NCBI GenBank assembly: GCA_003220535.1
Contig: QHSU01000059.1
Span: 62,001 to 126,000, forward strand
From: Candidatus Rokuibacteriota bacterium
GTDB lineage: Bacteria > Methylomirabilota > Methylomirabilia > Rokubacteriales > CSP1-6
Direction of reading: 5' to 3'
Length of the DNA stretch: 64,000 bases
Numbering within the stretch: position 1 is the first letter of the stretch; each line of letters begins with the position of its first letter. Made by a program: the position numbers and the translations under genes. A model generated the notes under the pieces. That model saw only the letters and a list, made by a program, of their open reading frames with translations. It had not been told where the DNA came from and did not search any database. Below are positions 1-64,000 of the stretch, one piece after another.

Positions 1-1124
1 GTCTTGGCAGTCTTCTGACGGGGGTCCTGGGGCACCGGGCGCTCCTCGATCCCGATCAAGGGCTTGCCGTTCGTACGGTCCAGGATATAGACCCAACCCG
101 TGCGGCCCGCTTCGGCGATCCCTTTGCGCGGCTGGCCGTTGATGACGGTGTCGAAGAGAACGACTGGGCTCGCCGCGTCGTAGTCCCAGATGTCGTGGTG
201 CACCTGCTGGAAGTGCCAGGCGTACTCGCCGGTCTTGGCCTTCAGGGCGATCATCGAGGCGCAGAAGAGGTTGTCGCCCTCGCGCATCGACCCGTCGTAA
301 TCCGGCCCGCAGTTGCCGGCGACGAAATAGATGAGCCCGAGGTCGGGATCGAGGGCGGGCGTATTCCAGATCGTGGCGCCGCCTCGCATCGAGTGATCCG
401 TGCCGGGTGGCCATGTGTCGCTGCCGAACTCGCCGGGCCCCGGCAGCGTGTACCATCGCCACAGGATCGCGCCGGACTTGGCGTCCAGGGCGGTCAGTCG
501 ACCGCGCACACCGAACTCTCCGCCGGCGATGCCGCTGTAGACGATGCCATCGTAGTAGAGCGGCGCGCTGGTGATCGTGTAGCCGTTCTCCCACTTCTCG
601 ATGGGGGTCTTCCACGCCACCTTCCCCGTCTTCATGTTCAGGGCGACGACGTTGGCGTCGAGCTGGCCGAGGTAGATCAGCCCTTCGCCCAGCGCGAGGC
701 CACGGTTGACCCAGCCGCAGCACGCGGTCGAGATCTTCTGGTCGATGCCGGACCAGTATTCCCACAGGATCTCGCCGGTCTTCGCGTTGAGGGCGAAGAC
801 GTCGTCGTTGCCGGTGACGACGTACATGATGCCGTCCTTGATGAGCGGCGACGCCTCGAAGGAATATTTGCCGCCGGATCCGGAGCCCTTGAGGCGAGTC
901 ATCCAGGCTCCCTTGAGCTGCTTGACGTTGGTCGTGTTGACCTGCGTCAGGGTGGAATAGCGCTGGTTGGTCAGGTTGCCGCCGTTCGTGATCCAGTCCT
1001 TGCCGACCGGGCTCCGGAGCAGGCGGTCGATCTCCGGGTCAGCCGCCAGCCCCGGACCGACCATGAGGAACAGGAAGCTCAGCGTCGTCACGACCGCGAC
1101 CAGTCGCCGCCCGTGGTACCGCAT
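1..1124 (-). CDS. PQQ-dependent alcohol dehydrogenase (C-terminus beyond window)
   Basis: A periplasmic quinoprotein alcohol dehydrogenase, cut by the window edge after about 374 residues. The ATG has a GGGAGG ribosome site and is followed by a signal peptide (hydrophobic core about residues 8-24). Beta-propeller W-motifs such as ALNAKTGEILWEYW repeat through the chain. The adjacent cysteines C135-C136 in TACCGWVNRG match the vicinal disulfide of PQQ alcohol dehydrogenases. The WDYD motif places the catalytic Asp at 314 and a second Asp at 316, the position that carries a metal-binding Asp in lanthanide-type (XoxF-like) enzymes. A soluble or fused cytochrome c would be the expected electron acceptor. 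It is transcribed away from the YVTN gene. Family certain, substrate unknown. Confidence 0.93.
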   Translation of the reverse strand, partial: MRYHGRRLVAVVTTLSFLFLMVGPGLAADPEIDRLLRSPVGKDWITNGGNLTNQRYSTLTQVNTTNVKQLKGAWMTRLKGSGSGGKYSFEASPLIKDGIMYVVTGNDDVFALNAKTGEILWEYWSGIDQKISTACCGWVNRGLALGEGLIYLGQLDANVVALNMKTGKVAWKTPIEKWENGYTITSAPLYYDGIVYSGIAGGEFGVRGRLTALDAKSGAILWRWYTLPGPGEFGSDTWPPGTDHSMRGGATIWNTPALDPDLGLIYFVAGNCGPDYDGSMREGDNLFCASMIALKAKTGEYAWHFQQVHHDIWDYDAASPVVLFDTVINGQPRKGIAEAGRTGWVYILDRTNGKPLIGIEERPVPQDPRQKTAK

Positions 1125-1396
1125 GTGTCGCCTCCCCGCTGTCTGGCTGCTCACTCCCTGCCGCGGCCGCGCCCTGCGTTGTGGTCGTGCCGTCCGACGA
1201 TCGGGCTCGGGCCGGGCGCGCCGAGACATATCGCTCTGCCCTATCGATGTCAAGCGCGTCGGATGCGTCGGATGCGGCCGCCGGGATCCCGCCGGGGGCC
1301 TCCCGATCGGCGCGCTCCGAGGTCGCGCTCGACCTTCTTGACTCGCCGGCGCGACTGGAGCAGTCTCGGCGGCGGCTGGCTTAGAAAGGACAGGGC

Positions 1397-2359
1397 ATGC
1401 GCCCATTGCGTCTCCTCGGCTTCGTTCTCCTCGTCACGCTCATGCTCGGCTCCGCACGAGCCGGCGCCGAGGTGCGGGTCTTCGTCACGAACGAGAAGTC
1501 GGACGACGTGACCGTGATCGACGCGGCGACCCGGGCCGTCGTCGGGACGATCCGTGTCGGCAAGCGCCCCCGAGGTGTGGTGGTGAGCCCCGACGGCCGC
1601 CGGGTCTACGTGACCAACAGCAACTCGGACAGCATCAGCGTCATCGACGCGAAGTCGCTCGCGGTCCTGAGCACCGGCCCGGCGGGCCTCGACCCGGAGG
1701 GGTTGACCTTCAACCGGGCGGGAACCACGCTCTACGTCGTCAACGAAAACGAGCTCTCGGTGACGGTCCTCGACGCCGCCTCGCTGGCGATCCGCGCGAA
1801 GATCGCCGTCGGGAAGGAGCCCGAGACGGCGGTCGCCTCGCCGGACGGCCGCTGGATCGCCGTCTCCAACGAGACCTCCGACGACGTCCACATCATCGCG
1901 ACGGCGAGTGACACCGTCGTCAAGCAGGTTTCCGTGCCTCGGAACCCGCGCGGCATGCGCTTCACGGCCGACTCCCGCCTGCTCTTCGTCGCCAGCGAGC
2001 AGGCCCACGTCGTCTCCGTGATCGACATGGCGGAAATGCGCGTCGTCAAGTCGACGCCGACCGGCGGCAGTCGCCCCGTCGATATCGTGCTGACGCCGGA
2101 CGGCTCCCGCGCATACGTGTCCCACGGCCAGTCGGGAGACGTCCGGGTCCTGGACAGCGCGTCGCTGAACGTGCTCGCGGTCATCCCGGTCGGGCCGCGC
2201 ACCTGGTGGATGGCGCTCACTCCGGATGGGAGATTCCTCTACGCGAGCGTCGGACGCGCCAACGAGGTCGCCGTGATCGACACGCGCTCGAACACCGTGA
2301 TCGCGCGCATTCCTTGCGGCACGCTCCCCTGGGGCGTGGCGATCGCCGACACGCCCTGA
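1397..2359 (+). CDS. Secreted YVTN-family beta-propeller protein
   Basis: A 320-aa exported propeller protein. Residues 1-25 form a signal peptide ending ARAGAE. The rest is about seven repeats of the YVTN type, for example VYVTNSNSDSISVIDA and LYVVNENELSVTVLDA. Propellers of this length are commonly found next to PQQ-dependent dehydrogenases ('PQQ-dependent catabolism-associated' proteins). This gene is divergent from one such dehydrogenase and a few kilobases from a PQQ operon. No catalytic residues are apparent, so a binding or scaffolding role in the periplasm is inferred. The start is supported by an AGGACAGG site just upstream. Confidence 0.85.
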   Translation: MRPLRLLGFVLLVTLMLGSARAGAEVRVFVTNEKSDDVTVIDAATRAVVGTIRVGKRPRGVVVSPDGRRVYVTNSNSDSISVIDAKSLAVLSTGPAGLDPEGLTFNRAGTTLYVVNENELSVTVLDAASLAIRAKIAVGKEPETAVASPDGRWIAVSNETSDDVHIIATASDTVVKQVSVPRNPRGMRFTADSRLLFVASEQAHVVSVIDMAEMRVVKSTPTGGSRPVDIVLTPDGSRAYVSHGQSGDVRVLDSASLNVLAVIPVGPRTWWMALTPDGRFLYASVGRANEVAVIDTRSNTVIARIPCGTLPWGVAIADTP

Positions 2360-2375
2360 CGGAGCGCGCCGCCGC

Positions 2376-2879
2376 TCAGGTCACGAGCCGGAGCCAGCGC
2401 TTGCCGCTGCGTGCGATCCAGCGGTCGATTCCCCACGTTCGACCCGCGCGCGCGCCGAGGAAGACGATCATCGAGGTCACGAGGAGGACGTGGAAGCCTT
2501 GCTGTCCAAAGCTCATCCACTGGCTCGCGAGGCCGTAGTTCAGGCAGAGAAAGAGCCCGACGAGCGCGGTGAGGCCGGTCAGCAGTCCCAGGATGAGCCC
2601 GAGACCGACCGCCGCCTCGCCGAAAGCCTGCAAGGTCGCGAACACCCGGCTCTGCGGCAGGACGGTGCCCTCGAGGAAGTCCTTGTACCAGCCGACGGGG
2701 TTTCCGGCGGCGAACTCGGCGATCCGCTTGGGATGAAACGCGATGAAGCGCGGCGATACCACGGGATAGGGGATCACGTCCCACAGAAACCCGATGGTGA
2801 ACTTGGTCCACACGGCCTTCACGAACCACACACCGACGACGATCCGGAGCACCGCGACCCAGCGGTCCGACCCGATCAT
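2376..2879 (-). CDS. DoxX family membrane protein
   Basis: A 167-aa inner-membrane protein with about four hydrophobic helices: near residues 8-24, then roughly 85-105, 107-122 and 130-145. The N-terminal VLRIVVGVWFVKAVWTKF and the central AFGEAAVGLGLILGL fit the DoxX/TQO-small-subunit-like family. These proteins are often annotated as terminal oxidase or thiosulfate:quinone oxidoreductase relatives but are mostly uncharacterised. It converges on the YVTN gene with a 16-base gap. The specific function is unknown. Confidence 0.75.
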   Translation of the reverse strand: MIGSDRWVAVLRIVVGVWFVKAVWTKFTIGFLWDVIPYPVVSPRFIAFHPKRIAEFAAGNPVGWYKDFLEGTVLPQSRVFATLQAFGEAAVGLGLILGLLTGLTALVGLFLCLNYGLASQWMSFGQQGFHVLLVTSMIVFLGARAGRTWGIDRWIARSGKRWLRLVT

Positions 2880-2995
2880 GGCCTTGTGTCCCCGAGCGTT
2901 TCGCCGGTGAGAAGTCTCACGAGGAGGCGATGCTAGAGGACGCCGTGCGCGCGGTCAAGACCGCGCATCGACTCAAAACTTCGGTTACCGAAGGG

Positions 2996-3024
2996 AGGAG
3001 CATAACTCAGAAGTCACGGTTACC
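2996..3024 (+). repeat. IS left terminal repeat
   Basis: AGGAGCATAACTCAG followed by an interrupted GGTTACC. It is an imperfect inverted copy of the right-end repeats of the same element and lies 21 bases before the transposase start. Confidence 0.6.
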
Positions 3025-3045
3025 AATTCCCGTGGGGAGGGGCCC

Positions 3046-4260
3046 GTGACACGAGCTAGCTTGCGCGAGTACGCTGCCGTCCAGCGGTTGCGGTACCAGC
3101 AGGCCACTCGAGCCGAGAAGCACCAGCTCTTAGACGAGATCGTGGCCGTGACCGGCCTCCACCGCAAAGCCGCCATTCGGCTGCTGCGGCGAGCGCCCCG
3201 GGCGCGGCCGATGCCCGGCCCCGGCGGCCGACCGCGCATCTACGGTCCCGAGGTTGCGGTCGCGGCGGAAGTGTTGTGGCAGGCGAGTGGCCGGATCGGC
3301 GCCCATCGCCTCCAGCCCTTTGTCCCCGAGCTGCTGGACCGGCTCCTCCTCTGGGGCGAACTCACGGTCACCCCCCATGTCGATAAACTCCTGCGGCAGA
3401 TCAGTCGGCCGACGCTCGCCCGCGTGCTCGAGCCGGCGCGGGCGCAGTTCCCCCTGCGCGGGGCCACAATCACGCGGCCGAGCCACCTGCTGCGCCAGGA
3501 GATCCCCGTCCGCACCTTCACCGACTGGGATGACGCCCGCCCCGGCTTCCTGGAAATCGATCTGGTCGCACACTGCGGCGGCAGCACCCAGGGCTTCTAT
3601 CTCTGCACGCTCTGCGCCGTGGACATCACGACGGCCTGGATCGAGCTCGACGCGGTCTGGGGCAAGAACCAATCGCGCGTCGGGAGCGCCGTGCATCGCG
3701 TGCGCGAGCGGTTGCCGGTGCCGCTCGTAGGCCTCGATAGCGACAACGGCAGCGAATTCATCAACCGCCACCTCTTGGCCTGGTGTCAGCGTCACTGCAT
3801 CACCTTTACCCGCAGCCGCGCCTGGAAGAAGAACGACAGCGGCCACGTCGAGCAGAAGAACGGCGCCATCGTCCGCCACCTCATCGGCTATGATCGCTTC
3901 GTTTCCAAGGCTGCCTTTGCTCAACTCCAGCGCGTGTACGCCCTGGTGCGGCTGCACATCAACTTCTTTCAGCCCGTGCAGAAGCTCGTGACGAAGACGC
4001 GCCAGGGCCCGCGCGCGCGCCGCGTCTACGATCGCGCCCAGACGCCGTACCAACGCCTCTGCGCCGCCGGCGTCTTGCCGCCTGCCAAACGGGCCGAACT
4101 CGCCCGGCTCTACCAGACGCTCAATCCGCTCCGCCTGCGGCGCGACCTCGACGCAGCCCTCGAACGGCTCTGGCCCCTCGCCGCACCCGATCCCTACCGC
4201 GTCCAGGGGCATAGCGAGATCGCCACCGCCTCCCTGAAGTCCTCTCTAGGAGGCGCGTAG
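3046..4260 (+). CDS. DDE transposase with integrase (rve-like) core
   Basis: A 404-aa transposase starting at a GTG behind GGGGAGGGG. The N-terminal part (about 1-60) is basic and helix-turn-helix-like. The integrase core carries the acidic triad D172 (EIDLVAHC), D233 (DSDNGSEF) and E269 (GHVEQKNG), with exactly 35 residues between the last two, the DD35E spacing of IS and retroviral-type integrases. The reading frame is complete and both ends of the element are present, so it may be active. The IS family was not assigned. It sits between DoxX and the PQQ operon without disrupting either. Confidence 0.9.
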   Translation: MTRASLREYAAVQRLRYQQATRAEKHQLLDEIVAVTGLHRKAAIRLLRRAPRARPMPGPGGRPRIYGPEVAVAAEVLWQASGRIGAHRLQPFVPELLDRLLLWGELTVTPHVDKLLRQISRPTLARVLEPARAQFPLRGATITRPSHLLRQEIPVRTFTDWDDARPGFLEIDLVAHCGGSTQGFYLCTLCAVDITTAWIELDAVWGKNQSRVGSAVHRVRERLPVPLVGLDSDNGSEFINRHLLAWCQRHCITFTRSRAWKKNDSGHVEQKNGAIVRHLIGYDRFVSKAAFAQLQRVYALVRLHINFFQPVQKLVTKTRQGPRARRVYDRAQTPYQRLCAAGVLPPAKRAELARLYQTLNPLRLRRDLDAALERLWPLAAPDPYRVQGHSEIATASLKSSLGGA

Positions 4261-4271
4261 GCGATGGCTCC

Positions 4272-4329
4272 GGTAACCCTCAGTTATGAGTTGACGAGAA
4301 CGGGAGGTAACCCTCAATTATGAGCTCCT
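4272..4329 (-). repeat. IS right end, two tandem terminal-repeat copies
   Basis: GGTAACCCTCAGTTATGAG (4272-4290) and GGTAACCCTCAATTATGAG (4306-4324) are tandem near-copies 15 bases apart. Both are inverse to the left end. The remaining bases to the next gene (4330-4545) hold no feature I can identify. Confidence 0.6.
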
Positions 4330-4545
4330 ACGGGCTCTCGCGCGTCCGACCTCGCGCGTCCGATCGACGCGCTGCGGCGCGCGACCGTTGACAGCGTCGC
4401 CGCGCCCACTCTAGCATCGGGTCGACTTCAACGACGAAGGAGGTGAGCCCACGCAACCCGCAGCTCGCTGAGACGCGACCCGCGGCCTCACCGCATTCGT
4501 CACCCCCGCACTCAACAGATTCCACTGGAGATCGGGAGAATGGCT

Positions 4546-6273
4546 ATGTCGAGATGGTTCACTCTCGTCGTCGGCGCGCTGATCGTGTTGCTGTCCCTGC
4601 TGCCGGCACCCGTCGCGGCTCAGTGGGCCGATGTCACCGACCAGCGGCTGGCGGACCCTGACAAGGAGCCGCAGAACTGGCTGACCTACTACCGGAGCTA
4701 CAGCGGCTGGCGATACAGCCCGCTGGCCCAGATCACCCCTCTGAACGTCAAGCGCCTCACGCCGAAGTGGATGCTCTCGCTGGGCGAGGCCGGCAACCAG
4801 CAGGCCACGCCGCTCGTCAACAACGGCATCATCATCGTCACCTCGCCGCTGGGTCAGGAAATCAATCGCGTGTACGCGGTGGACGGGGCGACCGGCCGGG
4901 TGCTGTGGAAGCACGAGACCAAGCTGCCGGAGGACCTGTCCGGGCTCGTGAAGATCCTGTCGATGAACCGCGGCGCGGCTCTCTACGGGGACCGCGTGTA
5001 CTTCGGCACCCTCGACGCCCGCGTCGTGGCGCTGAGCGCGAAGACCGGCGCCGTCGTGTGGCAACGGACGGTGGCCGACTACAAGGATGGCTACTTCTTC
5101 ACGGCGGCGCCCCTGGCCGCCGACGGCAAGATCATCATCGGCACGAGCGGGCCCGGGGAGATGGGCAACCGCGGCTTCGTGACGGCGCTCAGCGCCGACA
5201 GCGGCGCGGAGCTCTGGCGGACCTACACCATCCCGGAGGCGGGTGAGCCGGGCGTCGACACCTGGGCCGGCGAGTCGTGGAAGCACGGCGGCGGCGCAGT
5301 GTGGCTCACGCCGACGTACGATGCTCAGCAGAAGGTCGTCTACGTGGGCGTCGGTAACCCGGCACCGTGGGATGCCAACCTCCGCAAGGGGGCCAACCTC
5401 TACACGAACTCGGTGCTCGCGCTCGACGCCAATTCCGGCAAGGTCAAGTGGTACCGCCAGTATCACCCGAACGACACGTGGGACCTTGACACGCCGCACG
5501 AGCACCTGCTGCTCACGATCACCCGCGGCGGGCAGCCGCTCGGGGTCACGTTCCAGCCGCAGAAGACCGGTTTTTACTTCACGCTCGACCGTTCCACCGG
5601 GAAGTTCATCGCCGCCAAGAAGTTCGCGCGGAACGTCAACATCTGGTCCGACGTCGACGCCGAGACGGGCAAGCTCATCGAGGTGCCGGGCATGCGGCCG
5701 GCCGCCGGGGCGCCGCCGATGAACATCTGCCCCGCGATCTTCGGCGCGCGCAACTGGGCGCACGCCTCCTACAACCCCAAGACGGGGCTGGTGTTCCTGC
5801 CGGGCATGGAGCTCTGCAACAAGTACTCCATCGCGAAAGAGATCGAGTACAAGCGCGGCGCGCTCTACATCGGCGCCGACTTCACGGCGTACGCTCCCGG
5901 CGACCAGGCGGGCGTGGTGCGGGCGATTGACCCCGTCAATCAGAAGACGGTCTGGGAGTGGTGGACGCTGGCGCCGCTCCAGGCGGGCGGCACCGTCGCG
6001 ACCGCCGGCGGGCTCGTCTTCGTCGGCACGCAGGACGGCAGGCTCGTCGCGCTCAATGCCGCCAACGGCAAGCAAGCGTGGGAGTTCTTCCTCGGCGCGC
6101 CGGTGACCTCGCCGCCGATCACCTTCGGCATCGGAGGCAAGCAGTACGTCGCGGCCATCACGGGCGGCGGCAAGGTCACGGGCGATCTGCTCGTCGGTGA
6201 CGACCCGAAGCTGCAGTACCTCAAATCGCTCCCGGTCGGCGGGACGCTCACGGTGTTCGGGCTGTTCGAGTGA
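4546..6273 (+). CDS. PQQ-dependent dehydrogenase, first gene of quinoprotein operon
   Basis: A 575-aa periplasmic quinoprotein. ATG 4546 is preferred over the ATG six bases upstream because GGGAG lies 7 bases before it. A signal peptide ends near PVAAQ. The mature chain begins with PQNWLTYYRSYSGWRYSPL, typical of PQQ alcohol dehydrogenases. Likely metal ligands are the Glu of GPGEMGNRG and the Asn of GNPAPW. The catalytic motif TWDLD gives D313 plus D315, the DxD arrangement seen in lanthanide-dependent enzymes. Unlike the dehydrogenase at the window's left edge it lacks the adjacent cysteine pair (the equivalent segment is SMNRGAALYG). It overlaps the next gene by 4 bases. Confidence 0.94.
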   Translation: MSRWFTLVVGALIVLLSLLPAPVAAQWADVTDQRLADPDKEPQNWLTYYRSYSGWRYSPLAQITPLNVKRLTPKWMLSLGEAGNQQATPLVNNGIIIVTSPLGQEINRVYAVDGATGRVLWKHETKLPEDLSGLVKILSMNRGAALYGDRVYFGTLDARVVALSAKTGAVVWQRTVADYKDGYFFTAAPLAADGKIIIGTSGPGEMGNRGFVTALSADSGAELWRTYTIPEAGEPGVDTWAGESWKHGGGAVWLTPTYDAQQKVVYVGVGNPAPWDANLRKGANLYTNSVLALDANSGKVKWYRQYHPNDTWDLDTPHEHLLLTITRGGQPLGVTFQPQKTGFYFTLDRSTGKFIAAKKFARNVNIWSDVDAETGKLIEVPGMRPAAGAPPMNICPAIFGARNWAHASYNPKTGLVFLPGMELCNKYSIAKEIEYKRGALYIGADFTAYAPGDQAGVVRAIDPVNQKTVWEWWTLAPLQAGGTVATAGGLVFVGTQDGRLVALNAANGKQAWEFFLGAPVTSPPITFGIGGKQYVAAITGGGKVTGDLLVGDDPKLQYLKSLPVGGTLTVFGLFE

Positions 6274-7325
6274 GATTCGCAGGCCTCGGCCTCGCCGCCC
6301 TGCTCGGGGCGGCGGGCGCCGAGGCAGCGCAACACGAGGGGCTCGCCGCCGTCAAGGAGCGCGGCTTTCTGCGCGTCTGCGCGGACCCCTCGAATCTTCC
6401 CTATTCGAGCAACGACCCGGCCACGCCCGGGTTCGAGGTGGAGCTGGCGGGGCTGATCGCGCGTGAGCTCGGCGTGGACGCCCGGCCGGAATGGAACCCG
6501 ACCTACGTCCGCGCGCTGAAACCGCTGCGCGACGGCGCCTGCGAGCTGTTCATGGGGCTGCCGCAAGACGCTCGCTTCCGCGAGGGCAACCCGTGGATCG
6601 CGGTGAGCCGCCCGTACTACGTCATGACGCACGCGTTGGTGGCGAAGGCCGACGCGGGAAACGTCACGATCGCCGGGCTCGCCGGCAAGCGGGTGGCGGT
6701 CGAGCTGGCGAGCATCGCGGAGTTCTACATCGCCTACCGAGAGGTGGAACGAGGACTCTACCGCACCCAGGAAGCGGCGTTCCGCGCCGCGGCGGACGGG
6801 CAAGCCGTCGCCGCCTTTCTCTGGTTGCCGGTGGCCGCCTGGCTCGCGCGCGGGCGATCCGATCTCCGTGTCGTCCCCGTCTCCGACAGCGGCCTGGAAT
6901 TCCCGATCGGAGCCGGCGTACGACGGCGCGACCCGGGCCTCGCCGCCGCGGTCGACAGCGCGGTGGAGCGCCTCCTCGCGTCGGGCGAGCTGCGCGCGAT
7001 CCTCCTCCGCTACGGGGCGGTTCCTGTCCCGCGCGGCCGCCTCGCCGGCGGCGCCATCGTGCCCGTCCAGGCCAAGGATCCGATCGACGCGGGGCGCTCG
7101 CTCTTTTCCACCGCATGTTCGCGTTGCCACGGAGCCGAGGGCGTCGGCGGTGGCACCGGCGGCGTCATCCCGCCGATCAGGAGCTACGACGGTGGCTGGG
7201 ACAAGTTCTATCGCATCGTCTGGACCGGGCGGAGGAACACGGCGATGGCAGCCTTCAAAGGCATCCTGAGCCCTGAAGAGGTCCGCGCGCTCTACGAGTA
7301 CCTGACGTCGCTGCCGAAGCAGTGA
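6270..7325 (+). CDS. Quinoprotein-associated periplasmic binding protein fused to cytochrome c
   Basis: A 351-aa exported fusion. After a signal peptide (1-19), residues about 22-255 form a family 3 solute-binding fold with RVCADPSNLPYSS, the hallmark of binding proteins that accompany methanol/alcohol quinoproteins (MoxJ/XoxJ type). Residues about 270-351 are a class I cytochrome c domain with heme motif C283-S-R-C286-H287 and a distal Met candidate in NTAMAAF. One protein could therefore both assist the dehydrogenase and accept its electrons, jobs normally split between XoxJ and XoxG. The GTG start overlaps the upstream stop (GTGA), so the two are probably translated in fixed proportion. 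Confidence 0.9.
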   Translation: MRFAGLGLAALLGAAGAEAAQHEGLAAVKERGFLRVCADPSNLPYSSNDPATPGFEVELAGLIARELGVDARPEWNPTYVRALKPLRDGACELFMGLPQDARFREGNPWIAVSRPYYVMTHALVAKADAGNVTIAGLAGKRVAVELASIAEFYIAYREVERGLYRTQEAAFRAAADGQAVAAFLWLPVAAWLARGRSDLRVVPVSDSGLEFPIGAGVRRRDPGLAAAVDSAVERLLASGELRAILLRYGAVPVPRGRLAGGAIVPVQAKDPIDAGRSLFSTACSRCHGAEGVGGGTGGVIPPIRSYDGGWDKFYRIVWTGRRNTAMAAFKGILSPEEVRALYEYLTSLPKQ

Positions 7326-8461
7326 GCCCGCTCGCCCAAGCGAGACTCTCGACGACGCTCGCCACGGTGCTTGCCGTCACGCTGCTCGTCGCGGCGCAGC
7401 TCGGCGCGCTCCGCTCGTCGGCCGCCGAGCCTCCGCCGATCGTGCTTCCTTCTGGCTTCCGCGTCGAGGTCGTCACCGCGGGCCTGGGAGTCCCGCGCAT
7501 GCTCGCGCTTGATCCCTCCGGGGCTCTGCTCGTATCGATCCCCAATCAAGGCCGTGTCGTCGCCCTCCCCGAAGTTTCTCGCCCGGATCGGCTTCGCTCG
7601 GCCGTTACGGTCGTCGCGGGGCTGCGGCTCCCCCACGGCCTGGCCGTGCGCGACGGACACCTCTGGGTCGCCGAGACGGGGCGCGTGCTGCGCTTCCGCT
7701 ACGACGCCACCACGCGCGCGGCGAGCGATCCGCTCGTGATCGTCCCCGACCTTCCGCCGGGCGCGCACCATTGGACCCGCTCGATCGCCTTCGGCCCCGA
7801 CGGGCGCCTCTACGTCGCGATCGGCTCCTCGTGCGACGTGTGCCGAGAAGGGGATCGTCGCCGCGCGACGATCGTCAGCTATAACCCGGACGGATCGAAC
7901 GAGCGCCTCGTCGCGACGGGACTGCGGAACCCCGTCGGGCTCGCGTTCGACCCGAGGAGCCACGCGTTGTGGGCGACGGTCAACGAGCGTGACTGGCGGG
8001 CCGGCGGCGCCCCGCCCGACTTCCTCGCCGCGGTGCGGGAGGGCGCCAACTATGGCTGGCCGGACTGCTATGCGCAGGGAGGCGTGTTCGCGCCCGATCG
8101 TGAGTTCCGCGGCACGCACGAGTGCCGCGGACTCACGCTCCCCGCGCTCGAGCTGCCCCCGCACTCGGCGCCACTCGGGCTTGCTTTTTATACCGGCACG
8201 CAGTTTCCGCCCAGGTATCGCGACAACCTCTTCGTCGCCCTTCACGGCTCCCGCGCCGAGCTCCCGCCGGCCGGCTACAAGATTGTGCGAGTCGTTCTGG
8301 CGGCCGGACAGCCCCGGCGGGTCGAGGACTTCGCGACGGGTTGGCGCGCGGGCGACCGGGTGTGGGGTCGCCCGGTCGACGTGCTCGTCGGGCGCGACGG
8401 CGCTCTCTACGTCTCCGACGATCACGGCGGGCGGGTGCTCCGCATCGTCTACGCGCCATGA
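7322..8461 (+). CDS. Sorbosone/glucose dehydrogenase-like PQQ propeller protein
   Basis: A 379-aa exported protein related to soluble PQQ sugar dehydrogenases (GSDH/L-sorbosone dehydrogenase group). A long N-terminal signal ends at SSAAEP. The propeller has IAFGPDGRLYVAIGSSCDVC, GLRNPVGLAFDP, REGANYGWPDCY and the closing YVSDDHGGRVLRI, all typical blade motifs of this family. Two pairs of cysteines (CDVC, and the Cys of PDCY and HECRG) may form disulfides. The GTG start overlaps the previous stop by 4 bases and its own stop overlaps the next ATG, so it is embedded in the operon. The substrate, presumably a sugar or aldose, is not predictable. Confidence 0.88.
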   Translation: MSPLAQARLSTTLATVLAVTLLVAAQLGALRSSAAEPPPIVLPSGFRVEVVTAGLGVPRMLALDPSGALLVSIPNQGRVVALPEVSRPDRLRSAVTVVAGLRLPHGLAVRDGHLWVAETGRVLRFRYDATTRAASDPLVIVPDLPPGAHHWTRSIAFGPDGRLYVAIGSSCDVCREGDRRRATIVSYNPDGSNERLVATGLRNPVGLAFDPRSHALWATVNERDWRAGGAPPDFLAAVREGANYGWPDCYAQGGVFAPDREFRGTHECRGLTLPALELPPHSAPLGLAFYTGTQFPPRYRDNLFVALHGSRAELPPAGYKIVRVVLAAGQPRRVEDFATGWRAGDRVWGRPVDVLVGRDGALYVSDDHGGRVLRIVYAP

Positions 8462-10479
8462 TCCGGTCGGCGGATCAGCCGCCCGCGCTGATGTCGCGAG
8501 CGAGGCTCGTGCGGCGCCGCCTGCTCGCGGCCCTGGCGCTCGTCGCGCTCTGCGCCGTTGGCCCGGCAAGCTGCGCGCTGGCGGCGCGGGTTGCATCATC
8601 CGTTCCGCCGCGCGGCGAATGGCCGACGCACGGCGGGACCAACGCGAATGCGCGCTACTCGTCGCTCGACCAGATCACCCGCGACAACGTTCGTCGGCTC
8701 CGCATCGCCTGGCGCTGGACATCCCCCGACCAGGAGCTGATGACGCGTCAGCCGACGATCCAGACCTGGCTGAACCAGGCCACGCCGCTCATGATCGGCG
8801 GGGTCCTATACGTGAGCACCTCGATCAGCCAGGTGGCGGCCATCGAGGCGACCAGCGGCCGAACGTTGTGGGTCCACGACCCCAAGATCTGGGTGCACGG
8901 CACGCCGGCCAACTTCGGGTACGTGCATCGCGGCGTCGCGTACTGGACCGACGGGCAAACCGCGCGGGTCCTGATCGGCACGGGGAACGCTTACCTCATT
9001 GCTCTCGATGCTCGGACGGGAACACCCATCACGAGCTTCGGTGACGAAGGCCGCGTGGACCTCACCGAGGGGCTCGGGCGTCCCGTCGCTCGTCAGTGGT
9101 ACACGGTCACCTCGCCGCCACTGGTCGTCGGCGATCTGGTCATCGTCGGCTCGTCGATCCAGGGCTGGCCGATGCGTCCGGACATGCCGCCCGGCCACGT
9201 CCGAGCCTTCGACGTGCGCACGGGTGCACCGCGATGGATCTTCCACTCCATCCCCGAGGCGGGGCAACTCGGCAACGACACGTGGGAAGGCGAGTCGTGG
9301 CGCAGGGTCGGCGGGGTGAACGTGTGGACGATCATGAGCGCCGACGAGGAGCTCGGCTACGTCTACCTGCCGTTCAGTCCCGCGGCGAACGACTACTACG
9401 GCGGCGAGCGTCACGGAGACAACCTGTTCGCCGACAGCCTCGTCTGTCTCGAAGCGGCCACCGGCCGGCGCGTGTGGCATTTCCAGCTCGTGCGCCACGG
9501 ACTGTGGGACTACGACATCCCGGCGGCGCCGAACCTGGTCGACGTTACGGTGGGTGGCCACCGGGTTCGCGCCGTCGCCCAGGTCACCAAACAAGGTTTC
9601 GTCTACGTCTTCGACCGCGTGACCGGCACGCCGCTCTGGCCTGTCGAGGACAGGGCGGTGCCCCAGTCCACGGTGCCGGGTGAGAAGACGGCTTCGCGGC
9701 AGCCGTTCCCGACGAGGCCCGCGCCGTTCGAGCGCCAGGAGGCGAGCCCCGCCGACGTGATCGACTTCACGCCGGAGCTTCGCGCGCAGGCGTTGGCGAT
9801 TCTCGACCGGTACGATCACGGCGCGCTGTTCACGCCCCCCAGCGAGCGAGGGACCGTGCTCGTTCCGGGTGTCGGCGGCGGCGCCAACTGGGCGGGCGCC
9901 GCGTTCGATCCCGAAACGGGGCGCCTCTACGTGCCATCGATCACTGCGCCCGTCGTCGTCACGCTGAGTCCTGCGCCGGCCGGCTCGATCAACGATCGTT
10001 ACGTCGGGCAGGTCCAACGGCTGCGCGGACCACAGGGGCTCCCGCTTCTCAAGCCGCCGTTCGGGCGCCTGACGGCGATCGATCTCGGGACCGGGGAGCA
10101 CGCGTGGATGGCGCCGGTGGGCGAAGGGCCACGCCACCATCCTCAACTCGAGTCGCTCCAGCTTGGACGGCTCGGATGGGACCGCCGGAGCTTCCCGCTG
10201 GTCACGCGGACGTTGCTCTTCGTCGCGCAAATGGGGCCTGCTGGGGGTTCCCGGCCGGCGGCCGATCGGCCGTGGGTACCCGTGCCGAGACTCGTCACCG
10301 AGGACCCGGCGGTCCAGGTCGTCGACAAGGCGAGCGGAGAGCTGATCGCGAAGATCGAACTCCCGGAGAACGCCACCGGCGCGTTGATGACGTATCTCGC
10401 CGGGGGCAGACAGTACATCGTCGTCCCGATCGGCGGCGGCAACCTCCCCGCGGAGCTGATCGCGCTGAGCCTGCCGTGA
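8458..10479 (+). CDS. Quinoprotein glucose dehydrogenase-like PQQ enzyme
   Basis: A 673-aa exported quinoprotein. The ATG overlaps the preceding stop (ATGA). The longer open frame upstream is antisense or out-of-frame readthrough and was discarded. An Arg-rich stretch and one hydrophobic segment (about 21-38) act as signal or anchor. It lacks the multi-helix membrane domain of E. coli Gcd but shares its catalytic region: GDNLFADSLVCLEAATGRR, then HFQLVRHGLWDYD with D351 and D353. The C-terminal YLAGGRQYIVVPIGGGN is typical of the glucose/quinate dehydrogenase group. In this subgroup DxD is not a safe lanthanide marker. It is the last gene of the four-gene operon. Confidence 0.92.
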   Translation: MIRSADQPPALMSRARLVRRRLLAALALVALCAVGPASCALAARVASSVPPRGEWPTHGGTNANARYSSLDQITRDNVRRLRIAWRWTSPDQELMTRQPTIQTWLNQATPLMIGGVLYVSTSISQVAAIEATSGRTLWVHDPKIWVHGTPANFGYVHRGVAYWTDGQTARVLIGTGNAYLIALDARTGTPITSFGDEGRVDLTEGLGRPVARQWYTVTSPPLVVGDLVIVGSSIQGWPMRPDMPPGHVRAFDVRTGAPRWIFHSIPEAGQLGNDTWEGESWRRVGGVNVWTIMSADEELGYVYLPFSPAANDYYGGERHGDNLFADSLVCLEAATGRRVWHFQLVRHGLWDYDIPAAPNLVDVTVGGHRVRAVAQVTKQGFVYVFDRVTGTPLWPVEDRAVPQSTVPGEKTASRQPFPTRPAPFERQEASPADVIDFTPELRAQALAILDRYDHGALFTPPSERGTVLVPGVGGGANWAGAAFDPETGRLYVPSITAPVVVTLSPAPAGSINDRYVGQVQRLRGPQGLPLLKPPFGRLTAIDLGTGEHAWMAPVGEGPRHHPQLESLQLGRLGWDRRSFPLVTRTLLFVAQMGPAGGSRPAADRPWVPVPRLVTEDPAVQVVDKASGELIAKIELPENATGALMTYLAGGRQYIVVPIGGGNLPAELIALSLP

Positions 10480-10530
10480 ACCCCATTCGCTCCTGAGCGT
10501 CGTCCTTCCGACCTCGGCAGTCGACGAACG

Positions 10531-10719
10531 TCAGCTCGTTCCCGTCACCTCCTTGTCCTGGGTGGACTGCACGTAGACCACCCCGGCCTCGCTCCCGCCG
10601 CAGCGCGTGCAGTAGATGCGCCCGTTGGGCTCGAGCCGATGGATGAGCCCCAGGCAGGGGAAGTGGTCCTTGTCACGGGCGCACAACTCGACAGTGACGG
10701 GCAGCGCACGGCGATCCAT
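10531..10719 (-). CDS. 62-aa Cys-containing protein downstream of a cobalamin riboswitch
   Basis: A small basic protein starting with MDRRALPVTVEL. Four cysteines (13, 22 and the pair in YCTRCG) and neighbouring histidines suggest a small zinc-ribbon-like or metal-binding fold, but I do not recognise a family. The ATG has a strong GGGAGGA site and is about 38 bases from the end of a canonical cobalamin riboswitch on the same strand. It is the only gene that riboswitch can directly control, because the next gene downstream is on the opposite strand. A role tied to B12 supply or B12 substitution is inferred from this position only. Confidence 0.7.
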   Translation of the reverse strand: MDRRALPVTVELCARDKDHFPCLGLIHRLEPNGRIYCTRCGGSEAGVVYVQSTQDKEVTGTS

Positions 10720-10756
10720 CTTCCAGTCCTCCCTCGAAGACCGGTTACGGTTTGGC

Positions 10757-10915
10757 GCGCCCGGGCAGGTCTCCTGGCTTTCGGATCGTCCTACTCCCCG
10801 CGCCTTCCCGGCCTCACGGCCAGTGGCTCGTGCGGGTTTCGTCCCCGATTACAGTGACGGGGTCGCGGCGGATTCACACCGCCTTCCCTGGGCCCTCGCG
10901 GGCACCTCGGGCGCG
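10757..10915 (-). ncRNA. Cobalamin riboswitch
   Basis: Read on the minus strand, the conserved elements occur in order: GGTGCC, the GGGAA...GGTG..AATCC core, GTCACTGT, GCCACTG, and the B12 box AAAGCCAGGAGACCTGCC. This is a textbook AdoCbl aptamer. It starts about 48 bases after the stop of the MDR dehydrogenase and ends about 38 bases before the 62-aa gene. No classical terminator with a U-run was seen between aptamer and start, so control of translation initiation is the likelier mode. Confidence 0.95.
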
Positions 10916-10962
10916 AACGGCTCAGACGCTAGCAGACGCCTGCAACTGGTGCAAGACCGAAC

Positions 10963-11994
10963 CTACGGCACGCGAAGAACGAGCTTGCCGAAGAAATCGC
11001 GGCCGGCCATGACCTCGTGCGCCTTGGCGGTGTCGGCCAGGTCGAACGTCTTGCCGACCACGCCGCGCAGACCACCGTAGTGCACCATGTGGAGCATCGC
11101 GGCGAAGCTGCGACGACTCCGGCCGCCGCTGCCCATCAGCGTCAAGGGACGGCCCTGCAGGATCGACAGGTTGAACGGGATCTGACTTCCCGCGGTCGTC
11201 CCGGTGATGACCAGTCGGCCGCCGGGCTTGAGGCTCGCGAGACTCTCGTCCCAGACGGTTGCGCCGACGCAGTCGAACACCACGTCCACGCCGCGGCCGC
11301 TGGTCAGCTCCTTGACGCGCTGGCTGAACTTCGGCGTCGTCGTGTAGTTGATCACCTCGTCGGCGCCGAGCTCCTTGGCCTTCTCGAGCTTCCAGTCGCT
11401 GCCCGCCGTGGCGATGACTCGAGCGCCGATGCCCTTGGCCATCAGGAGGCCGAAGCTCCCGACGCCACTGCCGACCGCCTGGATCAGCACGTCCTCCCAG
11501 GGCTGGAGCTGCACACGCTCGACGAGGCAATGCCAGGCGGTATGGCCCGCCAGCGGCAGCGTCGCCGCTTCCTCGAATCCCATCCACGCGGGGATGGCTT
11601 GCAGATTGGCCGCGGGGACCCGGCAGTACTGCGCGTGACCACCGTCGAGCTCGCCACCCAGGCGCTTTTGGCGCTCGCAGAACTCGTCGCGTCCGTGTAG
11701 GCACGGCGTGCAGTCGCCGCACTTGACGCGATTCTCGACTACGACGCGGTCGCCCTCTTTCCACGGGGTCACGCCGGATCCCAGACGCGCCACTTCCCCA
11801 GCGATGTCGAGCCCGAGGATGCGCGGCAACCCGCCGGTCGCCGAGCGCCCGGCGCGGATTGCCAGATCCGCGTGGTTGACCGCCGTCCCTCTGACGCGGA
11901 CGAGGACCTCACCCGGCCCCGCCTCGGGCTCGGGACGGTCACCGAAGATCAGCTTCTCCGGACCTCCGGGCTCGGCGATGTAGACGGCTTTCAT
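10963..11994 (-). CDS. Zinc-binding MDR alcohol dehydrogenase / quinone oxidoreductase
   Basis: A 343-aa medium-chain dehydrogenase/reductase from the start MKAVYIAEPGG, which overlaps the upstream stop as ATGA (an in-frame extension six codons upstream is less likely). The GroES-like domain has GLDIAGEVARLG and the structural zinc site CGDCTPCLHGRDEFC with four cysteines. The Rossmann domain has GSGVGSFGLLMAKGIGARV, predicting NAD(P)H binding. It is the last of three genes (hydrolase, extradiol-type dioxygenase, MDR), consistent with oxidation or reduction of an alcohol/aldehyde intermediate of aromatic breakdown. The substrate is inferred from context only. Confidence 0.9.
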   Translation of the reverse strand: MKAVYIAEPGGPEKLIFGDRPEPEAGPGEVLVRVRGTAVNHADLAIRAGRSATGGLPRILGLDIAGEVARLGSGVTPWKEGDRVVVENRVKCGDCTPCLHGRDEFCERQKRLGGELDGGHAQYCRVPAANLQAIPAWMGFEEAATLPLAGHTAWHCLVERVQLQPWEDVLIQAVGSGVGSFGLLMAKGIGARVIATAGSDWKLEKAKELGADEVINYTTTPKFSQRVKELTSGRGVDVVFDCVGATVWDESLASLKPGGRLVITGTTAGSQIPFNLSILQGRPLTLMGSGGRSRRSFAAMLHMVHYGGLRGVVGKTFDLADTAKAHEVMAGRDFFGKLVLRVP

Positions 11995-13031
11995 CTGAAG
12001 ATCGCCTGGCACTTCGGCGCGTTGAACAGCCAGGTCTCCGCCCAGTCCACGAGCTCCATCTTGTGGCCGAGCTCGGACGCGGCCCCAGCGAGGCAGACCC
12101 AGTTCAGGACTTCGTGCTGCCCGGATGCTTCGAGCCGTTCGAGGGGCAGATCGCGCCAGGTCTCGTAGTCGCCGGCGCGCAGATGCTCCAGCAGGACTCG
12201 GTCAGCCTCCAGATCGGGGTAGAGAAAGTGATTCTTCTCGGTCAGGAACGCGTGCGACCAGCTCGACGATGCCATCAGCACCGCGCGCCAGGAGCTCTCT
12301 CGCAAGATGCGAGCGGTCGCTCGCCCGAGCTCGAAGCAGCGGCGCGGCGACGGCGCGGGCGGATCCGCTTCCTCGGAGTGCTGAGTCCCGCCGCCGCGGT
12401 AGCGCACCACGTCGCGGCCGTAGCAGTTCACCGTCACGGGCAGCACGGGGTAGGGGAAGCCCTGCCGGTCCAGATCCAGGTACAGCAGCGTGTTGGCAAA
12501 CGCGTGGGCGACGCCATCGCCGTGCAGCGGCCGGTACGAGTAGGACATGTCGATCCCGGCTTCGAGCAGGCGGCTGGTGAGGTAACGGCCGGCCAGCGGC
12601 TGTCCCGCCCACGTGAATGCTTTGTCGCCCGGCTCGCCCCAGATGTTCGGCCGATTGCCCAGCCGCTTGAACGGCTGAAAGGTGAGCGTGTCGTAGGCCA
12701 GCACGCAGAACGGCGGGATGACGTCGTCCTGGAAGTTCTCGTACTGATCGTCGCCCCACATGAGAATGAAGTCCGGTCGGAAGGCCGCGATCTCGTCGCG
12801 GAGGGTTCGAAACGCGCTGAAGACGCGCTCCCGATGCGCCTTGAACGCCGCGATCCCTTCGTCGTTCCCCCACTCGGCCCGCATCGGCTCGGGCCAGTTG
12901 GCGGGATCTCTCAGATGCGCAGGGATACGCGGGTCGGTGTGAAGCATTCGCGCCAGGGGCCATGGCTTGTATTCGTCCGGCACCAACCCGGGCGGATAGT
13001 GAGTCGTACCGATCCCGAGAATGTCTCCCAT
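11991..13031 (-). CDS. Class III extradiol (LigB-type) ring-cleavage dioxygenase
   Basis: A 346-aa protein with the LigB fold. The N-terminal GDILGIGTTHYPPGL supplies an early His of the kind that binds non-heme Fe(II), and the central and late motifs FILMWGDDQYENF, YSYRPLHGDGVAHAF and MASSSWSHAFLTEKNHF are typical of the LigB/MhpB superfamily. The ATG has a perfect AGGAGG site. It lies 26 bases after an alpha/beta hydrolase gene and overlaps the MDR gene by 4 bases. Together they look like a meta-cleavage style operon, opening a catechol-like ring. The ring substrate is not predictable from sequence. Confidence 0.88.
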   Translation of the reverse strand: MGDILGIGTTHYPPGLVPDEYKPWPLARMLHTDPRIPAHLRDPANWPEPMRAEWGNDEGIAAFKAHRERVFSAFRTLRDEIAAFRPDFILMWGDDQYENFQDDVIPPFCVLAYDTLTFQPFKRLGNRPNIWGEPGDKAFTWAGQPLAGRYLTSRLLEAGIDMSYSYRPLHGDGVAHAFANTLLYLDLDRQGFPYPVLPVTVNCYGRDVVRYRGGGTQHSEEADPPAPSPRRCFELGRATARILRESSWRAVLMASSSWSHAFLTEKNHFLYPDLEADRVLLEHLRAGDYETWRDLPLERLEASGQHEVLNWVCLAGAASELGHKMELVDWAETWLFNAPKCQAIFR

Positions 13032-13057
13032 GACCGCCTCCTATGAGTTGCGAGTCC

Positions 13058-13864
13058 TCACGCGCGCGAGGATCGCACAAACTCTCGCCAGATGGCAACG
13101 CATTGGGCCGGCGCGGAATGCTGGACGTAACCACTGGCGCCCGGCACTTCCACCAGGGTCGCGCGCGGCAGGAGTGCCGCCAGGCTCTGCGCCCGATCCG
13201 GCGTATTCATGGTGCTGCGTTCGCCGACCAGGATCAGCGCCGGCGTCGTGATCTTCGGGAGGATGGGGGTCAAGTCGACGGTCGCGAGGTACGCGAGGGT
13301 CTCCAGCACCACGTGCTTCGCCGTTCGGCTCATTTCCTGTGCGTACCATTCCTGATGTCCGGGATCGGAGGCGCCGGGTTCCAACCGACGGTTGGCGGTC
13401 TGCCGGACCCAGGCCTCGACGCCGTGATTCTTCACGACGTCGTAATAGTCCAGATAGGCCTGGACTCCACGGAACTTGTAGGGCGAGGTGCACGTGGTCA
13501 CGGTATGCAGGCGCTCGGGGAATCGATGAGCGAACTCGAGCGCGATCGTGCCTCCGATGGTTTCCCCGATCAGGTGCGCCTTGTCGATGCCGAGGTGCTC
13601 CATGAGATGGACGAGATCCGTCGCGAATCCCTCCAGCGACCAGGGATAGCCCGCCGAGGGGACCGAAGATCTCCCGAAGCCTCGGGCGTCCACGCGGATG
13701 ACCCGGTATTCGCGGGCGAGCAAAGGGACCCACGCATACCAGAGCTTCGCGCTCTTGGCGTTGCCATGATGCAGGATGACGGTTTCTGCCGTGGACCACG
13801 GATCGGTGAAATCGTCGTCGTCGTAGTGTATGAGCAGATCGCCGGGGAGACGCGCCATCGGCAT
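13058..13864 (-). CDS. Alpha/beta hydrolase-fold protein with degenerate triad
   Basis: A 268-aa alpha/beta hydrolase-fold protein: oxyanion-region HHGNAK, DARGFGRSS and the elbow LIGETIGGTIALEFA. The expected nucleophile Ser in GxSxG is Thr (GETIG). The acid Asp normally in GxxD is Ser (GERSTMNTP). The catalytic His position after VPGA is Gly (PGASGYVQHS). All three triad residues therefore appear replaced, although a His two positions later could be shifted in. It is the first gene of the operon with the LigB dioxygenase, where an active meta-cleavage product hydrolase would normally sit. It may use another mechanism, such as a C-C lyase, or be non-catalytic. Confidence 0.85.
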   Translation of the reverse strand: MPMARLPGDLLIHYDDDDFTDPWSTAETVILHHGNAKSAKLWYAWVPLLAREYRVIRVDARGFGRSSVPSAGYPWSLEGFATDLVHLMEHLGIDKAHLIGETIGGTIALEFAHRFPERLHTVTTCTSPYKFRGVQAYLDYYDVVKNHGVEAWVRQTANRRLEPGASDPGHQEWYAQEMSRTAKHVVLETLAYLATVDLTPILPKITTPALILVGERSTMNTPDRAQSLAALLPRATLVEVPGASGYVQHSAPAQCVAIWREFVRSSRA

Positions 13865-13949
13865 TGGTCGGCCCTTCCTGATCGATGCGGAGTCTAGAAC
13901 GCCGGCCTTGCAGGCGCAACCGATCCGGGAGGCGTCCGGAAGTGTAGAC

Positions 13950-13976
13950 CGGGGGGAGCGAGCACCGCTCCCCCCG
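13950..13976 (-). terminator. GC-rich hairpin downstream of degP-like gene
   Basis: CGGGGGGAGCG, a five-base loop and CGCTCCCCCCG form a perfect 11-bp stem nine bases past the protease stop. There is no T-run. The arms match those of the hairpin at 15711-15738. Confidence 0.55.
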
Positions 13977-13984
13977 ATGTTCAG

Positions 13985-15451
13985 CTAGACGGCAGGAATC
14001 GCCACGTACATCGTGCTGCCCTCGCGGTTCACGCGCACCAGCATCGGTGCGCCTTTGGCGTGTTTGTCCACTCGCGTCTTGAGGTCTTCGACGGTGCGAA
14101 CCGGCTGACGATCGACCTCGACGATCACGTCACCGGCGCGGATGCCGGCCTCGCCGGCTCGGCTCCCCTCCGCGACGTCACGCACCAGCACACCCTCGTT
14201 CACCTTGAGGCCGAGCTCGCGGGCGACCGGCGGGGTGAGGGGCTGAACCGAGAGACCCAGCTGGCCCTTGCCCTCGCTCCCGGCGACCCTGGACGGCTTT
14301 TCGTCCTCGAGCCGGGCGATCCGCGCGGTGAGCCGTACCTCTTTGCCCTCCCGCACCACCACCATCGGCACCTCGCTGCCCACCCGCGTTTCGGCGACGA
14401 GGCTCGGCAGGTCTCCGGACTTCGTCACCTTCTTTCCGGCGAACTCCACGACCACGTCACCGGATTTCACACCGGCCTTCTCCGCCGGGGAGCCTTCGAC
14501 CACGGACGCGACCAGCGCGCCGGTGGCGTCGGCACGCTTGAAGCCCTGGGCGAGCTCTTTGGTGAGGGGCTGGATCGACACACCGAGCCAGCCGCGCTCG
14601 ACCTTGCCGTGCTCGGCGAGCTGCGTGATCACCGATTTGGCCAGGCTCGAGGGCACTGCGAAGCCGATGCCCACCGACCCGCCGCCCTGGCTGACGATCG
14701 CGGTGTTGATGCCGATCACCTCACCCCGGGCGTTGATCAACGGACCACCGCTATTCCCCGGGTTGATGGAGGCGTCGGTCTGGATGAAGTTGTCGTACGG
14801 CCCACTTCCGATGACTCGACCGGTCGCGCTCACGATCCCGGTGGTGACCGTCTGCTCGAGGCCGAACGGGTTGCCGATCGCCATCACCGGCTCGCCGACC
14901 TGGAGCGCATTCGAGTCCCCTACGGGGATGACCGGGAGTGCGGTGGCCTCGACCTTCAGAAGGGAAAGGTCTGTCTTGGGATCACGCCCTACTACCTTGG
15001 CGGCCAGCTCGCGGCCGTCCGCCAGCTTCACCTGGATGGCAGTCGCGTCGTCGACGACGTGGTTGTTGGTCACGATGTAGCCGTCCGCGCTCAGGATGAA
15101 GCCCGATCCCACGGCTCGCACGGGACGGCGGGGAGCCTCGTCGAAGAAGCGCCTGAAGAAGTCCTCGGGCGAGCGGTCGCCGGGGCGGCCGCCCTTGAGG
15201 TCCGGCATCGCCGCGCCGTCAGTGTTGCGCTTGGTGCTGATGTTCACGACCGCGGGCTTCGCCTCCTTGCTGAGGCGCACCCAGTCCGGCGCCAGAGCCG
15301 TGGTGCTCTGAGCGGCCGGCCGCTCGGTCCAGAGCGGAGCCTTGGATACGCCCGTAAAACCAAAATGGGGCAAGAGCCCCACCAGCGAAGCGACAGCGGC
15401 CAGAATGACGATGGGGATGACCCAGCGTCGACGGTTGCGAGTGAACGTCAT
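13985..15451 (-). CDS. degP: DegP/HtrA (Do family) periplasmic serine protease
   Basis: A 488-aa envelope quality-control protease. An N-terminal membrane or signal segment spans about 11-29. The trypsin-like domain has the complete triad H131 (TNNHVVDD), D161 (DPKTDLSLLK) and S234 (NPGNSGGPL). Two PDZ domains follow: about 285-370 (GWLGVSIQPL...GDVVVEFAGKKV) and 395-485 (LGLSVQPLTP...GDVIVEVDRQPV). The length matches the Do family. It is monocistronic, with an AAGGAGG ribosome site and a strong hairpin after the stop. No associated sensor kinase or sigma factor is in view. Confidence 0.96.
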   Translation of the reverse strand: MTFTRNRRRWVIPIVILAAVASLVGLLPHFGFTGVSKAPLWTERPAAQSTTALAPDWVRLSKEAKPAVVNISTKRNTDGAAMPDLKGGRPGDRSPEDFFRRFFDEAPRRPVRAVGSGFILSADGYIVTNNHVVDDATAIQVKLADGRELAAKVVGRDPKTDLSLLKVEATALPVIPVGDSNALQVGEPVMAIGNPFGLEQTVTTGIVSATGRVIGSGPYDNFIQTDASINPGNSGGPLINARGEVIGINTAIVSQGGGSVGIGFAVPSSLAKSVITQLAEHGKVERGWLGVSIQPLTKELAQGFKRADATGALVASVVEGSPAEKAGVKSGDVVVEFAGKKVTKSGDLPSLVAETRVGSEVPMVVVREGKEVRLTARIARLEDEKPSRVAGSEGKGQLGLSVQPLTPPVARELGLKVNEGVLVRDVAEGSRAGEAGIRAGDVIVEVDRQPVRTVEDLKTRVDKHAKGAPMLVRVNREGSTMYVAIPAV

Positions 15452-15710
15452 GGTTCCCTCTACCTCCTTGGTGGTTCGTCGTTAATGTCTCGTCGTCTCA
15501 TCGTGTCTGGTCAAACCTGACCCGCCAGTTATAGCCGACGAGCAAGCCCGCAATATTATTCTGTCGGGGCAATTATTATTGACGCTGGTTGTACGATCGA
15601 ATTGAGGCCGGGCGGTCAGGTCGCGGGTCGGCGTCAATCTCGCTTCGAGCGCCGGCTTTACCCGCGTAGCCGATTGGAAGACGTCCGGCTCGGATCACCG
15701 GAGGGGGTGT

Positions 15711-15738
15711 CGGGGGGGGAGCGACGGCGCTCCCCCCG
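15711..15738 (-). terminator. GC-rich hairpin downstream of CoA-transferase gene
   Basis: A G-rich arm ending GGGGGGAGCG, loop ACGG, then CGCTCCCCCCG, placed six bases beyond the stop. The arms are the same sequence as in the hairpin after the DegP-like gene. The rest of 15452-15710 contains no gene I can support. Confidence 0.55.
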
Positions 15739-15744
15739 AGCTGA

Positions 15745-16929
15745 CTAAATCACGCCGCGCTTCGCTAGGTCCGCGATCTGCTCCTTCGTATAGCCGAGCG
15801 CCGACAGGAACTCCTCGTTGCCTTCACCGAGCTCGGGCGCGGCGCTCCGTAGCGGGAGACGCTTTTCGCCGTGCGAGACCGGGTGCCCGAGAATGGTGAG
15901 GTCGCCGAGCGCCGGGGAATGCACCGGCTGCGCCATGGCCAGGTGCTGCACCTGAGGATCGGCGAACGACTCGTTGATCTTGTAGATCGGACCGCAAGGA
16001 ACGCCAGCCTCGTTGAGGATCTTGATCCATTCGGCGCTCGTCTTCTGTCGGGTCACCGGCATGAGGACCTCCATGATGGTGTCCCGATTCGTCGAGCGCG
16101 CCTTGGACGTGGAGAAGCGCGGGTCGGTGAGCAGGTCCGGGCGCTCGACGGCGCGACAGAAGCGTCCATATATATCGTCGCCGGCGGCGGCGATGTTGAT
16201 GTGCCCGTCCTTCGTCTCGAAGACGCCGGTGGGAATCCCGGTGGGATGATTGTTGCCCGCCTGCGGGGGCACCTCGTGGCCCATCAGCCAGCGTGAGGCC
16301 TGGAAGTCGAGCATCGAGAGCATCGCTTCCAGGAGCGAGGTGTGCACCCACTTGCCCTCGCCTGTGGTCTCGCGCTCGATCAGCGCGACGAGGATGCCTT
16401 GCGCCAGGAAGATCCCGGAGCAGAGGTCCGCGATGGGGATTCCGACCCGGACCGGCCCTTGCCCGGGAATGCCGGTGATGGACATCAACCCGCCCATGCC
16501 CTGAGCGATCTGGTCGACCCCTGGGCGATCCCGGTAGGGACCGCTCTGCCCGAAGCCCGAGATGCTGCCGTAGATCAGGCGAGGGTTGATCGCGCGCAGG
16601 GTTTTGTAGTCGATGCCGAGGCGCTCCTTCACGCCGGGGCGGTAGTTCTCCACGACGATATCCGTATCGCGCGCGAGCTTCTTGAAGATCGCCACGCCCT
16701 CGGGATCTCGGAGGTTGAGCGTCATGCTCCGCTTGTTGCGGTGCAAATTCTGGAAGTCGAAGCCATGGCGATTGCCACCCATGCCATCGCCCGTGCGGCC
16801 GCCGGGCATCTCGATCTTGATGGCCTGCGCCCCCCAGTCGACCAGCTGTCGCACGCACGTAGGGCCGGCCCGGGCGCGCGTGAGGTCGAGGACTTTGAAC
16901 CGGGCGAGCGGGAACGAGTTGGTCGTCAT
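15745..16929 (-). CDS. CaiB/BaiF family III CoA-transferase
   Basis: A 394-aa enzyme that would move CoA between carboxylic acids via an aspartyl intermediate. It starts MTTNSFPLARFKVLDLTRARAGP. Family motifs include DWGAQAIKIEMPGG, NLHRNKRSMTLNLRDPEG, VVENYRPGVKERLG and GSISGFGQSGPYRDRPG. The catalytic Asp is in GIPIADLCSGIF. The open frame continues far upstream, but that part is antisense to the PIG-L gene, so the ATG at 16929 was chosen even though its ribosome site is weak. It is transcribed divergently from the PIG-L/rhodanese/LLM genes. Substrate unknown. Confidence 0.93.
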   Translation of the reverse strand: MTTNSFPLARFKVLDLTRARAGPTCVRQLVDWGAQAIKIEMPGGRTGDGMGGNRHGFDFQNLHRNKRSMTLNLRDPEGVAIFKKLARDTDIVVENYRPGVKERLGIDYKTLRAINPRLIYGSISGFGQSGPYRDRPGVDQIAQGMGGLMSITGIPGQGPVRVGIPIADLCSGIFLAQGILVALIERETTGEGKWVHTSLLEAMLSMLDFQASRWLMGHEVPPQAGNNHPTGIPTGVFETKDGHINIAAAGDDIYGRFCRAVERPDLLTDPRFSTSKARSTNRDTIMEVLMPVTRQKTSAEWIKILNEAGVPCGPIYKINESFADPQVQHLAMAQPVHSPALGDLTILGHPVSHGEKRLPLRSAAPELGEGNEEFLSALGYTKEQIADLAKRGVI

Positions 16930-17001
16930 CGTGCCGGCTATGATACCTCGGCGGCGCTCGGTTTGGCGGTGCCAGCTTCCGCGCTCCTGTAGAATCGCTG
17001 C

Positions 17002-17751
17002 ATGCCCAGAGACGAGACCGCTCCCAAGCTCGAGATCGTGACCGACACTCCGGACAAGGCGATGGTGATCTTCGCGCACCCTGACGACGCCGAGATCGGC
17101 TCCGGGGGCGTCGTGGCCAAGTGGGCGGCCGCCGGCTGCGAGGTGACCTACGTCCTCTGCACCAACGGGGCCGCCGGCACCGCCGACCGGGCCCTGACGC
17201 CAGCCGCGCTCGCGCGGAAGCGCGCGGACGAGCAGCGCGCCGCCGCGGACTTCATGGGCGTGCGGCACGTCGTCATGCTCGGCTACCCCGACGGCGGTCT
17301 CGAGGACACCCGCGAGTTCCTGGGCGACGTCGTGGGAGCGATCCGTCGGTACCGGCCGCACATTGTTCTCGTCCACGACCCCTACCGGATGAAGGGCTTT
17401 CAGCATCGCGACCACCGCAAGGCGGGAATCACCGCGACCGACGCCGTCTATCCGTACGCCCGCGATCATCTGCACTTCCCCGAGCAGATCACGCGGGACA
17501 GGCTCGAGCCCCACAAGGTGCGCGAGCTCTGGTACTGGGGCATGGACGAGCCCGACATCATCGTCGACGTCACCGATTCCATCGACCGCCAGATCGCCGG
17601 GTTGACTCGCCACGAGAGCCAGGTGCCTGGGTTCAACGTCCCGCCCGGCCATACGATCGGCGAGCGCGTGAAGAAGAACGCCGCGGAGCACGCGGAGGGT
17701 TATGGGTTCCAGTACGGCGCCGTGTTCAGGCGCCTCATCGCGCGGAGGTAG
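17002..17751 (+). CDS. PIG-L (LmbE-like) family deacetylase
   Basis: A 249-aa zinc-dependent N-deacetylase. The metal site is complete: AHPDDAE (H26, D28/D29) and the second motif HRDH (H135, D137, H138). Family members remove acetyl groups from GlcNAc-type sugars, for example in mycothiol or bacillithiol synthesis and antibiotic modification, and others handle unknown amides. No thiol-synthesis ligase is nearby, so the substrate is open. It is followed 6 bases later by a four-domain rhodanese and then an LLM oxidoreductase, forming a compact three-gene unit suggestive of sulfur or thiol-linked chemistry (inference). Confidence 0.92.
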   Translation: MPRDETAPKLEIVTDTPDKAMVIFAHPDDAEIGSGGVVAKWAAAGCEVTYVLCTNGAAGTADRALTPAALARKRADEQRAAADFMGVRHVVMLGYPDGGLEDTREFLGDVVGAIRRYRPHIVLVHDPYRMKGFQHRDHRKAGITATDAVYPYARDHLHFPEQITRDRLEPHKVRELWYWGMDEPDIIVDVTDSIDRQIAGLTRHESQVPGFNVPPGHTIGERVKKNAAEHAEGYGFQYGAVFRRLIARR

Positions 17752-17757
17752 AGACCG

Positions 17758-19341
17758 ATGGCGGGCAAGATCGCTCCCGAGGCGCTCAAGGGTCTCTTCG
17801 ACGGCACCGCTCCGTTCGCCCTGATCGACGTCAGGGAGGCGGGCGAGTACAACAGCAGCCACATCCCGGGCGCGAGCCTGATCGCCCGACGACAGCTCGA
17901 GCTCCAGATGCCGCACGCGGTGCCCTTCAAGGGCACTCGCGTCGTGGTGTGCGACGACGACGGGCGGCGTGCCGGGCTCGCGGCCGCCACGCTAGAGCGC
18001 ATGGGCTACCGCCAGGTGTCGGTGCTCGATGGCGGGATCAACCGCTGGGTCACCGACGAATTCTCCACCGAGTGGGGAATGAACGTGCCCAGCAAGGACT
18101 TCGGCGAGAAGGTCGAGGTCGTCCATCACGTGCCCGAGATCGAGGCGAAGGAGCTCGCCGCGCGGATCCAGAGCGGTGAGAAGCTCGTCATCCTGGACAC
18201 GCGCACGCCCGAGGAGTTCCGGCGCTTCTGCATCCCCGGCGGCCGCAGCGTGCCCGGCGGCGAGCTGGCGCTGCGCATCACCGACATCGCCAGGAGCCTC
18301 GATGCGGACACGACGATCATCGTGAATTGCGCGGGGCGCACGCGGAGCATCATCGGGACCCGCGTCCTGCAGCGCATGGGGATTCCCCGCGTGTTCGGGC
18401 TGAAGAACGGCACCTCGGGCTGGGTGCTCGCCGGCCACCGGCTGGAGACCGGCGCCGACCGAGTGGAGCTGCCCGTGCCCTCGCCCGAAGGCGTCGCGGC
18501 GGCCGAAGCCTACGCCGCTCGGCTCGCCGCGGAGGACGGTGTGCGCTCGCTGGACATCGCGGCCTTGAAGAGCGCGCTGAGCCGTCGCGGCGAGGAGCCC
18601 CTCTACCTGATCGACGTGCGCACGGCGGAGGAGTACGCCGCGGGCCACATTCCCGGCTTCCGGTGGTTCCCGGGCGGGCAGGCGGTGCAGCGCTCGGACG
18701 ACGTCGCCGTGGTGAAGAACAGTCGGATCGTCTTCGCCTGCGACGGCAAGGCGCGCGCCACGCTGGTCGCCTCGTGGTATCGGCAGATGGGGTTCCGCGA
18801 GGTCTTCGCCGTCGATGGCGGCACGACCGCCTGGGTCGCGAGCGGTGGCTCACTCGAGAAGGGTCTGCCGGACGAGGTCCCCGTTGGCTATCACGAGGCG
18901 CGCGGCACGGTGAAGTCGATCTCGCCTCGAGAGCTCCAGGCGTCGCCGCCGGCGGCGGTGATCTTCGTCGACACGAGCCAGGACTTCGCCCGAGGGCACG
19001 TCCCTGGCGCTCGGTGGGTCCCGAGAGGGTGGCTGGAATTCTGGATCGGCGACATCGTGCCATCGAAAAGCAGGCCGGTGACGGTGACCTGCGTCGACGG
19101 TCGCGCCGCGGCGCTCGCCGGCGTGACCCTCAAGGAGCTCGGCTACCAGAACGTCTCGGCCCTCGACGGCGGGATGGCCGCCTGGCAGCAGGCGGGGCTG
19201 CCGGTGGAGAAGGGCCTGTCCGGCGTGATGGCGCCGCCGACCGACGTCGTGCCCGCGGGACCGGACCGGAACTTCGCCGACATGCAGAACTACCTGCGGT
19301 GGGAGGAGGCGTTGGGACAGAAGTACCACCCGGGGAGGTAG
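17758..19341 (+). CDS. Four-domain rhodanese (sulfurtransferase)
   Basis: A 527-aa cytoplasmic protein (no signal peptide) built of four rhodanese domains at about 1-105, 125-235, 265-365 and 385-490. Each keeps its active-site cysteine: C65 (VVVCDDDGRR), C191 (IVNCAGRTRS), C328 (VFACDGKARA) and C445 (VTVTCVDGRA). Each also has the LIDVR/LDTRT and LDGG landmarks. Tandem rhodaneses commonly have an inactive partner domain; here all four could carry persulfide. It would transfer sulfane sulfur to an acceptor such as a thiol or cyanide. It sits 6 bases after PIG-L and 2 bases before the LLM start. Confidence 0.93.
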   Translation: MAGKIAPEALKGLFDGTAPFALIDVREAGEYNSSHIPGASLIARRQLELQMPHAVPFKGTRVVVCDDDGRRAGLAAATLERMGYRQVSVLDGGINRWVTDEFSTEWGMNVPSKDFGEKVEVVHHVPEIEAKELAARIQSGEKLVILDTRTPEEFRRFCIPGGRSVPGGELALRITDIARSLDADTTIIVNCAGRTRSIIGTRVLQRMGIPRVFGLKNGTSGWVLAGHRLETGADRVELPVPSPEGVAAAEAYAARLAAEDGVRSLDIAALKSALSRRGEEPLYLIDVRTAEEYAAGHIPGFRWFPGGQAVQRSDDVAVVKNSRIVFACDGKARATLVASWYRQMGFREVFAVDGGTTAWVASGGSLEKGLPDEVPVGYHEARGTVKSISPRELQASPPAAVIFVDTSQDFARGHVPGARWVPRGWLEFWIGDIVPSKSRPVTVTCVDGRAAALAGVTLKELGYQNVSALDGGMAAWQQAGLPVEKGLSGVMAPPTDVVPAGPDRNFADMQNYLRWEEALGQKYHPGR

Positions 19342-19343
19342 CG

Positions 19344-20291
19344 ATGGCTGTCGAGTTCGGCGTGCTGATCCCGACTCGCGAGGCCGTCATGTCCGGCCGT
19401 CCGGAGACGGCGCCGCTGCTCGCCATGGCCGAGCGCGCGGAGGCCGCGGGCTTCGACGCCGTCTGGATCGGCGACTCGCTGATCGCTCGGCCGCGCCACG
19501 AGCCCCTCACGTTGCTGGCGGCCGTGGCCGGCCGCACGCGTCGCGTGCGGCTCGGCACGGGCGTGCTCCTGCCGGCGCTGCGCAACCCGGTCGTGCTGGC
19601 GCACATCGTCGGCACCCTCGACCGCGCCGCCGAGGGTCGCGTCATCCTCGGGGTCGGCATCGCCGCCGACAATCCGTCGATCCGCAAGGAGTTCGCCGCC
19701 GCGGGCGTTCCCTTCGAGCGTCGCGTCGGGCGGTTCCTGGAGACGCTCGAGATCTGTCAGGCCTTGTGGCGGCGGAACAACGTGAGCTTCCGCGGCAAGC
19801 ACTTCACGCTCGAGGACGTCACGATGGAGCCCAAGCCCCAGCGGCCGGGTGGCCCGCCTCTCTGGATCGGCGGCAGCGGCCCCACGGCGCTGCGCGAAGC
19901 CGCACGGTTCGACGCCTGGTTCCCGACCGGGCCCAACGTGGAGTTCTTCGCCGAGCACTTCCCGCGCGTCCAGGCGGCGGCGCGCGCGGCCGGGCGCGTG
20001 CCCGACGCCGTGACCGGCGCGGCGTACGTCACGCTGGCGCTCGACGCGAACCGGGCCGCCGCCGAGCAGCGGCTCAACACGTTTCTCGAGACGTACTACG
20101 CCGCACCGGCACGGACGATCCTGGCCCGGCAGGCGACGTACGCGGGGCCGATCGAAGGCTGTGCGGAGTGGCTCCAGCGCTGGATCGACGCCGGTGCGAG
20201 CCATCTGGCTCTCCGCTTCGCCGGTGGAGACCAGCTGGCGCAGGTGGACGAGGCGGCGTCGCGGCTGCTCCCGCGTCTGAAGCGCGCCTGA
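19344..20291 (+). CDS. LLM-class flavin/F420-dependent oxidoreductase
   Basis: A 315-aa luciferase-like TIM-barrel enzyme starting MAVEFGVLIPTREAV just after GGGGAGG. Motifs are AGFDAVWIGDSLI, RVRLGTGVLLPALRNPVVLAH, GRVILGVGIA and PLWIGGSGPTALR, which fit the F420- or FMN-dependent LLM family (monooxygenases or dehydrogenases). It is the last gene of the PIG-L/rhodanese/LLM unit, converging on the DUF2235 gene with a 10-base gap. In that sulfur-flavoured context a desulfonating or C-S oxidising role is possible but unproven. Confidence 0.9.
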   Translation: MAVEFGVLIPTREAVMSGRPETAPLLAMAERAEAAGFDAVWIGDSLIARPRHEPLTLLAAVAGRTRRVRLGTGVLLPALRNPVVLAHIVGTLDRAAEGRVILGVGIAADNPSIRKEFAAAGVPFERRVGRFLETLEICQALWRRNNVSFRGKHFTLEDVTMEPKPQRPGGPPLWIGGSGPTALREAARFDAWFPTGPNVEFFAEHFPRVQAAARAAGRVPDAVTGAAYVTLALDANRAAAEQRLNTFLETYYAAPARTILARQATYAGPIEGCAEWLQRWIDAGASHLALRFAGGDQLAQVDEAASRLLPRLKRA

Positions 20292-20301
20292 AAGCGCCGA
20301 G

Positions 20302-21855
20302 TCATCCGAGCCCCAGCGCCTTGCGTAGCTTCAGCCGCATGTGATCGCGGTGCCAGAACTCCGAGTACCGGCGGTCGAGCCGTGCGTCCACCGAAAGGGC
20401 CAGCGCCAGCGTGAGGGCGAGCCAGGCGACCAGCCACGGGTGGCGCCACAGCGTCCGCAGCGCCAGGCCGATCCATCGCGAGCTGAGCACTGTGTCGGCG
20501 ATGTTACGGACCACGTCGCGCCACGTGACGGCGTCGGTCTGCGCGGCCGCCACGAATCCATGGAGCGTCAGGAATGCGGTGACGACGAAGCCCCAGACGA
20601 AGAGCCAGTACGACCAGCGGCCCACGCGCTCGGTCTGCGCCTCGCGCTCGATGAGCGGCCCCGACGCCCCGTGCTGGCTCCGCACCAGCGCGCGAATGGC
20701 CTCGGTCACCGTCGACGGCTGCGACAGCGAGATCACCTCGGGGTCGGGCGGGATCGAGCCCGGCGCGTAGCCCTCGGTGTTGCGCGCGATGCGCTCGAAC
20801 ACGCTCCGGTGCACCTTCGGCCGGACGCCGTTCTCGGCGCAGCGGCGGTGGACGTTGCGCGGCAGCCACCGGTAGAAGACGCCCAGGCCGGCCCGCGAGT
20901 CGTACATCTTATCGTCGACGTCGGCGTGATAGCGGTACCTCTGCCTCTCATCGCCGATGAAGCGCAGGTTGTGCGGCGCCGCCTCCGCCTTCACCATGAT
21001 CCAGTCGAGGGCCACCAGCGACATGCCCTGGCGGGGATAGCCGCCACCGACGTTGGAGTGCACGCCGGCGAACCACACCTGCTCGATCCGCCCGGGGTCG
21101 GGGGTCAGCGATTCGTTCCAGAGCACCGGCGCGAAGCTCTCGCGCTCCTCGTCGAGGGCCAGGGCGTGACACGCGTGCGCGACCGACGTGCTGAGCGTAC
21201 GGTCCGGAAACTTGAAGTTGTAGATCACGCGGTTGACGAACTCCGCGGCCCGCACGGGCAAGCCGACCGCGTCGACGGTGTCCCACACGCCCATGAACTC
21301 GATGAGCCTGCCGTGGGCATCGTCCTCGAACTCGGGAACGCGCACGGAAAACTGCCGGCGCAGCTCGGCGATCCGCGCCGCGTCGAGCTTCCGAGTCCGA
21401 TGAAACAGCGAGGTCAGCCAGCTGTTGTACTGCTTGCGATACTCGCCGTACGCCGCGTCGACGCCCGCATCGAAGGCGGCGTTCGTCGCGTACTTCGAGA
21501 GATCGAGGATGCCGCACGCGTTGATGAGGCCGGCGAGCGTCCTGACCGTGAAGGCCCCGCGACTGAACCCGAACAGGAAGATCCTGTCGCCAGGCGCATA
21601 GACGCGCGCGAGCTCGCCGTAGAGCTGCTTGACGTTGCGGCTGAGCCCCCAGCCGGTCGCGCCGGTCAGCAGGCGGAGCCACTTCACCGACTCCGTTCCG
21701 ACGCCGTCGTGATACAGGGCCACCTGCGGCGTCAGCCCGGGCGTGATCCGGTGGCCCACCTGATCGACCGCTTCGTAGAGCTTGAAGACGTTGGTGCCGC
21801 GGCCCTTGATGGTCGTGTTGCCAGTGCCGTCGGCGCAGATGACGATGCGCTTCAT
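20302..21855 (-). CDS. DUF2235 alpha/beta hydrolase (Tle1-like phospholipase family)
   Basis: A 517-aa protein. Residues 1-330 form a DUF2235 hydrolase domain: MKRIVICADGTGN at the start, nucleophile elbow GFSRGAFTVRTLAG, acid in FMGVWDTVDAVG, and the catalytic-His segment GVHSNVGGGYP. These are the features of T6SS phospholipases (Tle1) and related housekeeping proteins. The C-terminus has two hydrophobic segments (about 425-445 and 475-495), so it is probably membrane-anchored. No T6SS genes or immunity gene lie nearby, so a toxin role is not supported by context. Confidence 0.85.
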   Translation of the reverse strand: MKRIVICADGTGNTTIKGRGTNVFKLYEAVDQVGHRITPGLTPQVALYHDGVGTESVKWLRLLTGATGWGLSRNVKQLYGELARVYAPGDRIFLFGFSRGAFTVRTLAGLINACGILDLSKYATNAAFDAGVDAAYGEYRKQYNSWLTSLFHRTRKLDAARIAELRRQFSVRVPEFEDDAHGRLIEFMGVWDTVDAVGLPVRAAEFVNRVIYNFKFPDRTLSTSVAHACHALALDEERESFAPVLWNESLTPDPGRIEQVWFAGVHSNVGGGYPRQGMSLVALDWIMVKAEAAPHNLRFIGDERQRYRYHADVDDKMYDSRAGLGVFYRWLPRNVHRRCAENGVRPKVHRSVFERIARNTEGYAPGSIPPDPEVISLSQPSTVTEAIRALVRSQHGASGPLIEREAQTERVGRWSYWLFVWGFVVTAFLTLHGFVAAAQTDAVTWRDVVRNIADTVLSSRWIGLALRTLWRHPWLVAWLALTLALALSVDARLDRRYSEFWHRDHMRLKLRKALGLG

Positions 21856-21904
21856 GTGCGATCCCCTGACCGTCGGGACGTTCGGTCGTCCTTCAGCGCG
21901 TCGT

Positions 21905-22120
21905 CGTCACCCCCCGGTCGGCTCCAGGAGCCCCTCGCGGGGGCGCTCGGCCTTCCTCCAGGACGTCTCGCACGGTGAGCAGCTTGGCTCGGATGGCCGT
22001 CGGCGTGGGGTTGGACGGGTCGAACAGGGCCGTCTCGTGGGCAGCTTCGTCGCGACGTCGCCGCTGAGGCTGGCCCGAATCCCGCGGTCGAGCGCTTTCT
22101 GGATCGGCGGCAGCCTATGA
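21905..22120 (-). pseudogene. Possible aldo/keto reductase remnant
   Basis: This 364-base gap (21856-22219) has no intact gene. On the minus strand one frame reads DPSNPTPTAIRAKLL then TVRDVLEEGR, preceded in another frame by a VATKLP segment. Both recall the middle and C-terminal parts of aldo/keto reductases (ATKF and a PTPEAIR..AVREILTSGGR-like stretch). If so it is a short, frameshifted fossil. The match is from memory of the family and weak. Confidence 0.3.
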
Positions 22121-22219
22121 GCGGCGATACTGATGGGTGACGGCGACGTTGTCAAGCGACGGCGCGCGCGCGACTCGAGCGAGCGGGAGACGCGCGGGCG
22201 CGCCGGATTGCTTGGTTGC

Positions 22220-22549
22220 TCAGCCCTTGTGCTCCTGCAGGCACTGGAGCGCGAGCCCGCCGTGGCTCCACGCCGCGCCCGCGGCCATCGCCATCGCGAC
22301 GAAGGTCGTCTCGGCGATCTCCGCGTCCGACGCGCCGGCGTTCGCCGCCTTCTTCGTGTGGGCGTCGATGCACCAGGGGCACTGGGTGATCTGCGCGATG
22401 CCGAGCGCGATGAGCTCCTTGGTCTTGCCGGGAATCGCGCCGTCCTTGAACGCCTTTTGATCGAACTCGAGGAAGGCCCGGTACACCTCGGGCGCGAGCT
22501 CCCGCATCCGCTTGAATTGAGTCTTGACGTCGACGCCGTGAAACTCCAT
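22220..22549 (-). CDS. Carboxymuconolactone decarboxylase/AhpD-like protein
   Basis: A 109-aa all-helical protein of the CMD family with the redox motif C57-P-W-C60 followed by H64 (QCPWCIDAH), as in AhpD alkylhydroperoxidases. The length is typical of the single-domain members. It may act as a small peroxidase or thiol reductase, although many such proteins are uncharacterised. It follows an amidohydrolase gene on the same strand by 16 bases and has its own ribosome site (GAGGAGGGTGTC), so the two are probably cotranscribed. Confidence 0.88.
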   Translation of the reverse strand: MEFHGVDVKTQFKRMRELAPEVYRAFLEFDQKAFKDGAIPGKTKELIALGIAQITQCPWCIDAHTKKAANAGASDAEIAETTFVAMAMAAGAAWSHGGLALQCLQEHKG

Positions 22550-22565
22550 GACACCCTCCTCGGGA

Positions 22566-23684
22566 CTAGCGGAGCCCGTAGAATCCCATGGCGCCGCCCG
22601 CCAGGATCTGGCGCTTCGTCTCGGCCGACAGCTCTGGCCGGTCGGCGATCAGCTTCGGCGCGCCGGGGAAAAAGCCGTCGGGGTGCGGATAGTCAGTGGC
22701 CCAGAGAATCTTGTGCGGGCCGATGTAGTCTGCCAGCACGGAGAGGCTGCCCTCGACGGGCTCGAACGAGATCCAGCAGTTGCGCTGGAAGAGCTCGCTC
22801 GGGCGCATGGTCAGCTGTGAGTCGTTGAAGCCCTGGTCGTCGAAGTGGCGGTCCATCCGGTCGAGCCACGGCGCGATCCACCCGCCGCCCGACTCGAGGA
22901 AGCCGATGCGCACCTTCGGGTAGCGATCGCACACGCCTTCCCAGATCACGCTCATCGCGGCCAGCATCATCTCCATCGTGTGGGAGATGATGTGGCGGGC
23001 GCCTCGGTTCGTGAAGCGATCCACACCGACCTGGGGCATGCCGCCGCTGGCGCCCTCGTGCAGGCCGATGGCGAAGTCGAGCTCCTCGACCTCCTTCCAG
23101 AAGGGCGCGTAGTCCGGGTGGTGCAGCATTCGGCCGTTGTACGGGTTGGGGCGGAGGAAGCCGCCGCGCATGCCGAGCTCTTTACGGGCGAAGCGCATCT
23201 CCTCGATCGCGAGCTGGATCGACTGCATCGGCAACATGGCCACCCCGAAGAGGCGATCGGGGTAGGGCTTGCAGTAGTCCGCGAGCCAGCGGTTGTAGGC
23301 TCGGCACATGGCCGCGGCGAGCCCGGGGTCCTGGACCGCGCCGCTGAAGAGCCCGAGGCTGGGATAGAGAAACGCGGCGTCGATCCCATCCAGGTCCATG
23401 TCCGGAATTCTGGCGTGGGGGTCGAAGCCGCCTTTCCGGCCGTCGACGTACTTCATGGTGGCGTCGTCGACCACGCCCTGGCGGGCGCCGATGGCCCCGA
23501 TGAGGCCGAGGCCCTTCGGGCTGCCCAGGATCTTGTCCTCGACGCGCAGCCGTTCCCTACCGTCGGTGTCGACGATCATCCGCGGCGCGCGGTCCCGGTA
23601 GGCCGGGTCGATGTACTTGTCCCAGATGTCCACCGGCTCGAGGATGTGTCCGTCCGCGTCGATGACGTTGTAGGTGCGCGCCAT
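22566..23684 (-). CDS. Amidohydrolase family 2 (metal-dependent hydrolase/decarboxylase)
   Basis: A 372-aa TIM-barrel protein opening with YNVIDADGHILEPVDIW, the DxH variant of the metal motif used by the ACMSD/gamma-resorcylate decarboxylase branch. Later motifs are GLHEGASGG, IGFLESGGGWIAPWLDR and the Asp of ILWATDYPHPDG, completing the metal and acid-base set. Members decarboxylate or hydrolyse aromatic and lactone substrates. It is upstream of and probably cotranscribed with the AhpD-like gene. Substrate unknown. Confidence 0.9.
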   Translation of the reverse strand: MARTYNVIDADGHILEPVDIWDKYIDPAYRDRAPRMIVDTDGRERLRVEDKILGSPKGLGLIGAIGARQGVVDDATMKYVDGRKGGFDPHARIPDMDLDGIDAAFLYPSLGLFSGAVQDPGLAAAMCRAYNRWLADYCKPYPDRLFGVAMLPMQSIQLAIEEMRFARKELGMRGGFLRPNPYNGRMLHHPDYAPFWKEVEELDFAIGLHEGASGGMPQVGVDRFTNRGARHIISHTMEMMLAAMSVIWEGVCDRYPKVRIGFLESGGGWIAPWLDRMDRHFDDQGFNDSQLTMRPSELFQRNCWISFEPVEGSLSVLADYIGPHKILWATDYPHPDGFFPGAPKLIADRPELSAETKRQILAGGAMGFYGLR

Positions 23685-23831
23685 GGAGAGCCTCCTTTTA
23701 TCTGCCGGCTAGACTACACGACCCTGGACCCGACCGCGATAGTCTCCGATCGCACCGCCGCGGCTTGACAACCCCGTCGAGCGCGGATTACAAACCGGCT
23801 CGCTCCAGTCTTTACCGCCGGGGAGGATTCC

Positions 23832-24116
23832 ATGGCCGAGGACATCGACGTCGCTCGCCGAAACTTCTTGCGCGTGGCGGCCGGCGCGACCGCGGAGGGG
23901 CTGATCGTCGGGACGATCGTCTTCTTCGTGTTGCGCGAGCTGCTCGCGGACTACGGCGCCTGGTACATGATCCTGATCGGCTCGCTCGCCGTCCTGACGA
24001 TGATGCGGTACCCGCAGGGTGTCTGGGGTCTGATCGCCGAGCGGTGGGACCTGCACTTTTTCCCCGTCCAACGACGCGTCCGGCTCACCGAGCCGGGCGC
24101 AGCCGCGAGGCGATGA
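23832..24116 (+). CDS. LivM C-terminal stub behind a Tat-like N-terminus
   Basis: A 94-aa protein with a good ribosome site (GGGGAGGATTCC). Residues about 22-85 (LIVGTIVFFVLRELLADYG through VWGLIAERWDLHFFPV) are the characteristic last helix and tail of LivM-type branched-chain amino-acid ABC permeases, normally at the end of a protein more than 300 aa long. Residues 1-20 (DIDVARRNFLRVAAGAT) instead look like a twin-arginine leader of a binding protein. The best reading is a deletion chimera left from a lost Liv operon. It could still be translated. Its 3' end overlaps the convergent MFS gene by 32 bases. Confidence 0.65.
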   Translation: MAEDIDVARRNFLRVAAGATAEGLIVGTIVFFVLRELLADYGAWYMILIGSLAVLTMMRYPQGVWGLIAERWDLHFFPVQRRVRLTEPGAAARR

Positions 24117-25476
24117 CGAACGCGGTCAGCGGGACCACCACGAAGCTGCCGTAGAGCCATGTCCCCGCGAGCGCCGTCACCGGCCGCGAGGCGCCGCCCG
24201 CGAGCCCGGCCGCGTTGGCGATGACGCCGGACAGCGCGGAGCCGAGCGCCACGGCGAAGAGCTGGGTGGTGGGGATCATCGACGCCGTCACCGCGCCCTC
24301 GTCCGCTCGCCCCGACGACAGGACGTGGGTCGCGACGTGCGTCCAGCACGCGCCGATTCCGCCACCGACCAGCAGGAGCGACGCCGCGATCGCGAGGATG
24401 GGACCCGGGCCGATCGTGAGGAAGAGGCCTACGAATCCCGCCGCCGAGAGCAGCGGTCCGAGCACGATCGTCCGGTGGACGCGGGCGGCCGTCACGCGAG
24501 TGCTCAGCAGCGTCGCTGCGGTCCACGAGAGGGACTGGGTGGAGTAGAGATAGCCCGCGGCCGCCGGTGAAGCCCCGTGCAGCACCTGCACGAAGAGCGG
24601 GACGTAGATGCCGCCGGGCGTCGTGCACATGCCCAGGAGGAAGACCATCCAGAAGCCCTTGCCGATCCGGTGCCGGAGCGAGAGCATGCCCGACGGGAAG
24701 AGCCGCGACGGCGCCGCGGCGTCGAGCCGGAGTACGACGACGATGGAGACGACCGCGGTGCCGAAGAGCGCGATGCGCGCGGCCGTCGCGCCGGTGTTCG
24801 CGATCGAGCCGATGCAGAGGACGCTCGCGCAGATGAGCGAGAGCCGTCCGAGCGGCACCCCGGTCGCGCGAGTGTCGCGGACCTCGGCCGTGCGTAAGAG
24901 CCGCCACGTCAGCGCGGCGGCGACCACGGCGATCGGCGCCATCGCCCAGAACGCCATCCGCCAGAGACCGAGGCCGGCCAGCACGCCCCCCAGCGCGGGA
25001 CCGCCCAGCGCCGCGACGCCCCAGGCCGTGGAGATCGTGGCGAGCACGTGCGGCCACAGCGGTTCGGGGAAGACCTCGAGGACCATGGTATGGGCGCCGG
25101 CGATCAGCATTCCACCGCCGAGCCCCTGGAGCCCCCGCCCGGCGACGAGGACCGGCATGCTCGGTGCAGCACCGCAGACGCCCGCGGCCACGACGAACGC
25201 GACGGCGGCGAGGAGGAACGCGCGGCGCATCCCCGCCTTGCGGATCGCGACGGAGCTCCCCGCGCTCCCGAGGATCGAGCCCACGCCGTAGGCCGTGGAG
25301 GCCCACGCGTAGATCGAGAGGCCGCCGATCTCGGCGATGGCCGACGGCAGCACCGTGGCCGTGATGAACAGGCTGAACGCGGGCGCCAGGATGCCGAGAA
25401 CGACGACGACGGCGGAGAGCGCGTACGGTGGCCGGCGCAACTCCGCCCAGGAGCTGGCTTGCACGGCCCGAGACAT
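24085..25476 (-). CDS. MFS transporter (drug/metabolite efflux type)
   Basis: A 463-aa polytopic membrane protein with about 12-14 helices. The N-terminal half carries MFS landmarks: VLPSAIAEIGG, the loop 2-3 region GSSVAIRKAGMRRAFLLAA, and RGLQGLGGGMLIAG, which resembles motif C/antiporter signatures of the EmrB/QacA-like group. Substrate is unknown. It stands alone on the minus strand between the LivM stub (convergent) and the PBP gene. Confidence 0.88.
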   Translation of the reverse strand: MSRAVQASSWAELRRPPYALSAVVVVLGILAPAFSLFITATVLPSAIAEIGGLSIYAWASTAYGVGSILGSAGSSVAIRKAGMRRAFLLAAVAFVVAAGVCGAAPSMPVLVAGRGLQGLGGGMLIAGAHTMVLEVFPEPLWPHVLATISTAWGVAALGGPALGGVLAGLGLWRMAFWAMAPIAVVAAALTWRLLRTAEVRDTRATGVPLGRLSLICASVLCIGSIANTGATAARIALFGTAVVSIVVVLRLDAAAPSRLFPSGMLSLRHRIGKGFWMVFLLGMCTTPGGIYVPLFVQVLHGASPAAAGYLYSTQSLSWTAATLLSTRVTAARVHRTIVLGPLLSAAGFVGLFLTIGPGPILAIAASLLLVGGGIGACWTHVATHVLSSGRADEGAVTASMIPTTQLFAVALGSALSGVIANAAGLAGGASRPVTALAGTWLYGSFVVVPLTAFVIASRLRPAR

Positions 25477-25520
25477 ACCGCCGCTGGCGGTGACCTGTCA
25501 ACGACGGGACGGCGGTGGCG

Positions 25521-27500
25521 CTACCGGAAGAGGCTCTTGATCCACTCGGTGAATTCGCGCGCCACCGGACTCTCGACGAGGCCTTCGCACCGTGCGGGCT
25601 CGCTTCCCTCACGGAACGCCTCGCGGATCGCGTCCCCGTCTCCGCACGCGGGACGGCCGGTGCTCCAGTCCACCGGGGTCATGACGATACCCGGCGGCGG
25701 CGTGAACGGCGAGGGGGGCGATCGGCGCAGGGCTTTCTGCATCACGTCGGCCCAGATCGGCAACGCGATGTCCGCCCCGGTGAGCCCGATCGGACGCGCG
25801 TCGTCGGCGCCCACCCACACTCCGACGACCAGGTCGGGCGTGTAGCCGATGAACCACGCGTCCCGAAGCCCGTCCGTCGTCCCGGTCTTTCCGGCGGTGA
25901 CTTCCTGCAACCCCCAGCGCGCGCTGGCGCCACCGGTCCCGCGGCGCATGACGCCGCGCATGAGATGCGTGACGATGAAGGCGGACTCGGCCGAGACGAC
26001 GCGAGCTGGTATCGGCAGCGACTTCAACGCGACCGCGCCGGCGTCGTCGAGCGTGGTGGGCCACACCCTGACACCGCCATTGGCGATCGTGGCGAACGCG
26101 GTCGTCATCTCGAGGAGAGTCACTTCCGAGGTACCGAGCGAGAGTGACGGCACCGCGGCCAGCGGGCTGTCGATGCCCACGGCACGTGCGACTCTCACCA
26201 CGCGGGCCAGGCCGACGCCCTGAGCGACGAGTGCGGCCGGGACGTTCAGCGAATCTTCGAGGGCACGGCGTATCGTCACCGGCCCGTGGAAACGACCGTC
26301 GATGTTGTGCGGCGTCCACCCTCCGTCGACCGCGGGAATGACGACCGGCTCGTCGGCGACGACGGTCGACGGCGTGATCTCCCGAGCGCGCACCTCGAAT
26401 GCGGCGAGGTACACGAGGGGCTTGAACAGCGATCCAGGCTGTCGCCGGGCCTTCGTCGCCCGGTTGAATTCGCTCTGGGCGAAGCGCCGTCCACCCACGA
26501 GGGCGCGAATCCGTCCCGACGCCGGCTCCATGACCACGACCGCGGCCTGGAGCGCCGTCGGCGCCTGGCGACCCGATCGCCCGGTCTGCGCCAGACGCTC
26601 GCGCACGGCCGCCTCTGCGGCCTCCTGAAGGCGGCGGTCGAGGCTCGTGACGACGCGCGCGCCTTCCGTCTTGTCCACGGCGCGGCGGGCGACCCCCTCG
26701 CGCGCGAGTTCGATGAACCAGGGCGCGCTCGACACCATCGCCTGCGCCGATCGCACGGGTCGCGCCATGGCGGCTCGCGCGTCGACCTCGCTCGCGGCGC
26801 CCTCTTTCACCATCGCCTCGAGCACCCGATCGCGGCGGCTGCGGATGAGATCGGGCGGCCCCCCGAAGACCCGGTTGGGCGCCCGGATCGCCGCGGCGAG
26901 CAGCGCGGCCTCGTCGAGTCGGAGCGTCTCGAGGCGCTTGCCCAGGAGGTGACGCGCTCCCGCCGCCACGCCGAGCACAGCCGCATTCCGCTCCTGGCCC
27001 AGATACACGGTATTGAGATACGCCTCCAGGATTTCCCGCTTGGAGTAGCGCAGCTCGAGCACGAGGGCGATCCCGATCTCGCGCGCCTTCCGCCACCAGG
27101 TTCGCTCGCGACTCAAGAATAGCCCGCGCGCCAGCTGTTGGGTGATGGTGCTGGCGCCCCGGACGACGGAGGCCTCACGGGCGTTGGTCAATGCGGCCCG
27201 GGTGACCGCGAGAATGTCCACCCCGTGGTGACGCATGAAGCGCCGATCTTCGGCCGCGATCACGGCAGCGACCACCGAGGCCGGCATCCGGTCGAGCGGC
27301 ACCCAGATCTGGAACCGCCCGTCGGCCTGGAAGGAGGCGAGCTCTTGACGGTCGGCGTCCAGGTAGGCGATCGGTGGCGTCGCTTGCCTGGGCAGGGCGA
27401 GAGCCCACCAGCCCCAGGCCAGCGCCGCAAGGCCCAGAGTGGCGACGATCAGCACCAGCTTCGCGAAGGCGCCCGGTGTCCTCACGGGAACAGACTTCAC
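25521..27500 (-). CDS. Bifunctional class A penicillin-binding protein (PBP1A/1C-like)
   Basis: A 659-aa peptidoglycan synthase. An N-terminal anchor spans about 11-35. The GT51 glycosyltransferase has E84 in AAEDRRFMRHHG and RGASTITQQLARGLFL. The transpeptidase has S356-x-x-K359 (PGSLFKP), SLN at 416-418 and KTGTT at 537-541. All catalytic motifs are intact. The C-terminal tail is short, with three cysteines, and lacks a biPBP_C extension. The GTG start overlaps the stop of the upstream membrane protein gene (GTGA), so it is the last gene of a small operon with DUF3618-like and holin-X proteins. Confidence 0.94.
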   Translation of the reverse strand: MKSVPVRTPGAFAKLVLIVATLGLAALAWGWWALALPRQATPPIAYLDADRQELASFQADGRFQIWVPLDRMPASVVAAVIAAEDRRFMRHHGVDILAVTRAALTNAREASVVRGASTITQQLARGLFLSRERTWWRKAREIGIALVLELRYSKREILEAYLNTVYLGQERNAAVLGVAAGARHLLGKRLETLRLDEAALLAAAIRAPNRVFGGPPDLIRSRRDRVLEAMVKEGAASEVDARAAMARPVRSAQAMVSSAPWFIELAREGVARRAVDKTEGARVVTSLDRRLQEAAEAAVRERLAQTGRSGRQAPTALQAAVVVMEPASGRIRALVGGRRFAQSEFNRATKARRQPGSLFKPLVYLAAFEVRAREITPSTVVADEPVVIPAVDGGWTPHNIDGRFHGPVTIRRALEDSLNVPAALVAQGVGLARVVRVARAVGIDSPLAAVPSLSLGTSEVTLLEMTTAFATIANGGVRVWPTTLDDAGAVALKSLPIPARVVSAESAFIVTHLMRGVMRRGTGGASARWGLQEVTAGKTGTTDGLRDAWFIGYTPDLVVGVWVGADDARPIGLTGADIALPIWADVMQKALRRSPPSPFTPPPGIVMTPVDWSTGRPACGDGDAIREAFREGSEPARCEGLVESPVAREFTEWIKSLFR

Positions 27501-27916
27501 GATCTGCGTCGCTCGAGAGCGGTGCGGAGAAGGCTCGTGACCACAACCTGGGCCACCGTGAGCGCTAGAGCGACGATTGTGCTCGCTCCGAGCCTCGGCA
27601 GGCTCGGCCCCAGGCGGCGGGCCTTGCCGGTCAAGTCGGCGGCGCGCGCGACCAACAGGCTCCGGCGCCGGGTCCGGACCCGGGACGTCGCCACCGGTGT
27701 AGCCACAGCCGCGGCCAGAACCAGCGCGCCGATCACGATGCGGCCACCATGGCGGCGGAGGTGACGCTTCCAGTTCGTCGCGTCATGCCGTCGGCGGTCC
27801 AGCTCCACCACGAGCGTATCGAGCCGACGCCGCACCTCGGTGATCTCGTCGCCGAGCTCGCGCACTCGGCTGCCCGCTCCGTTGCCCTCCACTACGCGAG
27901 TCGTTCCATCGCCCAT
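27497..27916 (-). CDS. DUF3618-like membrane protein
   Basis: A 139-aa protein from ATG 27916, chosen because AAGGAGG lies 7 bases upstream; an in-frame start 21 codons earlier has no such site. The N-terminal half contains a helix VRELGDEITEVRRRLDTLVVEL, the DUF3618 kind of amphipathic segment. A hydrophobic segment (about 55-75) follows, then a basic stretch and a second hydrophobic helix (about 112-130). It lies between a holin-X-type gene (24-base overlap) and the PBP gene (4-base overlap). Such trios recur in envelope-stress clusters. Function unknown. Confidence 0.65.
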   Translation of the reverse strand: MGDGTTRVVEGNGAGSRVRELGDEITEVRRRLDTLVVELDRRRHDATNWKRHLRRHGGRIVIGALVLAAAVATPVATSRVRTRRRSLLVARAADLTGKARRLGPSLPRLGASTIVALALTVAQVVVTSLLRTALERRRS

Positions 27917-28305
27917 TGCACATCCTCCTTGACCGTCCGCCGGGTCACGGTCAGCAGTGAGCTCACTCTCCGCCTCCACCCGATGAGTCCGACGACGACG
28001 CTCGTCCCGAGCAGGAGCACGGCGAGACCGACGGCGGCGAGCCAGCCGGGCATCCAGTAGGCGAGCCCGAACACCGCCGCGATCAGGAGCGCGTTCACCC
28101 CGAGCACCGCGGCCACGGCCGCGGCGCCCAGCAGCTTCACCGTATCGAGCTCGGCGTCGAGATCGGCTCTGATCTCGGCGCGAGCGAGCTCGACCTCCTT
28201 GGCTACCAGCAGAGAGCCCGTCTGCAGGACACGGCTCAGCAGCTGGCGCGTCGAGAGTGACCGTGTTTCAGGATCGACGTACGAGTGGGTCGTCGCTGAA
28301 GCCAT
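27892..28305 (-). CDS. Holin-X/DUF1469-type membrane protein
   Basis: A 137-aa protein from MASATTHSYVDPET, preceded by AAGGAGAG. A soluble N-terminus with STRQLLSRVLQTGSLLVAKEVELARAEI, the typical amphipathic signature of the family, is followed by two hydrophobic helices (about 58-80 and 86-108). These proteins are named after phage holins but in bacterial chromosomes usually accompany stress-type envelope genes. An in-frame upstream extension to 28428 was not preferred because it lacks a ribosome site. Function unknown. Confidence 0.75.
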   Translation of the reverse strand: MASATTHSYVDPETRSLSTRQLLSRVLQTGSLLVAKEVELARAEIRADLDAELDTVKLLGAAAVAAVLGVNALLIAAVFGLAYWMPGWLAAVGLAVLLLGTSVVVGLIGWRRRVSSLLTVTRRTVKEDVQWAMERLA

Positions 28306-28444
28306 GAGACTCTCCTTGGGACGCGTCAGCTCGAGGATTTGCCGTTGGCCGGCCAGGGCGCGGCCGAGCTGGAGCACCTGCCGGTAGATCACGTGCCAAT
28401 CGTCGAAAGGAAGCGGGTGCCGAGCCACCTCGAGCGCGATTTCG

Positions 28445-28546
28445 CGCGAAGCTGAAGCCGGTGTCCTCGGCCATCTGCGCGTTGCGGACCAGATCGCTGG
28501 CCGAGTGCTCCTCGCTCGCGAGCTTGTAACCGAGTGACAACGTCAT
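28445..28546 (-). pseudogene. Truncated F420/LLM oxidoreductase N-terminus
   Basis: Starting at an ATG with an AAGGAGG site and overlapping the upstream stop (ATGA), the first 34 codons read LGYKLASEEHSASDLVRNAQ and AEDTGFSF. This is the distinctive beginning of the F420-dependent 'G6PDH-family' LLM oxidoreductases (GYKLxSEEHGPxDLVRNA). Similarity then stops and the frame becomes low-complexity. It is a clean 5' remnant of a lost cistron between the permease and holin-X genes. Confidence 0.6.
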
Positions 28547-30399
28547 GAGGCCTCCTTGGATAGCCTCGCCTCGGACGGTGGGGCCGCGGCCCCGCGACGT
28601 CCTGCAGCTCGCACGACGACCGTGGGCTCCAGGTCGACCCAGTCCGTCGGCGTGGTCACTCCGGTCTCGCCGGGGCTCTGCCGGGTCAGGCGCAGCACTG
28701 CGACGCGGGCTTCGGTCAGCGTGGCCACGACGTCATCGGCGCCTGCCGCGGTGAGCTCGGCTCGAACGTCACCGGAGCGAAGGCCCCAGCATCCGACCAG
28801 GATGGGCGTCTCGGGGCACGCGCTCCGGAGACGCTTGACGAGATGGCGTGTGCGGCCGCTCCCTTCCACCGAGCTGAGGCAGATCAGACCCGGGAGCGCC
28901 GCCTGAACGATCGCCATCAACTCGGAAACGAGACCGCCGACCGGGGCGATCTGAAGCGCGTACCCCGCCGGCGCGAGCAGCCGATCCAGCATCTGCAGCG
29001 CGACGCGGTCGGCCTCGTCCTGCGCCGGGCAGCCCGCAACCGTTATGGGTGCTGCCCCGGCCCCCGGCGACGTCGCCGCCGGTGCGAGATCGGCCCGCTC
29101 GAGCACCACGCGTGTCGACTCGATGACGCGGGCGTACTCGACCGGCGTGAGCTGGCCCGTCTCGCGGTCGTGACGGGCCCGGGCGACGGCGGGCACGAGG
29201 ATCGAGTCAAAGGCGGTCTCGATGGAGCCGGTCTTCGCCGCCTCACCGACCAGCTCGGCCGCCTCCTGCTCGTCGTCGGCGAGGACGCGCTGATAGTAGG
29301 TGATGTGAGCGTCGACCCCGGGCTCGTCGGACCCCAGGATTTCGATGAACTCGAGGCCGCTCACCGTGCGCGAGAACACGACGATGCAGACGGTGAGCGG
29401 CGTCGCGAGGGCGAGCCCGATCGGGCCCCAGAGCCAGGTCCAGAAGGCCGCCGCGATCAGCAAGGCGATCGACGAGACTCCGGCGCTGCGTCCAAAGAAC
29501 AGGGGTTCGAGCACGAAAGCGATGACGCCTTCGGTGACGGCAAAGAGACCCGCGATGAGCAGCGGCTTCACCCAGCCGTCGAAAACCGCGAGGCTCATGA
29601 CGATGGGAACCAGCGCGGCCGCCCACGCGCCCACGTACGGAATGAAGCGGAGCAGCGCTGCGAAGAATCCCCACACGAGGGCGAAGGGCACATCGAGGAG
29701 GAAGAGGCCGAGCATGATCGTGGCGCCGAAGGCCGCGTTGAGGCCCGTCTGCGTGAGGAGGTATCGGCTGATCCGCTCTCCCGCCTCGTCGAGCGCGCGG
29801 GTGGTCTCGGCGAGCCGCTCGTGGCCGAAGAGGCGAACGACGCGGGCGCGCAGCTCGCGCTGCTGCACGAGCATGAAGATGACGAGCACAAGGACCAGGA
29901 CGGCGCTGCCGAGCGGCTCGATGATCAGAGGGAGCTGCCAGAGAGGGTTCGGCCATGCGATGGTCACGGGGATGGGCTTCGGGGCGGCGGGACTCGAGCG
30001 CTCGAACTCGGCCAGCACGTCCTTGGCCGTGTCCTCGACCTTTTTGAACGCCCCGCCCTTGCCGACGCGCTGCACGTCCGAGATCTTCCGCATGATGGTT
30101 GCGCGGTAGCTCGGAAGGTCGTTTGCGAGCGTGGTGACCTGGTTGAACAGCCCCCAGCTGAGCCCAAGGGCGAGCAGGACCGTCAGGGTGACGACGCTGA
30201 CGACCGCCGGGACCTGGCGCAGGCCGGCCCGGCGAACGAGCCCGACGACGGGGCTCAGAAGGAACGCGATGAGCAGGGCCAGCGCGATCGGGATGAAGAC
30301 GGCGCGCGCCCAGTAGAGACACCCGATCGCGAGGACGAGGGCGGCCAGGATGATGAGCCGCGACGAACCGTGCGCGTCGACGGCCCTTGAGGCGGTCAC
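28543..30399 (-). CDS. AI-2E/PerM family permease with B12-binding-like C-terminal domain
   Basis: A 618-aa membrane protein. Residues about 10-350 are the AI-2E exporter/PerM domain with eight or so helices and motifs such as FALVWGFFAALLRFIPYVG and LATPLTVCIVVFSRTVSGL. A soluble linker about 360-445 (TYYQRVLADDEQEAAELV) follows. Residues about 455-575 resemble a cobalamin-binding-like Rossmann fold (ITVAGCPAQDEADRVALQML, then LPGLICLSSVEGSGRTRH and PILVGCWGLRSGD), without the DxHxxG motif that binds B12 base-off. The permease may move small signals or act in Na/H exchange. The extra domain suggests ligand or protein sensing. GTG start; weak ribosome site. Confidence 0.85.
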   Translation of the reverse strand: MTASRAVDAHGSSRLIILAALVLAIGCLYWARAVFIPIALALLIAFLLSPVVGLVRRAGLRQVPAVVSVVTLTVLLALGLSWGLFNQVTTLANDLPSYRATIMRKISDVQRVGKGGAFKKVEDTAKDVLAEFERSSPAAPKPIPVTIAWPNPLWQLPLIIEPLGSAVLVLVLVIFMLVQQRELRARVVRLFGHERLAETTRALDEAGERISRYLLTQTGLNAAFGATIMLGLFLLDVPFALVWGFFAALLRFIPYVGAWAAALVPIVMSLAVFDGWVKPLLIAGLFAVTEGVIAFVLEPLFFGRSAGVSSIALLIAAAFWTWLWGPIGLALATPLTVCIVVFSRTVSGLEFIEILGSDEPGVDAHITYYQRVLADDEQEAAELVGEAAKTGSIETAFDSILVPAVARARHDRETGQLTPVEYARVIESTRVVLERADLAPAATSPGAGAAPITVAGCPAQDEADRVALQMLDRLLAPAGYALQIAPVGGLVSELMAIVQAALPGLICLSSVEGSGRTRHLVKRLRSACPETPILVGCWGLRSGDVRAELTAAGADDVVATLTEARVAVLRLTRQSPGETGVTTPTDWVDLEPTVVVRAAGRRGAAAPPSEARLSKEAS

Positions 30400-30517
30400 T
30401 CTCGCCGACGCGAGACGAGCTCGATGGAGCGGGCCCGGGCCACAGACCCCCAGGTCGGGCGCAGGGCATGGGCTCCATCGGGCATCATCACCGTTCTCCC
30501 GGGCTCCTCACGAGCGC

Positions 30518-30832
30518 CTACCGGGTCGCCTGGACCGTGAGGTTGTTCACGACGCTACTGACGTGCTTGACGTTCTGGGCGATCTCTACTGCGCGAGAAC
30601 GCATCTCTTCGCTGTCGACCGTCCCGGTGAGGTACACGGTCCGGTGATTCGTCTCGACCCCGATACGGGTCAACGTGGAAATCTTCTCGGCGGCGAGCTT
30701 GGCCTTGACCTCCGAGGTGATCGTCATGTCGTCGATGTTTTCGCCGGCGGTTTTGCCGGTCGTCGACGTGCAGGCCGCCAGCGCGACCACCATGAGCGTG
30801 ACGAGGGTGAGTGCTGCCGTGAAGTGCCGCAT
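30518..30832 (-). CDS. BON-domain lipoprotein
   Basis: A 104-aa lipoprotein. The signal with lipobox LAAC puts the lipidated Cys at 21. A single BON domain follows (about 37-102: ITSEVKAKLAAEKISTLTRIGVETNHRTVYLTGTV...AVEIAQNVKHVSSVVNNL). BON domains bind phospholipid surfaces; OsmY-like members are induced by osmotic or general stress. ATG 30832 was chosen over longer frames because of the GGAGG site and the clear signal peptide. It fits the surrounding cluster of stress-type envelope proteins. Confidence 0.85.
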   Translation of the reverse strand: MRHFTAALTLVTLMVVALAACTSTTGKTAGENIDDMTITSEVKAKLAAEKISTLTRIGVETNHRTVYLTGTVDSEEMRSRAVEIAQNVKHVSSVVNNLTVQATR

Positions 30833-30980
30833 TCTCCGATCCTCCTGTCCACAGAGGCGGCAATCCGTGTGCCACGAGCGGCCGGCGGTACGAATCGTCG
30901 CGAAGAGAGCGGAAACGCTGAGGCCCGGCCTCTCGACCGGGTGGTCGACGAGCGCCGGGCCTCGATCGGAAGGTCGAACT

Positions 30981-31409
30981 CTACTTGGTAACTTCTTCCG
31001 GTTTGCGACGCCCGGTGCCTCCCGCATCGGCGCTCGGTCCTTGGCCAGCCGCGGCCAATCGTGCGCGAAGCTTCTCGAAGTCACCGGTGAGCGCCCGGAG
31101 CTCCTCGTCGGTCAGCTCCTCGAGACGCACCATCCCCGTCCGGGCTCCCCTGACGCCGCGAATCAGCTCATCGAGCTTCAGCTGGATCGCGCGGGCGTCC
31201 CGGCTCTGCGTGTTCTGGATGATGAAGACCATGAGGAACGTGACGATCGTGGTCGCCGTGTTGATCACGAGCTGCCACGTGTCGGAGTAGTGGTAGCGCG
31301 CGCCCAGCGCCGCCCACACGAGGATCCCCACCAGGGCCAACAGGAACACCTCGGCGGAGCCGAGGATGTCCGAGCAACGCCTCGCGAACCTACGGAAGAA
31401 CTCGTGCAC
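30981..31409 (-). CDS. Low-affinity iron permease family protein
   Basis: A 142-aa membrane protein with two close hydrophobic helices (about 18-37 and 45-64: WQLVINTATTIVTFLMVFIIQNTQSRD). The QNTQSRDARAIQLKLDELIR segment is the signature of this small bacterial family, named after fungal Fet4 but shorter and not shown to carry iron. A charged C-terminal helix follows. The GTG start is one base inside the stop of the upstream 56-aa gene, so they are probably coupled. Confidence 0.8.
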   Translation of the reverse strand: MHEFFRRFARRCSDILGSAEVFLLALVGILVWAALGARYHYSDTWQLVINTATTIVTFLMVFIIQNTQSRDARAIQLKLDELIRGVRGARTGMVRLEELTDEELRALTGDFEKLRARLAAAGQGPSADAGGTGRRKPEEVTK

Positions 31410-31579
31410 TACCGGCCCTTCGGATGACCCTTCGCCTTATGCTCCTTCATGACCGTTCGTGCCGCGACTTCCTTGGCGCGTCGGCCGTACCGTCCGGACG
31501 TCTGCGCGGATGCCTTGATGTGCTCGTACTGACGCTGCTCCTTCGAGCCGACACCCCGCAGGTGCTTGGCCCTCGGCAT
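31409..31579 (-). CDS. 56-aa basic protein (plasmid-stabilisation-like small protein)
   Basis: Begins MPRAKHLRGVGSKEQRQYEH with a strong AAGGAGG site and ends KGHPKGR. It is rich in Lys and Arg, with no membrane segment. The SKEQRQYEHIK...RAKEVAARTV layout resembles the short proteins often labelled 'plasmid stabilization protein' that occur in chromosomal stress clusters. Real function unknown. Codon structure, ribosome site and overlap with the iron-permease-family gene support it as real despite its size. Confidence 0.6.
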   Translation of the reverse strand: MPRAKHLRGVGSKEQRQYEHIKASAQTSGRYGRRAKEVAARTVMKEHKAKGHPKGR

Positions 31580-31591
31580 GTGAAACCTCCT

Positions 31592-31849
31592 TCAGGACGT
31601 CGAACGGCCGCCGGGCGTCGAGCTCAGGGTGCGCCCACGGAGCGCTTCCTGGCCCGCCTGCAGCACCGAGGTGACCTGCTCCTTCGTCCGGTCCAGCACG
31701 TCCTCTGCTCTCTTTTCGACCACCTGGAGCGTGTCGACCGCGCCGGCTCGAACACCCTTGGTCCTGCTCTCCGCGAATTCACGCAGCTGCTCGCCGTAAA
31801 ACCAGACGGCGAGCCCTCCGGCCACCGCACCCAGAATGAATCGCACCAT
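31592..31849 (-). CDS. Small YtxH-like membrane-anchored protein
   Basis: An 85-aa protein: one N-terminal transmembrane helix (VRFILGAVAGGLAVWFYG, about 2-19), then a hydrophilic helical tail (LREFAESRTKGVRAGAVDTL...AEDVLDRTKEQVTSVLQ) with coiled-coil character. The pattern is that of YtxH/gas-vesicle-like stress proteins of unknown function. It has a GGAGG site and lies 12 bases before the 56-aa gene. Confidence 0.6.
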   Translation of the reverse strand: MVRFILGAVAGGLAVWFYGEQLREFAESRTKGVRAGAVDTLQVVEKRAEDVLDRTKEQVTSVLQAGQEALRGRTLSSTPGGRSTS

Positions 31850-31998
31850 CGCCGTCCTCCTTCTTGGTTGTGATCGGTCACGACGCTGCGACCTCGCACG
31901 AGCAAGAGAAGTGCCACGACTGCCGCTGGAGTCGTGTGCGTCGTTTCTCTGGGAAATCGAAGGACAGACGCCCCGGGCCGATATGGCCGGCGCCTGTT

Positions 31999-32019
31999 CT
32001 TACTCGGTAATCCTTACCG
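31999..32019. promoter_or_regulatory. GGTAAG inverted-repeat motif, copy 1
   Basis: CTTACTCGGTAATCCTTACCG contains the perfect inverted repeat CGGTAA-TCC-TTACCG. It lies between the DUF748 stop and the 85-aa gene, about 150 bases upstream of that gene. Related sequences occur at 33748 and 34927 in the same cluster. Confidence 0.4.
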
Positions 32020-32024
32020 ACCAG

Positions 32025-33709
32025 TCACTTCTTGACGCGTTCGGCGCGCCCGAACTCGAGATCGAAGCCGGGCAGGATGGCCTTGAAGAAGGCGTTCTGG
32101 ACCAGACGAATCACGACGTCCACGAGGCTGACGTTCGGGTTGTCGATCCGCCCTTCCACCGGGGCCTTCGTCGCGACCTCTTCGCGGGCGCGATTCTCGA
32201 GGAGCTTCGCGACGCCGCTGACGACGCGCTCGTACACCTTGCGGACGATCGGCTTGTGCTTCTCCTGCTGCGTATCGTAGACCTGCATGTCCTTGAACAG
32301 CGGTTTCACGTATCCCGTGATCGCTCCGTTCCTGGCGGAGAGCTCAGAGTAGAAGTAGAAGCGGCCGGCGGCCGCGTCGAATCGACCGTAGGCGCGGAGG
32401 AGATCGTTCATGGTCGGAACGCTTACGTCTTCGATCCGCACGGCGACGTCGAAAGCGGGACCCGATTTCTCCGCCTTGAAGCTGGCGTCGGCGACGGCGA
32501 CGCCCGTCCCCATGAATTTCCCTTTGAGCTTGGCCCCCGCTGGACCCTCGACCGCGTGATTGCTGAGATTCGTCAGCGTGCCATCGAGGTCTGTCACGAA
32601 CACGCGGTACGGCGGCTTCGTTGCCTTGCTCGCGAAGCCGACGGTGCTCTTGGCGATGCGGAGCTCGCCGATGCGGTACAGGACGCCCGGCTTGTTGCTG
32701 GCCTCCTTGGCAGCGGCCTTGGCCTGCTCGACCCGCTCCTGCTCGACGACGGCCGTCCGAGGCGTGTGCAGGTACTCCACGCGAACACCTTCGATCGCGG
32801 CGCTTTTCAGCTCGACCGTCTTCACCTCCTGCCCGTATTCGACCTCGCCGCTGGCGGTGAGCATGCCGTTGTCCACGGCCAGGTTGTAGCGATTCGTGAT
32901 GGGCTTGAAGTAATCGAGCTCGATGTTCTCGAGGTCGACACGGCCGCGGAATGTGGGCGTGGGCTCCGCCAGGAAGTCGGCCTCGCCGTCGGCGGAGAGT
33001 CGACCAGATTCGAACACGGCGGCCGAGACCCGCACGTCGGAGGGGTAGGTCCGCTTCTCCGAGCGGACGTTGCGGATGTTCGTGGCGACGAGGTCGAGGT
33101 CGCGCAGGCGCAGCGGCTTGAAGGGCCCCTGGTCGACGTACGTCACGTCACCGTCGCGAATCTCGAAGTGATTGATCTTGAGCGGGTAGACAGCCTCCAC
33201 GCGTCTTGCCAGCCGCGCTCCTTGATCGGGGTAGGGTCGGAGATCTCCTTGCTCGCTTGCGGCAGGTTGACGTAGACCGTCGGCTTCTCGATCTCGACGT
33301 CGGCGACGAGTTGCCCCGAGAGTAGCGCTCGCCAGTGGACGCTGGCGCTCAGGCGCTCGATTCGAAGAACGGCTGGATCGGGGTGGGCGTCCTGAGTGAC
33401 CGTCAGGCTCTTCAGATCGAGGGAGAAACCCAGCGGGTGAAAATCGAGCGTCTCGATGTGCGCGCTGTACCCCTTGAGCGCCCGGTTCATCTTCGCCTCG
33501 GTGTACCGCCTCAGCGGCTCGTCGAGGAGAAACGCGATGGTATAGACGATGATCAGGACGATCGCGATCGGCACGCTGATGGCCACCCAGTGGCGTCGGA
33601 CTCCTCGGAGCGCCGCGCGCCCTAGTGCTGAGGCCGTCGTGCGCGTATACACCTCTGCCCTCCTTCGGCGACGTACGAACTCTGCGCTCACCGACCGAGC
33701 AAGAGGCAT
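32025..33709 (-). pseudogene. DUF748 (AsmA-like) envelope protein gene broken by a one-base frameshift
   Basis: About 560 codons of a DUF748 protein are present in two frames. The first part (ATG 33709, site CGGAGG) has a basic N-terminus, a membrane anchor HWVAISVPIAIVLIIVYTIA and the domain start, running to SDPTPIKERGWQDA. The rest continues in the next frame as EAVYPLKINHFEIRDGDVTYVDQG to the end. One missing G in GCGGTGGAG (now GCGTGGAG) near 33200 explains the switch. DUF748/AsmA-like proteins are periplasmic beta-rich proteins linked to outer-membrane lipid homeostasis. The lesion could be real or a sequencing/assembly error, since everything downstream remains open and well conserved. 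Confidence 0.8.
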
Positions 33710-34058
33710 GCCCACGCGCCTCCGTGGAAAAAACGCGAAGACGAGTCAATCCTTCCCGGTAAGAGTTACGCGCCGTGGCGGACCCGCTCGACGAACCGCG
33801 CCGGGAGGGTCGCGGAAGCCCGCGTCGCCGTGCATATTCTCCCTGGCTGGGACCGAGGACGATGTCGGCACGACCCTTGCCAGAGTAAAGACGGTGCAAC
33901 AGAAGCGTGGAAAACAAGCGCCCGGCACGTCGCGACTCCGGGCGCATAGCATAAGAGAGCTGGAGGTCGCAGGCGGCCGGCGGCGCCTCGATCTCCAGCT
34001 CGACCTCCCGTCCGCGCATCGTCGCCCTCAGGCCGACTCACCAGGAAGGAGACGCGAG
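33710..34058. other. Divergent intergenic region with one motif copy
   Basis: 349 bases between the DUF748 and DUF3185 starts. AT content is locally raised (GGAAAAAACGCG near 33725). The only structure I can name is the GGTAAG-type motif at 33748-33768. No open frame here looks coding. Confidence 0.5.
33748..33768. promoter_or_regulatory. GGTAAG motif, copy 2
   Basis: AATCCTTCCCGGTAAGAGTTA is related to the copies at 31999 and 34927 (shared CCGGTAAGA/CCGGGTAAGA core). It lies 39 bases upstream of the DUF748 start, a plausible promoter or operator position. Confidence 0.35.
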
Positions 34059-34274
34059 ATGCAAGGTCTCAGGATCGTCGCCATCTTGCTGATCGTGATC
34101 GGGATCCTCGCGCTCGCCTATCAGGGGATCACCTATACGAAATCCGAGAAGGTGCTCGAGGTAGGTCCCATCACGGCGACCAAGGAAACGAAGAAGACGA
34201 TTCCTCTCCCGCCGATCCTGGGCGGCGCCGCGCTGGTCTGCGGCGTGGTCTTGCTGATCGCCGCGCGCCGATAG
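34059..34274 (+). CDS. DUF3185 family small membrane protein
   Basis: A 71-aa protein with two transmembrane helices (about 5-22 and 52-68). Between them lies the hallmark ALAYQGITYTKSEKVLEVGP and a TATKETKKTIPLPP stretch, matching DUF3185. Such proteins occur in stress or envelope clusters with no known function. The ATG follows GGAAGGAGACGCGAG. It converges on the DUF2231 gene with a hairpin in between. Confidence 0.8.
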   Translation: MQGLRIVAILLIVIGILALAYQGITYTKSEKVLEVGPITATKETKKTIPLPPILGGAALVCGVVLLIAARR

Positions 34275-34280
34275 ACACGT

Positions 34281-34307
34281 CGGGGGGCCCTTCGGGCAAG
34301 GACCCCG
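34281..34307. terminator. Bidirectional hairpin between convergent genes
   Basis: CGGGG...CCCCG encloses GCCC-TTC-GGGC, giving a nested stem exactly filling the gap between the DUF3185 and DUF2231 stops. No T-run on either side. Confidence 0.45.
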
Positions 34308-34778
34308 TCAAGCGATGCGGCGCTCGGAGCCCGACCGCGGGGCCGAACGGGGCGGCTTCACCCCCATGCTGTGGACAAAGACCAGCTCGCCGCCCAGCCA
34401 GCCGGCGAGGGCGAGAGCCACGAGCCCCGCGAGTGACACTCCGGCGGGAAGAAAGCCGACGGTTCCGCTCCATCGGAGCCAGAAGCTCGCCGCGAAGATT
34501 CCGACCGCGGTCAGGTTGGCTATCATGTGAAAGAAGCCGACCTTTCGCGCACGCGTGTCGGTGATCGACAGGTAGTCGATGAATCCGGGCACCGCGGCGA
34601 GGAGCGCGCCCACGATCCCGCCGCCGATTGCGTAGAATGCGACGTCCTTCCAGACCGCTCGGCCCCACCCGAAGTAGGCGATCAGGTCCGCGGCCACTGA
34701 AAACACCCAGAGACCGATGGGAACTCCCACGAGCATCGGATGGATGGGATGCCGCGCGACGCTGGCTGGTGTCGACAT
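34308..34778 (-). CDS. DUF2231 membrane protein
   Basis: A 156-aa four-helix membrane protein. The N-terminal ARHPIHPMLVGVPIGLWVFS with paired His residues is the DUF2231 signature, possibly a heme- or metal-contacting site. Helices lie at about 16-36, 45-66, 83-103 and 112-132. The charged tail is variable. Function unknown. Its upstream region contains copy 3 of the GGTAAG motif about 150 bases from the start. Confidence 0.85.
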   Translation of the reverse strand: MSTPASVARHPIHPMLVGVPIGLWVFSVAADLIAYFGWGRAVWKDVAFYAIGGGIVGALLAAVPGFIDYLSITDTRARKVGFFHMIANLTAVGIFAASFWLRWSGTVGFLPAGVSLAGLVALALAGWLGGELVFVHSMGVKPPRSAPRSGSERRIA

Positions 34779-34926
34779 TGTTCTCGTCCTCCCACGGCGT
34801 CAGGCGCGCCGCGTCGAAGCTTCCAGTGCAAGGAACCTGCCGACCAAAATGACTCGGTCGATGCTCGTCAACCGGTCGGAAAGGTGATCCAGCGGTTCCG
34901 AGGTCGCGAGAGATCGAGTCGCGTTG

Positions 34927-34946
34927 GGTAGGTCCTACCGGGTAAG
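34927..34946. promoter_or_regulatory. GGTAAG inverted-repeat motif, copy 3
   Basis: GGTAGGTCCTACCGGGTAAG contains GGTAGG-T-CCTACC, a perfect inverted repeat, followed by GGGTAAG. It lies upstream of the DUF2231 gene and just past the end of a pseudogene. Confidence 0.4.
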
Positions 34947-34961
34947 ACGGTCGAGCCCGCG

Positions 34962-35184
34962 TCAGCCGAGTCGGACGCGCACTCGATGGGTCGTCCCATC
35001 GTCGATCAAGGGCAAGCCCGCTTGCCCGATCGTGGCCTCCGTGCCGTCGATTTCCAGACGCGCGACCCCGCGGGTGACGCCGTGAGGGTTCTCGACGTGA
35101 AGCTCGTAGCGCGAGGAATGACAACGAAACGTGATCGAGAAGCCGCTCGATCCCCGCGCGATACATCCAACCCGCCGAGCCCGG
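34962..35184 (-). pseudogene. Remnant of cyclic beta-glucan synthase (NdvB/ChvB-like) C-terminus
   Basis: On the minus strand one frame gives PGSAGWMYRAGIERLL. A second frame then gives GFSITFRCHSSRYELHVENP and onward to LPLIDDGTTHRVRVRLG and a stop. These are the last roughly 80 residues of the GT84/GH94 cyclic beta-1,2-glucan synthases, whose full proteins exceed 2000 aa. The two parts join near 35140 with about 25 residues missing and a frame change. The rest of the gene is absent, so this is a 3' fossil. Confidence 0.65.
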
Positions 35185-35484
35185 TCAAGTCCGACGACTG
35201 CTGGATAATTTGAGGACGCTCCGATCCAGAACTCCCACTAAATCCGAGGCGCTAACGTATGCCCGCAAACACATAAAGCTTGCGGCCCCGTAAGCCGCCG
35301 ACGTCGGCCCGGTCATGATCGTGCCAGCGAGATCCGTAGCCCGGAACTCGCGGCTATCGTACATGCCGAAGACCTCGAATCCCGCCCAGAGTCGCGGCTC
35401 ACGGTACAGAAGATTTCGGAATGTACGGGTCATCATCACTCTTGCCTCGGGCGCGCGCGCTACTCTACGGTCGGGATCGGTCGC
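35185..35484. other. Non-coding gap inside decayed region
   Basis: 300 bases between two pseudogenes. An 84-codon open frame on the minus strand (starting MMMTRTFRNLLYREP) has no family I recognise and no clear ribosome site, so it is not called as a gene. No repeats or hairpins stood out. Confidence 0.4.
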
Positions 35485-35827
35485 TCAGCCGGAGACGGTA
35501 TGCCGCGCCTCTGCTCCATGCTGCTCGCCGGTCGCTTGGCGCACCGCATGGAAGAACGCTGCGACTTTGGCTTCATCGAGACGTCCCTCTGTGCGGACTG
35601 TCTGGATCGCTTCGGCGACGTTCTCGGGGCTCAGGCCGCCTGCGAGAGATAGATCGGAACGTTCACGGCCTCCCGAATGCGCCGACTGATCTGCCAGTCA
35701 TGATGTCGGCCGGTGCCCCCAGTTCCTTCACCGGCGCCCCCCGGTTCCCCGAATCGACGAGGATTCCGTCCACAAGCGGAGCAACTTGAACGGCCGCAGC
35801 GATTGCATTAGAGGCGTCCATGGGCAT
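35485..35827 (-). pseudogene. Decayed TrpF-like (phosphoribosylanthranilate isomerase family) gene
   Basis: Reading across frames on the minus strand: VAPLVDGILVDSGN, then GGTGRHHDWQISRRIREAV, then LAGGLSPENVAEAIQTVR and EGRLDEAKVAAFFHAVR. This is the C-terminal two-thirds of a TrpF-type barrel, including the phosphate-binding GGTGxxHDW and AGGLxPENV loops. Damage is one lost base in the G-run near 35718, one extra base near 35645, and an in-frame loss of about 11 residues near 35593 that removes the SGVE-type segment. The N-terminus is missing. No other trp gene is present. Confidence 0.65.
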
Positions 35828-36026
35828 TACCTCGCGGCGGAAAGCGATAAAGCGAGTCCTTCATAGCACAAGGTCGTTTAGTCGGTGTCTCGTCAACTTC
35901 AATACGACACGTGGCGCCCCACCAAGCCATTCTGCCCATTCGCGATAGGTGACACGAGCCGTTCTGCTCGCGCCAGCGCCGCTGACCCCGCAGGCTCCAA
36001 CGCCCTGTCGCCCGTGGCTACCCACC

Positions 36027-36158
36027 TCAGAGACACGCCCGCCGGCGTCGATCCAGTTCGATGCGCCTGAGAATCTTCCGAAAGAGGCGCCCCGTCAAGT
36101 GGCTCTCAGCCAGCTGGAGAACGAAGTATCGGGCATATCGGATGAGACGCCCGCCGGT
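36027..36158 (-). pseudogene. Transposase C-terminal fragment
   Basis: Forty-odd codons reading RRLIRYARYFVLQLAESH and LTGRLFRKILRRIEL, then a stop. The GRRxIRxARYFxLQLAE..LF..IL.RI layout matches the C-terminal tail of IS1380/IS4-like transposases as I remember them. The rest of the element is absent. The flanking 35828-36026 and 36159-36213 contain nothing else identifiable. Confidence 0.45.
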
Positions 36159-36213
36159 CATACAAGCAGCCGTTGCTGCAGGCTGCCCCGGGAGCGGTGG
36201 CGCCGCGCACCCG

Positions 36214-37212
36214 CTACAAGCCCAGCAGTGTCTCCAGGTTCTGCCAGAGGATCCTGTTCTTCTCCTCTTGAGTCAGGCTCCGAAGGCCTTGCACCCAGGC
36301 GACGGGCGAAGGGTGCCATGCGACGAACGGCCAGTCGCTGCCGAGGACGACGCGGTCGGCGCCCACGTGGTCGAGCAGGAAGCGAAGCCCCGCCTCGCTG
36401 TTGGTCACGCAGTCGTAGTGAAGACGGCGCAGGTAGGCGCTGGGCAACTTCTGAATATGCTGCCGAGCCTCGGAGCGGACCTGCCAGCCGTGGTCGAGGC
36501 GGCCCATTCCGAAGCAGGCCGGACCGCCGCCGTGCGCGATGCACACCTTGAGGTCGGGGCAGGCTTCGAGGATCCCGCCGAAGATGAGGGTGGCGACCAT
36601 CAGCGCGTCCTCCACGATGACGCCGACGCTGTTGGCCACGCCGAAGCGGTCCGGGCTCTTGAACAGCAGATTGTGCTGAGGCTGCGGGTGAAAGAACAGC
36701 ACGGCACCCATGCCCTCGGCGGCCTTGAAGAGAGGTCGGAACTGCGGCTCGTCCCAGGTGGCACCGTTCACCACCGTGTCGAGCTCGGCCCCCTTGAGGC
36801 CGAGGACGTTCACCGCGCGCTCCAGCTCGTCGATCGCCGTCCCGACGTCCCGCAGGGGCAGCGTGGCCAGGCCCGCGAATCGCCTGGGCCAGTGGCGCGT
36901 CATGGCGGCGATCTCGTCGTTGACGTCGCGGGCGAGCTGCAGCCCCTGCGCGGGCTCCAGGTGATAGCCGAAGAGCGGCGTGTGAATGGAGACCACGTGC
37001 ACGTCGACGCCTTGCAGGTCCATGTCTCGAAGCCGCTCTTCCGGGGTGAAGCGTAGCTTGGGCGTCGGGATACGACTCGGCCGTCCATTCGTCACGGTGG
37101 TGCCGAGGCCTTCGCCCGGCTCGTAGCGCGTCCCGTACCAGTCGCGCCCGGCGTCGACGGCTCGCCACATGCACTGCGGCATCAGATGGGCGTGGATGTC
37201 GATGCTACGCAC
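36214..37212 (-). CDS. Amidohydrolase family 2 (ACMSD-like)
   Basis: A 332-aa TIM-barrel hydrolase/decarboxylase. The HxH metal motif is at H7 and H9 (DIHAHLMP). Further ligands are the His in LFFHPQPQHN, the His in CIAHGGGPACFG and the Asp in VVLGSDWPF. All fit aminocarboxymuconate-semialdehyde decarboxylase and relatives. It borders the decayed region and is divergent from a sugar ABC importer. Unlike the family member at 22566 it has the classic HxH rather than DxH opening. Substrate unknown. Confidence 0.92.
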   Translation of the reverse strand: MRSIDIHAHLMPQCMWRAVDAGRDWYGTRYEPGEGLGTTVTNGRPSRIPTPKLRFTPEERLRDMDLQGVDVHVVSIHTPLFGYHLEPAQGLQLARDVNDEIAAMTRHWPRRFAGLATLPLRDVGTAIDELERAVNVLGLKGAELDTVVNGATWDEPQFRPLFKAAEGMGAVLFFHPQPQHNLLFKSPDRFGVANSVGVIVEDALMVATLIFGGILEACPDLKVCIAHGGGPACFGMGRLDHGWQVRSEARQHIQKLPSAYLRRLHYDCVTNSEAGLRFLLDHVGADRVVLGSDWPFVAWHPSPVAWVQGLRSLTQEEKNRILWQNLETLLGL

Positions 37213-37354
37213 GACGCGGCCTCCCTTTTTGCCTTGACACCTTCGCGACCTCGCTGCTAGACGTGGGCCACCGCTGCCCGGCCGCCATTGATCATAACCG
37301 CGCCTCGGCCGGCGGGGGGCCTGCAGCGCGCACTACGTACCAGAGGAGGCGTTC

Positions 37355-38653
37355 ATGAGGACGCTGGCAAAGAGGCTCGCCGTCCTGATCGCGCTGCTCA
37401 CCGTCGCCGTCGTGCCCGCGCTCGAGCCACCGGCCGCGGCGGGGAAGCTCGCCCTCTGGCGGCTCAAGACCTACATCCCGCCGGCGGACAAGATCCTCGA
37501 CGCCAACGCCCAGGACTGCGCGAAGAAGGCCGGCATCGAGCTCGCCATCCAGACCTACACCTTCGACGACATGTGGACGAAGTTCACGGCAGCCATCGAA
37601 TCCAAGACGCTGCCGGACATCGCGGAGCTCGACGCAGTCGGGCCGGCGCGCCTCGCGAACCTGGGACGGCTCGCCGACGTCTCGGACGTGGTGGCGGCCG
37701 CCACGAAGGAGCTCGGGCCGATCCTGCCCAACGCCGACGGCGCAGTGAAGTTCGGCGGCAAGTACTTCGCGGTGCCTCACTACGCGATCCCCCTCGTCCT
37801 CTTCTACCGGTCGGACATCCTCGCCAAGGTGGGCGCGGAGCCGCCGGATACGTGGGAGGACATCCAGCGCGTCTCCGAGAAGGTCAAGAAGGCCGGCGTG
37901 CAGGATTTTCCGAACGGCTTTCCGTGGAACCGGACGGGCGACGGTTACGACCCCGCCATGAGCCTCCTCTGGAGCTACGGCGCGGCGTGGGTCGACAAGA
38001 GCGGCAGGTTCACGGGCATCCCGAAGGCGCAGGGTCTCGAGGCGCTCCGGGTCGTGACGCGCGCCTACCTCGCCGACAAGACCTCGGCCTTCGACTATCT
38101 GTCGTGGTCGGGCGCGACCAACAACGAGGCCTTCATGGCCGGCAAGATCACGCTCACGCCGAACGGGCCGAGCATCCTCTTTCAGGAGGAGTCGACCCAG
38201 CACCCGCTCCTGAAGGACACGGCCATCAAGCTCATGCCGAAGGGCCCGGCCGGGCGCAACCTGGCGCTCACGTTCGTGATGAACTGGGCGGTGCCGACCG
38301 ACGGCAAGTCGCAGAAGGAGGCCAAGGCGCTCATCGGGTGCGTGATGACCCGTGAGAACTTCGTGAAGTATATGACGGGATCGTTCCGCCAGATGGTACC
38401 GCTCTTCGCCAAGGCGCTCGAAGACCCCTACTGGAACACGCCGACCGGGAAGATCGTCGTCGACACGGTGAAGCAGGGCCATCCGGTCGGCTGGCCGGGC
38501 CCGACGACCCCGGCGGCGGCCGAGGTGGTCTCCGGCAACGTGCTCACGGACATGATCACGCGCGTGATCGTCGACAAGGTGACGCCGGAGGCGGCCATCG
38601 AGGAGGCCAACAAGCGGATCAAGGAGATCTACGATCGGCTCCCGGTGAAGTGA
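37355..38653 (+). CDS. Sugar-type ABC transporter substrate-binding protein
   Basis: A 432-aa exported family 1 binding protein. The signal peptide ends PPAAAGK. The mature part has IELAIQTYTFDDMWTKF, LPDIAELDAVG, AVPHYAIPLVLFYRSD and WDxxG-like ligand loops. ATG 37355 has GGAGG nearby. Its stop overlaps the next start (GTGA), beginning a three-gene importer operon. It delivers a carbohydrate or polyol to the two permeases; the exact sugar is not predictable. Confidence 0.9.
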   Translation: MRTLAKRLAVLIALLTVAVVPALEPPAAAGKLALWRLKTYIPPADKILDANAQDCAKKAGIELAIQTYTFDDMWTKFTAAIESKTLPDIAELDAVGPARLANLGRLADVSDVVAAATKELGPILPNADGAVKFGGKYFAVPHYAIPLVLFYRSDILAKVGAEPPDTWEDIQRVSEKVKKAGVQDFPNGFPWNRTGDGYDPAMSLLWSYGAAWVDKSGRFTGIPKAQGLEALRVVTRAYLADKTSAFDYLSWSGATNNEAFMAGKITLTPNGPSILFQEESTQHPLLKDTAIKLMPKGPAGRNLALTFVMNWAVPTDGKSQKEAKALIGCVMTRENFVKYMTGSFRQMVPLFAKALEDPYWNTPTGKIVVDTVKQGHPVGWPGPTTPAAAEVVSGNVLTDMITRVIVDKVTPEAAIEEANKRIKEIYDRLPVK

Positions 38654-39534
38654 ATGTGCTGACCGATCGCCACCGGGAGCAACTGCTGGGCTACGCCCTC
38701 ATCGCCCCGGTGGCGATCTTCCTCAGCGGCCTCGTCGCCTATCCGTTCCTGTCCGCGATCTATCTGAGCCTCACCGAGAAGACCGTGGGCTATCCCGCGC
38801 ACTTCGTGGGGCTCAGAAACTACGGCGCGCTCCTCGAGAGCGGGCGCTTTCGCATCGTGGCGTGGAACAGCGCCGCCTTCACCGTCGGCTCGATCGTGGT
38901 GAAGCTCGTCGTGGGCATGGCCATGGCGCTGGCCCTGCACAGCGTCGTGCGCGGCAACCAGTTCATCCGGGGCATCCTGCTGCTGCCGTGGGTGATCCCC
39001 ACCGTGGTCATCGCGCTCACGTGGAAGTGGCTCATGGACCTGTTCCGCGGGCTCATCAACGTGGCGTTGATCGACGTCGGCGCCGTGACGAGCGGGGTGC
39101 ACTGGCTCGGCGACCCCACCCTGGCCATGGTGTCGGTCATCATCGCCAACGTCTGGCGAGGCTTCCCGTTCTTCGGCGTCTCTTTCCTGGCCGCCATGCA
39201 GACGGTGCCCCAGGACCTGTACGATGCCGCCGCCGTCGACGGCGCCGGGAGCTGGGAGAAGTTCTGGCGCATCACGCTGCCCAGCATCAAGGGCGTGGTC
39301 GCGGTGGTGACCCTGCTCAGCACCATCGTCACGCTGAACGACTTCAACATCGTCTACATCATGACGCGCGGCGGCCCCGGCGCGGCCACCCACATCTTCG
39401 CCACCTACAGCTACGAGTTGGGGATCATGTCGCAGCGCTGGGGACTGGCCATGGCCGCGTCAATGGCCTCGCTGCCGCTGGTGGCCCTGCTCATCGTGGC
39501 GGTCGTGCGCTATCTGCACCGGGAAGAGGAATGA
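38650..39534 (+). CDS. Sugar ABC transporter permease 1 (MalF-like)
   Basis: A 294-aa inner-membrane permease with six helices. The cytoplasmic EAA-type loop is present (PQDLYDAAAVDGAGSWEKFWRITLP), which docks the ATPase. The N-terminus HREQLLGYALIAPVAIFLSG is typical of MalF/UgpA-type permeases. The GTG start overlaps the binding-protein stop and the stop overlaps the next ATG, so all three genes are translationally linked. Confidence 0.93.
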   Translation: MNVLTDRHREQLLGYALIAPVAIFLSGLVAYPFLSAIYLSLTEKTVGYPAHFVGLRNYGALLESGRFRIVAWNSAAFTVGSIVVKLVVGMAMALALHSVVRGNQFIRGILLLPWVIPTVVIALTWKWLMDLFRGLINVALIDVGAVTSGVHWLGDPTLAMVSVIIANVWRGFPFFGVSFLAAMQTVPQDLYDAAAVDGAGSWEKFWRITLPSIKGVVAVVTLLSTIVTLNDFNIVYIMTRGGPGAATHIFATYSYELGIMSQRWGLAMAASMASLPLVALLIVAVVRYLHREEE

Positions 39535-40358
39535 CGATGCGGGGCGCCACGCTCGCGCGCTGGATCGTGCTCGCGGTCATCCTCGCCGTCGTCTTCGTGC
39601 CCATGTACTGGATCGTGGTGACCTCGTTCAAGACGGGGCGCCAGATCCTCCTCTCGGAGAGCGTCTACGTGCCGCGGCCGTTCACCCTCGACAACTACGT
39701 CTACCTCTTCGAGGAGAGCCGCTTCGCCCTGTGGATCCGCAACAGCGCGATCACCGCCACCGCGAGCACGCTGCTGTCGCTCTTCATCGGCACCGCCGGC
39801 GCCTACTCGCTCACACGGCTCTCGTTTCCGGGGCGCCGCACCTTCGGCGGGATCGTGCTCATCACGTACCTGGTGCCGCCCGGCCTCATGTTCATCCCGC
39901 TCTACCGGACCTTCATCGGGCTCGGCTACACGAATTCGCTCGGCACGCTGATCCTCGCGTACCCGACCTTCCTGGTCCCGTTCGTGACGTGGCTGCTCAT
40001 GGGGTTCTTCCGTTCGATCCCGCGCGAGCTGGAGGAGGCGGCGCTGGTCGACGGCGCCACGCGCGTGCAGGCGATGGTGCGGGTGGTCCTGCCGCTGGCG
40101 GCGCCGGGGCTGCTGGCGGCTGGCCTCTTCTGCTTCACACTGTCCTGGAACGAGTTCCTCTACGCGCTCATCTTCATCGCCGACGACAGCTTGAAGACGT
40201 TGCCCGTCGGTCTGTCGGAGTTCGTGGTCTCCGATTTCGCGTTCTGGGGCCAGCTGATGGCGGCGGCCGCGCTGGCCTCGTTGCCGGTGATCGTGGTCTA
40301 CATTTATCTGCACAAGTACATGGTGCAGGGGCTCACGGCGGGCGCGGTGAAGGGGTGA
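39531..40358 (+). CDS. Sugar ABC transporter permease 2 (MalG-like)
   Basis: A 275-aa permease from ATG 39531 (ATGA overlap), MTMRGATLARWIVLAVILAV. It has six helices, the MalG-type SVYVPRPFTLDNYVYLF entry and the EAA loop RELEEAALVDGATRVQAMVRVVLP. It pairs with the upstream permease. No ATPase gene follows; the next gene is a methyltransferase, so the importer must borrow an MsmX-like ATPase encoded elsewhere. Confidence 0.93.
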   Translation: MTMRGATLARWIVLAVILAVVFVPMYWIVVTSFKTGRQILLSESVYVPRPFTLDNYVYLFEESRFALWIRNSAITATASTLLSLFIGTAGAYSLTRLSFPGRRTFGGIVLITYLVPPGLMFIPLYRTFIGLGYTNSLGTLILAYPTFLVPFVTWLLMGFFRSIPRELEEAALVDGATRVQAMVRVVLPLAAPGLLAAGLFCFTLSWNEFLYALIFIADDSLKTLPVGLSEFVVSDFAFWGQLMAAAALASLPVIVVYIYLHKYMVQGLTAGAVKG

Positions 40359-40399
40359 GCGGAGAGCACGGCGGATGAAGGCCGGATAGCGGGGGAACG

Positions 40400-41086
40400 A
40401 TGAGCGAGACGACGACGGCGTACCAGGACTGGGACGCGCGCTGGCAGAGCGACGAGGGGCGCGCCGCATGGCTGACCCCCGATCCGAACGTGGACGTCTG
40501 GGCCCGGCGGATCCGAGCGCGAGGCGGGACGACGGCGCTCGACCTCGGCTGCGGCGTCGGCCGTCATACCGTGCTCCTGGCGCAGCTCGAGTATCGGACT
40601 GCCGGGCTCGACGCCAGCGAGACGGGGCTCGATCACACCCGCCGCGCGCTGGCGGGCCTCGGCCTCGGCGCCGATCTCCGCCGCGGCCACATGACCGCAT
40701 TGCCGTTCGCGGACGGTGTGTTCGACTATGTGCTCGCGCAGAACGTGATCTACCACGGCGACGGGCTCGCGGTGCGAAGCGTGCTCGCCGAGATCCGGCG
40801 CGTCCTCCACCCGCACGGAATCTTTCAGGGGACCATGCTGTCGAAGCGCAATGCCCGCTACGGCAAGGGCGACGAGATCGCGCCCGATACGTTCGTCGAT
40901 CGCGACGCTGGCGGTGACAAAGCGCACCCACACTTCTATTGCAGTGCCCTGGAGCTCGTCACCCTGTTCGACGGCTTCGAGGTCCTGGCACTCGAGGACC
41001 GCGAGCAGAAGGGGCCCGGCACGTGGCACTGGCACGTCGTGGCCGAGCTCGGGGCGAACGCCGAGGTGATGCGGAGGCATCCATGA
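40400..41086 (+). CDS. Class I SAM-dependent methyltransferase
   Basis: A 228-aa cytoplasmic methyltransferase with the SAM-binding motif ALDLGCGVGRHTVLLAQ (about 47-63), an acidic motif II (GLDAS), and the post-motif ADGVFDYVLAQNVIYH. The layout resembles TehB/UbiE-like small-molecule methyltransferases. It lies 41 bases after the sugar permease on the same strand and may be cotranscribed, though functionally unrelated. Substrate unknown. Confidence 0.9.
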   Translation: MSETTTAYQDWDARWQSDEGRAAWLTPDPNVDVWARRIRARGGTTALDLGCGVGRHTVLLAQLEYRTAGLDASETGLDHTRRALAGLGLGADLRRGHMTALPFADGVFDYVLAQNVIYHGDGLAVRSVLAEIRRVLHPHGIFQGTMLSKRNARYGKGDEIAPDTFVDRDAGGDKAHPHFYCSALELVTLFDGFEVLALEDREQKGPGTWHWHVVAELGANAEVMRRHP

Positions 41087-41190
41087 CGACGACGCGTCCG
41101 CCGCGCGGCCTTCGGAGCGCCGGCGCGATCGCGTAGATCCCCCCGCTCGACGACACAATCGTCGCCGCGGCGCGCTTCCACCGGCCGGTA

Positions 41191-41766
41191 GTGTCTGAGT
41201 TCGGCCGACACACAACCGCCCGCCCCATCGTTTTGGCTCGCCCGCACCTTAAAATGGTTATTGAACCAATGCATTTCTGGAAAGCGAGCCCGCCGGTGAG
41301 CGGCGGACGTCGGCAAACGAAGCTCGAGGTACTCGCTGTGAGCCTTGCAGTTCTGTTGGCCTCCGGCCCTGCCTGCTCAGCCTTCGGAGCGGCCGTGCTG
41401 TTCTCGACCCTGGCCAAAGGACTCCAGAGCGGCGTCCGTGAGCCGATTCAGCTCGTCATTCGCACCCGTGCCGAGTGGGCCGCCTTCTGGGCGAGGCATG
41501 CGCGGGGCTCGGCGGCGCCTCCGCCCGTGGATTTCTCGCGGGACATGGTCGTGGCGCTCTTCATGGGGGAACGGGGGACGGGCGGCTACGAGATCGAGAT
41601 CACGAGGGTCGAGCGGGTCGAGTCGGGCCTGGTCGTTCAGTATCGGCGCACGAGCCCCGATCCAGGCGCCATGCTCAGCCAGGCGCTCAGCCAACCCTTT
41701 CACCTGGTCAAGCTTCCCCGCAATGACGGGCCTGTCATCTTCGTCGCCGAGGGTTCGCCGCGATGA
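41191..41766 (+). CDS. PrcB-like protease-associated protein
   Basis: Up to 191 aa. The true start is uncertain (41191, or in-frame ATGs at 41254 and 41269); an exported-protein signal (LEVLAVSLAVLLASGPACSA) follows. The domain VIRTRAEWAAFWARHARG, DFSRDMVVALFMGERGTGGYEIEITRVE and the closing RNDGPVIFVAEG match the PrcB C-terminal family. In Treponema denticola, PrcB is a component of the dentilisin complex whose protease PrtP is a subtilisin. Here the stop overlaps the start of a subtilisin-like protease (ATGA), strongly suggesting a matching partnership. Confidence 0.8.
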   Translation: MSEFGRHTTARPIVLARPHLKMVIEPMHFWKASPPVSGGRRQTKLEVLAVSLAVLLASGPACSAFGAAVLFSTLAKGLQSGVREPIQLVIRTRAEWAAFWARHARGSAAPPPVDFSRDMVVALFMGERGTGGYEIEITRVERVESGLVVQYRRTSPDPGAMLSQALSQPFHLVKLPRNDGPVIFVAEGSPR

Positions 41767-44700
41767 TTGCCCGGCCGCCGCGGCACGCGGTCTCGCTCGC
41801 CTGGCTCGTCCTTTTGCTCTCGATCGCTCTCCTGGGTTCCACCGCCTCCGCTCAACCGTCACCTCGCTATGCGCCGGACACCCTGCTGGTCAGATTCCGG
41901 GACTGGACGCTGCCCCAGGAGAGAGCGCACGCTCACGCCTTTGCAGGTGGGGCCGTCCACAAGAGCTTCACCGTCGTCGAAGGACTTCAAGTCGTGAGAA
42001 TCCCGCGTGGGATGCGGGTCAAGGACGCCATCGAGCTCTATCGGCGCCACCCCGCCGTGCTCTACGCGGAGCCGAACTGGATCGTCCACAGGCAGGCGAT
42101 GCCCAACGATCCGTTGCTGGGTCAGCTCTGGGGGCTCAACAACGCCGGCCAGAGCGGCGGGGTGCCGGGCGCAGACATCGGTGCCCTCGAGGCGTGGAAT
42201 CTGACGACCGGAAGCAGCGACGTCGCCGTGACGGTGATCGACTCGGGGATCGACGCGAACCACCAGGACCTGTCCGCGAACATGTTTCACAATGCCCTCG
42301 ACTGCAACGGCAACGGGATCGATGACGACGGCAACGGCCAGATCGACGACTGCTTTGGCATCGACACCGTCAACCACGACTCGAATCCCGTGGACGACAA
42401 CAATCACGGTACCCATGTGGCCGGCACGATCGGAGCGGCCGGGAACAACGACGTCGGGGTCGTCGGCGTCAACTGGACGGTGCGGCTGATGGCCTGCAAG
42501 TTCCTGACGGCCAGCGGGAGCGGCAGCACGGCCAACGCGATCGCGTGCCTGGAATACGTCAAGCTGATGAGGGATCGTGGCGTCAACATCGTGGCCACCA
42601 ACAACAGCTGGGGCGGCGGCGGGTTCTCGCGGGCGCTCTTCGACGCCATCGAGGCTCATCTACAACGCGGGATCCTCTTCATCGCCGCCGCGGGGAACAG
42701 CGGATCCCTCGACAACGACACGACGCCCTTCTATCCCGCCGGCTACGATTTGCCGAACATCATCTCGGTCGCGGCCACGACGCGCACCGATGGGCTGGCA
42801 TCCTTCTCGCACTTTGGCCGGCGAACCGTCGATCTCGGCGCCCCCGGCGAGGAGATTCTCAGCACGACCCCCGGCAACACCTACAGCGTGTTCAGCGGGA
42901 CGTCGATGGCGACACCCCACGTCACCGGCGTGGCGGCGTTGCTACGGGCACAGGACCCGTCACGTGACTGGAAGGCCATCAAGAATCTGATCCTGGCCGG
43001 CGGCGACACCCTGTCGGCGCTCGAGAACACCGTGACGCAGAAGCGACTCAACGCCCACGGCGCCCTGAGCTGTTCCAGCTCCACGGTCCTCTCGAGACTT
43101 CGCCCGATCGGTCCCAGCATCACCGGCGTCGTCGGTACGCCCATCGATCTCGCCGCCTTGCACATCAACTGCGCCAGCCCGAATGGCAACGTCGTCGTCG
43201 GCGTGGACCCGGGAGGCCAAACCGTCGCGCTCGTCGACGACGGTCTCGGAGCCGATCGCGCGGCCGGCGATGGCGTCTATTCCGGACGGTGGACGCCCTC
43301 GTCGGGCGGGACCTATACCCTGACATTCCCCGGCGGCGATACCGTCACGGTGCAGGTCCTCGCGAGCGGGAATTACAGTCCGACCCCGACGGCCTTCAAC
43401 TACCGGACCATCGCCGGCACCAGCCTGAACCTGGACAACGATGCCTCGGCGGCGATCGTGTCACCGTTCCCGATCCTGTTCGGCAACGGGAGCTTCAGCA
43501 CGATCTTCGTCGCCAGCAACGGGACCGTGAATTTCACCGCGCCATTCACTACCCCCCTCCAGGCGCCCATGCCCACCTCACAAATCACCACCCTGATCGC
43601 GCCGTGGTGGGACGACCTGGTCCCGGTCGCCTCGACGAGCCAGAACGTCTTCTGGGCCGTGACGGGCGTCTCGCCGAACAGAGAGCTGATCGTCGAGTGG
43701 CGGGATGTGCGGCATTCTGACTGCCAGTCCAGTGGCGCCGCCACGATCAAGTTCCAGGTCGTGTTCTTCGAGACACGCAGCAGCTTCCTGTTCAACTATG
43801 CGGATACCGCCTTCGGCGGGGCGTGCGCCGCTGACGATCGAGGCGGCTCCGCGACCGTCGGTGTTCAGCTAGGCACGCAGCTCGGCGCCCAGTACAGCTT
43901 CAACACCCAGAGCCTGAGTGACGGCCTCTCACTCCTGTGGGCCCTGGCGCCGCCCGCAACGATCAGTGTCAGTCCGAGCTCTCGGAGCTTCGGCAGCGTC
44001 CCGCTGGGAAGCTCGGAGGACCGAAGCTTCACGGTGCAGAACGTCGGCGGCGGCGTCCTTTCCGGGAGTGCGACCGTCGGGATCCCGTTCTCCATCGTCT
44101 CGGGAGGTGCCTATTCGCTCGCGATGGGCCAGAGCCAGCTGGTGACGGTGCGCTTCACGCCGAGCGCGATCGGAACGTCGAGCAGCGCGGTGGCCTTCAG
44201 CGGAGCCGCGGGAACCACCCGAGCGGTGAGCGGGTCCGGCATCTCGGTGTCGCCGCTCGCGCCCGGTGGCCTGGCGGCGACGCCCGCCTCGTCGAGCCAG
44301 ATCAATCTGGCCTGGCAGGACACCAACGGCAACGAGACCCAATCCCGGATCGAACGGAAGACCGGGGCAGGAGGGACGTTCGCACAGATCGCCACGCTCG
44401 GCGCGAACGTCGCCGTGTACACGGACACCGGACTGAGCCCGAGCACCACGTACGTCTATCGGATCAGAGCGTGCAATACGGTGGGTTGCTCCGGCTATTC
44501 CGGCGAGGCGACGGCGACCACCTTTCCGGCCGCCGTCGCCCTCAGCGTGGCCGTCAGGGGATCGGCCGCGGGCACCGTCACGAGCAGCCCGAGCGGCCTC
44601 AGCTGCGCGTCGAGCTGCGCGGCCAACTTCACGTCCGGAACGCTGGTGACGCTGACGGCCGCGCCAGGGGCCAGGGCGCGCTTCAAGAGCTGGAGCGGAG

Positions 44701-45047
44701 CCTGCACCGGAACGGCGACGACCTGCACCGTGACCCTGAACGACGCCCGGTCGGTGACGGCGACGTTCGCGATGATCTTCACCGACGCGACCGCCTCGGA
44801 TCTGTTACCGAATGGGGCTCCGATCAAAGCGGCGCACTTCACCGAGCTTCTCGATGCGATCAACTCGGCCCAGCCCGGGACGAATCTGAGCTGGCCGGCT
44901 CCGGCACCGGCCGTGGGCGGGACCGTGCGGGCCGTCCACGTGCAGACGCTTCGAGGCGCCCTGAGCCTCACGACCGTGACTGCCGACAGCGTGATCGCCG
45001 CGCAGCACATCAACGAGATCCGCCTGAAGATCCGCTCGCTCGAGTAG
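41763..45047 (+). CDS. Large secreted subtilisin-like (S8) protease with Fn3 and repeat domains
   Basis: A 1094-aa exported protease. Signal about 1-30; prodomain about 35-108 (APDTLLVRFRD...AVLYAEPNW). The catalytic domain about 115-435 has D160 (VIDSGID), H215 (NNHGTHVAG), oxyanion N312 and S381 (GTSMATPHV). Downstream come a CARDB/choice-of-anchor-like beta region, an ASPM/SPD-2-type domain (SVSPSSRSFGSVPLGSS), fibronectin type III (APGGLAATPASSSQINLAW), a 'bacterial repeat' Cys-containing domain (GTVTSSPSGLSCASSC) and a C-terminal helical segment (IKAAHFTELLDAIN). Likely cell-surface or released. Translationally coupled to the PrcB-like gene. Confidence 0.93.
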   Translation: MIARPPRHAVSLAWLVLLLSIALLGSTASAQPSPRYAPDTLLVRFRDWTLPQERAHAHAFAGGAVHKSFTVVEGLQVVRIPRGMRVKDAIELYRRHPAVLYAEPNWIVHRQAMPNDPLLGQLWGLNNAGQSGGVPGADIGALEAWNLTTGSSDVAVTVIDSGIDANHQDLSANMFHNALDCNGNGIDDDGNGQIDDCFGIDTVNHDSNPVDDNNHGTHVAGTIGAAGNNDVGVVGVNWTVRLMACKFLTASGSGSTANAIACLEYVKLMRDRGVNIVATNNSWGGGGFSRALFDAIEAHLQRGILFIAAAGNSGSLDNDTTPFYPAGYDLPNIISVAATTRTDGLASFSHFGRRTVDLGAPGEEILSTTPGNTYSVFSGTSMATPHVTGVAALLRAQDPSRDWKAIKNLILAGGDTLSALENTVTQKRLNAHGALSCSSSTVLSRLRPIGPSITGVVGTPIDLAALHINCASPNGNVVVGVDPGGQTVALVDDGLGADRAAGDGVYSGRWTPSSGGTYTLTFPGGDTVTVQVLASGNYSPTPTAFNYRTIAGTSLNLDNDASAAIVSPFPILFGNGSFSTIFVASNGTVNFTAPFTTPLQAPMPTSQITTLIAPWWDDLVPVASTSQNVFWAVTGVSPNRELIVEWRDVRHSDCQSSGAATIKFQVVFFETRSSFLFNYADTAFGGACAADDRGGSATVGVQLGTQLGAQYSFNTQSLSDGLSLLWALAPPATISVSPSSRSFGSVPLGSSEDRSFTVQNVGGGVLSGSATVGIPFSIVSGGAYSLAMGQSQLVTVRFTPSAIGTSSSAVAFSGAAGTTRAVSGSGISVSPLAPGGLAATPASSSQINLAWQDTNGNETQSRIERKTGAGGTFAQIATLGANVAVYTDTGLSPSTTYVYRIRACNTVGCSGYSGEATATTFPAAVALSVAVRGSAAGTVTSSPSGLSCASSCAANFTSGTLVTLTAAPGARARFKSWSGACTGTATTCTVTLNDARSVTATFAMIFTDATASDLLPNGAPIKAAHFTELLDAINSAQPGTNLSWPAPAPAVGGTVRAVHVQTLRGALSLTTVTADSVIAAQHINEIRLKIRSLE

Positions 45048-45103
45048 CTCCGGCCTTCTGATAGACTACGCCCGCTCGTAGCCGGGGCGAGGGAGGCCGC
45101 GCG

Positions 45104-45964
45104 ATGAAATTCGGACTGCACTCCGTCAATCTCCACACCTGCGGGTACCCCGACGCGGCCGCGCGCCTCGGCCGGGCGGCCGAGGCCGCCGGCTTCGAGT
45201 CGCTCTGGGTGGCGGACCACGTGGTGCTGCCCGATCCGCCCGTGCCCGGGCGTCCGATGGCGCCGGACATGCGGCTGCTCGATCCGATCGTCGCGCTCAC
45301 GTTCCTGGCCGCGCATACCCAGCGCATCCGGCTCGCCACCGGCGTGATCATCCTGCCGCAGCGCCAGGCCCTGGTGCTCGCCAAGCAGCTGGCGTCGCTC
45401 GACGTGCTCTCGAACGGCCGGTTGATCTTCGGGCTCGGTGTCGGCTGGTGCGAGCCGGAAATGCGATCGGTCGGCGCGCCCTTCGCCGAGCGTGGCCGTG
45501 TCGCCGACGATTTCCTGGCCGCGATGCGCGCCGTGTGGACGCAGCCGAAGCCGTCGTATCGCGGTCGCTATGTGTCGTTCGAGGGGATTCAGGCGATGCC
45601 CCGCCCGGTGCAGACGCCGACGCCCCCGATCGTCGTGGGCGGACGGACCCCGCCGGCGTTCCGCCGCGCGGTGACCCAGGGCCACGGCTGGTACGGGTTC
45701 GGACTGGACGTCAACGACACGCAGAAGTTCGTCAATGAGCTGCGCGAAGCCGGGAAGAAGCATTCGCGGCCGGCAGAGCTCGGGAGGCTCGAGATCAGCG
45801 TGACGCCGCCGGGCTACGACCTGCCGGACAAATCGACGCTCGATGCCTACACGGCGGCCGGTGTCGACCGGCTCATCCTGAGGCCGCGCCCCGAGATGGA
45901 CGCCGCGGCGCTCGAGCGCTTCGCCGCCGAGACCGGCCGCACTCTCGGCCTCACGCGGTCCTGA
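45104..45964 (+). CDS. LLM-class F420-dependent oxidoreductase
   Basis: A 286-aa luciferase-like enzyme: MKFGLHSVNLHTCGYPD, AGFESLWVADHVVLPDP, RIRLATGVIILPQRQALVLAKQ, GRLIFGLGVGWCEPEM and PPIVVGGRTPPAFRRA. These match the TIGR03619-type F420-dependent family. Start behind GAGGGAGGCC. It precedes an enolase-superfamily gene by 4 bases, so the pair probably acts on one pathway, plausibly sugar-acid or terpenoid-like acid metabolism (inference). Confidence 0.9.
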   Translation: MKFGLHSVNLHTCGYPDAAARLGRAAEAAGFESLWVADHVVLPDPPVPGRPMAPDMRLLDPIVALTFLAAHTQRIRLATGVIILPQRQALVLAKQLASLDVLSNGRLIFGLGVGWCEPEMRSVGAPFAERGRVADDFLAAMRAVWTQPKPSYRGRYVSFEGIQAMPRPVQTPTPPIVVGGRTPPAFRRAVTQGHGWYGFGLDVNDTQKFVNELREAGKKHSRPAELGRLEISVTPPGYDLPDKSTLDAYTAAGVDRLILRPRPEMDAAALERFAAETGRTLGLTRS

Positions 45965-45968
45965 GCCG

Positions 45969-47207
45969 ATGAAGATCGCGCGCGTCGAGGCGCTGCACTG
46001 CGACGCCGGCTGGCGGCCGTGGACGTTCGTGCGCATCGAGACCGACGACGGCCTGGTCGGCTGGGGCGAGTGCAGCGACAACCGGAGCCCGCACGGCCTC
46101 GCCGGCTCGGTCCGCGATCTCGCCGATCTCCTGGTCGGGCAGGACCCTCGGCCCGTCGAGCGCCTCTACTGGGACATGCTGCGCCGGATGCGCCAGAACA
46201 GCAGCGGCGTCTCGCACAAGGCGATGGCCGGCATCGAGCTGGCGCTGTGGGACATCAAGGCCAAGGCGCTCGGCGTGCCGGTGTACGAGCTCTTCGGCGG
46301 CCCGCTGCGCGACCGGGTGCGCCTCTACTGGTCGCACTGCGGGACGACCCGAGCGCGCATGGGGACCTTCCTCGGGACACCGCCGCTCCGGACCTACGAC
46401 GACATCGCGGCACTCGGCCGCGAGGTGGTCGCGCGGGGATTCACCGCGCTCAAGACCAACATGGTCATCCCCGGCGAGCCCGCGACCGTATATTTTCCGG
46501 GGTTCGCCAGCGGCATCAACACGACCGACGGCGCGCCGACGGTAGAGATTCTCGACGCCATCGATCGGCTGATCGGCACCCTGCGCGGCGCGGTCGGTCC
46601 GAACGTCGGCCTCTGTCTCGACCTCAACTACAACTTCCGCACCGAGGGCGTGCTGCGGATCGCCAAGCTTCTCGAGCGCTACGACATGCAGTGGGTCGAG
46701 TACGACAACTGGGACCCGGACGCGCTCCTGCAGATCAAGCAGTCGACCTCTACCCGCCTGGCCTCGTGCGAGAGCCTGGTGACCTTGCGCCAGTACCGGC
46801 CGTTCCTCGAGCGCCACGCGGTGGACGTGGCGATCATCGACGTGCCGTGGAACGGCTTCTCGCAGGCCGTGCAGATCGGACGGCTGGCAGAGGCGTGCGA
46901 GATCAACATCGCGCCGCACAACTACTACAGTCACCTGGCCGACCTCCACTCGCTCCATCTCTGCGCCGTGCTCCCCAACGTTCGCATCATGGAGATCGAC
47001 ATCGACGACGTGCCGTGGAAGGGGCCGCTCGTCACGAAGCTGCCCCAGATTCGCGACGGGCACATCTGGTTGACCGATGCGCCGGGCTGGGGTGCCGACA
47101 TCGACGAGCGCGTGTTGCGCGAGCATCCCTGGCCGCGGCCGGGCGACGGCGGCCCTCAGCTCTTCTACGGCATGGACCCGGGGCAGATGACCGCACGCCC
47201 GGGATGA
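45969..47207 (+). CDS. Mandelate racemase/muconate-lactonizing family (enolase superfamily) enzyme
   Basis: A 412-aa enzyme with the N-terminal capping domain (VEALHCDAGWRPWTFVRIETDDGLVGWGEC) and a (beta/alpha)7 barrel. Likely Mg ligands are the Asp of LCLDLNYNF, the Glu of QWVEYDN and the Glu of LASCESL. Catalytic candidates are the Lys of FTALKTNMV and the His of NIAPHNYYSH. The residue set is closest to sugar-acid dehydratases such as the galactonate/gluconate type, though racemase activity is possible. It would abstract the alpha proton of a carboxylate. Confidence 0.9.
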   Translation: MKIARVEALHCDAGWRPWTFVRIETDDGLVGWGECSDNRSPHGLAGSVRDLADLLVGQDPRPVERLYWDMLRRMRQNSSGVSHKAMAGIELALWDIKAKALGVPVYELFGGPLRDRVRLYWSHCGTTRARMGTFLGTPPLRTYDDIAALGREVVARGFTALKTNMVIPGEPATVYFPGFASGINTTDGAPTVEILDAIDRLIGTLRGAVGPNVGLCLDLNYNFRTEGVLRIAKLLERYDMQWVEYDNWDPDALLQIKQSTSTRLASCESLVTLRQYRPFLERHAVDVAIIDVPWNGFSQAVQIGRLAEACEINIAPHNYYSHLADLHSLHLCAVLPNVRIMEIDIDDVPWKGPLVTKLPQIRDGHIWLTDAPGWGADIDERVLREHPWPRPGDGGPQLFYGMDPGQMTARPG

Positions 47208-47366
47208 CGGTTCGTCTCTCTCCCACGTGTCCCGGGCGACGGGCACCCTGCCCATCATTCTGGGCAGGGCACGAGGTGACGCCCAGGGCGATGTTCATGA
47301 AGTCCCCACGCAGTCGTCATCGTTGTCGATTCTTGCCCTGGCATCTGGGCTGCACCCTGCTCGAGC

Positions 47367-49691
47367 ATGCTCCGCGTCGTGCAAGCGCACGTCGACATTT
47401 CCCGGCTGGCCAGATTCCTGGGTCTGGGTCTCATGCTGTTCTTGCCTTCCGCAGCGCACGCTCCGAATCTGAGCGCCGGCCTTCCCTGGGCTCTGGCACC
47501 GGTAGAGGTCTGGGCACGGGGGTTTCTCCAGCCGAGGGGTGTGGTCGTGGACTCGCAGGGCGTTGTCTATGTGAGCGACCGCGCGACCGGCACCATCACG
47601 AGCATCGCCTCGGATCGGTCCACCGCTGTCGTGGCCCGCGGCCTCGAGCGACCCATCGGGCTGGCTTTTGATCTCGAGGGCCGGCTCCTCGTCGCTGAGG
47701 AGCGGGCCGGACGGGTGGTGCGGCTGGAAACCGACGGCACGCGCACCCCGCTAGTGTCCGGGGTCAAGCAGCCGCGCTGGCTGGACGTAGGCGAAGACGG
47801 GACGCTGTTCATCGCTGCCCGGCGGCTGACGCGCGGCACTGACCCTGAGCCGGACGACGAATCAGCCGAACCCGAAGTGATTCTGTCGCGTGATCCGACC
47901 GGAGCGCTCACGCTCTTCGCGGACGGGTTCCGAGGTCTTCGAGCGGTGGTGGCTGGTGATAGAGTGCTCTACGCGGCCGCGGCCGGTCGCCGGGGCGAGG
48001 TGCGGGACGACGGCGTGGTCTATCGGATTCCAATTCTGCCGGACGGCCACGCCGGCGTTCCGACTCCGCTCGGTCCCTTGGACAGCTTCAAGAATCCGGT
48101 GGCGCTGGCGCAGGATCGGCTGGGGGCACTGTTCCTGACGACCAGAGAGCTCAACCTGCACGAGGACCGGACCAGGCGCGCGATCGCGAAGCTCCACCAG
48201 GACGGACACGTGAGCTCGTTCGCTGACGGACTGGATCAGCCGCAGGGCCTGGCGTTCGACGCGGCGGGCAACCTGTACATTGCCGATGGAGTCTCCCCCG
48301 GGCGCGTTCTCCGCTTCCGCGCGCCGCCGGCGCCCGAGTTGAGTCCGCTCCCAGCCGTCACGAATGAGCCCTCGATCCAGGTGCGCGGAATCACGCAACC
48401 CCAGGCGCGAGTGGATAGCCGCATCGATGGTAGAGACACCCTGTTCACGACCCAAGGTGACCCCGGTGGACAGTTCGCGCTGACGATCCCGCTGGCGCCG
48501 AACACTGAGAATACGCTGGAGGTCTTCGCCACTGCGCGAGGGGGCGAAGGGCTGACGGGGCCGCCGGCAGAAGTCACGGTCAGGCATGACGACGTGCCCC
48601 CGGAGACCGCCATCACCGGCGGACCGGGCAGCCCGACCAGCGAATCTACCGCCAGGTTCACCTTCACCGGCACCGACGACGTCACGCCGCCCGACACCCT
48701 GCGGTTCGCCTGGAGGCTGGACAGCCAACCCTTCAGTGCGTTCTCCTCCGAGGCGTCCGCCGCATTCACCGATCTCGCGGACGGGGCGCACACCTTCGAG
48801 GTCGTGGCGCAAGATCAGGCCGGGAATGTCGATCCCACTCCGGCGACGCGGATGTTCACGGCGAGCCGTTTCCAGGTCACGCTTGTCGAGCCGGCCCCTG
48901 GGGCCACCGTCCTGGCCGGGCTGCGCCTCGTCCGCGGCGCGGTCGCAGCGGGCGGCCGCGAGATCGGAGTGACCGTCAACGGTGTGGCCGCCGCGGTCCA
49001 CGGAAACACCTTCGCCGCGTTCGTCCCGGTGAGCGCGGCGACCACGAACCTTCAGATCGTCACAACCACCGCCGCCGGGACCACCGCCAGCCAGGAGGTG
49101 CCCGTCACCGTCGCGTCCGCCCCGGACTCCCCGTTCGTGTTTCTCGCCAGTCCCTGGAGCGGGGTGGCCCCGCTGACGGTGAGCTTCACGCTCCTCGGCG
49201 TCTCGGCGCCCGCCACCGTCGAGGCCGATTTCGACGGCAATGGCCGTGTTGACTACACGGGCCAGCGCCTGGAGGGACAGGTGTTCACGTACGCCCAACC
49301 CGGACTTTACTTTCCTCTTGTGGCCGTGACGGACGCCCAGGGGCAACGGACGACCGTTCCCGCCGTCATCCAGGTATTCGATCGCGCCGTCCTCGACACT
49401 CTCCTCAAAGCCAAGTGGGCGTCCATGAAGGACGCGTTGCGGCGGGGAGACATTCCGCAGGCCCTGACGCACGTCGCGGTGCGGTCGCGCACTCGATACC
49501 AGCAGGCCTTCACCACGTTGATCCCGGACCTTCCGACCGTCGATTCAATCCTCTCCGATCTGACGTTCATCCGTGTTCGAGGCCTGGAAACGATCTTCGA
49601 GATGAATCGAACAGACGCCGCCATTCTCAAATCCTTTGAAGTACGGTTTCAGGTCGACTCCGACGGTCTCTGGCGTCTTCGATCGTTCTGA
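47367..49691 (+). CDS. Secreted NHL/SMP-30-like propeller with Ig-like and PKD-like domains
   Basis: A 774-aa exported protein. Signal about 12-31. Residues 40-325 form a six-bladed propeller of NHL/gluconolactonase type (QPRGVVVDSQGVVYVSDRA, ERPIGLAFDLEGRLLVAE, QPQGLAFDAAGNLYIADG). Then come Ig-like modules (IQVRGITQPQARVDSRIDG; PPETAITGGPGSPTS...AHTFEVVAQDQAGNVDPTP; VTLVEPAPGATVLAGLRLV), a PKD-like domain (SPWSGVAPLTVSFTLLG...ATVEADFDGNGRVDY) and a C-terminal helical domain (VLDTLLKAKWASMKDAL). It probably binds polysaccharide or other surfaces. First gene of a secreted-protein cluster. Confidence 0.82.
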   Translation: MLRVVQAHVDISRLARFLGLGLMLFLPSAAHAPNLSAGLPWALAPVEVWARGFLQPRGVVVDSQGVVYVSDRATGTITSIASDRSTAVVARGLERPIGLAFDLEGRLLVAEERAGRVVRLETDGTRTPLVSGVKQPRWLDVGEDGTLFIAARRLTRGTDPEPDDESAEPEVILSRDPTGALTLFADGFRGLRAVVAGDRVLYAAAAGRRGEVRDDGVVYRIPILPDGHAGVPTPLGPLDSFKNPVALAQDRLGALFLTTRELNLHEDRTRRAIAKLHQDGHVSSFADGLDQPQGLAFDAAGNLYIADGVSPGRVLRFRAPPAPELSPLPAVTNEPSIQVRGITQPQARVDSRIDGRDTLFTTQGDPGGQFALTIPLAPNTENTLEVFATARGGEGLTGPPAEVTVRHDDVPPETAITGGPGSPTSESTARFTFTGTDDVTPPDTLRFAWRLDSQPFSAFSSEASAAFTDLADGAHTFEVVAQDQAGNVDPTPATRMFTASRFQVTLVEPAPGATVLAGLRLVRGAVAAGGREIGVTVNGVAAAVHGNTFAAFVPVSAATTNLQIVTTTAAGTTASQEVPVTVASAPDSPFVFLASPWSGVAPLTVSFTLLGVSAPATVEADFDGNGRVDYTGQRLEGQVFTYAQPGLYFPLVAVTDAQGQRTTVPAVIQVFDRAVLDTLLKAKWASMKDALRRGDIPQALTHVAVRSRTRYQQAFTTLIPDLPTVDSILSDLTFIRVRGLETIFEMNRTDAAILKSFEVRFQVDSDGLWRLRSF

Positions 49692-49695
49692 CCGC

Positions 49696-50289
49696 ATGAA
49701 CATCGGGCTCATCGTTTTGGCCTTGATGGTCGCGTCCGTGTTCCGTCTTGCACTCGTGGACCCCGCTGAAGCGGCCGGTCCGTGGCAGGCCCAGGTGGTG
49801 AGCGCCGAGACGAAGCAGCCGCTCGAGGGCGTCGTGGTCCTGGCCTGGTGGACGAGGCACGTCCGGAGCCTCGGCGGACCGAGCGAGGAGTACCGCGACT
49901 CCCAGGAAGTCCTCACCGACAAGGACGGTCACTTCACCATCGCTCCGCGATGGTTCTTCAGTCTCAATCCGTTAGTGTTCTTCCGCGGGCCCTTCTTCGT
50001 CTTGTTCAGACCCGGCTATGGAGACTTCCGGTGGCCGGGCTATGAGGGATCAGAAGGATGGCTCAAGGAAAAACAAAAAGCACTCCAGACGGCCGCCCAA
50101 TTGCTGCAGCTCGATGGCATTGTCCTTGAAATGTCTCACCTGCAGAGCATTGACCAAAGGCGCGAGTATCTGGGGAAGCTACGAAGTGACTATTCGGTTG
50201 TTCCTCTCGAACAGAGATCGCTTCTGCAACGTGCAATCGTCGAGGAGCGAAGAGCGCTCGGATACCGCAGTCAGATCTATCAGCGATGA
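49696..50289 (+). CDS. Secreted protein with carboxypeptidase-regulatory-like domain
   Basis: A 197-aa exported protein from ATG 49696, 4 bases after the previous stop. Signal about 1-26, then a beta-sandwich of the carboxypeptidase D regulatory-like type (WQAQVVSAETKQPLEGVVVLAWW...VLTDKDGHFTIAPRWF). The aromatic FFRGPFFVLFRPGYGDFRWPGY segment and a charged C-terminal helical part are not recognised. It probably serves the neighbouring secreted proteins; its stop overlaps the next start (ATGA). Confidence 0.7.
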   Translation: MNIGLIVLALMVASVFRLALVDPAEAAGPWQAQVVSAETKQPLEGVVVLAWWTRHVRSLGGPSEEYRDSQEVLTDKDGHFTIAPRWFFSLNPLVFFRGPFFVLFRPGYGDFRWPGYEGSEGWLKEKQKALQTAAQLLQLDGIVLEMSHLQSIDQRREYLGKLRSDYSVVPLEQRSLLQRAIVEERRALGYRSQIYQR

Positions 50290-52694
50290 GGTGCGTGATG
50301 GCTCCGTCAGAGAGGCGTATCGCGACTCCAGGCCTGGCTAGTTTGATGAGTCTCGGCTTGCTGTTAGGCATCGCCGAGCCTGTTGGTTCCTATGAACCCG
50401 AGACCCACAGGGAGATCAGCGCTACTGCGATCAATCGGTCGAGCCTGGACGACGTCCTGAAGACTCAGTACGGCGTTGACGAAGGAATTCTATTCGCGAT
50501 CAACGGGGAAAACGTGCGCACCTGGGTGGAGATCGGAGCGGTCCGAGAGGACGTTCCACCATTCCGGTCGCTCAATCACTTCCACAATCCGCTCAAGCCC
50601 TGGGCGCAGGCGGGCGGGCTTCTCGGGCAATCGTCTGTCTACTGGCAACAGACTCTTAATCAGGGTATCGGCGGAACGTGGTCTTGGCCGATGGCGCGCC
50701 AACGGCTTTTCGACTTCTTGACTCTGCCGAGTCCGGTCGCGCGAGAGCAAGCGCTCGCTGATACTGCCCGGGCCCTCGGGCACGTGATGCATTTGGTGCA
50801 GGACGCTGCCTCACCTGCACATACCCGCGAGGATCCGCATCCGATTCACGACGGCTATGAAGCCCGTATTGAGGAGTTACGGGCGAGCCTCGACGCCGCT
50901 CTCCGATCTCGCTTCGAGGGTCTCCTGGCCGCCCCGTCGATCTTGCCGGCAACCTCGGTCTTCACTCCAACGGGAGATCCTCAGGCGCCGGTTCCAGTGG
51001 CCAGGTCGATCGACAGCGACACCTACCGGGGAACCGTGCAGTCGTATGCAATCGGAGCCCAAGTCGGCCTGGCTGAATACACCAATGGCGGCTATGTAAG
51101 TGATGACACGATTTTCCTGGACTTCGCGCTTCCTCGACGCGAGAGCCTGGGCGCGGGATTCTTCGATCCCCCGGCCGGCACTTCCGGCGCGAGGCAATAT
51201 TTCCCGAAGGTCAGGGAGGGCGATGCCATTCCGCACTTTGTGGCGGAGGGCGCGCTGCTCGAGCGTCTCCGGTTCCGGGGGCAACCGCTCGGCGGTTTCA
51301 TCCTCGACGACAAGGTCTACGAGGACTACGCTGTCCAGCTGCTGCCACGTGCCGTGGGCTACTCGGCCGCCCTGCTGAACTACTTCCTCCGGAGCAATTT
51401 CGATTTCACGATCGAGCCGAACGGAAACGATCCTGCCAGGCGCGACTTGACGATACGCATTCCTCCTTCGCTCTCCGCTGAGACCATGGACGGGACGTTC
51501 ACCCTGTACGCCGACGACCGGGACGGTATACGGAGCCCGGTCCCTGGGGCATCCATCACAGCAGCCTTACCCAGAGGAGCGTCTGCGCAGACCGTTTTCA
51601 CTCCTGCCTCTGGCGTCCGGGCGTACGTCCTCGTCTTCCACGGTACCCTCGGCAATGAGCCGGCGGCGGTGGCCGGCAAAGTTTCGCCCGTGGGGCCCTT
51701 CGTGTTCGCGATCCAGGGAACAGCCGAGTTTTCGGGCGAAGAGGAGCGGGCCAGCGTCATAGAGGTCGACACCCCCTCCACCTTCAGAGCCGTGGAGAGG
51801 CGGTCCAAGGACGCGCGGAAGCAGCGGGCGAAGGGCACGTTCTTCTCTCCCGTGACGAGCGACCCCGGTCAGCACCTGAAGCGGGTGTCGCTGGAGTTCG
51901 ATCCGCGGATGGTGGGCACGGGGCCTGTGCAGTTCCTGCTGGATGACGTGGACGTGGGCGTCGAGTGGAATCAGGCAACCTCTACCGTTCAGGACCCGAA
52001 CAGGTGGGAGATTCGTGTCGACCTGCCGGCCTTCTATGGTGGTGGCGGAGGAATCCTCGTACCGAACGTTCCCCGGTTCGTGGTGATCGAAACGATGGGC
52101 GGAGTCAAGATCAAGACTCCTCTTGTCTGGTGGCGAAGCGTCAGCTCACTCGCCGAAGCCAGGGCGGCGCAAGAGACCGTCACGGCGTGTCCGCTGGAAC
52201 TGCGATGCGAAGAAGTGGTCAGCAACGGCACCGTCTTGCAAGCGCTCGTGTTCTTCGGTGACGGCAATGGAGAGGGGCGCGATAGAACACCGACGGGCCA
52301 ACGTCATCCCCTGACGGCCGTCCATACTTCCGTTGGCTTCACCCCGACCGGGGTGGTCGCTGGTTACGGCGTGGGAACCGTCGACCAGAGCGGGAATCTC
52401 AACTGCTTCACCGGATGCACACCGGCTGCTTCGTGCTCGACCAGCACCGTCAACATCTTCGCGGCATCGGCCAGTCAGGGGCCCGTGTGGACCAAGGATG
52501 AGTTTTTCATCGGCCTCGGTGACTTGAGCGGCGGGCGGAAGCCCGCGAACACCTGCGTGCGGCCGAATCCGGCACGGCCCGCAGCCCCGGACCTCCCTGA
52601 GTTACGCTTCCGACGTGACTACCTGCCACCGGATCAGAGTCGGTTTCAGGAGTTCGCCGTGACGCCCCCGGAGTACGAGATCACACTCAAGTGA
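50286..52694 (+). CDS. Secreted zinc phospholipase C/S1-P1-like domain protein
   Basis: An 802-aa exported protein whose first 200 residues resemble zinc-dependent phospholipase C: the probable mature N-terminus YEPETHREIS, the mid motif SLNHFHNPL, and LGHVMHLVQDAASPAHTRED, the His/Asp/Glu pattern that binds three zincs in that fold. The remaining 600 residues are beta-rich and unrecognised, ending with a Cys-rich patch (LNCFTGCTPAASC) and QEFAVTPPEYEITLK. A phosphodiesterase or phospholipase acting outside the cell is plausible. The start is at 50286 (ATGA overlap), or the ATG four codons later. Confidence 0.7.
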   Translation: MRCVMAPSERRIATPGLASLMSLGLLLGIAEPVGSYEPETHREISATAINRSSLDDVLKTQYGVDEGILFAINGENVRTWVEIGAVREDVPPFRSLNHFHNPLKPWAQAGGLLGQSSVYWQQTLNQGIGGTWSWPMARQRLFDFLTLPSPVAREQALADTARALGHVMHLVQDAASPAHTREDPHPIHDGYEARIEELRASLDAALRSRFEGLLAAPSILPATSVFTPTGDPQAPVPVARSIDSDTYRGTVQSYAIGAQVGLAEYTNGGYVSDDTIFLDFALPRRESLGAGFFDPPAGTSGARQYFPKVREGDAIPHFVAEGALLERLRFRGQPLGGFILDDKVYEDYAVQLLPRAVGYSAALLNYFLRSNFDFTIEPNGNDPARRDLTIRIPPSLSAETMDGTFTLYADDRDGIRSPVPGASITAALPRGASAQTVFTPASGVRAYVLVFHGTLGNEPAAVAGKVSPVGPFVFAIQGTAEFSGEEERASVIEVDTPSTFRAVERRSKDARKQRAKGTFFSPVTSDPGQHLKRVSLEFDPRMVGTGPVQFLLDDVDVGVEWNQATSTVQDPNRWEIRVDLPAFYGGGGGILVPNVPRFVVIETMGGVKIKTPLVWWRSVSSLAEARAAQETVTACPLELRCEEVVSNGTVLQALVFFGDGNGEGRDRTPTGQRHPLTAVHTSVGFTPTGVVAGYGVGTVDQSGNLNCFTGCTPAASCSTSTVNIFAASASQGPVWTKDEFFIGLGDLSGGRKPANTCVRPNPARPAAPDLPELRFRRDYLPPDQSRFQEFAVTPPEYEITLK

Positions 52695-52720
52695 ACGCAC
52701 CGAATAGGAGGTCGAGATCG

Positions 52721-53269
52721 ATGGCGGGCGGTGGAAGCCTCTTCGCCTTCCTCTTCGGCCTGGCGCTCGTCGGCGCCGCCGGGTGCGTCTATCCCGGGGC
52801 GGACGTGCCTTATGTGCAGACCCCGGACGAGGTCGTGGTCGAGATGTTGCAGCTGGCCCGCGTGGACCGGAACGACGTCGTCTACGACCTGGGCTCGGGC
52901 GACGGACGGCTCGTGATCGCGGCGGCGCGCGACTTCGGCGCGCGCGGCGTGGGTATCGAGATCGATCCGCGACTGGTCGCCCAGAGCGCCGAGTCGGCGC
53001 GGCGCGCGGGTGTCAGCGAACGCGTGAGATTTCGCGAAGGGGACCTCTTCCAGACCGAGCTCGCCGACGCCACCGTGGTGATGCTCTACCTGTCGCGCGA
53101 GCTGAACTTGCGACTACGGCCGAAGCTCCTGCGAGAGCTTCGGCCCGGCGCGCGCATCGTCTCGCACGTGTTCGACATGGGCGACTGGGTGCCGAACCGG
53201 ACGATCCGCGTCGAGGCCCGAGAGCGTTCCGCGCAAGTCTTTCTCTGGATCGTTCCGCCGAAGTCCTGA
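52721..53269 (+). CDS. Lipoprotein-like class I SAM methyltransferase
   Basis: A 182-aa protein from ATG 52721, which has AGGAGG 9 bases upstream; an earlier GTG at 52691 overlapping the previous stop has none. The N-terminus SLFAFLFGLALVGAAGC looks like a lipoprotein signal with Cys at 22. The rest is a Rossmann methyltransferase: PDEVVVEMLQLARV, VVYDLGSGDGRLVIAAA and GVGIEIDP. The layout is of the FAM173-like lysine methyltransferase group, members of which are membrane-anchored. SAM is cytoplasmic, so either the segment is a membrane anchor with the enzyme inside, or the domain has another role. Confidence 0.75.
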   Translation: MAGGGSLFAFLFGLALVGAAGCVYPGADVPYVQTPDEVVVEMLQLARVDRNDVVYDLGSGDGRLVIAAARDFGARGVGIEIDPRLVAQSAESARRAGVSERVRFREGDLFQTELADATVVMLYLSRELNLRLRPKLLRELRPGARIVSHVFDMGDWVPNRTIRVEARERSAQVFLWIVPPKS

Positions 53270-53352
53270 GCAGCGGCGAATCCGAATCCTCCGCGACTGA
53301 GCGAGCTGATTTTTTGTGCCGCGGAGAGGAACTCGCTTGCCGGGGTCACGCC

Positions 53353-54483
53353 TCAGGCGTAGACGCGCTCGATCCGGCTGCCGACGCGACAGACGATCTC
53401 CCAGGGAATCGACCCGATGGTGTCCGCCATCTCGCGGGCATCGATCCGGTCGCCGCCCTGACGCCCGATGAGCACGACCTCGTCGCCGGGCGAGACGTCG
53501 AGACCGGTCACGTCCACCATGAGCATGTCCATGCAGACCGATCCCACGATCGGCGCGCGGCGGCCTCGGATCAGGACGGCGCCGCGGCCCGCCAGCCTGA
53601 GGTCGAGCCCGTCGGCGTAGCCCGCCGGCACGATCGCGATCGTCGTCGGTCGCCCGGCGGTGAAGCGAGCGCCGTAACCCGTGACCTCGCCGGCGCGCAG
53701 GCCCTTGACGGCGGTCACGCGGCTGGCGAGCGTCATCACCGGCGTCAGCGCGATCGCGGAGACGAGGGGCGGCGGCACGATACCGTAGAGCAAGAGGCCC
53801 GGACGCACGCGATCGAACCACACGCGCGGGTCGCGCACGAGCGCGGCGCTGTTGGCCGCGTGGCGGTAGCGCGGGTGCGCGCCGAGCGCCCGCACGTCGG
53901 CGAGCACCTGCTCGAAGCGCCGGCGCTGCTCGTCGAAGAGCGTCGAGCCGGGATCGTCGGCCGTCGCGAAGTGCGTGAAGACGGCGTCGAGGTCGAGGTT
54001 CTCGCTCCGGAGCAGCTCGGGCAGCGTGCGCCGCAGGTTGTCGAAGCGGAACCCGAGCCGGTTCATGCCCGTGTCGATCTTCAAGTGGTAGCGGAGGCGC
54101 TGCTTGCGTCGCGCCGCGGCCGCCTGCACGGCGCGCGCGGCGCCCGGCGACGAGATCGTCGGCGTCAGGCGGCAGTCGAACAGGCCGTCGAGGTCGCTGA
54201 CGCTGAGCGCGCCGAAGATGAGGATGTCGGCGCGCACGCCCGCCGCCCTCAGCGCCGCCCCTTCCTCTATATCGGCGCACGCCAGGAGGTCGGCGCCGGC
54301 GTCCTCGAGCGCCCGCCCGACCTGCGCCGCACCGTGGCCATACGCGTTGGCCTTCACGACGGCGATGACCCGCGGAGTCCCCGCCGGCCGCTCCCGCGCC
54401 AGGTGGTCGACGATCGCCCGGTAGTTCGCCTTGAGCGCTCCGAGATCGACGCGCGCTACCGTCGGCCGAACTCTCTCAGCCAT
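53353..54483 (-). CDS. alr: Alanine racemase
   Basis: A 376-aa PLP enzyme converting L- to D-alanine for peptidoglycan. The PLP lysine is K44 in VVKANAYGHGA; the catalytic Tyr lies in VTGYGARFTAG, followed by the GYADGLDLRL and SVCMDMLMVDVT motifs. The start MAERVRPTVARVDL was chosen at 54483, because the in-frame extension to 54606 runs through a palindromic repeat element. The ribosome site is weak; the leader is instead occupied by that element, 20 bases upstream, which could influence translation. Confidence 0.95.
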   Translation of the reverse strand: MAERVRPTVARVDLGALKANYRAIVDHLARERPAGTPRVIAVVKANAYGHGAAQVGRALEDAGADLLACADIEEGAALRAAGVRADILIFGALSVSDLDGLFDCRLTPTISSPGAARAVQAAAARRKQRLRYHLKIDTGMNRLGFRFDNLRRTLPELLRSENLDLDAVFTHFATADDPGSTLFDEQRRRFEQVLADVRALGAHPRYRHAANSAALVRDPRVWFDRVRPGLLLYGIVPPPLVSAIALTPVMTLASRVTAVKGLRAGEVTGYGARFTAGRPTTIAIVPAGYADGLDLRLAGRGAVLIRGRRAPIVGSVCMDMLMVDVTGLDVSPGDEVVLIGRQGGDRIDAREMADTIGSIPWEIVCRVGSRIERVYA

Positions 54484-54502
54484 TCGAGTCTCGGTGGCGG
54501 CC

Positions 54503-54651
54503 GGGGGCGGGAGCGGCAAGGGGGCCGGGGGGTGCCCCATCGGCTCCGTCACCCACTCGCCCGAATCGCAGCTCTTCGAGCTGCGGACGGGACGAGGGGG
54601 TCCCACTACGCCGATAGGGCACCCCCCGGCCCCCTTGCCGCTCCCGCCCCC
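54503..54651 (-). repeat. Palindromic element A (42-bp stem, 65-base structured loop)
   Basis: Left arm 54503-54544 and right arm 54610-54651 pair at 41 of 42 positions. The 65-base loop contains CGCAGCTC-TTC-GAGCTGCG (8-bp hairpin) and GGGAC-GAGGGG-GTCCC. The loop and inner stem recur, inverted, in element B, while the outer stem (GCGGGAGCGGCAAGGGGG side) differs. It ends 20 bases before the alanine racemase start. An RNA, cruciform DNA or MITE-like mobile unit are all possible. Confidence 0.85.
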
Positions 54652-54778
54652 GCCCGTTAACGCGCCAGCTCATATTCAAAATCGCCGCCCGCTGCGTCTC
54701 CCGCTCGCCCGAATCGATCTCGTTTCTCGATGTCATCTCTAGGGCGAAGTCAGAACAATAGATAAACCGGCGACGGAA

Positions 54779-54928
54779 GGCGGGCGTGGGCGGCAGGGCC
54801 GCCGGGGGGTGCTCCACTGGCGGAGTGGGACCCCCTCGTCCCGCGCGCAGCTCGAAGAGCTGCGATTCGGGCGAGTGGGTGACGGAGCCGTGGAGCACCC
54901 CCCGGCGGCCCTGCCGCCCACGCCCGCC
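54779..54928 (+). repeat. Palindromic element B (39-bp perfect stem, 72-base loop)
   Basis: Left arm 54779-54817 and right arm 54890-54928 are perfect reverse complements. The loop is nearly the reverse complement of element A's loop. The shared inner stem contains GCCGGGGGGTGC. The outer stem (GGCGGGCGTGGGCGGCAGGG) is unlike A's but equally self-complementary. It starts 19 bases after the CoA-transferase stop. The spacer 54652-54778 holds no gene; a 13-base CTCGCCCGAATCG stretch there echoes the loop. Confidence 0.85.
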
Positions 54929-54947
54929 GAGCGCCCGGCATCGACGA

Positions 54948-56141
54948 TCAAATCGATCCGTCGGCTTCGAGCGCGTTGATGTCGTCATCGCTGTAGCCGA
55001 GCTCTTTCAAGACTTCGCGGCGGTGCTGACCGAGGAGGGGAGCGGCGGAGATGGTCGTCGGCGACGCCGAGAGCTTGACCGGATTGCCCACGGTGACGTA
55101 GCGCCCGCGCACGGGATGCTCGATCTCGACGATCATGTCGCGGGCCCGCAGGTGGGGATCGCTCAGTACCTCGCCGGTGTCGAGGCACGCCCCGCAGGGC
55201 ACGCCCGCGCCGGCCAGCACCTTCATGACGTCATGCTTCGAGCGCTTGGACGTCCACGCTTCCACCAGCGCGTTGACGTCGTCCTTGTGCTGCCAGCGCG
55301 CCTCGGCCGTCTCGTAACGGGGATCACCGACCAGATCGTCGCGGCCGATGGCGTGAAGCAGCGGATGCCACATCTGCTGCGGCACGAAGATGAAAACATA
55401 GTCGTTGGCGCCGCCGGGATGGCAACGATACGTTGTCCCCGGCACCCCGGCGCCGAGCTGGTTGCCGGTCCGCTCACCGGGCTTGCCGAGGCGCTGGTGA
55501 TCGCGCAGGCTGACCCGGATCAGATTGACCACCGCGTCCTGCATCGACACCTCGACCTGCTGGCCTTCGCCGGTGAGGTGGCGCTGCATGAGCGCGGCGA
55601 GGATCCCGATCACACAGTGCATCCCGGTGCCCGAGTCGCCGATGGACGGCCAGACGTAGGTCGGCGGGCTGTCGGGGAAGCCCGTGACGCTCATGGCCCC
55701 GCCCATCGCCTGCGCGATCGGCTCGTAGCTCTTGTAGTCGCTGTAGGGCCCGTACGAGCCAAAGCCCTTGATGCTCGCGTAGACCAGGCGCGGGTTGAGC
55801 TGGTGGACGATCGCATAGCCGAAGCCGAGACGCTCGAGGACACCCGGGCCGAAGTTCTCCAGGAGCACGTCGGCGGTCTTCAGCAGGGTGCCGAACACGT
55901 CCTTGGCGCGCGCGTTCTTGAGATTGAGCGTGAGGCTGCGCTTGTTGCCGTTGAACGACAGATAGAACAGGCTGTCCGCGTCGGGACGATCCTTGAGCAT
56001 GGTCCGGGCTGGGTCGCCCCGGGCCGGCTCTTCGACCTTGATCACATCGGCGCCGAGCCAGGCCAGCATCTGACCGCAGGAGGGGCCCGCCTGATTGTTC
56101 GTGATGTCGACGACGCGGATTCCGGACAGCGCCCCGCTCAT
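54948..56141 (-). CDS. CaiB/BaiF family III CoA-transferase
   Basis: A 397-aa enzyme: GIRVVDITNNQAGPSCGQML, WLGADVIKVEEPARGDPAR, NGNKRSLTLNLKNARAKD and KGFGSYGPYSDYKSYEP. The catalytic Asp is in PSIGDSGTGMHCVIG. It would transfer CoA to a carboxylic acid, making an acyl-CoA for degradation. It is the third gene of a minus-strand operon (SBP-like protein, dienelactone hydrolase-like protein, CoA-transferase) with a 19-base gap upstream and an AAAGGA site. Element B follows its stop and may end the transcript. Confidence 0.93.
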   Translation of the reverse strand: MSGALSGIRVVDITNNQAGPSCGQMLAWLGADVIKVEEPARGDPARTMLKDRPDADSLFYLSFNGNKRSLTLNLKNARAKDVFGTLLKTADVLLENFGPGVLERLGFGYAIVHQLNPRLVYASIKGFGSYGPYSDYKSYEPIAQAMGGAMSVTGFPDSPPTYVWPSIGDSGTGMHCVIGILAALMQRHLTGEGQQVEVSMQDAVVNLIRVSLRDHQRLGKPGERTGNQLGAGVPGTTYRCHPGGANDYVFIFVPQQMWHPLLHAIGRDDLVGDPRYETAEARWQHKDDVNALVEAWTSKRSKHDVMKVLAGAGVPCGACLDTGEVLSDPHLRARDMIVEIEHPVRGRYVTVGNPVKLSASPTTISAAPLLGQHRREVLKELGYSDDDINALEADGSI

Positions 56142-56160
56142 TGGCTGGTCCTTTGTGTGG

Positions 56161-57156
56161 TCAGAGCCCGAAGACTTTCTTGAGAAATGTCTTCACATCC
56201 TCGGGGGCCCGCCGGCGCGCCTCGCTGTCGCCCCCCACCATGGCGCCCCGGGTCAGACAGCTGCGCCCGTACGTGGCCGCCGAGCGCGTGATGTCCTCGC
56301 CGGTCGCGCGAACCGTGATGACGAACCGGTCGAGGTCCATCTTCATTTCGCAGTTCCGGCCGGTGACGACGTTCTTGGCGTGAACGGCAGGGCGAAGCGA
56401 GTCGAAGTCGTGATACGCATTCGCGTACACGATCACGTCCGCGTCGGCGCCTTTGGATTTGAACCACTGGGCGTAGTCGCGGCAGGGCGCGGCCGGCGTG
56501 TAGTCGTCACGGCCGCCGAGCAGGATCAGCAGCGGCGCGCCGGTGATCTGCTCCGACACTTGCCAGTCGCTGCAGTAGGGATACAGCGGCACGTGCGCCG
56601 CGAACCGCGTCTGATCCTCGATGACGGCGCGGCGGTACGGCTCCAGAGCCGTATAGAGGGCCACCTGTCCGCCCTTGGAGAATCCGATGACTCCGATGCG
56701 TTGCCGGTCCAGGCGCGGGTGTGTCGCCAGGAGCCGCAGAGCCGCCAGCGCGTCGGCCACGTTGGCGGCGGTCGCGAGCTGCGACTGATCAGTCGCCGTG
56801 TCCTTGATGTTCCGGGGCGTGAAGCTGTCCACGACGAAGGCGGCCACCCCGATGTCGCTCAGGTGGTCCGCCCACCAGAATTCGCGGTCGTGCGACACGC
56901 CGGCGCTGCCGTGCGCGATGACCATTGCCGGAACCGGACCGGTCGCGCCCTTGGGCAGGCGCAGCGTGCCGAAGATGACGGTCTGCTGGGTCGCCTGACG
57001 CCTCGCCAGCTGAAAATATGAGGTCGGCGTCACGCTCTCGAAATAGATCTTGCCCGTGCGCCCATCGGCGAGGTCTCGGACCCGAGGGTCCTCTGCCGTC
57101 GCCGTTCCGGCGACGAGGAGGACCAGCAGGGCCAGCGGCGCGGCGACCGACCTCAC
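56161..57156 (-). CDS. Exported dienelactone hydrolase-family protein
   Basis: A 331-aa alpha/beta hydrolase from a GTG that overlaps the upstream stop (GTGA). Signal peptide about 1-22 (LALLVLLVAGTATA). Oxyanion region PAMVIAHGSAGVS; nucleophile Ser in GVIGFSKGGQVALY; acid in LLGGRDDYTPAAPC; His in YANAYHDFDSL. All triad residues are present. The DDYTPAxPC motif is shared with the plus-strand paralogue at 59395. Probably a periplasmic esterase or lactonase. A C-terminal Cys-containing tail is an addition to the core. Confidence 0.88.
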   Translation of the reverse strand: MRSVAAPLALLVLLVAGTATAEDPRVRDLADGRTGKIYFESVTPTSYFQLARRQATQQTVIFGTLRLPKGATGPVPAMVIAHGSAGVSHDREFWWADHLSDIGVAAFVVDSFTPRNIKDTATDQSQLATAANVADALAALRLLATHPRLDRQRIGVIGFSKGGQVALYTALEPYRRAVIEDQTRFAAHVPLYPYCSDWQVSEQITGAPLLILLGGRDDYTPAAPCRDYAQWFKSKGADADVIVYANAYHDFDSLRPAVHAKNVVTGRNCEMKMDLDRFVITVRATGEDITRSAATYGRSCLTRGAMVGGDSEARRRAPEDVKTFLKKVFGL

Positions 57157-58043
57157 GCCGTGTCGGGCGGCGCCGCGACCACGTCCTCGTACCGGTGCCG
57201 TTTGGTGATCAGCCCTGAATGCTGGAAGACGTCGAGCGCGACCTCGAAGGCCGGGCGCGTGATCTCGACGTGCGGTGTCCAGCAGCCGAGCTTCTGGTAG
57301 TAAGCGATGGTCGAGGCGAGGACGGCCCGATCGATCTCCGGGAAGAAGGCCGATTCGGCCTCGGCGACTTTGGCGGCCGGCGTGGCGATGAGCCAGGCGC
57401 GGGCCTTCCGGTACGCGTGCATGAAGCGGCGGGCCATGTCCGTGCGCAGCCACTCCCGCGTCGCGGCGAGGCTCGAGAAAGCGCACGGGCCGATCGCCTC
57501 GCCGACCGAAGTCACGATGTGACCGACGCGGTCGTGTTCGAGCTGCTGCGGGGCCGGCCCCTGCTGGTGGATGTAGTCGCCCTCGCCCTTGCGGAAGGCC
57601 TGGTCCATCTGCCCGCTCGGAAGGTCGACGGCGCCGATGGCCGCATAGTCCAGGCCCCGCCGATGGCAGGCGTACTTGAACATGGCGAGCGGCTGGCCGC
57701 CGTGGTCGACGAGCACTTTCTTGCCCTTGAGCTTGTCCCAGTGGAACGCCCGATCGGGCGCGCGGGCGGTGAGGAAGAAGCCGTCCTTCTCGTTGATCTG
57801 GGCGAAGTGGACGGCCGGCGGCGCCTGGCCCTTCTCGAGCGGGCCGAAGGCCTGCGAGGGCGCCGACTGGCAGACGTGCACGGTCCCGTTCTGGAGCCCC
57901 TCGATGGCCGACTTGCCCGGCGGCGCGATCGAGTGCTTCGGCTGGAGCCCTTCGTCCTTCAGGAATCCGCCGGCGATCGTCGCGATCAGCGGCGAGTAAA
58001 ACGCCGAGAAGCGGGTGAACTGGATGTTGATCTCGTCGCTCAC
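57153..58043 (-). CDS. NMT1/SsuA-like substrate-binding-fold protein lacking a signal peptide
   Basis: A 296-aa type II periplasmic-binding-protein fold of the NMT1/THI5/SsuA kind (FYSPLIATIAGGFLKDEGL, SAIEGLQNGTVHVCQSAPS, LKGKKVLVDHGGQPLAMFKYA). The GTG start at 58043 follows GGGAGGGTTCC and is immediately followed by the mature fold, so no export signal is present. Longer frames upstream are antisense to the divergent CoA-transferase. It may be a cytoplasmic ligand-binding protein or an enzyme of THI5-like type rather than a transporter subunit. First gene of its operon. Confidence 0.82.
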   Translation of the reverse strand: MSDEINIQFTRFSAFYSPLIATIAGGFLKDEGLQPKHSIAPPGKSAIEGLQNGTVHVCQSAPSQAFGPLEKGQAPPAVHFAQINEKDGFFLTARAPDRAFHWDKLKGKKVLVDHGGQPLAMFKYACHRRGLDYAAIGAVDLPSGQMDQAFRKGEGDYIHQQGPAPQQLEHDRVGHIVTSVGEAIGPCAFSSLAATREWLRTDMARRFMHAYRKARAWLIATPAAKVAEAESAFFPEIDRAVLASTIAYYQKLGCWTPHVEITRPAFEVALDVFQHSGLITKRHRYEDVVAAPPDTA

Positions 58044-58163
58044 GGAACCCTCCCTCGTGCTGTCCGCCGAACCACAATCGCGCTCCCCCGCGCCGGAGTC
58101 AAGCGTGGACGACACCCGCTTGACCCCTGCTTCACGCGGCCCGTAGAATGCAGCCACCCGAGC

Positions 58164-59381
58164 GTGAAGGCTGAAGAGCTGCCCCTGATCGGCGTCACCG
58201 TCCTCGATCTGACTCGTGTCCTCGCCGGACCGTACTGCACGCGTCTGCTGAGCGACCTCGGAGCCCGCGTCATCAAGATCGAGCGCCAGGGCGAGGGCGA
58301 CGAGATGCGACGCAACTACCTGCAGCTCGAAACCGGCCGAGGCGACCAGAGCAGCTACTTCACGCGGGTGAACGTCGGCAAGGAGAGCGTCGGCGTGGAC
58401 ATGTCGCGACCCGAGGGCCAGGCGATCATCCACGACCTGGCGAAGGTTGCCGACGTCGTCGTGGAGAACTTCATGCCGGGCGTCGTCGCCCGGCTCCACT
58501 GCGATTTCGAGACGCTTCGTGCCGCGAAGCCCGACATCATCTATTGCTCCATCTCGGGCTTCGGTCAGACCGGCCCCTGGCGCTCGCGACCGGCCTTCGC
58601 CCACATCATCAATGCCGTCTCGGGCCTCATGCACCTCGAGCAGGGCGACGAGCCGGCGCCCCGCGCGTCCAATCTGCAGGCCGCCGACGTCCTGGCCGGG
58701 ACGCACGCCGCAGTGGCGATCCTGGGCGCGATCATCCGAAAAGGGCGCACCGGCAAGGGCGCCCATCTCGACGTCTCCATGCTCGAAGCGCTCGTCGCCG
58801 CGGACAGCGTGACCTACGCGGCCGTGCTCAACGGCGGCGAGGAGTACGGCAATCCGCGGCCTGGCATGATCGTGGCCCCGATCGGCGATCGCTACCTGGC
58901 CATGCAATTCACCGGCTCGGGAGAGCTCTGGCCCCGTCTCCTCTCAGTGATGGGCCGACCCGAGCTCGGTCGCGACCCGCGCTTCGACACCAGCGAGAAG
59001 CGGCGTTCGAACTGGCGCGAGCTCCGGCCCATCGTCGAGGCGTGGCTCGCGACGTTCGCGACCGTCGAGGACGCGCGCTCGGTCCTGGCCGGGGCGCGTA
59101 TCCCGTGCGCGCCGGTCTTGAAACCGGCCGAGGTGATCGCGGAGCCTCACATGGCGGAGCGCGGATTCTTCCCGACCGTGCCACACCCCGCGCGCGGCGC
59201 CGTGCGGGTGACCGCCAGCCCGTACCACGTCGACGGCGAGCCGGTTCATCCCAGGGGCCCTGCAGCGTATCGCGTCGGTGAACACACGCGCGCCGTGCTC
59301 GGTGACCTCCTCGGCTACGCGCCCGCGCGCATCGCGGAGCTGCGTCGGTCCGGCGTGATCGACGCCCCCGAAGCCGAATAA
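58164..59381 (+). CDS. CaiB/BaiF family III CoA-transferase
   Basis: A 405-aa enzyme from GTG 58164 (MKAEELPLIGVTVLDLTRVL). Motifs: RLLSDLGARVIKIERQGEGDE, VVENFMPGVVARL, CSISGFGQTGPWRSRPAFAH. The catalytic Asp is in LQAADVLAGTHAAVAI. It is divergent from the SBP-like/hydrolase/CoA-transferase operon, with about 120 bases of shared promoter region, and is followed 13 bases later by an exported dienelactone hydrolase paralogue, mirroring the other strand's gene set. Confidence 0.92.
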   Translation: MKAEELPLIGVTVLDLTRVLAGPYCTRLLSDLGARVIKIERQGEGDEMRRNYLQLETGRGDQSSYFTRVNVGKESVGVDMSRPEGQAIIHDLAKVADVVVENFMPGVVARLHCDFETLRAAKPDIIYCSISGFGQTGPWRSRPAFAHIINAVSGLMHLEQGDEPAPRASNLQAADVLAGTHAAVAILGAIIRKGRTGKGAHLDVSMLEALVAADSVTYAAVLNGGEEYGNPRPGMIVAPIGDRYLAMQFTGSGELWPRLLSVMGRPELGRDPRFDTSEKRRSNWRELRPIVEAWLATFATVEDARSVLAGARIPCAPVLKPAEVIAEPHMAERGFFPTVPHPARGAVRVTASPYHVDGEPVHPRGPAAYRVGEHTRAVLGDLLGYAPARIAELRRSGVIDAPEAE

Positions 59382-59394
59382 GGATCGCCTCGCG

Positions 59395-60285
59395 ATGAGA
59401 CGTCGCCACGCGCTCGCGGTGATCACGCTCTGGGTGTCGGCCGGCGTGGTGGGTGGCTGCGCCGGCGCGACGTCCGGCCTGTCCATCACGACGACCACCC
59501 CGAACGGAAGCTCGGAGCAGATTCCGGCCACGCTGTCGAAGCCGGACGGCCCCGGACCGTTTCCCGCCGTCGTGATCATGCACGACTGCAGCGGGCTCGG
59601 GCCCCGCTCGAGCGGCGCTCCGGACCGCTGGGCGAAAGAGCTCTTGGCGCGGCGCTACGTCGTGGTGCTTCCGGACAGCTTCACCACCCGCGGCCATCCT
59701 GACGGCGTGTGCACCGACGCGTCGCCGAGCCGGAACGACGTCAGCCCCGTTCGGCGTGTTCGCGACGCGTACGCGGCGCTGTCCTATCTCCGGACGTTGC
59801 CCTACGTCGACGGATCACACGTCGGCCTCATGGGCGGCTCGCACGGTGGGTCGACGACCTTGGCCACGATGATCGCGCCGGCCAGCGACCGGGACCCGCT
59901 CGCGCGAGACAAGCGCGCGGGCTTCGCCGCCGCGGTGGCGCTCTACCCGGGTTGCGTGACGCGTCCGGGGCGTGTGGACCTGTCCGGCGTCTACGAGCCC
60001 CTCGCGCCGCTGCTGATCTTGATCGGCGACAAAGATGACTGGACGCCGGCGGAGCCCTGCCGGAAGCTGACCGAGGCCGCTCAGCAGGCGGGATACCCGG
60101 TGACGATCAAGGTCTACCCCGGAGCGTACCACTCGTTCGACAGCTACAACCCTGTGCGCTACGTCGCGACGCGCGTCAACGCGAATTCCCCCAGCGGCCG
60201 CGGTGCCACGACCGGGGGAGATCCGGCGGCCTGGGCCGACAGCATTCGCGAGGTCGGCGCGTTCTTCGACCGGTATCTCAAGTAG
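59395..60285 (+). CDS. Dienelactone hydrolase-family lipoprotein
   Basis: A 296-aa alpha/beta hydrolase. Signal with lipobox VGGC (Cys 22), then PAVVIMHDCSGLG, nucleophile Ser in GLMGGSHGGSTTLA, Asp in LIGDKDDWTPAEPC and His in YPGAYHSFDSYN. The triad is complete. It shares the DDxTPAxPC and AYHxFDS features with the paralogue at 56161 but is lipid-anchored rather than soluble. Probably an outer- or inner-membrane-attached esterase working with the CoA-transferase upstream. Confidence 0.88.
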   Translation: MRRRHALAVITLWVSAGVVGGCAGATSGLSITTTTPNGSSEQIPATLSKPDGPGPFPAVVIMHDCSGLGPRSSGAPDRWAKELLARRYVVVLPDSFTTRGHPDGVCTDASPSRNDVSPVRRVRDAYAALSYLRTLPYVDGSHVGLMGGSHGGSTTLATMIAPASDRDPLARDKRAGFAAAVALYPGCVTRPGRVDLSGVYEPLAPLLILIGDKDDWTPAEPCRKLTEAAQQAGYPVTIKVYPGAYHSFDSYNPVRYVATRVNANSPSGRGATTGGDPAAWADSIREVGAFFDRYLK

Positions 60286-60323
60286 GCGCAAGTAGGCGCG
60301 ACTCTACGACTGAGGAGAGACAC

Positions 60324-60752
60324 ATGGCAGCGACGGTGCGTGCCGCAATCCGTGAGCTGATCGAGCAGACGATGGTGACGATGGATGCGCTCCTGGAGGC
60401 GTCGGACCGCGAGCTCGCGATGCGATCGTCGCACGGGTGTGCGCAGGGGAAGGACGTCTGGGCGCTCATCACCAACGATATCGATCACGAAAAGATCCAC
60501 ACGGGGCAGGTCCTGGAAGGACGCTACGAGTCGCGGATCACGGCCTCACCGATGGAGCGACTGGTCGCCGAATGGCTCGTCGAGCGGGCGCGGTTCGTCA
60601 GCTCGCTCGTGGGGCTGACGGACGAGCAGTTCAACCGCGAGACCGCGCCGGGACAGTGGACCTATCGGGCGGTCGCCAAGCACGTGCTCGCGGTGGAGCA
60701 GGACTCGCTCAAGACGATGGCGGCGGACCAGGCGGCGAGAGTCGCGAGGTAG
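60324..60752 (+). CDS. DinB-like/mycothiol-type four-helix protein
   Basis: A 142-aa helical protein with the DinB-superfamily layout: N-terminal helix AAIRELIEQTMVTMDALLEA, the histidine-bearing ITNDIDHEKIHTGQVLEGRYES, and LTDEQFNRETAPGQWTYRAVAKHVLAVEQD, where paired His residues can bind a metal. DinB-fold proteins include thiol-dependent transferases and damage-inducible proteins. Converges on the pyrimidine phosphorylase gene. Specific role unknown. Confidence 0.75.
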   Translation: MAATVRAAIRELIEQTMVTMDALLEASDRELAMRSSHGCAQGKDVWALITNDIDHEKIHTGQVLEGRYESRITASPMERLVAEWLVERARFVSSLVGLTDEQFNRETAPGQWTYRAVAKHVLAVEQDSLKTMAADQAARVAR

Positions 60753-60761
60753 TCTGGGGCA

Positions 60762-62096
60762 TCATCGCGCCGCTCCCATGCGCCGTAGCACCGGCGACGG
60801 CGTCGCCCCGATCGGCTCGTCGCTCACCGTGACCGCCCGCCGGAGCGTCGCTGCCGCCGTCTCCGCGTCGGCCGTCGAACGAGCGTGGACGAGAGCGATC
60901 GGCCGATCTCGACCGACCGCCTCGCCCGGCCCACGCACCTCGGCGAGCCCCACCGCCGGATCGATCGCGTCCTGGACCCGCTGGCGGCCACCACCGAGCT
61001 GCACCACCAGGAGCCCGACCGCCCGCGCGTCCATGCGGGTGATGACGCCGGCGACTTCGGGCGCGACGGCCAGCTCGACCGGCGCCCCAGCAAGGTAGCG
61101 ATCCGGACACTCGACGAGATTCCGGGGGCCGCCGAGCGCCGCGACCATCCGCCCGAACCGCTCGGCGGCGGCGCCGGACGCGAGAGCTTTCTCCACCAGC
61201 GCGGCGGCGGTGGCGGTGTCGCCCGCCAGTCCGCCGAGGACCAGTAGCTCACACGCCAGCGCGAGCGTCACCGTGTAGAGCCTCGTGTCGTGACGCCGCC
61301 CGGTGAGGACATCGATCGCCTCGCGGACCTCGAGCGCGTTTCCGACATGATGTCCGAGGGCCCAGCTCATGTCGGTCAGCACCGCGACGGTAGGAAGCCC
61401 GGCATCCGCGGCGACCGACAGCAAGCTCTCGGTGAGCTCGGTCGCCGACTCCAGCGACGGGGCGAAGGCGCCCGAGCCGACCTTGACGTCCATCACCAGG
61501 GCGTCGAGCCCGGCCGCCAGCTTTTTCGAGAGGATCGACGCCGTGATCAGCGGGATCGACTCGACGGTCGCCGTGACGTCGCGGATCGCGTAGAGCCGCC
61601 GGTCGGCGGGGGCCAGATCCGCAGTCTGACCGACGATGGCGCAGCCGGCGGCGCGCACGGCCGCGCGGAAGCGGTCGAGCCCGGGAACCGTGTCGTACCC
61701 GGGAATGCTGCCGAGCTTGTCCAGCGTGCCGCCCGTGTGCCCGAGACCGCGGCCCGAGATCATGGGCACGAAGCCACCGCACGCCGCCACCACCGGGGCG
61801 AGGATCAGACTGACCTTGTCTCCGACGCCTCCGGTCGAGTGCTTGTCGAGAATCGGGCCGTCGAGATCGGACCAGTCGAGGACGACGCCCGAGTGCCGCA
61901 TGGCGCGAGTGAGCGCCGCACACTCCTCGCGCGACATGCCGCGGAAGTAGACGGCCATCGCGAAGGCGGCGACCTGCCCATCGCTGACCGAGCCGTCGAC
62001 GATCCCCACGACCAGGTCCGCGATCTGCGCCTCGGTCAGGGGCGCGCCGTCTCGCTTGCGGCGGATCAGCTCCGCCGTCGTGGCGCGAGCCGTCAC
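60762..62096 (-). CDS. deoA: Thymidine/pyrimidine-nucleoside phosphorylase
   Basis: A 444-aa phosphorylase that splits pyrimidine (deoxy)nucleosides into base and (deoxy)ribose-1-phosphate. The GTG start at 62096 overlaps the upstream stop (GTGA). The signature ILDKHSTGGVGDKVSLIL binds phosphate, and SGRGLGHTGGTLDKLGSIP matches the family pattern except that the last conserved Glu is Gly. The C-terminal domain is intact. It ends a nucleoside-salvage operon with a permease, cytidine deaminase and an LLM oxidoreductase. Confidence 0.93.
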   Translation of the reverse strand: MTARATTAELIRRKRDGAPLTEAQIADLVVGIVDGSVSDGQVAAFAMAVYFRGMSREECAALTRAMRHSGVVLDWSDLDGPILDKHSTGGVGDKVSLILAPVVAACGGFVPMISGRGLGHTGGTLDKLGSIPGYDTVPGLDRFRAAVRAAGCAIVGQTADLAPADRRLYAIRDVTATVESIPLITASILSKKLAAGLDALVMDVKVGSGAFAPSLESATELTESLLSVAADAGLPTVAVLTDMSWALGHHVGNALEVREAIDVLTGRRHDTRLYTVTLALACELLVLGGLAGDTATAAALVEKALASGAAAERFGRMVAALGGPRNLVECPDRYLAGAPVELAVAPEVAGVITRMDARAVGLLVVQLGGGRQRVQDAIDPAVGLAEVRGPGEAVGRDRPIALVHARSTADAETAAATLRRAVTVSDEPIGATPSPVLRRMGAAR

Positions 62097-63157
62097 ACGC
62101 CCTCGAACACGGCCGCCCATTCCTCCAGCATCTCGGGATACCCGTGGCGCACGGTGAGGCCGACGTGGTCGAAGCCGGCCCGTCCGAGCTCCCGGATCTG
62201 CTCGCGCAGCTCGGCCCGCGGCCCGGTGAAGGTCGTCGCGCGAATGAGCTCGGCGGTGCAGATCGCCTGCTCCTCGGGCCGCAGGAACATCAGATGCCCG
62301 CGGTGGTTACTCAGATATCGGGCGTCCGACGGCTCGTACTCGAGGTAGATCCGGCGATACTGCTCGATCAGCGGTGCGAGAGCGGGCGGGATGGGGCGGC
62401 CGAGATCGCCGAACTCTTCGCGCTCGACCAGGCTGTGCAACGCGATCGTGGCCGTCGGCCCGGCGTGAGCTTTCGCCCGTGGGCTGTCGCTCGGCTCGTT
62501 GTCCCCGAGGACGCAGCCGGCGATGGCGGCTGTCGCGGGGAGCCCGGCCGGATCGCGGCCCGCGTCCCGCCACGCGACCTGCATGTCGGCGATCGCGGCC
62601 CGGGCGTGGCCGACGTTGGCGGTGGCGTGAATCCACCCGGCGCCGAGCTTCGCCGTGAGCCGTCGGGCGCGCGGCCCCAACGCGGAGACGTGCACGGGAA
62701 TCGGGTCCTTGATGTTGACCGCCCCGACCTCGGGGTTGAGGAAGCGGATCTTGCGCCGCTTGCCCTCGAACGTCCATTCGAGCGTCTGCCCCGCGAGCAG
62801 GCCGCGCACGACGCGCACGTATTCCTCCATGTCCGCGAGCTTCACCGGCCGGAGCCCCATCGTCCGACGGGCCGTGAAGCCGGTCGAGATCCCGAAGTCG
62901 ATCCGGCCCGGCGCCAGCGCGTTCAGGGTGGCCAGCCCGCTCGCCGCGACCGGCGCGATGCGATTCGACGGAATCAGCACGCCGGTGGCGAGACGAATCT
63001 TCGACGTCTGCATGGCGGCGGCGGCCATCGAGGCGAAGAGCTCCGAGTTGAGGAGCTGCGTGTCATAGAACCAGGCGCGGCGGAAGCCCAGCTCTTCGGC
63101 CCGCTTCACGACCTTCCAGGAATCCGCGGCGGGTGCCAGAAAAATGTCGAAGTCCAT
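62093..63157 (-). CDS. LLM-class oxidoreductase within nucleoside-salvage operon
   Basis: A 354-aa luciferase-like enzyme, start MDFDIFLAPAADSWKVVKRA at ATG 63157 behind GGAGAG. Motifs LGFRRAWFYDTQLLNSELF, IRLATGVLIPSNRIAP, GRIDFGISTGFTARRTMGL and IPVHVSALGPRARRLTAKLGAGW mark the F420/FMN LLM family. Its stop overlaps the start of deoA and it follows cdd by 31 bases, so it is genuinely part of the operon. It does not look like RutA, the LLM uracil monooxygenase, so its substrate is open. Confidence 0.9.
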   Translation of the reverse strand: MDFDIFLAPAADSWKVVKRAEELGFRRAWFYDTQLLNSELFASMAAAAMQTSKIRLATGVLIPSNRIAPVAASGLATLNALAPGRIDFGISTGFTARRTMGLRPVKLADMEEYVRVVRGLLAGQTLEWTFEGKRRKIRFLNPEVGAVNIKDPIPVHVSALGPRARRLTAKLGAGWIHATANVGHARAAIADMQVAWRDAGRDPAGLPATAAIAGCVLGDNEPSDSPRAKAHAGPTATIALHSLVEREEFGDLGRPIPPALAPLIEQYRRIYLEYEPSDARYLSNHRGHLMFLRPEEQAICTAELIRATTFTGPRAELREQIRELGRAGFDHVGLTVRHGYPEMLEEWAAVFEGV

Positions 63158-63188
63158 CACGGCTCTCCAGGGGTGATCGGCGTGATCG

Positions 63189-63611
63189 TCACGTCGGGCG
63201 TTTCAGCGTGTTGGGTCCGAAGGCCATCGGGAGGAGCTCGCCCAGGGTCGCCGTGACGCGAACGCCCTCCGGCCCGCAGAGATGAAGGCGAGTGTCTGGG
63301 CTCGCGAACTCGGCGAGCTGCTGGCGGCACCGGCCGCAGGGCGGACAGGGCTCGGCGCCCTCGGTCACGATCACGGCCTCGACGATCCGCCGGTCACCCG
63401 CGGCGACCATAGCCCCGATGGCGCTGGCCTCGGCGCACTGGGTGACCGGGTAGGACACGTTCTCCACGTTGCAGCCGGCGTACAGCCGGCCGCTCGCGGC
63501 CCGGACGCATGCGCCGACCCGAAAGCGCGAGTAGGGCGCGTGCGCGTTCGCGAGCGCCTGGCGCGCCAGATCGAGCATGGGCTCGAGAAGCTCGCGGCGG
63601 TCAGCGTCCAC
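63189..63611 (-). CDS. cdd: Cytidine deaminase
   Basis: A 140-aa homotetrameric-type cytidine deaminase. Zinc ligands are C59, C92 and C95, and the catalytic Glu is E61 (TQCAEASA; PPCGRCRQQL). The substrate loop YSRFRVGACV and AGCNVENVSYP are intact. It converts (deoxy)cytidine to (deoxy)uridine, which the phosphorylase downstream can then cleave. It lies 18 bases after the nucleoside-type permease gene. Confidence 0.96.
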   Translation of the reverse strand: MDADRRELLEPMLDLARQALANAHAPYSRFRVGACVRAASGRLYAGCNVENVSYPVTQCAEASAIGAMVAAGDRRIVEAVIVTEGAEPCPPCGRCRQQLAEFASPDTRLHLCGPEGVRVTATLGELLPMAFGPNTLKRPT

Positions 63612-63629
63612 GGTGGGTCGCGCGTGGGC

Positions 63630-64000
63630 TCATCGTTCTTTCAGGTACGGTACGCCGATCGCTCGCGGAGCGACCGCGCGTCCGACGAAGCCGGCCAGCA
63701 GGAGCACCGTCAGGACATACGGAATGGCCTGGATGAGCTGGACCGGCACCACGCCGACGAGCGGCAGCGGCGTCCCCTGCAGGCGTGCTTGCGCAGCGTC
63801 GGCGAACGCGAAGAGCAGACAGGCGCCGAGCGTCGGCAGGGGGCGCCACTGGCCGAAGATCAAGGCGGCCAGCGCGAGGTAGCCCTTGCCGGCCGACATG
63901 TCACGGATGAACGACGCGTGGTGGGCGATCGAGAGATACGCGCCGGAGAGCCCGCACAGCGCCCCGCTCACGATGAGCGCCTGATAGCGCGTGGCGGACA
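63630..64000 (-). CDS. Nucleoside-type ABC transporter permease (N-terminus beyond window)
   Basis: The last roughly 123 residues of a BPD_transp_2-type permease: ATRYQALIVSGALCGLSGAY, AGKGYLALAALIFGQWRP and the final helices QAIPYVLTVLLLAGFVGR. This is the YufQ/NupQ-like family that works with BMP-type nucleoside-binding lipoproteins. Location upstream of cdd and deoA supports nucleoside uptake. The 5' portion lies outside the window. Confidence 0.9.
   Translation of the reverse strand, partial: SATRYQALIVSGALCGLSGAYLSIAHHASFIRDMSAGKGYLALAALIFGQWRPLPTLGACLLFAFADAAQARLQGTPLPLVGVVPVQLIQAIPYVLTVLLLAGFVGRAVAPRAIGVPYLKER

Follow-up and report, generated by a model that had tools for sequence, protein, structure and literature searches.

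Results

The 64,000-nucleotide stretch of DNA that we analysed (the window) belongs to a genome of 7.18 Mb in 162 contigs, here called G000. The alanine racemase gene alr (53353-54483, minus strand; PF01168, E 2.8e-65; PF00842, E 1.9e-44) is followed in the window by a family III CoA-transferase gene (54948-56141, minus strand; PF02515, E 1.8e-114), and the interval between them holds two palindromic elements, A and B, in inverted orientation. A preliminary description of the locus had placed two such elements there, and the stems, the cores and the Pfam matches bear it out. Element A, on the plus strand, lies 14 nt from the start codon of alr, on its upstream side. Its G-rich left arm (54498-54544) and C-rich right arm (54610-54656), separated by 65 nt, form a 47-nt inverted repeat with 45 of 47 positions complementary; the stem of 42 bp with one mismatch reported earlier is the inner part of this longer stem. 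The left arm overlaps by its last base with the start of the aligned core, a conserved segment of 64 nt (54544-54607, plus strand) that we call the type-1 core, with a 100% match at G000:C147:116544-116607. Element B, on the minus strand, ends 19 nt past the stop codon of the CoA-transferase gene. Its 5' arm (54890-54928) and its outer, 3' arm (54779-54817) are 72 nt apart and complementary at 39 of 39 positions, as expected from the perfect stem of 39 bp first described. The core of B (54824-54887) is inverted relative to that of A and agrees with it at 62 of 64 positions, in keeping with the claim that the loops are near-identical once one is inverted. Each stem is complementary within its own element, as also claimed, but the statement that the arms of A and B differ clearly went too far for this pair: they are 80% alike over 40 nt, and A and B are therefore relatives of each other. 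Between them lies a partial third type-1 core, likely a remnant (54691-54716, plus strand; 26 nt, 88% to the start of the A core; genome-wide E 0.06). Each element has one exact copy of AGCTCTTCGAGCT, and the window has no other; with up to two mismatches this sequence is found at 13 window sites, against a mean of 2.07 in shuffled sequence.

The preliminary description had proposed a search for further copies, and there are many, in the genome and in relatives. In G000 we found 26 core matches at E <= 1.3e-16, A and B among them, with 40 of 51 candidates scored, so that this copy number is a lower bound; in relatives, where at most 15 candidates were scored per genome, the copy numbers for this core and for the type-2 core described below are lower bounds as well. 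Cores within G000 are more alike (0.953) than the cores at sites orthologous between G000 and G006 (0.914, four pairs). The type-1 core is present in 12 of the 59 genomes searched among relatives, G000 included, and in 21 of 95 genomes of the phylum, where all carriers belong to one family (21/57, as against 0/38 outside it). When the genomes of 84,980 species were scanned for the core pattern, at least 105 stretches matched, and the 105 core-bearing contigs that we fetched are all titled Candidatus Rokubacteria or Rokuibacteriota, which are uncultured bacteria of soil and groundwater. Viral contigs scanned for the core gave 0 matches, and the nine matches in Rfam are all to microRNA models, far below gathering scores. 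All of these genomes are draft assemblies of the MAG type.

Where a genome contains many similar copies (contigs of JACPSW, JACQCN and MGCF), intact relatives of the elements have a median length of about 211 bp and ends that resemble CCTGCATTATTCACGAAC, adjoining CTAG, CTAA or TTAG. Of the list of lengths, which includes one spurious negative minimum, we use the median alone. Both ends were recognised in 46 of 150 elements, and 22 of these 46 are flanked by identical 4-mers, all of them YTAR (background frequency 0.0007), that is, by the fixed-length target duplication, here of 4 bp, by which a MITE is known; the other 24 have two different YTARs (4), one YTAR (12) or none (8). The end pattern is present in 28 of the 57 genomes of the family, and some of its occurrences belong to insertion sequences of 1.5-1.7 kb with two inverted ends, CTAG standing on both sides of three of the four fetched loci (L238, L239 and L241). 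In G025, such an insertion sequence encodes a transposase of the IS1380 family (PF13701, E 2.2e-126; NF033539, E 3.1e-108); the profile scan covered this one insertion sequence, to which the others are related at the DNA level. In G000, copy L011 keeps IS1380-type ends, and it and the intact relatives share their ends with an autonomous element. Since the ends and the YTAR duplications are common to these copies and to IS1380-family insertion sequences, we file the family as a MITE, and an IS1380-family transposase recognising ends like CCTGGATTATTCAYGAAC and duplicating a YTAR target probably moved it. On the window copies A and B, no IS1380-like ends were seen. An IS1380 transposase gene present in G000 (L098) was considered as the parent and rejected, because its flanks carry no matching ends. 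Another locus of G000, L213 (G000:C57:162-183), lies at a contig end and matches an insertion-sequence end of G001 at 95% over 184 bp; a parent-type copy of G000 may be hidden in an assembly gap. L213, L214, L215 and L235 are one insertion-sequence end recurring in four genomes.

From the similarity of arms among copies we distinguish old copies, those of genus g1, from young ones, those of JACPSW, JACQCN, G021, G029 and MGBU. In G000, G006 and G003 (23, 14 and 8 copies), the median number of positions, out of 40, at which the inner arms of a copy pair with each other is 37, 38 and 35.5, respectively. When arms are exchanged among the copies of one genome, the figures are 26, 24 and 26, and no swapped arm pair in these three genomes reaches the own-arm median. 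Apart from the A/B pair, arm identity between copies of G000 is mostly near random (median 0.725, versus 0.700 for shuffled arms). In burst genomes, own and swapped arms pair alike (JACPSW 30/30, JACQCN 33/32, G021 32/31), with G029 intermediate (30/32.5). Pairing is better in old than in burst copies (median 37, n=52, versus 31, n=66; p 1.6e-11); hence, once inserted, the elements maintained or improved their stems even as the sequence of these drifted. The preliminary description had also called for a check of covariation between the arms, and covariation is strong. In an alignment (A1) of 43 elements, hand-picked from 52 genus elements with usable flanks, both partners are changed in 33 of 49 stem pairs, the number of double-changed cells is 406 versus 118 in shuffles (0/500), and sliding the stem partners lowers pairing from 92.8% to 40-49%; because the alignment omits L012, L018, L020, L023, L042, L045, L057, L068 and L069, mostly for broken arms or core indels, these figures are flattering, while the comparison of own with swapped arms was not so selected. 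In the stems of genus g1, G and A are also commoner in the 5' arm than in the 3' arm (G-C 1382 versus C-G 814, or 63%; A-T 284 versus T-A 203, or 58%), a bias stronger than in burst copies.

At thirteen sites the element is shared by at least two and at most four species of the genus, and both flanks agree in 21 of 22 ortholog pairs. Among these 21, the core or the element is inverted relative to the flanks in 5 pairs, at 4 of 12 sites. In L072, one of the inverted orthologs, the core is truncated and an intact second arm is lacking; its orientation is thus exempt from the objection that assembly created it, although it could be a separate insertion. Among 17 orthologous pairs at eight sites, mirrored indels number 48 and single-arm indels 27, counts that depend on the alignment scheme, come from pairs that share sites and leave out pairs with L022, L057, L072, L073 and L086. 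Double changes from one Watson-Crick pair to another number 53 in 17 pairs, 36 of them transversional and 17 transitions; single-arm changes (72) are also common. At a site shared by four species (L031, L034, L043 and L059), the core and the outer stem are kept and the middle of the stem differs yet pairs: L034 has a 2-nt insertion in both arms, and the left arm of L059 is the mirror of its right arm, whereas L031, L034 and L043 keep the asymmetry. By regular expression, 79 of 135 elements have the ancestral-type left motif and 8 a mirrored left arm, with the right motif intact in 6 of the 8; a reversed correction of the asymmetric arm motif was found in none of the 135 by this search, which passes over degenerate motifs. 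Across orthologous sites the median core identity is 0.930 (18 pairs), and arm identity is 0.800, compared with 0.700 for shuffled arms.

The region upstream of alr (window 54484-54947) is orthologous in G008 and G003, where it holds one palindrome with a different core (L243 and L244). G006 and G007 keep a remnant of the right arm of that palindrome, as judged by eye, and G002 and G004 have a different gene upstream of alr. This second core, of 88 nt (type 2) and commoner than type 1, is present in 23 of the 57 genomes of the family and in at least 42 copies in G000, where 40 of 103 candidates were scored with a letter-changed query. In arm pairing the type-2 core behaves like type 1, own arms pairing at 35/40 and swapped arms at 27/40 (30 copies), and IS1380-like ends lie within 110 nt of it in 3 of 18 distinct elements. 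At G000:C60:59885-60335, three type-2 cores stand in direct orientation with a spacing of about 181 bp; other type-2 cores of G000, on C94, C84 and C109, are 200-320 bp apart, several of them oppositely oriented. There are also short palindromes with the same outer arms and no core (L089, G000:C91:110671-110802; L102, G006:C78; L105, near 7895; L173, 3147-3240), possibly deletion products.

Discussion

We consider it fairly probable that the type-1 elements are old MITE copies, moved by an IS1380-family transposase, the arms of which have been homogenised by template switching. As part of this explanation, and with the same measure of confidence, A and B would be old, immobile MITE copies that are without the family ends. 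After insertion, the outer ends of an element would decay, while the stem next to the core would be kept nearly perfect by a polymerase that, on meeting the hairpin, copies one arm from the other. Such template switching would carry substitutions and indels into both arms and occasionally invert the core, so that arms drift to random between copies and species and complementarity persists inside each copy. Arm-to-arm templating would thus give the combination of randomness between copies with complementarity within them, a combination that is seen directly, and of which the mechanism is deduced. Template switching between the arms of inverted repeats is described as homogenising arms and inverting spacers (PMC8604942), and a further proposal is that RNA hairpins arise and persist by it, with compensatory changes that involve several bases at once (PMC8794818). 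As a pattern, mirrored changes and spacer inversion are both present in the family (48 versus 27 indels; 5/21 inverted), and template switching would account for the mirrored indels, for the excess of transversions among double changes, for the core inversions and for the arm mirrored in one step. Change is slow in the core and, among younger copies, in one asymmetric internal loop, both of which are probably under constraint; neither the slow core (0.930) nor the likeness of cores within G000, above that of the G000-G006 orthologs, has an explanation from template switching alone. In addition to template switching, an RNA or a binding site may be under selection. Of the two alternatives offered in the preliminary description, a mobile element with ends corrected against each other agrees well with a family that is mobile, with arms random between copies and paired within them, with the mirrored indels and with cores that lie inverted at orthologous sites; the other alternative, selection on a folded RNA or single-stranded DNA, can point to a weak wobble excess in one genome and a slow core.

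Selection on a folded RNA, in which the stem is kept because the elements lie downstream of genes, in mRNA 3' ends that they protect or process, and in which compensation proceeds one base at a time, is possible as the whole explanation, but we think it rather unlikely. The very strong covariation, the better pairing of old than of burst copies and the conserved, slowly evolving core are all as this reading would have them, and so are the gene contexts of the old group (convergent 19, divergent 2, with genes called by a simple codon-usage method). Young copies have similar contexts (convergent 22, divergent 3), and part of the avoidance of divergent pairs in both groups would come from a CTAG target, which is common at stop codons. 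In the old group the core lies in sense orientation in 21 cases and antisense in 9. A structured RNA that passes through G.U intermediates should leave both covariation and wobble pairs; the former is strong and the latter are in weak excess, unevenly among genomes. On the core strand of the old group, wobble pairs exceed A.C mismatches (100 versus 71, p 0.03), mainly through G006 (29 versus 11, p 0.006), in which the core strand is the sense strand in 7/7 tandem contexts, as selection on RNA would predict. Over all 65 elements, a set without L012, L018, L020, L042, L057 and L073 (weak or distant arms) and without elements that have truncated cores or too little flank, G.T and A.C are nearly balanced (156 versus 133, p 0.20), and sorting the tandem contexts by transcribed strand gives 18 sense versus 12 antisense (p 0.36), an underpowered comparison with 30 informative mismatches. 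Moreover, transitions, which G.U can bridge, make up 17/53 double changes, whereas in rRNA they are 61% of instantaneous compensatory changes (PMC8794818), a comparison unmatched for composition. Mirrored multi-base indels and core inversions would not be expected if compensation took single bases. A role as intrinsic terminator was considered separately and rejected, since 4/47 old copies have a T-tract no more than 12 nt away from one or the other end of the stem.

That short-read assemblers merged near-identical inverted arms and left the orientation of the core arbitrary is very improbable as the source of the pattern. All data are from draft MAG-type assemblies, and de Bruijn graphs are classically ambiguous at palindromes, but merging of bubbles cannot create arms that differ widely between copies and species, many arm mismatches are retained, the stems, at about 40-50 bp, fall below the usual final assembly k values, and the inverted ortholog L072 combines a truncated core with the lack of an intact second arm. 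Assemblers could still have perfected the last arm mismatches or flipped some cores. Slighter again is the prospect that the core is itself a small mobile element inserting into the tips of pre-existing palindromes, the arms being unrelated host sequence: the random level of arm identity between copies, the coreless palindromes with the same outer arms (L089, L102, L105 and L173) and the presence of the type-2 core within IS1380-like ends would suit it, but arms diverge in place at orthologous sites, the outer arms and ends of full elements are common across genomes, and the coreless forms are equally explicable as deletions. Least credible of all are REP palindromes moved by a Y1 tyrosine transposase (RAYT): the elements are palindromic, extragenic and downstream of genes, and the type-1 core has a CGTC motif, but PF01797 has no match at E <= 0.001 in the incomplete assembly of G000, the YTAR target repeats and IS1380-like ends point away from RAYT, and the stems of 39 and 47 bp with cores of 64 nt compare with REPs of 20-40 bp and CGTC-family stems of 8-9 bp (PMC3733652).

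Old MITE copies with arms homogenised by template switching would combine features of several known systems. Like MITEs, the elements are short and non-coding, have terminal inverted repeats that match an insertion sequence of the same bacteria, make 4-bp YTAR target duplications and occur in bursts in some genomes. In MITEs the rule is that the ends are conserved and the middle is free; in old copies of this family it is instead the middle that is preserved and the ends that are lost, and the arms vary yet stay complementary. With IS1380-family insertion sequences the family has in common the end sequence and the CTAG flanks but, as far as seen, only the ends, the 211-bp element having no transposase gene. 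REP/BIME and other palindromic repeats are likewise extragenic, in mostly convergent or tandem contexts and sometimes in inverted pairs (in part after PMC3733652 and in part general background); the stem of the present family is much longer, no Y1 transposase was found in G000 and the arms are unconserved between copies. Finally, the repeats homogenised by template switching that are treated in PMC8604942 and PMC8794818 show arm homogenisation, multi-base compensatory change and spacer inversion as here; those described there differ from the family, which is dispersed and mobile and has stems of about 40 bp or more. PMC8794818 reports G-C as commoner than C-G in stems, as in our elements, and a U-A excess in rRNA, opposite to the A-T excess over T-A seen here.

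The preliminary description knew of no named bacterial repeat with this layout. A MITE with the ends of an insertion sequence is a known kind, and to that extent the layout is not new; the type-1 family itself is without a name or record in the open-licence literature that we searched, mostly by titles and the starts of abstracts. Within that scope, the immediate gain is one of annotation, since repeat families of Rokubacteria can now be linked to IS1380 elements. We would suggest, tentatively and with more doubt than belief, that the family is part of a superfamily of self-templating hairpins with exchangeable tips, in which at least two unrelated-looking cores sit in the same kind of outer palindrome, the arms are rewritten by template switching and the cores are kept for a host function, for example protein binding or the processing of mRNA 3' ends across dozens of operons. 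Long hairpins that covary are usually read as functional RNA, and here much of the covariation resembles copying of DNA from arm to arm; the family is thus a caution for the discovery of RNAs by covariation. Dozens of copies per genome, together with orthologous sites across species, make these elements a natural system for telling selection on RNA stems apart from template switching.
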